Below are positions 1-33,391 of a DNA stretch of 33,391 nucleotides, one piece after another; the stretch's first letter is position 1, and each line of letters starts with the position of its first letter. The notes beneath the pieces were generated by a model that was not told the DNA's origin, made no database searches, and was given only the letters and a program-made list of their open reading frames with translations. Both the position numbers and the translations under genes were made by a program. Origin of the DNA: Crocinitomicaceae bacterium (GTDB taxonomy: Bacteria > Bacteroidota > Bacteroidia > Flavobacteriales_D > Crocinitomicaceae); contig JAKVAQ010000002.1 in NCBI GenBank assembly GCA_022447665.1, forward strand, positions 43,829 to 77,219. The letters run 5' to 3'.

Positions 1-1475
1 CTCATATATTCTTAGCAACCATTGAAAACGGAAAAATTCAAGGAAGAGGAACAGACATTATGGACGGTGAAGATTTTGACGCACCGATGAAGCCGTTCGG
101 AGGTATGGAGCAAATCAACTTCAGTCCAAATGGAATGAAAATCGTTTACACCTGTAAAAAGAAAACAGGTCTAGACTATGCGATTTCGACGAATTCGGAA
201 ATCTATGTTTACGATGTTCTAATGAATAACACCTTTGTTCAAAGTAAAAGCGAAGGATATGATATGAATCCTGTATTCTCGGCAGATGGTAAAAAATTAG
301 CTTGGTTGAGCATGGAACAAAATGGGTTTGAAGCAGATAAAAACGACATTCTAGTATACGATTACAAGACCCAACAAACAACGAATCTAACGGCTGACAT
401 TGACATAACGATTTCTGATTTTGTATGGGATGACGCAGGTGAGAAGATCTTCTTCAAATCATGTATTGAAGCAACTTACCAACTTTTTGAAATTGATTTA
501 AAGTCGAAAAAACATCGTCAAATTACTGAAGGAATTCACAACTACACTTCTCTTGCTTTCGCCAACGGGGTGCTTGTTGGCGGAAAACAATCAATGAATC
601 ATCCAACAGATATTTATGCTGTAAATGTCAAGTCTGGAGAAGAGACGCAATTAACGGATGCGAACAAAGAAATCTATGACAAGATAAAAACAGGTGAGAT
701 TGAAAAAAGATGGGTTGAAACTACTGACGGAAAAAAAGAACTTGTTTGGGTTATCTACCCTCCTGAATTTGATAAGAACAAGGTCTATCCTGCATTACTT
801 TATTGCCAGGGCGGACCACAAAGCGCTGTGAGTCAATTTTTCTCTTACCGTTGGAACTTCCAATTAATGGCTGCTAACGATTACATTATTATAGCACCAA
901 ACCGAAGAGGTTTACCGGGATTTGGACAAGAATGGAATGACGATATTTCAGGAGACTGGGGCGGACAACCTATGGATGATTACTTGTCTGCAGTTGATGA
1001 AATAAAAAAAGAACCATTTATTGATGAAAACAGAATTGGTGCTGTAGGTGCTAGCTATGGTGGTTACTCAGTTTATTATTTAGCTGGAATACATGAGAAT
1101 AGATTCAAATGTTTTATTTCTCATTGTGGTTTATTTAATCTTGAGAGCTGGTATGGAACAACTGAAGAGCTATTCTTTGCTAATAAAGATATTGGAGGTC
1201 CTTACTTTGGACAAATGGTACCAAAGAGCTACAAAGAATTTTCACCGCATAAATTAGCACATAACTGGAATACTCCTATGCTTATATTCCATGGGGAAAA
1301 AGACTACCGCGTTCCTGTGAACCAGGGCATGGAAGCTTTCCAAGTACTTCAAATAAAGCGTATTGATAGTCGTATGGTTTTATTTCCAGATGAGAATCAT
1401 TGGGTATTATCTCCTCAAAATGGCGTACTTTGGCATAGAGAGTATTATGCTTGGCTTGACAAGCACTTGAAGTAA
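1..1475 (+). CDS. S9 family prolyl oligopeptidase / dipeptidyl peptidase, C-terminal part (5' end outside window)
   Basis: Serine peptidase of the prolyl oligopeptidase clan, which cleaves short peptides; family members are usually periplasmic or secreted in Bacteroidota. The reading frame is open from base 3, and the residues before the Met at 60 (…GKIQGRGTDIM) continue the fold, so that Met is internal and the gene is cut by the window edge. The first part holds propeller-type repeats (FSPNG, FSADGKKLAWLS). The second half is the alpha/beta hydrolase. Its catalytic Ser is in GASYGG (codon 1053-1055), the Asp in HGEKDYRVP (1302-1304) and the His in DENHW (1398-1400), so the triad is complete. 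PAP2 follows 23 bp downstream on the same strand, so they are probably co-transcribed. The exact S9 subfamily (DPP-IV, DPP5 or acylaminoacyl peptidase type) cannot be fixed without the N-terminus. Confidence 0.93.
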   Translation, partial: HIFLATIENGKIQGRGTDIMDGEDFDAPMKPFGGMEQINFSPNGMKIVYTCKKKTGLDYAISTNSEIYVYDVLMNNTFVQSKSEGYDMNPVFSADGKKLAWLSMEQNGFEADKNDILVYDYKTQQTTNLTADIDITISDFVWDDAGEKIFFKSCIEATYQLFEIDLKSKKHRQITEGIHNYTSLAFANGVLVGGKQSMNHPTDIYAVNVKSGEETQLTDANKEIYDKIKTGEIEKRWVETTDGKKELVWVIYPPEFDKNKVYPALLYCQGGPQSAVSQFFSYRWNFQLMAANDYIIIAPNRRGLPGFGQEWNDDISGDWGGQPMDDYLSAVDEIKKEPFIDENRIGAVGASYGGYSVYYLAGIHENRFKCFISHCGLFNLESWYGTTEELFFANKDIGGPYFGQMVPKSYKEFSPHKLAHNWNTPMLIFHGEKDYRVPVNQGMEAFQVLQIKRIDSRMVLFPDENHWVLSPQNGVLWHREYYAWLDKHLK

Positions 1476-1498
1476 AAAACCTTGTAGCCTAAGCTAAT

Positions 1499-2083
1499 AT
1501 GGAAACACTCGAGGCACTAGATCGATCATTATTTCTATTTATTAATGGTCTTAGAGCTTCATGGTTAGATATGCCAATGTGGTATATTTCGACCACCATT
1601 CTTTGGACCCCTCTTTTCGTATTTTTCCTTTACTACGCCTTTAAACAAGGCAAGCTAAAACAAATGGCATGGTTGGTACTTGGATGTGCTATTTGCATTG
1701 CACTTACAGATCTAATTTCTGTACAATTGTTTAAGAATACAATACAACGATATCGACCTACACACAATCTTGAGATCATGGATTTGGTTCAAACGGTTAT
1801 AAAACCAAATGGCGAAGAATATCGAGGAGGTCTTTATGGATTTATTTCATCGCATGCGGCGAATTACTTTGGGATGGCTACATTCATTTTCTTTTTGTTC
1901 AAATCTTATTCAAAGTGGTGGATGATGCTTTTCCTCTGGGCCGCTATAGTGGCTTATAGCCGTATATATTTAGGTGTTCATTATCCTGGTGATATCTTAG
2001 GCGGAGCTTTGCTAGGTATAACCGTAGGGTATTCAGTTTATCGAATTTCGAAACGTTGGGGGAACAACACCGTAAAAAATTAG
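1499..2083 (+). CDS. PAP2 superfamily membrane phosphatase
   Basis: Integral membrane phosphatase of the PAP2/type 2 phosphatidic acid phosphatase family (194 aa). Members dephosphorylate undecaprenyl-PP, phosphatidate or phosphatidylglycerophosphate at the membrane; the substrate here cannot be told. All three signature motifs are visible: K(x6)RP at residues 79-87, a PSGH-type motif present as SSH at 117-119 (first position changed from the commoner PSGH), and SR(x5)H(x3)D with S154, R155, H161 and D165. About five hydrophobic segments cover the chain. The ATG start is 23 bp after the S9 peptidase gene, and the stop is 1 bp before the GTG of the fluoride channel gene, suggesting one transcript. 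Confidence 0.92.
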   Translation: METLEALDRSLFLFINGLRASWLDMPMWYISTTILWTPLFVFFLYYAFKQGKLKQMAWLVLGCAICIALTDLISVQLFKNTIQRYRPTHNLEIMDLVQTVIKPNGEEYRGGLYGFISSHAANYFGMATFIFFLFKSYSKWWMMLFLWAAIVAYSRIYLGVHYPGDILGGALLGITVGYSVYRISKRWGNNTVKN

Positions 2084-2084
2084 C

Positions 2085-2459
2085 GTGAGTAATTTTATGA
2101 TTGCTATATATGTTTTTTTTGGAGGAGGCTTAGGAAGTCTTTCTAGATTTGGTATTGGACAGGCTTCTCTCAAATTCTACAATGGAAAATTTCCGCTAGG
2201 AACCTTACTTGCAAATTTTCTTGCTTGCTTATTACTTGGATGGGGTATATATTATATGAAGTCAAAAGGTGCATTAGAGAACGAATGGTTTAAATATCTT
2301 GTTCTTGTAGGGTTTTGCGGTGGTTTTTCTACATTTTCAACCTTCAGTGGAGAGACTTTAAAACTCTTTCAAGAGCAACTCTATTTCATCGGAATTTTGA
2401 ATATTCTAATCTCGCTGCTTCTCGGAATATTTGTGATTTACATTTTCACTAAAGCATAA
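2085..2459 (+). CDS. crcB: Fluoride ion channel FluC/CrcB
   Basis: Small inner-membrane fluoride exporter that works as an antiparallel dimer (124 aa, usual length). Family motifs are clear: GGGLGSLSRF near residues 13-22, GTLLAN at 39-44 with the conserved Asn44, and GFCGGFSTFSTF at 77-88, which carries the Phe-box and the Na+-site region. Four hydrophobic segments are present. The start is GTG at 2085, one base after the PAP2 stop; an in-frame ATG at 2097 is an alternative that would remove four residues. No fluoride riboswitch is visible upstream, since the gene abuts PAP2. It is the last gene of the leading plus-strand cluster and converges on rho. Confidence 0.95.
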   Translation: MSNFMIAIYVFFGGGLGSLSRFGIGQASLKFYNGKFPLGTLLANFLACLLLGWGIYYMKSKGALENEWFKYLVLVGFCGGFSTFSTFSGETLKLFQEQLYFIGILNILISLLLGIFVIYIFTKA

Positions 2460-2485
2460 AAAAAGCGGTCCAAATTGAACCGCTT
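2458..2485 (-). terminator. Intrinsic terminator of rho
   Basis: Stem AAGCGGT (2463-2469) pairs with ACCGCTT (2479-2485). On the minus strand the hairpin is followed by a run of U (complement of the A tract 2458-2464), 22 bases after the rho stop codon. On the plus strand no U-tract follows, so it is a one-directional signal for rho. Confidence 0.8.
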
Positions 2486-2506
2486 AAGTCTATCTAATTT
2501 GAAGTT

Positions 2507-4018
2507 TTAACCATTCATCGAAACTAAGAACTCTTCGTTCGACATGGTAACTTCCAGTCTTTCTTTCACAAATTCCATTGCCTCAACCGGGTTCATGTCA
2601 GCAAGGTACTTTCTTAATATCCAAATACGTTGAAGTACATCTTTTGGCATTAATAAATCCTCTCTACGTGTACCTGAAGCAAGAATATCAATTGCAGGGA
2701 ATATTCTTCTATTCGAAATCTTACGATCTAATTGAAGCTCCATGTTACCTGTTCCTTTGAATTCCTCAAAGATTACTTCATCCATTTTAGATCCAGTTTC
2801 TGTTAATGCAGTAGCAAGGATTGTTAATGATCCGCCGTCTTCAATATTTCTAGCCGCTCCAAAGAACCTCTTAGGTTTGTGCAGTGCATTCGCATCAACA
2901 CCACCAGATAGTACCTTACCAGAAGCCGGTTGAACAGTATTATAAGCTCTGGCTAGACGTGTAATTGAATCTAGAAGGATAACTACATCGTGTCCACATT
3001 CAACCATTCTTTTTGATTTCTCTAGAACGATATTCGCAAGTTTTACATGCTTATCTGCAGGCTCATCAAATGTTGAAGCTACTACCTCTGCATTTACTGA
3101 ACGTGCCATATCAGTCACCTCTTCCGGACGCTCATCAATTAAAAGAATAATCAAGTATGCTTCTGGGTGATTTGCTGCAATGGCGTTGGCCACTTCTTTT
3201 AGTAAAACCGTCTTACCAGTTTTAGGCTGAGCTACGATCATTCCACGTTGTCCTTTACCAATAGGAGCAAACAAATCCATTACTCTTGTTGATATTGTTT
3301 CTTTATCGTGTCCAGTTAATTTGAATTTTTCCTGCGCAAACAACGGTGTTAGATATTCAAACGGCGCTCTATCACGAACGTAAGAAGGATCTCTACCATT
3401 TACACTTTCAATCGAAATTAATGGGAAGTACTTTTCTCCATCTTTAGGAGGCCTAATTGCTCCTTTAACTGTATCACCCCTTTTTAAACCATATTGTTTG
3501 ATTTGACCATGCGATACGTAAATATCATCTGGAGAAGGCAAATAATTATAATCTGAAGATCTTAAGAAACCATAGCCATCTTGCATTGTATCCAACACTC
3601 CTTCGCTAATGATAAATCCGTCAAAATTATATCCGTAGTAGTTTTCTGCTGATCTTTTTTCTTCCCTATTCCCACGATCTCCTTTATGATTATTCTTTTT
3701 ATCGCCGTTTTGATGATCACCTTTATTTCTCTTGTCGTCTCTTCTTCTCTCTCTTTTCTCAGGCCTGTCTTTTATCTCTTCCTTACCGCCCTCTTTTCCG
3801 GCCTCTTCTGGCTTTTCAGCTTTTGATTTTTCGGTTTTAGCTTTTGGTTTTTCAGTTTCAACTTTTGGCGCCTCATCTGCTGGTGCATTTGTTCCTCCCG
3901 AAATAGCTTCTATAAGTTCTTGCTTTTTCATTTTAGCGAAACCTGCTACTCCTAGAGTTTTAGCAATCTCTTTTAATTCTGGTAACTTCTTAGAGTTTAA
4001 CTCAGCAATATTATCCAT
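2507..4018 (-). CDS. rho: Transcription termination factor Rho
   Basis: Hexameric ATP-dependent RNA helicase that ends transcription (503 aa). Order: Rho N-terminal helical domain at 1-42; a long, highly charged, low-complexity linker at about 43-125 rich in K, E, R, D, N and G; the cold-shock-like RNA-binding domain at about 137-205 ([18 protein letters not shown]); and the RecA-type motor. Walker A is AQPKTGKT (263-270), [10 protein letters not shown] is at 292-301 and Walker B is VVILLD (345-350), followed by [10 protein letters not shown]. Length exceeds the roughly 420 residues of E. coli Rho because of the linker, a known trait of Bacteroidota Rho. Monocistronic, with a terminator just downstream; the 202-bp region upstream is shared with a divergent mutase gene. 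I see no exact promoter box for rho there. Confidence 0.97.
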
Positions 4019-4220
4019 AAAGAAATGTGATTATAAAATTGTGGTAAATATGTATTTGTAAATAGGGGAAATAATTTTGGCAACAAAGAGTTTCATCGCC
4101 TTGGTTGGACAATATTACAATTAATAATTTGATTACGCTTTAAAATATTTTAAAAAATAATCAACTGTATATTTTTAGTAAAAAACTTACCTTCGTTCTA
4201 CTACTAAATCAATATTTAAG

Positions 4221-5603
4221 ATGACACTAATAAAATCTATTTCAGGTATTCGTGGAACTATTGGAGGGAAAACAGGAGAAGGATTAACCCCGGCAGATGC
4301 AGTTAAATTTGCAGCGGCATACGGTACTTGGTTAAAGAATAGAAATTCTGGAGATGTAACTATTGTTATTGGTCGTGATGCACGACTATCGGGTCAAATG
4401 ATTTCTGACCTTGTTGTTGCAACTTTGCAGGGTGTTGGTATAAATGTCATTAATATTGGTTTGTCCACTACTCCAACAGTAGAAATCGCTGTACCAATGG
4501 AAAACGCACAAGGTGGAATTATCATAACAGCTAGCCATAATCCAAAACAGTGGAATGCTTTAAAACTCTTAAACGAGAAAGGAGAATTTATTTCAGCACA
4601 GGATGGCGCTGAAGTGCTCGAAATTGCAGAAGCTGATTCAATTGATTACGCGGAAGTGGATGATTTAGGATCGCTTAAGCATGATGATTCCTATTTAATG
4701 AAGCATATTGACGCTATCAGAAACTTAAATCTCGTTAATGTTGAGCTCATCAGAAAATCAAACTTTAAAGTAGTAGTTGACGCTGTAAATTCGAGTGGAG
4801 GCATTTATATCCCTTCACTATTGCATGCTTTAGGAGTTAAAGAAGTAGTTGAACTTTACTGTGAGCCTACAGGACATTTTCCACATAACCCAGAACCACT
4901 GCCAGAAAACTTAACAGCCATTTCTGAGAAAATTAAAGAAACTGGAGCCAATTTAGGAATTGTAGTGGATCCTGATGTTGACCGTTTAGCTTTTGTAAAT
5001 GAAGATGGATCCATGTTCGGTGAAGAGTATACATTGGTTGCCGTTTCTGATTACGTGTTAATGAACACGCCTGGTAATACAGTTTCAAATTTATCTTCAA
5101 CAATATCATTACGTGAAGTAACAGAAAATCACGGTTGTACTTACACAGCAGCTGCAGTTGGGGAAGTAAACGTTGTGAATGCAATGAAAGCAACGAATGC
5201 AGTCATCGGTGGTGAAGGCAATGGAGGTATCATTTACCCAGAATTACATTATGGAAGAGATGCTCTAGTAGGTGTTGGTTTGTTTCTTACACATCTTGCG
5301 AAAATGCAAATGAAAATGACCGAACTTCGTTCAATGTATCCTAACTACCACATTTCAAAAAATAAGATAGAACTTGAGCCAGGAATGGATGTAGATGCGA
5401 TTCTAGAATCGGTAAAGAATTCATATGCCGAGCAAGAGGTGGATACGACTGATGGAGTTAAGATTTATTTCGGATCTGAATGGGCTCATTTGAGAAAGAG
5501 TAATACCGAACCTATTATTCGTATTTATTCTGAAAGCGCTTCTGAAGAAAAAGCCAATGAGTTGGCGCATGCAATTATGGATAAGATTCGCTCATTAGCT
5601 TAA
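4221..5603 (+). CDS. glmM: Phosphoglucosamine mutase (phosphohexomutase family)
   Basis: Alpha-D-phosphohexomutase, most likely interconverting glucosamine-6-phosphate and glucosamine-1-phosphate for UDP-GlcNAc synthesis in the cytoplasm (460 aa). The four signature regions are present: GIRG at 9-12, the phosphoserine loop TASHNP with Ser105 (103-108), the Mg2+ loop DPDVDR at 250-255, the sugar-specificity loop GEGNGG at 331-336, and the phosphate-binding loop RKSNTEP at 425-431. The TASHNP...WNALK form is the one seen in Bacteroidota and archaeal-type enzymes; phosphomannomutase activity cannot be excluded. A TAnnTTTG-like box (TACCTTCG, 4188-4195, one mismatch) lies 25 bases before the ATG, without a recognisable -33 element. 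Divergent from rho. Confidence 0.85.
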   Translation: MTLIKSISGIRGTIGGKTGEGLTPADAVKFAAAYGTWLKNRNSGDVTIVIGRDARLSGQMISDLVVATLQGVGINVINIGLSTTPTVEIAVPMENAQGGIIITASHNPKQWNALKLLNEKGEFISAQDGAEVLEIAEADSIDYAEVDDLGSLKHDDSYLMKHIDAIRNLNLVNVELIRKSNFKVVVDAVNSSGGIYIPSLLHALGVKEVVELYCEPTGHFPHNPEPLPENLTAISEKIKETGANLGIVVDPDVDRLAFVNEDGSMFGEEYTLVAVSDYVLMNTPGNTVSNLSSTISLREVTENHGCTYTAAAVGEVNVVNAMKATNAVIGGEGNGGIIYPELHYGRDALVGVGLFLTHLAKMQMKMTELRSMYPNYHISKNKIELEPGMDVDAILESVKNSYAEQEVDTTDGVKIYFGSEWAHLRKSNTEPIIRIYSESASEEKANELAHAIMDKIRSLA

Positions 5604-5729
5604 GTCTAATAACTCTCTTCCACTTTTTTCTTCGCACTTTTCAACAGGTGTTAATAACTAGGGTAGCTAAAAAAGCCTATTCTGGCACAATTCTAGTATT
5701 TTCAAAACCCAATTTTAAAAACACAACGC

Positions 5730-6821
5730 GTGAAAAAATTAATTTTTACCCTATTTCTGGGGGCTTCAACACTAGTTTTAGCACAACCAGATGACCTTAC
5801 CCCGGAGGAAATTGCATACCGCGATTCCATTGCAAACTTGAATGAAACCAACGCTGCAATTGAAAAGTCTCAAAAAGCTTACAACGCCGGAATTGAACTA
5901 TTCAAACAAGAAAACTATACAGGAGCAATTAATAAGTTCTCTGAATCAATTACTTCAGATCCGAACTTTACTCCGGCTTACTACAATAAAGCCATTGCTG
6001 AAAACCAAGCAGAGAAATTCTCAGAAGCAATAAAAACGTTAGATGCACTATTGGCAAAAAAACCTAACTATGCTAAAGCTTATTTCCAAAGAGCTAGAGC
6101 TTATCAAGGAATGAATAACTTCCTTAAAGCAGAAGAGGATTATAAAACATCTATTGATAAAGATCCTAAAAATCCAAAAGCTTATTACAACTACGGAACA
6201 CTATTGTTTCTTCAAAAGAACTATGAGGATGCAATTACTCAGTTCTCAAAAACCATAGAACTAAATCCAGATAACGCTTATGCATATAATGATAGAGGTT
6301 CTTGCTATAGAATGTTAGGAAAATATCCTCAAGCAATCAAAGATTACGAGGAGGCAGCAAGAAAAAATGAAAACCTTGCATTCGTGCTGAATAATATCGG
6401 CACAACAAAAACAAAAATGAAAATGTATGACGAGGCTTTAAAAGCTTTTAACCGTGCATTAAGCATTGATCCCAATTATTATTTAGCGTACAATAATCGC
6501 GGGGTGACACACATGAAAATGGAACGATATGATGATGCGATCAAAGATTTCTCTGAAGCAATCAAAACTAACGGATCTTATTCAGCAGCATATAGCAATC
6601 GTGCTGGAGCATACTTCAAAAAAGGCGAGTATGAAAAAGCTAAAAAAGATGCGGATAAAGCAATACAATTAGACCCTAAGAATGCAGATGCATATGTAAA
6701 CAGGGGAATGGCGCGCGAAATGTTGAGAGACATGGAAGGTGCTTGTGAAGATTGGAACAAAGCAAAGGAACTAGGTTCTGAAATAGGCAAGCAGTACAAT
6801 TCGTTGAACTGCAGTAATTAA
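5730..6821 (+). CDS. Secreted TPR-repeat protein
   Basis: Exported protein made almost wholly of tetratricopeptide repeats (363 aa). The GTG start is supported by the signal peptide it gives (MKKLIFTLFLGASTLVLAQ); the next in-frame Met is more than 100 residues on. From about residue 50 to 350 there are eight or nine 34-residue TPR units with the usual W/Y-G-A-Y-A-P spacing, e.g. AYNNRGVTHMKMERYDDAIK and AYYNYGTLLFLQKNYEDAI. TPR arrays are scaffolds, so a periplasmic protein-protein interaction role is likely but the partner is unknown. The PorE-like OmpA protein begins 30 bp downstream on the same strand; the pair probably forms an operon and may share an envelope complex (inference). Confidence 0.88.
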   Translation: MKKLIFTLFLGASTLVLAQPDDLTPEEIAYRDSIANLNETNAAIEKSQKAYNAGIELFKQENYTGAINKFSESITSDPNFTPAYYNKAIAENQAEKFSEAIKTLDALLAKKPNYAKAYFQRARAYQGMNNFLKAEEDYKTSIDKDPKNPKAYYNYGTLLFLQKNYEDAITQFSKTIELNPDNAYAYNDRGSCYRMLGKYPQAIKDYEEAARKNENLAFVLNNIGTTKTKMKMYDEALKAFNRALSIDPNYYLAYNNRGVTHMKMERYDDAIKDFSEAIKTNGSYSAAYSNRAGAYFKKGEYEKAKKDADKAIQLDPKNADAYVNRGMAREMLRDMEGACEDWNKAKELGSEIGKQYNSLNCSN

Positions 6822-6851
6822 TCAAAAGTATTTAGAGAAAAAATTAGTAAA

Positions 6852-8921
6852 ATGAAGAAGATATTTACATTAATTCTTGCCTTTGTAAGCGTTGTTTCTT
6901 TAGGGCAGGATGTAGAATTCAAAGGAAGTAACTTCAAAGACGATAAAGAAGGTTTCAAAACAGCTTTAGCAGAATTTGAAGCTGGAAATGAAGCTTGGGA
7001 ATTAGGAACGCAAGCAGTTTTCACCGTTAAAGATCCTGAATTCCATTACAAAAAAGCACTAGGACATTATGCAAAGGCTTATGCTTTCAATCCTAAAAGT
7101 GCAGAGCTAAACTTCAAAATGGGATCTGCATACGCAAACCTTACAAATAAGGTAAAGTGTATCCCTTATCTAGAAACAGCTTATAGTTTAAATCCTGAAA
7201 CTCACCATTTCATGGAGTACTACATGGGTTATGCTTGTCAACTACAAGGCAAGTTTGACGACGCTGTAACGCACTACAAAAAGTTTGAGGCTGCATACAA
7301 AAAGGCAGACCGTTTCAACAAATTTGTAAAGCAACGTTATTCAGAATGTTCATCAGGAAAGAAGCTTATGGCAAGCCCTGTTAGAGCTTGGGTGGACAAT
7401 GTTGAAATCCTTAATACGGAATACAATGATTACGCCCCATCAATCACTATGGACGGTGAGGAAATCCTTTTCACTTCAGATAGACCAAATGGCCACACTC
7501 CAGATGAGAACGGAACTTACGATGATGACATTTACGGTTCAACTATGGTGAACGGAAAGTGGCAAAAACCTGCTGTACTTAAAGGGAAAATCAATTCAGC
7601 AGTTGACGACATCTGTAACACAATGTCATATAGCGGACAGAAAATGTTAATGAGTAAACTTAACGCAGCTGGTAATTATGACATTTATGAATCTTTTTTA
7701 AAGGGTGCTACTTGGTCTGAACCTGTTCTTTTCTCAAAAGATATGGCAAGTAAAAACAATGAGCGCTTCGGAGCATACGATTATAACGATAAGTTTATTT
7801 ATTACGCAAAGGACAAAGAAGGAGGAACAAATGGATACGACATCTTCGTAACAGGTCCTGAAGATAAAAAGACAAGAAGCTATTCGTTACCTACTCGTTT
7901 AGGCGAAGTCAACTCACGCTTTAATGATGGTCCAATTTATCTTCATGCAGACGGTAAAACAATGTACTTCTGCTCAGAGGGGTATGATTCAATGGGCGGT
8001 TATGACATCTTTGTTTCAAGAAAAGAAAAAGGAGTTTGGGGTAAACCAGTAAACATGGGATATCCAATTAATACTCCTTACGATGATTATTTCTTTGCTA
8101 TTACTGCCAACGACAAGTATGCATATATCGCTTCGAACAGAGATGGTGGTAAAGGTGGATTTGATCTTTACAAAGTGACTTTCTGGGGACCAGAAAAAGA
8201 TCCTGCCTTAACTGCTGAGGATTATCTTTTAGCTTCTGTAGCGAAACCAATTCAAGACCCAGACATTATGGGTGGTGTAAAAGTAACGACATCGGCGAAC
8301 CTTACAGTATTTAAAGGTAAAACTATAGATGCTTTAACTAAAAAAGCTGTTGAAGCTGTGATCGAAATTACTGACAATAAAACTGGAAAAGTAGTTGAGA
8401 CATTCACGACAAACTCTGCTACAGGTAAATTCTTATTGTCTCTTAATTCAGGAGGTAACTATGGTATTGCCGTTAAAGCCGATGGATATTTATTCCACTC
8501 CGAAAACTTTGATATTCCTGCAGGTTCTGCCTACAACATGGTCAATAAAACCATAGAATTGAAGAACATCAAAGTGGGTAGTAAGATTGCACTCCGAAAT
8601 GTATTCTTTGACACAGGTAAATCTACGATTAAGCCAGAATCTTACCCTGAACTTGATCGTTTAGTTAAATTAATGAAAGATGTGCCTGGACTTAAAATTG
8701 AGTTAAGTGGACACACTGATAATACCGGTTCGGCTTCTGGAAATGTTACTTTATCTCAAGCAAGAGCCGATGCAGTAATGAACTACTTGGCTGGTAAAGG
8801 TATTGCTAAAAGTCGAATGACTGCCAGAGGCTACGGATCTTCGAAACCAGTTGCTACGAATGACACTGCAGCTGGACGTCAAGAAAACAGACGTACTGAA
8901 TTCGAAATTACAGGAAATTAA
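6852..8921 (+). CDS. TPR / PD40 propeller / CRD / OmpA-family envelope protein, PorE-like
   Basis: Peptidoglycan-anchored envelope protein of 689 aa. Signal peptide 1-18 (…VVSLGQ). Then a TPR-like helical region about 40-170, WD40-like PD40 propeller blades about 190-460 (ITMDGEEILFTSDRPNG, LHADGKTMYFCSEGYDSMGG), a carboxypeptidase-regulatory-like beta-sandwich about 483-570, and an OmpA C-terminal peptidoglycan-binding domain about 580-689 (NVFFDTGKSTIKPES; LSGHTDNTGS; RMTARGYGSSKP; RRTEFEI). This domain order is that of PorE of Porphyromonas gingivalis, a T9SS component thought to tie the machine to peptidoglycan. Bacteroidota usually carry several paralogues with this order, so PorE orthology is a hypothesis. 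Preceded by a secreted TPR gene and followed by a strong terminator. Confidence 0.88.
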   Translation: MKKIFTLILAFVSVVSLGQDVEFKGSNFKDDKEGFKTALAEFEAGNEAWELGTQAVFTVKDPEFHYKKALGHYAKAYAFNPKSAELNFKMGSAYANLTNKVKCIPYLETAYSLNPETHHFMEYYMGYACQLQGKFDDAVTHYKKFEAAYKKADRFNKFVKQRYSECSSGKKLMASPVRAWVDNVEILNTEYNDYAPSITMDGEEILFTSDRPNGHTPDENGTYDDDIYGSTMVNGKWQKPAVLKGKINSAVDDICNTMSYSGQKMLMSKLNAAGNYDIYESFLKGATWSEPVLFSKDMASKNNERFGAYDYNDKFIYYAKDKEGGTNGYDIFVTGPEDKKTRSYSLPTRLGEVNSRFNDGPIYLHADGKTMYFCSEGYDSMGGYDIFVSRKEKGVWGKPVNMGYPINTPYDDYFFAITANDKYAYIASNRDGGKGGFDLYKVTFWGPEKDPALTAEDYLLASVAKPIQDPDIMGGVKVTTSANLTVFKGKTIDALTKKAVEAVIEITDNKTGKVVETFTTNSATGKFLLSLNSGGNYGIAVKADGYLFHSENFDIPAGSAYNMVNKTIELKNIKVGSKIALRNVFFDTGKSTIKPESYPELDRLVKLMKDVPGLKIELSGHTDNTGSASGNVTLSQARADAVMNYLAGKGIAKSRMTARGYGSSKPVATNDTAAGRQENRRTEFEITGN

Positions 8922-8941
8922 AGGTTAACCTTAATGAATGA

Positions 8942-8973
8942 AAAAGGGAGCTCAAAAATGAGCTCCCTTTTTT
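8942..8973. terminator. Bidirectional intrinsic terminator between ompA-family gene and fabD
   Basis: Perfect 12-bp stem AAAAGGGAGCTC (8942-8953) and GAGCTCCCTTTT (8960-8971) with the loop AAAAAT. A T-run follows on the plus strand, and the A-run before the stem gives a U-tract on the minus strand. It sits between the convergent ends at 8921 and 8992 and can serve both. Confidence 0.92.
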
Positions 8974-8991
8974 GTATTAGTAATTTTAAGA

Positions 8992-9879
8992 TTATTCTCC
9001 AATCGAAGCTGACGCTGTTGGAAAAGCGCGATCAACTTTCTTAAACAATCCTTGAAGTACTCTTCCTGGTCCAACTTCAGTTACACTTGAACAACCATCA
9101 GCAATCATCTGATTCATTGTCTGGGTCCATCTTACTGGAGCAGTTAACTGAGCGACTAAATTTTTCTTAATCTCAGCAGGATCAGTAATAGCAGAAGCTG
9201 TTACATTTTGGTAAACCGGACAAGAAGGTGTGTTGAAGGTTGTTGCTTCAATAGCAGCAGCCAGTTCTTCTCGAGCCGGTTCCATCAAAGGTGAGTGGAA
9301 CGCGCCACCTACAGGGAGTTTTAATGCTCTTTTTGCTCCTGCTTCCGTTGCCTTTTCACATGCCTCATCAATAGCAGGTACTGCGCCTGAAATAACTAGT
9401 TGACCCGGGCAGTTATAATTAGCTGCTACCACTACCCCATCTACTGATTCACAAACATCTTCCACAACTTTATCTTCTAAACCTAAAATAGCCGCCATGG
9501 TTGATGGTTCAGCCTCACAAGCTTTTTGCATTGCCATTGCTCTTTTCGAAACAAGCGTTAATCCATCTTCAAATGATAGTACATTATTAGCAACCAATGC
9601 CGATAATTCTCCTAACGAGTGTCCTGCAACCATCTCTGGTTTAAAATCATCACCCAAAGCTTTGGCTAGAATCACCGAGTGAAGAAATATCGCCGGCTGT
9701 GTCACCTTAGTTTGCTTTAGTTCTTCGTCTGTTCCTTCGAACATAATATCTGTAATTCTAAAGCCTAAAATTTCATTCGCTTTTTCAAATAGGGCCTTGC
9801 ACTCATCGTTAGAATCGTACAAATCTTTACCCATTCCTATAAACTGTGCTCCCTGACCGGGAAAAACATATGCTTTCAT
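8992..9879 (-). CDS. fabD: Malonyl-CoA:ACP transacylase FabD
   Basis: Transfers malonyl from CoA to acyl carrier protein, the committed entry step of type II fatty acid synthesis in the cytoplasm (295 aa, usual length about 290-310). Motifs: GQGAQ at 8-12, the nucleophile elbow GHSLGE with Ser88, the malonate-binding Arg113 in SKRAMAMQ, and the catalytic His195 in GGAFHSPLM. The ATG at 9879 starts directly at the conserved KAYVFPGQG strand. A perfect -7 box (TATATTTG on the minus strand, 9902-9909) is 23 bases upstream. No other fab or acp gene is adjacent, so it is an isolated single-gene unit between two terminators. Confidence 0.97.
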   Translation of the reverse strand: MKAYVFPGQGAQFIGMGKDLYDSNDECKALFEKANEILGFRITDIMFEGTDEELKQTKVTQPAIFLHSVILAKALGDDFKPEMVAGHSLGELSALVANNVLSFEDGLTLVSKRAMAMQKACEAEPSTMAAILGLEDKVVEDVCESVDGVVVAANYNCPGQLVISGAVPAIDEACEKATEAGAKRALKLPVGGAFHSPLMEPAREELAAAIEATTFNTPSCPVYQNVTASAITDPAEIKKNLVAQLTAPVRWTQTMNQMIADGCSSVTEVGPGRVLQGLFKKVDRAFPTASASIGE

Positions 9880-9901
9880 GTATGGTGTTTTATTTCGGCT
9901 T

Positions 9902-9909
9902 CAAATATA
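9902..9909 (-). promoter_or_regulatory. Putative Bacteroidota -7 box of fabD
   Basis: TATATTTG on the minus strand matches TAnnTTTG exactly and lies 23 bases before the fabD ATG, right after the terminator of the upstream gene. I find no convincing TTTG element 19-21 bases further upstream. Confidence 0.45.
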
Positions 9910-9953
9910 CAAAACAAAAAACCGTCTCGGAGAGAATACTCACCGAGGCGGTT
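9910..9953 (-). terminator. Intrinsic terminator of the acidic T9SS cargo gene
   Basis: Arms 9920-9930 and 9943-9953 (AACCGTCTCGG / CCGAGGCGGTT) form an 11-bp stem with one mismatch and a 12-base loop. Read on the minus strand it is followed by TTTTGTTTTG, 35 bases after the stop of the gene ending at 9988. Confidence 0.8.
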
Positions 9954-9987
9954 AGCTTACGAAAATGGATATTCTTGAAAAAGGGCT

Positions 9988-10917
9988 TTACTCAATTACC
10001 ACTTTTCTTACCATTTTCGTTTCACCATGAAGAAGGTTAACGATATAAGTTCCTGCAGCCCAATTATTAACTTCAATAGCTACTTTCTGAGATCCCTGCT
10101 CCTTATCTCGTTCAATCTTTATCATTTCTTTCCCATTGATATCATTCACTGTAATGGTTGTGGCAGCTTCATCCATGAACTCATATTCCAGGTTTATTTG
10201 ATCATGACTTGGATTTGGAAATACTTTAACCAAACCTTTATCTGCTTCATCTAATTTTTCATCTACACTAATTTTTCTAGAATCTCCCGAGACAATTACT
10301 AGTGTTACATCTTCCTTATCACCATACACTTTTACTTCAGCTACTCTGTTCGTGTCCTCCTCAACAAAATGATAGATGGGATCTTCTGAAGAAATCCATT
10401 TAACATCAGCTGGAGCATCACCCTCATCATCATTTATTTCTATAAACATTACTTGAGTTTCAAATTTCGGAGACTCACCTTCAAGATCATTCACCACAAT
10501 AGAACTAATCAAACTGTCCAAATTCACACCTTCCAAGTCATTGGAAATGAATTCAAGATTTATTTCGTTTACCATTTTCACATTCTTACTGGCGTTACCT
10601 TCATCGTCCACAATAAAGGTCTCCTCCTTTTCAACATGAAAAACATTCTCCTGATGGTCCTTAGTTAAGTCAATAATCTCAATCATCGGGTCATCATCAA
10701 AACCTAAAATCTCTAGATATTGTATTGGAGTCAATGAACTAGTTGATGATACAGTTGTGTCATAAATGGTTGTTTCCCCATTTGAAGTTCTAATTACTTC
10801 AATTCTTCTCTCATTACCCTCAGTTTGATCCTCTTCGTTCTCACCCTTAAAGGCAAATAGCATTGTGGTCAGTCCCACTCCTGCAATTGCGGATGTTAGT
10901 TTCATTTGATTTTTCAT
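9988..10917 (-). CDS. Acidic secreted protein with T9SS type A sorting domain
   Basis: Secreted protein of unknown function (309 aa from the ATG at 10917). The frame extends to a TTG at 10947, but the ATG gives a better signal sequence (MKNQMKLTSAIAGVGLTTMLFAF) and a -7 box sits just upstream, so I prefer it. The body (about 25-225) is strongly acidic, beta-rich and repeats short stretches such as NDLEG, NDDEG and VDDEG; I recognise no catalytic motif. The last 80 residues are a type A T9SS C-terminal domain: VKVFPNPSHDQINLEY, a core ITVNDINGKEM, and AAGTYIVNLLHGETKMVRKV at the end. T9SS exports such proteins across the outer membrane to the cell surface or medium. It is divergent from the decayed gene at 11057 and has a repeat box in its upstream region that matches the two-component operon. 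Confidence 0.85.
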   Translation of the reverse strand: MKNQMKLTSAIAGVGLTTMLFAFKGENEEDQTEGNERRIEVIRTSNGETTIYDTTVSSTSSLTPIQYLEILGFDDDPMIEIIDLTKDHQENVFHVEKEETFIVDDEGNASKNVKMVNEINLEFISNDLEGVNLDSLISSIVVNDLEGESPKFETQVMFIEINDDEGDAPADVKWISSEDPIYHFVEEDTNRVAEVKVYGDKEDVTLVIVSGDSRKISVDEKLDEADKGLVKVFPNPSHDQINLEYEFMDEAATTITVNDINGKEMIKIERDKEQGSQKVAIEVNNWAAGTYIVNLLHGETKMVRKVVIE

Positions 10918-10929
10918 GTGCTTTTTTAG

Positions 10930-10937
10930 CAAATCTA
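10930..10937 (-). promoter_or_regulatory. Possible -7 box of the acidic T9SS cargo gene
   Basis: TAGATTTG on the minus strand is an exact TAnnTTTG match, 13 bases before the ATG at 10917. It would give a very short leader and no clear -33 element is seen. It supports choosing 10917 rather than the TTG at 10947. Confidence 0.35.
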
Positions 10938-10981
10938 TGTCGAGCAATCACTATTTCAGGTTAATGACTTACTAACAAGAA

Positions 10982-10996
10982 GTTAAAAAAGGTTAA
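10982..10996 (+). promoter_or_regulatory. GTTAAAAAAGGTTAA box, copy 1 (putative response-regulator site)
   Basis: Two GTTAA half-sites start exactly 10 bp apart (10982 and 10992), one helical turn, the spacing typical of OmpR-family operators. The 15-mer is identical to that at 11941-11955. It lies in the divergent region between the T9SS cargo gene (-) and the decayed lipoprotein gene (+). A further single GGTTAATG occurs at 10959-10966. Confidence 0.5.
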
Positions 10997-11056
10997 AAGG
11001 AGTCATCAGATTTAAACTATCTTTAAAAAGGCAGATCAAAGAGAAGTTACGTTAAT

Positions 11057-11939
11057 ATGAAACAGTCATTTTCAATCTTGGGATTTTTATTGGTAATAAA
11101 CTTAATCCATGCAATAAACCGGATAAAAACTATGAATGTATTAACCATTCGCAAACGGTATATGCCAATCATTACGAAGCACTTTCAGCTTTTCCTTCAG
11201 ACGTGATTTCTCGATTATACGAGTCTAAGGCACCACTTTCAAACGGAGCATTAGGAAGGAATATGGATGGATACTTCTCTGTAAGATTTCAAATGGACAT
11301 GGGGCACGTTGCGAACTATGCCGCTCGTAATAATGACATTACCTCCTTAGATCAATACATTAAAACTTTAGAATATTCTTTCGACCACCAATTGGCCAAT
11401 GGAAACTTTAATTTAGTGGTTCCAGCTGAATTATCTGATTTACCTGCAGCCACGGAGGCAGATTCGGCAAGCGGTGTTGCCTTTTTAATGCGCTTGGTTT
11501 TTATTGTGTGGGGGAATTTCTAGGCGATGAAGAGGCCAAAAACATTGGAATCAACTATGCCGAAAGAGGTATTTCTCAACAAGATGCTAAAGGTTATTAT
11601 TATGAAAAAGGAGGTTGGGATAGCAGTTATCAAGGCGTTGGAACACTTAATGCCTTTCAGCTAGTTTTAGCCATTAATAATTCAGAGACCATTCACGCAT
11701 CTATTTGGAATTAGGTTTCATGCGGTACAGATTGGCAAAAATCACGCGTTGTAAAAAATGGAGAAATATCGTTAAAAGGAAATACACGCGTATACAAAGG
11801 AGGAGAAGAATTTCTAGGAAACGAAAAAGGAATTGCGTGGATCGATACTTATTTATCTTTCCTATACATGGAGTTTTTAAGTGGGAATAGCGAGTTTGGT
11901 ATAACAGCGGCTGAAGTACGTTCTTACTACGATAATTGA
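11057..11939 (+). pseudogene. Decayed gene for a secreted, probably lipid-anchored protein of unknown family
   Basis: One gene is spread over three frames. It opens with MKQSFSILGFLLVINLIH (frame of 11057), shifts near 11108-11113 into CNKPDKNYECINHSQTVYAN, shifts again near 11481-11487 after SGVAF into NALGFYCVGEFLGDEE, meets an in-frame TAG at 11712-11714, and reads on as VSCGTDWQKSRVV to a TGA at 11937-11939. Restoring one ATGC unit at 11109-11112 would give the lipobox-like LIHAC, and one extra T in the run 11482-11486 would heal the second shift. Reconstructed length is about 294 residues, with conserved-looking blocks such as YYEKGGWDSSYQGVGTLNAF. I do not recognise the family; an alpha/alpha-toroid sugar-active enzyme is only a guess. 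It lies between two copies of the GTTAA box, directly before the kinase. Confidence 0.8.
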
Positions 11940-11940
11940 G

Positions 11941-11955
11941 GTTAAAAAAGGTTAA
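11941..11955 (+). promoter_or_regulatory. GTTAAAAAAGGTTAA box, copy 2, upstream of the two-component operon
   Basis: Identical to 10982-10996, with GGTTAA half-sites at 11940 and 11950 (10-bp period). It ends 3 bases before the TTTTG of the kinase promoter, the usual place for an activator or autoregulating response regulator to bind. Confidence 0.55.
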
Positions 11956-11957
11956 TG

Positions 11958-11990
11958 TTTTGAACCTCAACATTAATCCATGTACATTTG
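11958..11990 (+). promoter_or_regulatory. Promoter of the two-component operon
   Basis: TTTG (11959-11962), a 20-base spacer and TACATTTG (11983-11990) match the Bacteroidota housekeeping promoter TTTG-N19-21-TAnnTTTG. The expected transcription start, about 11995-11998, lies after the ATG at 11980 and just before the ATG at 12001. Confidence 0.7.
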
Positions 11991-12000
11991 GTTTATCAGT

Positions 12001-13497
12001 ATGTTTAATCGCTCATTATCTGCCCTAGTATTTGTTATGGTAATAGCCTTAATTGGTATTACCACCGTTCAAGTTGTTTGGATTAGAAATACGTGGTCTG
12101 AAAGCGAAAAATTGCTAAAAAACAGAATTGAACAATGTTTAAATGACGTAGACTTACAGCTCAATAATTTAAGAAAGGTCCAAATTATTTCCGAAAAATT
12201 TGTGGGTCCCGATTTTACGGGTGATTCTGTTAAAATTGGAATCTCAGACATGCCCCCTTTTGAATTATCAGACTCTAATCAAATGCGCATTGAGATTATG
12301 TCAGAATCTCAAAATTTCACCTATGAAACTTATGAGGGCAACGATTTCATCGCATTAAAAGACACAACCCAACAAACACATAAGCATTCGGTTTTTACGG
12401 ATGAAGAAGCCCACTTAAACAACCTTGATGTTTTCATAACTCAGATTATTGAGGAAATCGATTTCTTAGACCCATCAAAAGACGCCAGGCTAGACAGTGT
12501 TCAAGTATCGAATGCTCTTGCTCTAAATTTCCAAAATAATGAATTAGAGAACGATATTATCTGGGGAATTAAAGACCATCAAAGAGATTCATTGATGTAT
12601 ACAAAAGACATTGAGAATTTCAATTTTAGCAAAGCTTTATTTGCTAACGATATTATATCTCCAAATAGATATTCGCTAATGGTTTATTATCCCATCAACG
12701 ATCTACTCTGGGGAAAAATTGGAGGTATGGTCGTTTTATCATTTGTGTTTACCTTAATCATTGTACTTGTATTTATTATGGCGTTAAGGCAAGTAAGAAA
12801 GCACAAAAAAATCTCTGAAATCAAATCCGACTTTCTTAATAATTTAACCCACGAACTTAAAACTCCTCTCGCCTCAATCTCTTTAGCAAGTGATACTTTA
12901 GCACATGTAAGTATCATTAGAAATCCAGAAAAGGTAAAAGAATATGCAAATCTTATTAAACAGGAAAAAAACAAACTTACCAGCCATGTAGAGCGAATTC
13001 TCGAATTGGCCGCACTAGAGAAAAATAGAATACAAATTCAGCCTGAAGGAATAAGTTTGAATGAGAATATAAAAATCTCCGTTGAAGCATTCGAATTATT
13101 GGCAAAAGAAAAGGATATTGATATTTACTTCTCAGAACAAGAGGAATACTCAGTCTTAGCAGACCCCAGGTATCTGCCATCTGTAATTGACAATATTATT
13201 GACAACGCGATCAAGTATTCTTCAAGACAGAGTAAAATTTCTATTAGCACTGAAGAATATGAAAATCATGTGGGTCTTTCTGTAAAGGATGAAGGCATAG
13301 GGATGACAAAGGATCAGTTAAAACAGTCACAAGAGAGTTTTTACAGGGCTGAAACTGGTAACATTCATAACACAAAAGGATTTGGTATAGGATTGTCTTT
13401 TGTGAAACAAGTAATGGAACTATTTAATGGTGAGTTAAAGATTGAGAGTGCAATAAATGAGGGAACAACAGTAACACTAAAATTCAAAAAGGCATGA
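12001..13497 (+). CDS. Membrane sensor histidine kinase
   Basis: Two-component sensor kinase (498 aa from 12001). The frame also has an ATG at 11980, but the promoter -7 box overlaps that region, so 12001 (MFNRSLSALVFVMVIAL) is chosen. One transmembrane helix lies at about 5-27, a periplasmic sensing domain at about 30-235 with no family I recognise, and a second helix at about 240-262. HisKA follows directly without a visible HAMP domain: LTHELKTPLAS with the phospho-accepting His at residue 284. The HATPase domain has the N box IDNIIDNAIKYS, G1 DEGIG and G2 GFGIGLS. The response regulator overlaps its last bases by ATGA. The general layout is like RprX/RprY of Bacteroides, but the signal is unknown. 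Confidence 0.93.
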   Translation: MFNRSLSALVFVMVIALIGITTVQVVWIRNTWSESEKLLKNRIEQCLNDVDLQLNNLRKVQIISEKFVGPDFTGDSVKIGISDMPPFELSDSNQMRIEIMSESQNFTYETYEGNDFIALKDTTQQTHKHSVFTDEEAHLNNLDVFITQIIEEIDFLDPSKDARLDSVQVSNALALNFQNNELENDIIWGIKDHQRDSLMYTKDIENFNFSKALFANDIISPNRYSLMVYYPINDLLWGKIGGMVVLSFVFTLIIVLVFIMALRQVRKHKKISEIKSDFLNNLTHELKTPLASISLASDTLAHVSIIRNPEKVKEYANLIKQEKNKLTSHVERILELAALEKNRIQIQPEGISLNENIKISVEAFELLAKEKDIDIYFSEQEEYSVLADPRYLPSVIDNIIDNAIKYSSRQSKISISTEEYENHVGLSVKDEGIGMTKDQLKQSQESFYRAETGNIHNTKGFGIGLSFVKQVMELFNGELKIESAINEGTTVTLKFKKA

Positions 13498-14180
13498 AGC
13501 GGATATTACTTGTTGAAGATGAATTGAGCTTTGGAGATTTACTTGCTAATTACTTGAAAATTTCGGGTTACGACGTGACTTGGTGTAAGGATGGATCAAC
13601 AGGTTATTCTGCAGTGATGCAAAATGATTTTGACCTTTGTATACTTGATGTAATGATGCCTAACATGGATGGATTCACACTTGGCGAAAAGATTAAAGAG
13701 AAAAAGAACAATACACCATTCTTTTATTTGACCGCTAAAAACATGAAGGAAGATCTAATAAAAGGATACGGAATTGGGGCGGATGATTACCTGACTAAAC
13801 CTTTTGATACTGACGTTCTTTTACTCAAAATAAATGCGATACTTAATAGAACTGCTCTAAAAAAAGAAGTGATTAAAAAGGAGGTATACGAAATCGATCA
13901 TCTCACATTTAAACCCAAAACACGCATGCTTATTTCGGGGAATGAAGAAACGAAACTCTCTCCCAAAGAAGCTGCTCTTCTAGAATTACTATGTCAACAC
14001 ATGAATACTGTGATGCCTCGCGATTTGGCATTAAATGAAATTTGGAAAGAGAATAATTACTTCACAAAAAGAAGCATGGATGTTTACATTAACAAACTCC
14101 GAAAACGGTTTTCAGATAGCACGAAGATTCAAATCGAAACTTTCCATCAAATGGGGTTTCAACTCCAAGTAAAGCCCTAA
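13494..14180 (+). CDS. OmpR-family response regulator
   Basis: DNA-binding response regulator partnered with the kinase upstream (228 aa); the ATG overlaps the kinase stop by 4 bases. The receiver domain at about 1-120 has the acidic pocket VEDE (7-10), the phospho-acceptor Asp52 in LDVMMPNMDG, Thr80 and Lys102 in LTKPFD. A winged-helix effector domain occupies about 130-225 (KLSPKEAALLELLC; MDVYINKLRKRF). Such domains bind tandem direct repeats spaced 10-11 bp, which fits the GTTAA boxes at 11941 and 10982. RprY-like by organisation. The stop codon abuts the convergent stop of the next gene with no base between, leaving no room for a dedicated terminator. Confidence 0.95.
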   Translation: MKRILLVEDELSFGDLLANYLKISGYDVTWCKDGSTGYSAVMQNDFDLCILDVMMPNMDGFTLGEKIKEKKNNTPFFYLTAKNMKEDLIKGYGIGADDYLTKPFDTDVLLLKINAILNRTALKKEVIKKEVYEIDHLTFKPKTRMLISGNEETKLSPKEAALLELLCQHMNTVMPRDLALNEIWKENNYFTKRSMDVYINKLRKRFSDSTKIQIETFHQMGFQLQVKP

Positions 14181-15248
14181 TTACTTTTTCTTTTTATACT
14201 TTTCTTTTAGTTCGTCTTTCCAATTTGGCGCATCAGATTTTGGCCTAGGGTCAGACTTTTTATACCGGTCTTTTACGCTATCAAGACTCACCCTACCATT
14301 CGCCATCTTCTCCAACCCATCATTACCTTTTGAACTTCCTTTTTCTTTTGGTGGATTCGACTTCGTTTCTTTTTTAGCTTCGGACTTAGCCTTACTTTTA
14401 TCTTCAATTTTGGAGGCTTCTGAGGTCGCAGGTTTCTTTTCCTCTTTGGCTAAAACTTTATCCTCTGATTTTTTTGCGACACTTTCTTTCTTCTCAGCTA
14501 CAGTCTTTTTTGGCTTATCTTCTTTTTTCTTTTTGTCCGCTCCAGGTACTGAAGTAATGTGTTCTTTCGCCGCAATATCCGCGTCGTACATGTCAGCGAC
14601 TGCCTCGTCAACTATCTGTGTACTTACTTTTTGCTCTCTTGGATCACCTGTAATAGGCCCCTCAGGAGTAACCAAAATTTTCTTGCCTTTGTGCTTAAGG
14701 TCAGGAATATAATATGGTAATCCTCGTTTTTTTCTCCACCATGGTGCTTCATATACCGCCTGTGATACTCCGAGTGCGAAAAGCACGTAAAATCCATTGA
14801 ACACAATACATAAAATTTTATCCGTTGTAGAGTGCTTTCCAAATGAGTCACACACTTCAATAAACATCAATACCATAAACGCTATTATGGGAATTAAACT
14901 CGCCCCTATAATTGAAAGTGGAACTGCCAAATCACCAATGGTACCATGTCCTGGAATCTGCTCGCCTGAAACTGGGTCATAAGTTGGAAAATGAGAATCG
15001 AATTCTCCATAATAAGCAGCAAAAATAACCATGATAACTACACCCGGAAGAATCAGAAAAAGTGAGTGCTTCACCGGTCTTCCCACGACCTTACAAAACA
15101 CCATTACATTCCAAACAGGAACCAAGGCTGAAATAGCAGGCTGACCAGCTTTATTGTAAAGCGACATTTGAGAAACAAGACCAATAAAGGTTAAAATGAC
15201 AAGTGCCACCCAAATCCCTGGGGAAAGGTGGGTAATAAATTCAATCAT
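14181..15248 (-). CDS. DUF5684-like membrane protein with Lys-rich tail
   Basis: Predicted inner-membrane protein of 355 aa. The N-terminal half has four hydrophobic segments (about 10-28, 65-85, 108-132, 143-162). The stretch KAGQPAISALVPVWNVMV, followed by KVVGRP, is like the DUF5684-type domain, which is also found fused to signal peptidase I in some Bacteroidota; no signal peptidase motif is present here. The C-terminal part (about 235-355) is a low-complexity tail rich in K, E, S and A, ending KDELKEKYKKKK, probably cytoplasmic and disordered. The function is unknown. The gene converges on the response regulator with back-to-back stops (TAA/TTA). The Lys-rich tail could bind nucleic acid or acidic partners; this is only inference. 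Confidence 0.75.
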   Translation of the reverse strand: MIEFITHLSPGIWVALVILTFIGLVSQMSLYNKAGQPAISALVPVWNVMVFCKVVGRPVKHSLFLILPGVVIMVIFAAYYGEFDSHFPTYDPVSGEQIPGHGTIGDLAVPLSIIGASLIPIIAFMVLMFIEVCDSFGKHSTTDKILCIVFNGFYVLFALGVSQAVYEAPWWRKKRGLPYYIPDLKHKGKKILVTPEGPITGDPREQKVSTQIVDEAVADMYDADIAAKEHITSVPGADKKKKEDKPKKTVAEKKESVAKKSEDKVLAKEEKKPATSEASKIEDKSKAKSEAKKETKSNPPKEKGSSKGNDGLEKMANGRVSLDSVKDRYKKSDPRPKSDAPNWKDELKEKYKKKK

Positions 15249-15400
15249 GATTATAGGTTTACGGTTTCGATGAAGTTATGAAAAAAAATTGATTTACAGA
15301 AAGATAGATGCCGAATCCGAGGTTGCCTGAAACTAGCATTAATTTAACAATAGTATATCATGAAAAATATTAACTTTAATACTAAAATTAATCTTTAAAC

Positions 15401-16345
15401 ATGGATCAGGAACTTATTTTACCAATTGTAGGAGGCGTAGTACTTTTATTGCTATTAATTAAATCAATCATTCTAGTAAATGAAAAAACAGTTTATGTTA
15501 TTCAACGATTAGGAAAATTCCACCGAATGGCCCATGCGGGATTTGGTATGATTATTCCATTTATTGATCAAAAAGCAGGTGTGATTAACCTGAGAGTTCA
15601 GCAGTTAGATGTTGATGTAGAAACAAAAACACTGGATGATGTATTCGTTCACTTGAGAGTTTCTGTGCAATTTCAAGTAATGTCCAACAAACTATGGGAA
15701 GCACACTATGCGCTTGACAATCATCGTCACCAGATTGCTTCGTACATATTTGATGACGTACGTGCAGAGGTTCCTAAGCTAGAGTTGGACGATGTATTCG
15801 CCAAAAAAGAAGATATAGCAGACGCTGTAAGACAGAATTTAGGCGACTCGATGGATGAATACGGATATATGATGGTTAAAACACTGATCACGGATATTGA
15901 TCCAGATGCTCACGTTAAGGAATCTATGAACCGAATTAACGCCGCGAAAAGAGATAAAGAGGCTACTATGGAAGAGGCTGAAGCTTCAAAAATTAGAGTG
16001 GTTAAGGCGGCAGAGGCAGATGCTGAATCAAAGCGTCTTTCAGGTGAAGGTATTGCTCAACAGCGTTTGGAAATTGTACGTGGTTTCAAAGAATCAGTAG
16101 AAGACTTCCAAAAATCATTAAAGAGCATTACCCATGAAGAGGTTATGCAGTTTGTGCTTCTAACACAGTACTTCGATACGCTTAACAATATTGGATCTAA
16201 CGGAAAGAACTCTTCGATCCTAATTCCACATTCACCGAATGCCATGGCTGATTTCCAACAACAAATCATTAATGGTACATTGATTGGAACTAAGATGAAA
16301 GACCAAATTAGTGATGCTAAAGGAGGAAAGGTAGGAGGAGAATAA
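15401..16345 (+). CDS. SPFH/band 7 (stomatin-like) membrane protein
   Basis: Stomatin/prohibitin/flotillin-domain protein (314 aa), expected to form oligomeric membrane scaffolds. One N-terminal transmembrane segment (about 7-25) is followed by the SPFH domain from about 28 (NEKTVYVIQRLGKFHRMAHAG; NLRVQQLDVDVETKTLDD), with the conserved YIFDDVRAEVPKLELDDVFA block. After about residue 180 comes the Ala/Glu-rich coiled coil INAAKRDKEATMEEAEASKI, then VKAAEADAESKRLSGEGIA. Closest in layout to QmcA and the hypersensitive-response-like SPFH proteins; no NfeD-type partner is adjacent. Two further plus-strand genes follow within 6 bp and by overlap. A near-match -7 box, TAACTTTA, is at 15371-15378. 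The 152-bp region upstream shows nothing else. Confidence 0.93.
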   Translation: MDQELILPIVGGVVLLLLLIKSIILVNEKTVYVIQRLGKFHRMAHAGFGMIIPFIDQKAGVINLRVQQLDVDVETKTLDDVFVHLRVSVQFQVMSNKLWEAHYALDNHRHQIASYIFDDVRAEVPKLELDDVFAKKEDIADAVRQNLGDSMDEYGYMMVKTLITDIDPDAHVKESMNRINAAKRDKEATMEEAEASKIRVVKAAEADAESKRLSGEGIAQQRLEIVRGFKESVEDFQKSLKSITHEEVMQFVLLTQYFDTLNNIGSNGKNSSILIPHSPNAMADFQQQIINGTLIGTKMKDQISDAKGGKVGGE

Positions 16346-16351
16346 ACTGCT

Positions 16352-16771
16352 ATGATTAAAACCGGTTTTATACTTGTTTTAACCGTAGTCATTATTTTTT
16401 TCGCTCTCAATTTTGCGAGTTCATATTTTGATATTCCTGCAAGAGAAATCTATGCGTGGACAGGGATTTTGTTCTGTGCTTTTATCATTGAACAAATAAT
16501 TAAATATTTCTTAATGTTGCCTTTCAAGAGCTACTTTAAAGATGTGCAAAAACATGTCTTAGCCAGAACTGTGCAGCGTTCAGGAATTTCCCTATCCTAC
16601 ATTAGTCTATGGGTGGCCATTGGATTTACTCCAGTCAATGGCATAGTGAAAGGAAATATGCCTGAAAACCTCATCTCCAATCCACTGTTTATAAAAATTG
16701 CCGTAGTTTTATTACTCGGAACAATACTGTTTTCACTTTTATGGCTTTTGAGCTTAAAAATCAAAAAATAA
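16352..16771 (+). CDS. Small hypothetical membrane protein
   Basis: Protein of 139 aa with about four hydrophobic segments (about 5-22, 35-57, 83-95 weak, 113-135) and a basic C-terminus (SLKIKK). A conserved-looking stretch FKSYFKDVQKHVLART sits between helices two and three. I do not recognise the family. The start is 6 bp after the SPFH gene, and its last 31 bases overlap the next gene in another frame, so the three genes are likely co-transcribed. Confidence 0.75.
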   Translation: MIKTGFILVLTVVIIFFALNFASSYFDIPAREIYAWTGILFCAFIIEQIIKYFLMLPFKSYFKDVQKHVLARTVQRSGISLSYISLWVAIGFTPVNGIVKGNMPENLISNPLFIKIAVVLLLGTILFSLLWLLSLKIKK

Positions 16772-17790
16772 TCTGGCCTCTATTATTTGGCCTATTAATT
16801 TCCAACATGGGGTTTGCTGGAAACAATCCACAATTGGATAATTCCGGCATAAGAGTAATGTTCTACAACGTAGAGAACCTTTTTCACCCTACAGATGATC
16901 CTGATAAAAGTGATGAAGAATTCACCAAGGAAGGAACCCGATATTGGACATTTAATAGGTACAAGCAAAAGCTAGCAAACATAGGTAAAACAGTTATCGC
17001 CGTTGGTGAATGGGAGCCTCCAGCTATAATTGGTCTTTGTGAAGTAGAGAACATTCAATGCTTAGAAGACTTGGTTTATACCTCACCTCTGAAGAAATGG
17101 AATTATAAAATCGTTCATGAAGAATCAAGAGACAACCGTGGAATAGACGTAGCATTAATTTACCGCGCTGATTTGATAACTGAAATCTCGCATGAAGCTA
17201 TTCAATTGAACTTCCCGAATTCTACTCGACCAAGTAGGGATATCCTATACTTTAAAGGTTCGACTGCAAAGGATACCGTTCATTTCTTCGTGAACCACTG
17301 GCCTTCGCGTTATGGAGGTCAATTAGAAACAGAGGGGAAAAGGAACTATGCAGCAGAGGTTTTAAAATCAAAATTTGACTCCTTACGATCAGACAATGCT
17401 AATGCCAAGGTATTGGCCATGGGTGACTTCAATGACCATCCAGATGACGATAGTATGGAGGAGATTTTAATGGCAAAGAAGGCGGCAAAAGGACTTGGAA
17501 AGTCAGATCTTATAAATATGATTTGGCAATATGAGGATGATGGACTAGGCACGCACAAATACCAACATGAATGGGGAGTTCTTGACCAAATTGTAATTAC
17601 ACCTGCCTTTTTGAATGATACAAATCGTATACACACGAACATGAAGGCCGCTAAGATTTTTATGGGTGATTTCTTGTTAGAGGCAGAAAAAGATGGTGTT
17701 GGTAAAACGCCAAATCGAACCTACATTGGATTTCAATTTCATGGAGGATACTCAGATCATTTACCGATTTTCGTGGATCTCTACTTTTAA
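16741..17790 (+). CDS. Endonuclease/exonuclease/phosphatase (EEP) family protein, exported
   Basis: Metal-dependent phosphodiesterase-fold protein (349 aa). The first about 27 residues (IIWPLLFGLLISNMGFAG) look like a signal peptide, so it probably acts in the periplasm or outside. EEP motifs are in order: VMFYNVENLF (39-48, Asn43), GLCEVEN with the metal-binding Glu101, RGIDVALIYR, VNHWPSRYGG with the catalytic-type His186, GDFNDHP (228-234), LDQIVI, and GYSDHLPIFVDL with the SDH triplet (338-340). All key residues are present, so it should be active; the substrate (extracellular nucleic acid or a phosphoester) is unknown. The gene start overlaps the previous gene by 31 bases. Its stop TAA touches the convergent TfoX-like pseudogene. 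Confidence 0.92.
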   Translation: MAFELKNQKIIWPLLFGLLISNMGFAGNNPQLDNSGIRVMFYNVENLFHPTDDPDKSDEEFTKEGTRYWTFNRYKQKLANIGKTVIAVGEWEPPAIIGLCEVENIQCLEDLVYTSPLKKWNYKIVHEESRDNRGIDVALIYRADLITEISHEAIQLNFPNSTRPSRDILYFKGSTAKDTVHFFVNHWPSRYGGQLETEGKRNYAAEVLKSKFDSLRSDNANAKVLAMGDFNDHPDDDSMEEILMAKKAAKGLGKSDLINMIWQYEDDGLGTHKYQHEWGVLDQIVITPAFLNDTNRIHTNMKAAKIFMGDFLLEAEKDGVGKTPNRTYIGFQFHGGYSDHLPIFVDLYF

Positions 17791-18121
17791 CTACTTCTTC
17801 TTACTCGACTTCGCGAGAGGATTGAATTCAAGACATTTATCAATCCAAAAACCGAGGTTTTCTTCTGAGACAACGGCACCTCATCAATAAATACAAATCC
17901 TTTTAACGCTCTTCCAGTAAAGTTCATTTCATTGCAACCTTCCTTTTCTAAGGCTTCAGAATAAAAATCGGGGTTAATCCTAGCCATTACTTGATCCTTA
18001 ACAATACCCGCTAGCATCTTATCATCTAACAAATAACAAAGACCTCCCATCATCTTCTTCGTTTCAAAGACAATGGACTTTCCAGTTAAATAATCAGTAA
18101 TTCTTTCTTCGAGTATGCCAT
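17791..18121 (-). pseudogene. TfoX N-terminal-domain protein gene, broken by two frameshifts
   Basis: Read on the minus strand, an ATG overlaps the preceding stop (TAATG at 18123-18119) and encodes MAYS. A one-base shift then leads to EERITDYLTGKSIVFETKK and on through MMGGLCYLLDDKMLAGI to FTGRALKGFVFIDE. A second one-base shift near 17888 leads to AVVSEENLGFWIDKCLEFNP and a Lys-rich end at a TAG (17791-17793). Restoring one G at GAG|GTGCC would heal the second lesion (GAGGGTGCC). The joined translation has the TfoX_N pattern start to end (about 110 residues). TfoX/Sxy-domain proteins are linked to competence in some bacteria, but small stand-alone copies are of unknown role. The open stretch 17787-18053 alone would miss the first helix and have a nonsense C-terminus. 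Confidence 0.8.
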
Positions 18122-21100
18122 TACTTCGAAAGTACGAATTTCAAAGCAATTGAGTTGTCACTATTTCGTAAGAAGTAAACACCATTTTCAAGACTATTAG
18201 GAACAGGAATTTGAGTCGAGCCGGAGTTTGAAGTTGCATTTAATGCATGAATAAGTTTTCCATCAATGGAATAAATCCCCAGCGTATTCATATTTGAACC
18301 GTTCTGGATGATAATGAATTCCTGTGTTTGATCCAGCCAAACTTTTGTTTCTAATACATAATCCTCAACTCCAAGCGCGTAAACCACTTCAAATGTTTCC
18401 TCTCCCTGACATCCGTTTGCATCAGTAACACGGACTGTGTAAAAACCAGGTGAAAGGTCCATTACAGTAGCAGTTGTCGCTCCAAAATCCCATTCATAAC
18501 TATACGGAGCTGTTCCACCTAAAACTTCAGCTGAGATTACTCCTACTCCTGAACCATCATCATGTGATACTGAACCCGTCACGTTTAATATACTTGGCTC
18601 GTTTACTACTAAATCAAAAGTGTTTGTCCCGCACAAATTAGTTAAGCCCGGTACTTCAATTGAATAAATATCAGACTCTAATCCACTTAATATTAAAGGA
18701 TCTCCATCCACTCCAGTAATAGATTCTGTTCCCTCAGAAGTTGTTAGAGAAAAATCTACAGTTGGAAGATCTAAATCTAACTCTATCATTCCATCATTAC
18801 TGCTGTTACAGGATACGTGTGTAATTTCTGTATTATACTCTTTACCTAGATGAAGGATAAATCGAGGCGCCCAAGTTGTATCATACATTTCAAACTCCAG
18901 GCCTAAACCGTCTTCAACATCGTAGATTATTCCGGTATAAGTGTCTTCTAATTTCACGCATGGCACATCTAGAAGGGCAACATTTTCAAAATCCATAGAA
19001 TACATTCCTGTCTCAAAAACTATCACTCTTAAAGGAATTGACCACTCTTCATTATCAAAGTCGAATGTATGTATCGTAAAATCTTTGTTCTCTCCATTCA
19101 GAAGCGAAATTTGAGGGTGTTCACCCCATCCTCCCCAAAGCTTTAGAGCATCCTTATTTCCTTCAAAAGTATCCAAAGCGTCATCACCATGCCGAACCAC
19201 GCATTCATCCCTCAATCCAAGACCATTAATCGCTATTTTACATCCTGGATCATAATAATCTCCCGCTCTAAAGAAAGTTGGGTCATTGGACGCCTTACAT
19301 GACTCAGAAATATCCAATACAGGGGAACCAGGGAACTCGTTATTCGCGAGTACATAAAATGCTTGCTGAGATGCAATGAATCTAGATCCGCCATTAGTTC
19401 CTGTACCCGCCACATAAGTTGCGAAAATTTCGGTATCTGGATTCTTAATGTACACAGCATCATTCATATTGAATTTAGTCCAACCTGCAGCATCCCAATC
19501 TATAGTTGAAGGATATGGATTACCAACCAAACAATAACCATCCTCAGCTGGTGTTCCTGTGAACGTATAACTTACAGGAAGTGCAATATTCCCTTGATTT
19601 ACTGGACCACGCAGATCCACAACAAACGGCGTTGTTCCTGTAATTGTATCACCACACCAAACTTCTAATCCTTGACCAACTTGTATAATTTGAGAAGCGC
19701 TGGTCGCAGGCAAATAACCTAACCCAGGACCAAGAGTTTCATCGTAAGTGTACACGGAAGGCCAAGGTGCACCACCGGTGCTAAAAGATGGATATAATGA
19801 CCCAGGATAACCTGCTGTAACAAAATCATCATTATACTGAGCTATTGTTGCCCCGTTTACTGCCGAAGAAAAATATCTCCAATAAGTTTCACCGGCATCT
19901 ATATGTCTTTGCATTTCAATTTCCCCTGAGATTTCAGTGCCAGTGATTTCCCCTATTCTTCCAGTTCCTAAAGCGTTTGATACGATTATTAAAGAATCAT
20001 TAGTATTAAACGTTCCCGCTGTTACATCTAAAGATCCCTCAACACTCAAGACACCGCTAGAAATCGAAACATTACCAGGATTTGCTGAAATAATATTCTC
20101 AGCTATCATGTCAGAATTCAGAATTAAGTTTTGATCGGTAGTAGTTCCATTTAGATTTAAGGTTCCACCGTTAAACGATAAGACACCATCGTGTAATATG
20201 TTGTCATATACAGATAAAACAAATCCATTTAAATCTGCAGTAGCTTCAGATTCTAGATTGAATGAACCAATTTGCCTATCTGAATCTAAGACGGGTTGAT
20301 TTGTTACATTAGGTATTCTAATATTAGCTCCAGAAGGAGGAACAGTGGTAGGTAGCCAGTTTGCTGCTATTGCCCAGTTCGTATTGGATGCTCCAGTCCA
20401 AACATATTCATTTGCATCTATAATAAATTCCCTTCTACCTGCCGAACTGGCGCTTATCTCGTCAGTTCCAACGTTAATTGTCGAACCGTTATCAATCCAG
20501 TTAAGGTCTGTATTATCAGTTCGATCCAGTAAAATCAAAGAACTCTCGTTAGCTGCCGAAACCAGTGGATGTCCTGTATAGGTATAAGTAACATCAAATG
20601 ACTCTGAATTATCATCAGTTTGAAAAACGCCATAATAATAGTTCCCTGAAGTAAAACCTGTAATCCCTGTAGTTGAATTAGGATCTGTTTCAACAACATA
20701 TAGATGGACACCAGATGGACTTCCTGATACATTTGAAATTTCCACTTGATCACCCGCGCATGATGTTAATGAAATCGTCGCGCCTCCCCAAGAACCCGTA
20801 TACAAATAGGCACTTTGATCACCGATTGCTGCACCTGAAGTTACCCAATCAGATGCGGGCGCCATATTGAACATTGTTCCGTCATTTCCTGCAACACTTT
20901 CCGTAACCGTAGTTCCAGAACCATCATTAAAACTAAATGACATTTCTAGCCCCGTTCCGTCTACCGGAGAAGTTAAACACATGTCTCTTCGAATTTGATC
21001 AGCTGTTTTGGCTACACTCCAAATTCTTAATTGGTCAATATCACCCAGCATTTCATTAGCCGGAGTTCTAACCGCGTTAAATGTTGTAGCTTCAGATCCT

Positions 21101-23850
21101 GAACTTATAAATCCAAAACGTGTTAAACCTGATCCCATAACAGATCCAGATGTCACCTGTGCATCCAACACTCCATCAATATAAATCGAAGCTACTCCAT
21201 TATCGTATACCCCTGCAACATGATGCCATAGTCCGTCATCTACTCGAGTACTCGATCCCATGTCCAAAATACCAGCATCTGTTCTAACATTCCAGCTTAC
21301 CTGACCAGTCCCTGCACCATCACCATTTATTCCAAATCTCCAATATTCACTTCGATCATAAGAAGCAATAATTTGATCCCCGCCACTGGACGTTCTTATC
21401 CATGCCTCAACGGTTACTTCAGGAATTGAATTAGAGGCATAAAAGAAATTAGGAATTGCTACATAATCATTGGATCCATCAAAATTTAAAGCTGTTTGAC
21501 TACTTCCATCCGCTCCTTGAACGAATATGGTATCCGCATCATTACATCCTGCACCATCTTCAACAAGAACCGTGTAAATTCCTGGCGTACTCACCGTTAT
21601 ACTTGAGGAAGTTTCTGTCGTACTCCATAAATAAGAGGTATAAGAACCACCTGCATCTAAAGTAGCAGAGGGTGAACAAGTCAGGGATTGATCTGGACCT
21701 AAATCCAATGAACTTCCAGCTCCAATTGTCACCGTAACAGCTGTTCTTGGACTTTCACAAGCCTCACACGTAAAAATATAATCTGATTCTATCCAATCAC
21801 TAGCCGGAGCCATATTAAACAAAGTACCATCTTGACCAGAGAATACATCTGTTAAAGTTGTACCAGCAGCATCCTCAGCCGAGTAATAGGCAAATAACCC
21901 TTCAACATCACCATTTAGGCAAGCACTCATTGACGCCGAAATCTCAGCTCCAGTTCTAGCTACATTCCAAATTCTAACCTCATCAATATCTCCTTGAAAG
22001 CGGGATATCGTCTGCGTACCGTTAAAAGAAGACGTTTCTGATCCTGTTGCAATAAAACCATAACGGGTTGTACCTGTACCAATTGAAGTTCCTAGTGTAG
22101 CCGTCTCATCTGCTACTCCATCAACATAAATTGTTGCGGTTCCGTTATCATAAACTCCAGCAACATGATGCCAATTTCCATCGTTCACGGTGCTCGAACT
22201 CGCCATGTCTAAAATACCGGCGTTTGTTCCTAAATTCCAGGTTACTTGTCCTGTGCTACCGCCGGTGCTCGAAACACCTAAGCGCCAGTAATCACTTCTA
22301 TCATATGAGGCAATGATTTGAGCTTCCGTTTTTGTTGTTCTTATCCATGCTTCTACAGTAACTTCTGTTATTCCTGAAGATGCATAAAAAGAGTTCAAGG
22401 CAACATAATCATTTGCCCCGTCGAAATTCAAACCATTGTTATCCTCTATCGCAGATACATAATAGGTGGTCGAAGATCCTAGTACGGGCGTATTGTATAC
22501 ACTTCCTGTATCTAAAAAAGTACCTGCTGTAGGAGCGTCATACCATAAATAATTCCCTGTAGAACCCGAGGCGGTCAGACCAACACTCCCTGCTCCTATC
22601 CTGCAAGTGTCATTAGCACTTGGTGAACTAGGAATACCACCTAAAGGACTTTCTGCAATTTGAATTGTATCGAAATCAAAACAACCTGCCCCATTGTCGA
22701 CTTGAACATAATATTCTCCAGGTACTGAAACGTTAATTAAACTTGTAGTTTCAGTTGTATTCCAGAGATAATTGGTGTATCCTACCCCTGCATCTAGTGT
22801 TAAACTAGTAAAACCACAGTATGAAAAATAGTCCGGCCCCAAATCAAGGGCTGGTCCAGTCGAAACGGTCGCAGTTACAATGGTTCTTGGACTTTCACAT
22901 GACGGACAAAAATAGTCGTGATCAGCTTCAATCCAATCAGTTGCTGGATTCATATTAAACATAGTTCCGTCATTTCCGCTTGACAAGTCTCCTACTAGTG
23001 TTCCAGCTCCTTCTTCCATTGGATAATAAACTTCTAATCCGGGCTCTGTACCAGCCAAACATCGGCTCATGTTTTCTTGAATTTCAATAGCAGTGCGTGC
23101 AGTACTCCAGATTCTAAAATCTTCTATGTCACCATTAAATGGCCAAAAAGGCGTATTAGTTCCGTTAAAGAAAGTTGCTTCAGAGCCGGCACTCACAAAT
23201 CCAAATCTTGTAATTCCAGTACCAAAAGAAGTTCCCTGCGTAGTTGATGCATCTAATACTCCATCAATATAAATAGAAGCTGTTCCGTTATCATATACCG
23301 CAGCGATATGATGCCATTCGCCATCATTAACAGTTGACGTACTCCCAAAATCCATTTGCCCAGCATCTGTCATCACGTCCCATCCTACTTGTCCTGTTCC
23401 TGCTCCAGAACCATTAATTTCTAATCTCCAATACTCAGACCTGTCAAAAGAGGCAATCATTTGATCAGTTCCGTCGGTTGTTCTTATCCAACATTCTACA
23501 GTAACTTCAGCAAAACCAGAACCGGCATAATTAAAATTTGAAATCGCTACGTAATCATTAGCGCCATCGAAATTTAATCCTCTTGTAGTATCTGCAGCAG
23601 CCACAAAAAAGTCTGTCGTAGATGAAATAGATGGCGTTATAAATGAACTACCTGAGCCCAAATAATTTCCTCCAGAAGAGGCGTCATACCAGCTATAATT
23701 ACCCGTGGAACCCGATGCTCCGAGAACAGCTGTTCCCGAACCTATTCTACAAGTGTCTTGACCATTAGGCGATACTGTGGGACACTGGGCATTTAAGACC
23801 AAAGAGCACACAGAGCAAAAGAGGATTAAAAAGTGTTTCATTGAGTTCAT
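18121..23850 (-). CDS. Giant modular surface protein with three LamG-like domains, SprB repeat and T9SS-type C-terminus
   Basis: Secreted protein of 1909 aa. Signal peptide about 1-22. An Ig-like CHU_C-type module about 25-88 recurs at about 415-472. Three LamG/concanavalin-like jellyroll domains begin at about 91, 473 and 787, each opening GLNFDG(A/S)NDYVA-like and containing WHH(I/V)A(A/G)VYDNG; they probably bind glycans or ligands. A WTGASNTNWAIAANW module is at about 1147, followed by a region of about 600 residues shared with the upstream paralogue (ETYWRYFSSAVNGATI; LVGNPYPSTIDWD). An SprB-type repeat lies at about 1760-1820 (GGTAPYSYEWDFG; GFYTVRVTDANGC), and a T9SS-type sorting end at about 1840-1909 (LGIYSIDGKLIHAL). 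The ATG overlaps the stop of the upstream gene (TAATG), suggesting translational coupling. Likely an adhesin or polysaccharide-contact protein. Confidence 0.88.
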   Translation of the reverse strand: MNSMKHFLILFCSVCSLVLNAQCPTVSPNGQDTCRIGSGTAVLGASGSTGNYSWYDASSGGNYLGSGSSFITPSISSTTDFFVAAADTTRGLNFDGANDYVAISNFNYAGSGFAEVTVECWIRTTDGTDQMIASFDRSEYWRLEINGSGAGTGQVGWDVMTDAGQMDFGSTSTVNDGEWHHIAAVYDNGTASIYIDGVLDASTTQGTSFGTGITRFGFVSAGSEATFFNGTNTPFWPFNGDIEDFRIWSTARTAIEIQENMSRCLAGTEPGLEVYYPMEEGAGTLVGDLSSGNDGTMFNMNPATDWIEADHDYFCPSCESPRTIVTATVSTGPALDLGPDYFSYCGFTSLTLDAGVGYTNYLWNTTETTSLINVSVPGEYYVQVDNGAGCFDFDTIQIAESPLGGIPSSPSANDTCRIGAGSVGLTASGSTGNYLWYDAPTAGTFLDTGSVYNTPVLGSSTTYYVSAIEDNNGLNFDGANDYVALNSFYASSGITEVTVEAWIRTTKTEAQIIASYDRSDYWRLGVSSTGGSTGQVTWNLGTNAGILDMASSSTVNDGNWHHVAGVYDNGTATIYVDGVADETATLGTSIGTGTTRYGFIATGSETSSFNGTQTISRFQGDIDEVRIWNVARTGAEISASMSACLNGDVEGLFAYYSAEDAAGTTLTDVFSGQDGTLFNMAPASDWIESDYIFTCEACESPRTAVTVTIGAGSSLDLGPDQSLTCSPSATLDAGGSYTSYLWSTTETSSSITVSTPGIYTVLVEDGAGCNDADTIFVQGADGSSQTALNFDGSNDYVAIPNFFYASNSIPEVTVEAWIRTSSGGDQIIASYDRSEYWRFGINGDGAGTGQVSWNVRTDAGILDMGSSTRVDDGLWHHVAGVYDNGVASIYIDGVLDAQVTSGSVMGSGLTRFGFISSGSEATTFNAVRTPANEMLGDIDQLRIWSVAKTADQIRRDMCLTSPVDGTGLEMSFSFNDGSGTTVTESVAGNDGTMFNMAPASDWVTSGAAIGDQSAYLYTGSWGGATISLTSCAGDQVEISNVSGSPSGVHLYVVETDPNSTTGITGFTSGNYYYGVFQTDDNSESFDVTYTYTGHPLVSAANESSLILLDRTDNTDLNWIDNGSTINVGTDEISASSAGRREFIIDANEYVWTGASNTNWAIAANWLPTTVPPSGANIRIPNVTNQPVLDSDRQIGSFNLESEATADLNGFVLSVYDNILHDGVLSFNGGTLNLNGTTTDQNLILNSDMIAENIISANPGNVSISSGVLSVEGSLDVTAGTFNTNDSLIIVSNALGTGRIGEITGTEISGEIEMQRHIDAGETYWRYFSSAVNGATIAQYNDDFVTAGYPGSLYPSFSTGGAPWPSVYTYDETLGPGLGYLPATSASQIIQVGQGLEVWCGDTITGTTPFVVDLRGPVNQGNIALPVSYTFTGTPAEDGYCLVGNPYPSTIDWDAAGWTKFNMNDAVYIKNPDTEIFATYVAGTGTNGGSRFIASQQAFYVLANNEFPGSPVLDISESCKASNDPTFFRAGDYYDPGCKIAINGLGLRDECVVRHGDDALDTFEGNKDALKLWGGWGEHPQISLLNGENKDFTIHTFDFDNEEWSIPLRVIVFETGMYSMDFENVALLDVPCVKLEDTYTGIIYDVEDGLGLEFEMYDTTWAPRFILHLGKEYNTEITHVSCNSSNDGMIELDLDLPTVDFSLTTSEGTESITGVDGDPLILSGLESDIYSIEVPGLTNLCGTNTFDLVVNEPSILNVTGSVSHDDGSGVGVISAEVLGGTAPYSYEWDFGATTATVMDLSPGFYTVRVTDANGCQGEETFEVVYALGVEDYVLETKVWLDQTQEFIIIQNGSNMNTLGIYSIDGKLIHALNATSNSGSTQIPVPNSLENGVYFLRNSDNSIALKFVLSK

Positions 23851-26800
23851 TAATTATTTACAAATCGGAATGAAGTAGTGGAGTTAAAGTTGACCAGCAT
23901 ATATGTTCCGGCTGAAAGACCAGCATCCCTCAAATAAACCGTATGAAGAGTACCCGGATTAATTGTAAAAGAATAAACTCTTTGCCCAAGCGCATTTAAG
24001 ATGTAGAACTCATCCCCTTCATTTAACGCTCCACTGATTTGAATAACATTGTTTAGCTCATCATGGAAAAATTCAGTCTCGGATACTTCTTCCTCCATCT
24101 CTAGAGTAGCTAAGATTTCAAACACTTCCGTACTTGTGCATCCATTGCCATCTGTTACTTCCACTTCGTAAATTCCGGCTCCTAATGTTGTTCTTAACGG
24201 CCCAACACCACCATCAGACCAAACATATGCGTACGGAGCTGTACCGCCTGTAGCGTTGACATAAATTTCACCAGTTTCGCTTTCTATCTCATGACTCACT
24301 AGTCCGTCGATATCAATTTTATTCGGTTGAGTAACGGCGAAAGAATAATTGTCTACACCACAAAAACCTCCACTACCTGGAATTTCAATCGTGTATATAC
24401 CACTCTCTAAGTTTTCTATTAGAAGTGGATCGCCGAAGCCAATAAAATCTTCAGTTCCTATAGCAGATGTAATTGAATATTCTACATCTGTTGCTAGATT
24501 TAAATCCAGCAAGATAGCACCATCATTTTCTCCAAAGCAAGTTGGCTCAGACACTTCTGTTTCCACATTTCTACCTACATGCAATAAGAATCTAGGTGCA
24601 AAGGTGCTATCATAAAGCTCTATTTCAAAACCAACATCTTCCGAAACATCATAGAAATCTCCTGTATACAAATCCTCAAGTCTCATACAAGGAACATCAA
24701 CTTCTGAGGTATTTTCAAAAGAAAGAGAATAAACTCCAGTTTCAAAAACAACAACTCTCATTGGAATTGCCCATTCTTCATAACCTAGGTCTAGTGATTG
24801 TATGCTGAATTCTTCGCCTATTTCATTTATAAGACTGATTTGAGGTTGAACACCCCAACCACCGAAATATTCAACAGCATCAAACTGAGAATCATAGCTA
24901 TCTGTTGAACCCTCTATATGTCTAAAAACAGTTTGATCTTGAGATTCATCCCCATAAACGCTTATTGTCATTCCAGGACTATAAACAGATTCACTGGCTT
25001 TAAAAAACGTGGCATCCACATCAGATTTCACTCTTTCAGTTGCTACTACATTAGGAGCAGGGGTAGCTCCAGTAACACTTACCCAAAATGCCTGTTGAGA
25101 AGCGATATACCTTGACCCTCCATTTGTGCTCGCTCCAGCAACATAAGAAGCAAAAAGCTTTGTGTCGGGATTTTGGATATATACCGCATTGGCAATATTC
25201 GAAGTTCTTATCCAGTTAGGAGAATCCCAATCAATAGTAGAAGGATATGGATTACCCACAAGACAGTACCCGTCTTCAGCCACCGACCCCGTGAAAGTAT
25301 AACTTACAGGGAGTGATATATTACCTTGATTCGCTGGTCCCGTTAGATCGACTAGAAAAGGAGTTGTTCCGGTAATTGTATCACCGCACCAAACCTGAAG
25401 ACCTTCTCCTGTAGCTATGACATCGGCAGCACTAGAAACCGGATTATAACCTAAACCAGGTCCGGCAGTTTCGTCATAGGTGTAAATTGAAGGCCACGAC
25501 GCTCCACCAGAAGTAAAGCTTGGATAAGTCGACCCAGGATATCCTGCAGTTAAAAAATCGTCATTATACTGCTCTATTGTTGCTCCGTTGACTGCCGAAG
25601 AGAAATAGCGCCAATACGTTTCTCCTGCATCAATATACCTCTCCATCGTTACATTACCTATTACTGTAGGCGAAAATGAGCAACCAGCAGCTGTATAAGT
25701 GAAAACCGTTCCAGTTGCCGGAGTAGTACCATCAGAAAAGATTACCGTACCTCCATCATCGGTCAAAGTATAAGCATTCTCATTTTCGTAGAATCCAGAT
25801 GTATAAACGAGCTCAAAGGTTAAGCCCTCTTCAACAATAAAAGTCTCGGTTGAGGAAGCGTCTTTTCCACTGAACGTTTCAATCAAAGCACCTTCTTCAT
25901 AGATCTCCAAGAATCCTCCATTCCAGCCATCACCCCATAAGTCAGTCATAGTCAATGTGTAGGTGCAGGTAGTACGTATTTCAGCAATTCTTCCAGTTCC
26001 AGAAACATCTGAGTTTATGATCAAATTATCACCGGTATTAAAATCTCCCTTAGCTACCAATAATTCATTCCCAATAGTCAGCATTCCTCCCGCTATGCTC
26101 GTACCGCCAGAGGACGAAGCAATCACATTTTGAATAGTAAAAGGTGTGTTTGCTATGACTTGACAAGGGTCCGTCCCAATTGTTCTGATTAAACCACCTG
26201 CATCATTGAAGCTTCCATTGTTAGTGAGATCTTGACTTATTACTATTTCACCACCAGAACTTAAATTGACCGTTCCATCGTTAGTGAAATTTCTGCAGTT
26301 CAATGTTGTTAAAATGTCTGGATCATTTGGTGTACCGCCAGGAACTAATACGTCCATATCGAAATCCGGCAATCCTGCAGACCAATTGTTAGGATTAGAT
26401 GTATCTTCGTTTACTTCCCCAGTCCAAACAGTAGTGGTTTCAAAAATTAATTTTAATTGAGGCTTTGTATTTAAGACCGTATTCGGAGTTTGATTACAAG
26501 CAGACCCCCCTCCATTAGTTCCGCGATATTTGTATCCTGAGGTAAAGTTGTAAATCCTTACTTGACCAGAAGGATCACTTGCTGTAACTCTAGACCAACA
26601 TACTCTCAATACAATATTTTGAGTACCGTTCCAATCAAAAGGAGTATCTAAGGTTAACATATCCCAACCATAGCCTGGCGAATAATCAAACGCACTTTTG
26701 ATCGTTGTATAACCGCCCTCAAGGTTTCCAGAAGCATTCTCGGCATTGGTATGCTTCATTTGTATAGTGTAATCGGGTAGCGGATAAATACCAGGATTTC

Positions 26801-27008
26801 CAATAAAAAAACCAAGTTGATTTATCGTTGCCGGGCCTGAAATTCCAGCCGCATTCAATTCATCAACGGTATACACCATCTGGGCTACTGTCTTCCTATT
26901 CCAAATATTTATAGGAGAATTTGTCGTAACACCATTAGTAGTGGTTCCAGACCCCAAAACAATAGTCTGTGCGTTTGTACTAGATCCTAGTAACAAAAAC
27001 AGCCACAA
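23850..27008 (-). CDS. Large modular surface protein, paralogue of the LamG protein, T9SS-type C-terminus
   Basis: Secreted protein of about 1052 aa, first gene of the minus-strand operon. No ATG is available: the annotated start is TTG at 27008 (MWLFLLLGSSTNAQ), but the frame is open back to a stop 22 codons earlier and the extension contains GKRRIF, a better signal-peptide n-region, so the true start may be a CTG or other rare codon. About 15-190: an N-terminal beta-domain common in Bacteroidota surface proteins (QMVYTVDELNAAGISG). About 195-345: WTG...NPNNWSAGLP-type repeats. About 345-443: an inserted module with LWGDGWNGGFLEIY. From about 455: the roughly 600-residue region shared with its neighbour, an SprB repeat (GGTAPYAYVW), and a sorting-like end (FYILNALGQRVYSF). 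It ends FRFVNN, without the usual basic tail. Confidence 0.85.
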   Translation of the reverse strand: MWLFLLLGSSTNAQTIVLGSGTTTNGVTTNSPINIWNRKTVAQMVYTVDELNAAGISGPATINQLGFFIGNPGIYPLPDYTIQMKHTNAENASGNLEGGYTTIKSAFDYSPGYGWDMLTLDTPFDWNGTQNIVLRVCWSRVTASDPSGQVRIYNFTSGYKYRGTNGGGSACNQTPNTVLNTKPQLKLIFETTTVWTGEVNEDTSNPNNWSAGLPDFDMDVLVPGGTPNDPDILTTLNCRNFTNDGTVNLSSGGEIVISQDLTNNGSFNDAGGLIRTIGTDPCQVIANTPFTIQNVIASSSGGTSIAGGMLTIGNELLVAKGDFNTGDNLIINSDVSGTGRIAEIRTTCTYTLTMTDLWGDGWNGGFLEIYEEGALIETFSGKDASSTETFIVEEGLTFELVYTSGFYENENAYTLTDDGGTVIFSDGTTPATGTVFTYTAAGCSFSPTVIGNVTMERYIDAGETYWRYFSSAVNGATIEQYNDDFLTAGYPGSTYPSFTSGGASWPSIYTYDETAGPGLGYNPVSSAADVIATGEGLQVWCGDTITGTTPFLVDLTGPANQGNISLPVSYTFTGSVAEDGYCLVGNPYPSTIDWDSPNWIRTSNIANAVYIQNPDTKLFASYVAGASTNGGSRYIASQQAFWVSVTGATPAPNVVATERVKSDVDATFFKASESVYSPGMTISVYGDESQDQTVFRHIEGSTDSYDSQFDAVEYFGGWGVQPQISLINEIGEEFSIQSLDLGYEEWAIPMRVVVFETGVYSLSFENTSEVDVPCMRLEDLYTGDFYDVSEDVGFEIELYDSTFAPRFLLHVGRNVETEVSEPTCFGENDGAILLDLNLATDVEYSITSAIGTEDFIGFGDPLLIENLESGIYTIEIPGSGGFCGVDNYSFAVTQPNKIDIDGLVSHEIESETGEIYVNATGGTAPYAYVWSDGGVGPLRTTLGAGIYEVEVTDGNGCTSTEVFEILATLEMEEEVSETEFFHDELNNVIQISGALNEGDEFYILNALGQRVYSFTINPGTLHTVYLRDAGLSAGTYMLVNFNSTTSFRFVNN

Positions 27009-27195
27009 ATGGAAAATTCTTCTTTTTCCTAATTGAACTAAGTATTTAAATAGGGTTTTCAGATGTCAACAAATAGGTAAATGCTCCTATTAAATTAACG
27101 ACTTTTTACTTTACATGGTTGTATGAATTACTTAGAAAAGTTAATATGTTCGACGAAAACACCTACATAATCGACTAATTATCAAAAGCTAAAGG

Positions 27196-29976
27196 TTAAC
27201 AAAACTCACAGTACTTCGCCGATTTATTGTGCGCGAATACCTTTTCGGAAGATAGAATCTCTTTTAAAAGCGCAGCTAATTCCTCTTTAAAAAGATCGAG
27301 TAGATCACTAGTTATTAGGTCGGTTTGCGAAATTGGATTTTGAATTGATTGGAGCCAATTATCAGCATTAACCAAAGCGATTATACCTGATTTAAAACTC
27401 TTTATTTCAGGATAATTCTGAGCGAACATTATGGAATAAAGTGCCAATTGTCGGCCATGTCCTTTGTGCTCATCGGTAAAGAATTTGGTCATTTGTTCTG
27501 CAATCGAGATTTTCTTTGTTTTCCCAAAAATCTGAATTTTTTCATCCGAAGATTTTCCAGACTTGTAATCGATTATTCTATATACGCCGTCCACTTTGTC
27601 TATTCGGTCCACCAAACCATAAATTTTCACATCTATTCTTCCTTCATGATAATCAATAGGAATGACAGCGCTTAACTCTTTTTCTAAATCAACAATTTCA
27701 ACTTCAGAATTCTCTACCTCTTTAATCTGTTGATCCATGAATTTTTCCAGAAGTTTTAACGATACTTCAAAAGCCAGCTTATTTTTTCCAGTTTGTAAGC
27801 TCTCCGAAGAATATTTGCTTTCTGCGTAAGCCTCCAACAACATGTCTTCAAGTTCAGACTTCAAATTTTTTAAGTCTTTCTTGTTTAAGTTTTTGTTCTT
27901 TTCAAGAAAAGATTCCTTCATTATTCGCTCTAGCACAGCGTGAATTTGAACACCAAAAGAAGAATGATCAATTTCTTCTTCCACATCATCTTCGTCTCGT
28001 AATCCTAATACAGATCTATAATAGAAGTCTTTTGAACAAGTAACATAATTATTCAGCGCCGTTGGAGAGAGGCCCTTATTTGAGAGTAGATCTTTTATTC
28101 TTTCAAACGATAGTTTAGTTTGTGTAAATTCAGAAGAAGATATGTCGTTTGTTTTTTCTGCTCCAACATTTAGTCTTTTCAAGGTATGCTGATTTTCAAA
28201 GTCCAAATCGTTAATTAATTGATTAATATATCGACTAGGTTCATTGGCTCCAAAACCTGAATTAGAATCTTCAAAAATTAAATCTACTTTTTTGGCTCTC
28301 TGGAGTAATCTATAAAAATGATGAGCAAAAATTGCTTGTCTATCTTCCTCACACGGCAAACCATGATGCTTTCTTAGATCTCTCGGAATATAGGTTTTCG
28401 CAATATTAGTTTTCGGTAAATTACCTTCGTTTAAACCAACCACAACAAGTTCGTCAAAGTCCAAAGTTCTAGTCTCTAAGATCCCCATGACTTGAAGTCC
28501 ATTTATTGGATTACCGTAGAATGATAAGTCTTGACTTTTAAAAAACTCAGACAATATTTTTTTTAACGTTTTTAACGAAAGACCTTTTCCGTATTTCGCG
28601 ATGAAATCGTCAGCCTCCCTCAAGGTAAGATCGAACAATCTATACACCTCTCCTTCCATTTCACCTAATTCCTCCTTACCTAACGCAGAATGGAGTGCCT
28701 TCAATGCCTGAACACCATCATTGCAAACATCTTTCCAAGGTTTGAATAGTATTGACAATTGCTCTAAAACAGGAAATTTTATAATCAAATCCTCAAACGA
28801 TATGAATACATGATTTTGTCTAATTATCTCATTCTCGTATTTTGCCAACTCTTCTTTACTCACGAAAGCTCCCATCCACGACTGATCAATGAGGGCAAGT
28901 AATGTCTTGAAGTATAACTTTGAAGATCCAAACTTTTGAAATGAAAATTGAATTTCAAAAACTTGCTCAAAAAGACTACCGAAAGTAGTGTGAAAGAATG
29001 GAAAACCTAAGGTAACGTTAACAGTGGTAAATTTATTAGGCAGTGTCCTTATTATAGGTAATGTTAATGACTCGTCGGCTAAAACTAGCGCTATTGATTC
29101 ACTTGGATTCTTTTCAGATAAAATTTGAGAAACGGCTCCTACCTGTTGAACGGAATGATCAGCAGAAATTAAGCGGAAATTTTTAGATATTGCTTCAAAG
29201 TTATTTGGATATTGTTCAGCTAAATTATGGTTGTCTTTATACTCAGCATAGAAGTGTTTTGCTTCGTGATCATGGATATCCAAGTAAAAAGCATCCATAT
29301 CAAAAATAACGGTAGCCTTTTTGTCTCTCTTTAGACTAAAAATCAGATCTTCCTCTACACGAGACAACGCGTTAAAGCCTATGAAGTAGATATGCTTCCA
29401 AGAGACCTGATCATTTCTTACATTTTCCTCAAGATTTAGAAATGATTTGGCGGAGTTTTCAACATTTTCCTGCTCCAGTTGAGCATTATACGCGGTATAA
29501 TATTGATTTAACTTCAACCAAAACTTTCTAAATTCGCTTTGACGATCACTCATTTCATCCTCACCAATATTCCAATGCTCTAACTCCTTTATATTCTTAA
29601 GGTCAGAAAAAATCTCCTCAGGATCTATTTTATAGCGTTCTATTTCATCAAAATCCGACACCAACATACCGCCCCATTTGAGAAAATCGTTAATATCTTC
29701 CGCATTACTACCCTCAACTATTTTATGCGTTTCATACATTAAAAACAAGAGCTCAGTTGAACTAGCAATCCTTCTGTTTGAAACCTCTTTTGCCCAATCA
29801 TAGATGGTTACTATCTCTGGACTAAAAAATGGAGAACTATTTTCTTCTGCTAAGTGTTTATAGAGAAAGGTGATTGCACGTTTGTTAGGAAGGACGATTA
29901 ATATTTTGTCCAATTCCTTTTGGTGATTATTTATAATTGTTTTCGCAACACGTTTTAAGAAACTCTCTTTACTCAT
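27196..29976 (-). CDS. AddB-like PD-(D/E)XK nuclease / inactivated helicase protein
   Basis: Recombination-type exonuclease subunit (926 aa) resembling AddB/RexB, expected to act with an AddA helicase in double-strand break processing. The N-terminus has DKILIVLPNKRAITFLYKHL, a helicase-like core without an intact Walker A. RecB-type nuclease motifs follow: His679 (GVQIHAVLE), Asp790 (GLVDRID), and D803-Y804-K805 in IIDYKSGK, then QLALYSIMF. A Cys at about 647 (NYVTCSKDF) and CEFC at 923-926 resemble the AddB iron-sulfur ligands, but the chain stops right after the second Cys, so a fourth ligand is not seen. No addA is in the window. The gene is divergent from bcp. The 187 bp after its stop, before the giant surface genes, hold no clear terminator; a near-match -7 box (TAACTTTT, 27136-27143, minus) is there. 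Confidence 0.85.
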   Translation of the reverse strand: MSKESFLKRVAKTIINNHQKELDKILIVLPNKRAITFLYKHLAEENSSPFFSPEIVTIYDWAKEVSNRRIASSTELLFLMYETHKIVEGSNAEDINDFLKWGGMLVSDFDEIERYKIDPEEIFSDLKNIKELEHWNIGEDEMSDRQSEFRKFWLKLNQYYTAYNAQLEQENVENSAKSFLNLEENVRNDQVSWKHIYFIGFNALSRVEEDLIFSLKRDKKATVIFDMDAFYLDIHDHEAKHFYAEYKDNHNLAEQYPNNFEAISKNFRLISADHSVQQVGAVSQILSEKNPSESIALVLADESLTLPIIRTLPNKFTTVNVTLGFPFFHTTFGSLFEQVFEIQFSFQKFGSSKLYFKTLLALIDQSWMGAFVSKEELAKYENEIIRQNHVFISFEDLIIKFPVLEQLSILFKPWKDVCNDGVQALKALHSALGKEELGEMEGEVYRLFDLTLREADDFIAKYGKGLSLKTLKKILSEFFKSQDLSFYGNPINGLQVMGILETRTLDFDELVVVGLNEGNLPKTNIAKTYIPRDLRKHHGLPCEEDRQAIFAHHFYRLLQRAKKVDLIFEDSNSGFGANEPSRYINQLINDLDFENQHTLKRLNVGAEKTNDISSSEFTQTKLSFERIKDLLSNKGLSPTALNNYVTCSKDFYYRSVLGLRDEDDVEEEIDHSSFGVQIHAVLERIMKESFLEKNKNLNKKDLKNLKSELEDMLLEAYAESKYSSESLQTGKNKLAFEVSLKLLEKFMDQQIKEVENSEVEIVDLEKELSAVIPIDYHEGRIDVKIYGLVDRIDKVDGVYRIIDYKSGKSSDEKIQIFGKTKKISIAEQMTKFFTDEHKGHGRQLALYSIMFAQNYPEIKSFKSGIIALVNADNWLQSIQNPISQTDLITSDLLDLFKEELAALLKEILSSEKVFAHNKSAKYCEFC

Positions 29977-30071
29977 GGAAGTTTAAATATATATAATCCC
30001 CTTTCATTATTCACCTAAAACTATTCTTTGTATTTTTTTTGTTTAAATATTCGTCAATTTAATTTTTTGAT

Positions 30072-30079
30072 TAAATTTG
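30072..30079 (+). promoter_or_regulatory. Putative -7 box of bcp
   Basis: TAAATTTG matches TAnnTTTG exactly, 31 bases before the ATG. A partial -33 (TTCG, 30050-30053) is 18 bases upstream. The rest of the 133-bp divergent region is A/T-rich with nothing else clear. Confidence 0.5.
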
Positions 30080-30109
30080 CGTCAGCTATTTGATTAATAA
30101 TTCGTCTAT

Positions 30110-30568
30110 ATGAAAATCGATGTAGGAAGTAAAGCTCCAAACTTTTCAGGAGAAACTCAGAACGGTAATACCGTCTCATTAAGTGATTACAGTGGTAAAA
30201 AATTAATTATTTTCTTTTACCCTAAAGATAACACACCTGGGTGCACAGCGGAAGCCTGTGATTTAAGAGATAACTATTCTTTATTAAAGGAAAAAGGATT
30301 TGAAATTGTAGGTGTTAGTGCCGACAGTGTTAAAAAGCATGAAAATTTCGCTAAGAAATATAAATTGCCTTTTCCTTTGATAGCGGATACAGAAAAGAAG
30401 ATGATAAATGACTATGAAGTGTGGGGACCTAAAAAATTCATGGGACGTGAATTTGATGGCATCCACAGAACAACATATATAATTGATGAGAACGGCATTA
30501 TTTCTCATCGCTTTGATAAAGTAAAAACTAAAGAGCATGCAGCTCAAATATTAGCTGAAGTAGAATAA
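30110..30568 (+). CDS. bcp: Thioredoxin-dependent peroxiredoxin (BCP/PrxQ)
   Basis: Reduces hydrogen peroxide and organic hydroperoxides using thioredoxin, in the cytoplasm (152 aa, the usual length). The active site DNTPGCTAEACDLRD holds the peroxidatic Cys45 and, five residues on, Cys50, the resolving Cys of atypical 2-Cys BCP enzymes. The PxxxTxxC region, FFYPKD and the Arg in HRTTYIID are conserved. recA begins 62 bp downstream with no terminator between, so recA may be partly transcribed from here, a sensible pairing of oxidative damage and repair functions (inference). Confidence 0.96.
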   Translation: MKIDVGSKAPNFSGETQNGNTVSLSDYSGKKLIIFFYPKDNTPGCTAEACDLRDNYSLLKEKGFEIVGVSADSVKKHENFAKKYKLPFPLIADTEKKMINDYEVWGPKKFMGREFDGIHRTTYIIDENGIISHRFDKVKTKEHAAQILAEVE

Positions 30569-30630
30569 TTTTTTAGATCGTAAATAGATTACGACATAAC
30601 CCTTGAACTTTGTATTAAAATTTAAACATC

Positions 30631-31653
30631 ATGGCAGAAGTAAACAATGAAAAAATGAAGGCGTTACAGTTAACGCTTGACAAATTAGAAAAGACCTATG
30701 GCAAAGGCACCGTAATGAAATTGGGCGATAATGCCGTTGAAGACATTGACGTAATACCTACGGGTTCATTAACATTAGATTTGGCGTTGGGTGTTGCTGG
30801 ATTCCCTAAAGGACGAATCGTTGAAATTTATGGACCTGAATCATCTGGTAAAACCACAATCGCATTACATGCAATAGCTGAATGTCAAAAACAAGGTGGG
30901 GTTGCAGCCTTTATTGATGCGGAACATGCATTTGATAGATTTTATGCGGAGAAGTTAGGTGTAGACATTGAAAACCTTTTAATTTCTCAACCTGACAATG
31001 GTGAGCAAGCATTAGAAATCGCTGACAACTTAATCCGTTCTGGCGCAGTAGATATTCTTATTGTTGACTCCGTTGCTGCATTAACTCCCCGTGCAGAAAT
31101 CGAGGGAGAAATGAGTGATTCTCAAATGGGACTTCAAGCACGACTAATGTCGAAAGCATTGAGAAAACTAACTAGCTCGATTAATAAGGCCAACACTTGC
31201 TGCATATTCATTAACCAGTTGAGAGATAAGATTGGAGTAATGTTCGGAAATCCAGAAACAACTACTGGTGGTAATGCTCTTAAATTCTACTCATCAATCA
31301 GAATCGATATTAGAAGATCAAGCCAAATTAAAGATGGAGACGAAGTAATTGGTAATAGAACTAAAATCAAGATTGTCAAGAACAAAGTAGCACCTCCTTT
31401 TAGACGTGCAGAATTCGACATCATGTATGGTGAAGGAATCTCTAAAGTTGGAGAAATAATTGATTTAGGTGTTGAACTAAACACTATTAAAAAGAGTGGT
31501 TCTTGGTTTAGTTATGGAGAAACCAAATTAGGTCAAGGTAGAGATGCTGTTAAAACACTCATAAAAGACAACCCAGAATTGATGGAAGAACTGGAAACAG
31601 GTATTTATGATGCTTTACAGCCTAAAGATTCGAAAGAAGAAGAGGTTGTATAA
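30631..31653 (+). CDS. recA: Recombinase RecA
   Basis: ATP-dependent strand-exchange protein for homologous recombination and, where present, SOS co-protease (340 aa). The N-terminal polymerisation helix has the family form [20 protein letters not shown]. Walker A is GPESSGKT (68-75), Walker B is [10 protein letters not shown], and the L1/L2 DNA-binding loops are around [17 protein letters not shown] and [19 protein letters not shown]. The acidic C-terminus (DSKEEEVV) is typical. I see no LexA-like operator and no exact TAnnTTTG box in the 62-bp gap from bcp. A double hairpin follows the gene. Confidence 0.98.
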
Positions 31654-31672
31654 GTTTACTTCTACCAAGGGG

Positions 31673-31741
31673 CCTCTGTTCGTTTGCCGATGAACAGGGG
31701 CGAATATTCAAGAGCGTCCAATGCAGGACGCTCTTTTTTTT
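31673..31741 (+). terminator. Tandem hairpins, the second an intrinsic terminator of recA
   Basis: Hairpin 1: CCTCTGTTC (31673-31681) with GAACAGGGG (31692-31700), one G-U pair, 10-base loop. Hairpin 2: AGAGCGTCC (31711-31719) with GGACGCTCT (31726-31734), 6-base loop, then eight T. Hairpin 2 is a textbook terminator; hairpin 1 may protect the recA mRNA 3' end. Confidence 0.9.
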
Positions 31742-31785
31742 GCACATACCAATCAATACATGTTATAACTTTTAAAAGGAATATT

Positions 31786-31793
31786 TACTTTTG
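31786..31793 (+). promoter_or_regulatory. Putative -7 box of the TPR lipoprotein gene
   Basis: TACTTTTG is an exact TAnnTTTG match 19 bases before the ATG at 31813, downstream of the recA terminator. No clean TTTG at -33. Confidence 0.5.
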
Positions 31794-31812
31794 ATTCTAG
31801 AAGCTAAATACA

Positions 31813-32847
31813 ATGTACAACCCTCTTATTAAGTTCATCGGAATTATAGTTGTAGGACTGACACTAATAAAGTGCAGCAGCGGCGGAATCGGTGGTGATT
31901 TCCTTGAACCTCCAGTGTTCAGGGATTCATTACACGCTTTTAACTTTTATGTCGACAATTATCCAGAAAATAAAGAACCTCTATTTTACCGAAGTAAATT
32001 CTTTATAAGGAACGGAAATGTAGCCGGAGCTAACAATGACATAAGAAAGGCTTTAGAATTAGATTCAACAGATCTTCGCTTCAGAAATACCTATGCAAGC
32101 ATTCAGCTTTCTATGCTTAACCTTGAAGAGGTAAAATACCATTATGAGTACACACTAGCACAAGAGCCTCACAATATCGATGCTTTGATGGGAATGGCAA
32201 AACTGTATGCTTTATTGAGCAACTTTCCAATGGCTCAGCACAGGTATTTAGACACCGTTATTTCAATTAATCCATATTACGCCGATGCCTATTTCTTGAG
32301 AGGAATAATTTACCGAACAGAATATGAATTATCAGGAAATCCAGAATCATTGAGAAGATCTTTATCTAATTTCCAAACTACAGTTGAACAAAATCCCGAG
32401 TACTACGGTGCCTACATTGAGATGGGTGTGGTATTCGATAATTTGGACTCGACTATAGCTTTAGATTATTATAATTCAGCTCTTGAAATATCTCCAAAAA
32501 GTACAGAAGCACTCTACAACAAAGGAATGTACTTTCAAAAAAGAGGATACGTTGATAGTGCCTTATCGCAATATCATAAAATACTCACCATTGATTCATC
32601 CTTCACCAATGCATACTACAATCAAGGTTATATTCACCTTATTATGACTGGAGTACTAGACAGTGCGCGTTTCTACTTTGAAGAATCTATAAAGAGAGAA
32701 CCTGATCATTACCGTGCTTATAACAACCTTGGACTTACCTATGAGAAATTAGGTGAAAAGGAAACGGCAATAAAAAACTATAAAAAGGCAATTGACATTT
32801 ATCCTGATTTCAAACTGGCAAAAGAAAATCTTAACGCGCTACAGTAA
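31813..32847 (+). CDS. TPR-repeat protein, probable lipoprotein
   Basis: Exported protein of 344 aa. The N-terminus is a hydrophobic segment ending LTLIKCSSGG; the Cys is placed as in a lipoprotein, although Lys just before it is atypical for a lipobox, so lipidation is likely but not certain. From about 40 to 344 it is a run of about eight TPR units (e.g. AYNNLGLTYEKLGEKETAIK, ALYNKGMYFQKRGYVDSALS). TPR lipoproteins in Bacteroidota include gliding and T9SS accessory proteins, but nothing here assigns it to one. A membrane-protein gene starts 4 bp after its stop. Confidence 0.85.
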   Translation: MYNPLIKFIGIIVVGLTLIKCSSGGIGGDFLEPPVFRDSLHAFNFYVDNYPENKEPLFYRSKFFIRNGNVAGANNDIRKALELDSTDLRFRNTYASIQLSMLNLEEVKYHYEYTLAQEPHNIDALMGMAKLYALLSNFPMAQHRYLDTVISINPYYADAYFLRGIIYRTEYELSGNPESLRRSLSNFQTTVEQNPEYYGAYIEMGVVFDNLDSTIALDYYNSALEISPKSTEALYNKGMYFQKRGYVDSALSQYHKILTIDSSFTNAYYNQGYIHLIMTGVLDSARFYFEESIKREPDHYRAYNNLGLTYEKLGEKETAIKNYKKAIDIYPDFKLAKENLNALQ

Positions 32848-32851
32848 TTTA

Positions 32852-33391
32852 ATGAAGGAAAAACTCAAGAACCCTTTTTTTCAGCAATACGCGCTAGAAC
32901 TTCTATTACCGTTAGTAGGATATTTTTTCTTTGATTGGAGCTTAACGATAATAGCCGTTTTCTATTTTCTTGATCAAATTGCATCGGACATTGTTTACGC
33001 CAGAAAAATCAACAAAATCGGTAGTGAACAGAAAGTTAAAAACCACTTTTTTAAAAGCACTGTTGTATTAGTCAATTTTCTAATCATTTTCGTAGCTGAA
33101 GCAGCCCTATTTGACCATTTCTGGCCTAATCTAATTTCACAAAGTAAAACCGAATTCTACGCAGAAATTTGGGATTTCACGGTGTCAGAACTTTGGATTC
33201 TATTCCCTTTATTGATAGCTGTATATCACTTTAAAGATTTGTTTACCTTTTACATGCCACGACGCTTCGCAAATCATGACTTCAATAAAACAATATTTTC
33301 TAGAACGATTTTCAACTTAGGCATATTCATGCTAGTATTTAATGGACTACAATTAAGTCCAAATATCGCGGGAAGCGAACTTCCAGCACTA
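32852..33391 (+). CDS. Hypothetical membrane protein, 3' end outside window
   Basis: The frame opens at ATG 32852 (MKEKLKNPFFQQYALELL) and stays open to the last base, giving 180 codons without a stop. There are about five hydrophobic segments: about 14-40 (LLLPLVGYFFFDW…), 68-85 (VVLVNFLIIFVAEAALF), 118-135 (ELWILFPLLIAVYHF) and 160-172. A conserved-looking motif KDLFTFYMPRRFANHDF precedes the last helix. I do not recognise the family. Its position 4 bp after the TPR lipoprotein gene suggests co-transcription. Confidence 0.75.
   Translation, partial: MKEKLKNPFFQQYALELLLPLVGYFFFDWSLTIIAVFYFLDQIASDIVYARKINKIGSEQKVKNHFFKSTVVLVNFLIIFVAEAALFDHFWPNLISQSKTEFYAEIWDFTVSELWILFPLLIAVYHFKDLFTFYMPRRFANHDFNKTIFSRTIFNLGIFMLVFNGLQLSPNIAGSELPAL

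Follow-up and report, generated by a model that had tools for sequence, protein, structure and literature searches.

A predicted bidirectional operator of an OmpR-type two-component system, apparently split by an inserted segment, in a Crocinitomicaceae genome

The locus considered here lies in a 33,391-nucleotide stretch of DNA from a Crocinitomicaceae bacterium, called the window throughout. It carries one 15-bp box, GTTAAAAAAGGTTAA, twice on the plus strand, at 10982-10996 and at 11941-11955, and each copy contains two GTTAA half-sites 10 bp apart. An earlier note had described this box, and both copies were located as claimed. The question that arises is what such a box does, which genes it serves and why it is present twice. 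Comparison with related genomes makes it probable that the box forms the part nearest the kinase gene in a bidirectional operator, as predicted from sequence, that belongs to an OmpR-type two-component system and is split here by a segment of DNA.

The box as part of a longer array

Copy 1 is located, as stated before, between an acidic T9SS-tail cargo gene of 309 aa (9988..10917, minus strand) and a decayed lipoprotein gene (11058..11939, plus strand), which extends over different frames and has an in-frame TAG at 11712-11714. Copy 2 is a two-half-site box at the promoter of a sensor kinase gene. It had been claimed to end 3 bp before a -33 element, and at that distance the sequence reads TTTG (11959-11962, plus strand), which we take to be a -33-like element of the kinase promoter on a presumed consensus. 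When the repeat is extended, an 18-bp match with one mismatch is obtained (10979-10996 and 11938-11955). Within 1 kb, the window has no exact, non-overlapping 15-mer direct repeat other than the GTTAAAAAAGGTTAA pair. When the window was simulated 300 times with a second-order Markov model, 18 of the simulated stretches held such a repeat, which makes the pair by itself just slightly out of the ordinary. Tolerating up to three mismatches gives 4 matches to the box in the window versus 4.30 expected.

Copy 1 does not stand by itself. It forms the end of a 37-bp array (10960-10996, plus strand) that has GTTAA at 10960-10964, 10982-10986 and 10992-10996 and, in degenerate form, ACTAA at 10971-10975. 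The 5′ end of the array is called A1 and the 3′ end B2. The corresponding pattern, GTTAA-N15..17-GTTAA-N5..6-GTTAA, was recognised upstream of kinase homologues in other genera, and in some genomes (G074 C155, G085 C68) the second half-site is perfect as well, giving four GTTAA with periods of 11, 11 and 10 bp. The array has the make-up of an OmpR/PhoB-type operator, i.e., tandem direct repeats with a 10-11 bp period upstream of a promoter. The tandem box proposed in the earlier note was found to be real but incomplete as a unit, since the whole unit is an array of three to four half-sites, flanked on either side by a promoter at a set distance.

Counting such sequences is of little help. In the own genome (4.06 Mb) the exact box occurs at three places, the two window copies and C56:1416, between two GLPGLI genes. 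Allowing one mismatch gives 10 places versus 7 for the reversed-pattern control, and the one-mismatch 15-mers on C4, C34, C42, C49 and C84 fall within mechanical reading frames. The genome scan that the earlier note had proposed, GGTTAA-N4-GGTTAA with one mismatch, yields 25 places in the own genome versus 73 for the control, thus no excess, and the array with two mismatches yields 21 versus 53. Across 119 related genomes the exact plain array occurs at 82 places; as the reversed control is higher (116), this number is not counted as evidence. A scan of named genomes yielded one distant relative only. Counts of the 15-mer, of GGTTAA-N4-GGTTAA, of the two-mismatch array and of the plain array were all set aside, their signal not being separable from background. 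The suspicion that the box is scattered at random is not dispelled by these counts; it is dispelled by the position of the sites. Two single sites in the own genome are worth recording. At L005:1501-1515 (C24), GGTAAAAAAGGTTAA, one mismatch off the box, lies between two divergent frames, and at L222:2302-2317 (C15) a GGTTAA-N4-GGTTAA on the minus strand bridges two frames, covering the last part of the first and the beginning of the other, which is 822 aa long.

Polarity and promoter distances

The 82 exact arrays, 81 of them outside the window, were compared with the kinase, regulator, cargo, lipoprotein pieces and DUF5684 neighbour of the window and with the GLPGLI and barrel proteins of C56, using a distance limit of 700 bp for kinase starts. 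At least one query protein was found near 45 of the 82. A kinase start lies within the limit on the 3′ (B2) side in 34 arrays and on the 5′ (A1) side in one (L154), and the window is a further kinase case, reached across its 959-bp segment. The sign test for 35:1 gives 1.1e-9 when the window across its segment and L156 are both counted, the related genomes not being independent of each other. L156 was later set aside, its kinase match being 477 bp off and a regulator match nearer, which leaves 33 kinase-array loci with kinase starts 16-136 bp from the array. T9SS-cargo matches are found 14 times on the A1 side (the window's own gene included, and several of them in the tail only) and GLPGLI genes six times, and neither occurs on the B2 side. 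The promoter comparison that the earlier note had called for turns out in its favour, with the array upstream of orthologous kinases at a polarity of 34:1. A further 44 arrays belong neither to the kinase loci nor to the GLPGLI sites nor to the window; among them are L154 and L156, which have a kinase match nearby, four arrays where the regulator alone is matched, and L195, where the match is to the cargo tail.

Promoter positions give the same sidedness a scale. TAnnTTTG is described as the sigma-A -7 box, covering positions -12 to -5 (PMC9723704). An exact TAnnTTTG starts 27-29 bp beyond B2 in 29 of the 33 kinase-array loci and, on the A1 side, at a distance of exactly 22 bp in 22 of them; at the GLPGLI sites it is found at 22 bp in 3/6. 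Among the remaining 44 arrays it occurs anywhere from 10 to 45 bp off in 8 (B2) and 7 (A1), with two at 27 bp and one at 22 bp, and its background is 0.014 per 36-bp stretch of the window. When half-site patterns are coupled to the promoter, 204 places are found versus 35 for the reversed pattern, and a second pattern gives 41 versus 12; the latter has two matches in the own genome, namely copy 1 and the C56 GLPGLI site. In the window, the cargo -7 box TAGATTTG (10930..10937, minus strand) lies 22 bp beyond A1 and the kinase -7 box TACATTTG (11983..11990, plus strand) 27 bp beyond copy 2. These distances would put the end of copy 2 near -40 of the kinase transcription start and A1 near -39 to -35 of the cargo start. 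Because of the sidedness and the fixed promoter distances on both sides, the array is predicted to be a bidirectional operator for the two-component operon and the divergent acidic T9SS cargo gene.

By the -12 to -5 rule (PMC9723704), transcription is predicted to start near 10925 on the minus strand for the cargo gene and near 11995 for the kinase gene. The ATG at 12001 is therefore preferred as start codon to that at 11980, which lies upstream of this point, and the kinase gene extends over 12001..13497 (plus strand). Likely kinase start codons also lie 4-10 nt after the -7 box in the window (11983-12003) and in L099, L102, L106, L107, L108, L110, L112 and L114, which would leave the kinase mRNA with almost no leader or none at all; in F. 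psychrophilum, 5.5% of the mRNAs are reported to be leaderless (PMC9723704).

Promoter-coupled boxes are also seen in front of other genes. GTTAA-N6-GTTAA with TAnnTTTG at 27-29 bp occurs upstream of DUF1573 genes in the own genome (L221:2953-3004, C42) and in G004 (L224:2182-2232). GTTAA-N5-GTTAA with TAnnTTTG, separated by a GCAAA stretch, occurs upstream of an M23 peptidase gene in the same two genomes (L220:2982-3031, C36; L223:2826-2875), and look-alikes of this site recur in other genomes of the promoter-coupled scan. A promoter-coupled two-half-site box is further found upstream of a YceI gene (L219:3021-3072, C11 of the own genome).

The sensor kinase and its regulator

The kinase has HisKA and HATPase_c domains. 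Its structure model has a mean pLDDT of 71.5, with the middle of the sensor (67-160) under 50, and the top structure matches are histidine-kinase catalytic cores, with nothing on the sensor part. The gene that follows (13494..14180, plus strand) encodes an OmpR-type response regulator, the presumed reader of the array, identified by its Response_reg and Trans_reg_C domains and by its place in a tree. It scores 97 bits for PF00072 (cut-off 30.2) and 63.4 bits for PF00486 (cut-off 26.2), as is expected of an OmpR/PhoB-type regulator. The best-scoring NCBIfam model is the RprY model NF051850; at 244 bits the protein is below the cut-off of 370 and is not assigned to RprY. Beyond the regulator lies a DUF5684 gene (14181-15248), a match to which is also present near the locus in L099, L102, L106 and L108.

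The box is conserved upstream of orthologous kinase operons. In 30 kinase loci picked by protein score alone, a perfect two-half-site box is present upstream of 14/14 kinases with frames of 506-569 aa, the window included, versus 2/16 with frames of 307-461 aa; such a box appeared in 14 of 5000 shuffles of one 350-bp stretch. L115, the locus of a paralogue on C46, has the box as well and was left out of the 14/14 because it was fetched after its box was known. The six top kinases of other genomes by score (L012-L017) all have the exact three-half-site array. In the presumed recognition helix, whose position we assume from the winged-helix fold, DVY is found in 38/38 regulators with array or box and DVF in 9/9 of the other class, yet L027 and L030, with short-frame kinases and DVF regulators, have a perfect box. 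In a regulator tree of 47 rows, from which L202 and L028 were left out as short and to which L107 has no regulator in its stretch to contribute, the window falls in a clade of 15 (support 100/97). A sister clade of 20 holds the C46 paralogue, and both clades together are supported at 98/92. All 15 rows of the window clade, from 11 genera and three families, have the array; as most tree rows were chosen for having it, members without an array may have been missed.

The comparison with relatives supports several proposals of the earlier note, i.e., autoregulation, by the array upstream of kinase operons; the cargo gene as candidate target, by the array between kinase and T9SS-tail gene in 11 genera; and a putative tandem direct-repeat operator of the OmpR type. 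In the mechanism that we propose, the cognate regulator would bind the array and set both promoters, its dimers contacting tandem GTTAA half-sites with a period of about 11, 11 and 10 bp. The 3′ end, some 40 bp upstream of the kinase transcription start, would serve autoregulation. The 5′ end would abut the -33 region of the divergent acidic T9SS-protein gene, so that one array could set both the sensor and a secreted partner. Activation is favoured over repression, the cargo gene presumably being activated from beside its -33 region. In front of a GLPGLI/outer-membrane-barrel gene pair there is a second array in the own genome. It lies at C56:1416-1451 (minus strand) between two GLPGLI genes (TIGR01200, 139.3 and 151.5 bits; cut-off 50), with its A1 end toward the second, after which comes a gene that has CarboxypepD_reg and OMP_b-brl_3 domains. 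In L114 (G029) and L171 (G063), a single array separates GLPGLI genes from a divergently oriented, more distant kinase/regulator pair, which indicates that GLPGLI can replace the cargo.

Whether the window regulator is the only reader is a separate matter. The operator might be read mainly or also by the RprY-like regulator of the C46 paralogue, which would mean cross-control of the window kinase instead of pure autoregulation. The C46 kinase has GTTAAAAAAAGTTAA upstream, one base different from GTTAAAAAAGGTTAA, and its regulator shares the RSMDVY helix with that of the window and has a higher NF051850 score (299.8 versus 244 bits; the C22 regulator also scores higher than that of the window). 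Given this nearly identical box, cross-control is conceivable; we nevertheless consider it unlikely, since the window clade pairs the array with a T9SS-tail gene, whereas in the sister clade an aldehyde-dehydrogenase-like gene takes this place in 10 of the 14 rows whose array is exact. That the repeat is due to chance, or is a purely mechanical duplication in A+T-rich DNA with no regulatory role, agrees with the simulated windows and with own-genome counts that do not exceed their controls. The side on which the genes lie, the distances to the promoters and the conservation of the box in front of orthologous kinases make this explanation very improbable.

A split operator and its neighbours

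The presence of two copies is best read from their outer flanks. Copy 1 has the cargo -7 box beyond A1 and no exact TAnnTTTG beyond B2; copy 2 has the kinase -7 box beyond B2 and no exact TAnnTTTG on its opposite side. Joining 10996 to 11956 rebuilds the sister-locus layout, with distances of 22 and 27 bp. The 959 bp in between (10997..11955) have no counterpart in sister loci, and their end duplicates 15 bp of the array (18 bp with one mismatch). With the cargo-side distance preserved at copy 1 and the kinase-side distance at copy 2, one operator appears to have been split. The simplest reading is that a segment carrying the lipoprotein gene entered the array and duplicated its final 15-18 bp; the full array would have stayed with the cargo gene and a two-half-site copy with the kinase, after which the lipoprotein gene decayed. 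The genomes searched are of other genera, and the insertion is read from these more distant sister loci. By eye, no terminal inverted repeat was seen at the segment ends.

The other way to account for two copies is that each neighbour kept its own box, the lipoprotein gene being an old regulon member lost elsewhere and the copies independent operators. Copy 1 is indeed correctly oriented and upstream of this gene, and 21 bp beyond it (11018-11025) the one-mismatch TATCTTTA may be a decayed promoter for the gene. The kinase-side distance, however, is 27-29 bp and not 21, the flanks of the copies jointly rebuild one standard operator, and the lipoprotein piece of 127 aa was found in the own genome only among 118 genomes, with no match in the 117 other relatives and none within 700 bp of the 81 other arrays. 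Independent operators are thus quite improbable. The same absences, and the lack of an exact TAnnTTTG on that side of copy 1, speak against the suggestion of the earlier note that the lost lipoprotein was a target. Read through its interruptions, the lipoprotein has one other match among 395 genomes of the class, in G273, where the homologue is intact (365 aa, with a lipobox-like VAGC); in the 9 kb around it no GTTAA-N5/6-GTTAA box was found. With a single operator apparently cut in two by an inserted gene, the window would be a natural experiment.

GTTAA is also the core of the ArcA site. In E. coli, ArcA sites are described as containing from two to five direct repeats, in most cases with a spacing of 11 bp (PMC3798270); ArcA is likewise an OmpR/PhoB-family regulator that reads direct repeats, as is proposed for the array, although it is a different member of the family with a different physiology. 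For PhoP(R) of Riemerella anatipestifer, a DAP-seq motif with TTTAACA as its most conserved letters is reported (PMC9603813, PMC5399024); the protein binds upstream of its own operon in EMSA, and five GLPGLI genes are among its 50 candidate direct targets (PMC9603813). Like the window regulator, it is an OmpR-family protein of a Flavobacteriaceae-related host, and the reverse complement of its motif, TGTTAAA, holds GTTAA, whereas neither a repeat-array geometry nor an operator shared by kinase and T9SS cargo nor a split operator is described in the available portions of these accounts. For RprXY of Bacteroides and Porphyromonas, the system of the best but sub-threshold model, the accessible text gives no binding motif (PMC3646045). 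The heme regulator HaeR/PG0720 was rejected as a precedent, the excerpts available giving no GTTAA motif (PMC8757827, PMC3764172). In a partial literature search, no earlier description of a shared kinase/T9SS-cargo operator was found. The two-component system, present among the genomes examined in 11 genera from three families, now has a predicted operator of defined polarity and exact distances to the promoters. This operator links the system to a T9SS-tail protein family and to GLPGLI/outer-membrane-barrel genes, so that both the target genes of the sensor and a possible secretion-feedback loop can be tested directly.

Such a loop is suggested by P. gingivalis, where PorA, a T9SS-tail protein, is described as acting upstream of the sensor kinase PorY (PMC7712824), and feedback from cargo to sensor is plausible by analogy. 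The secreted acidic protein could be the ligand or reporter of its own sensor, the kinase reading its export or surface binding and the shared array keeping kinase and cargo in step; we regard this as tentative and rather unlikely. If true, it would be a PorA-PorY-like secretion-feedback circuit kept as one divergent unit in at least 11 genera. That unit of sensor, regulator and secreted protein would set it apart from PorA-PorY, as PorX and PorY, going by the available part of the source, do not form a divergent unit with porA (PMC7712824).

The cargo has a T9SS type A sorting domain at its C-terminus (PF18962, 51.6 bits, cut-off 27; TIGR04183, 43.1 bits, cut-off 23), from which export by the T9SS is predicted, and no other named domain. 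The PF18962 tail is present in 15/15 A1-side proteins scanned (14 window-clade loci and L107), L100 being excluded from scan and alignment as it is cut by a contig end. The window-clade A1-side proteins have 15-24% acidic residues and share an N-terminal module with the consensus KxYxVI...DT...SxYTxExFL. The structure model of the cargo is poor (mean pLDDT 59.6) except for the tail and a short N-terminal part, and the top hit in Foldseek is a DUF3244 protein (E 3.6e-5). In the sister clade, the ten aldehyde-dehydrogenase-like genes were recognised by eye and Pfam confirms two of them, L111 and L203 (PF00171, 561 and 574 bits), while L152 has a T9SS-tail match on the 5′ side instead.
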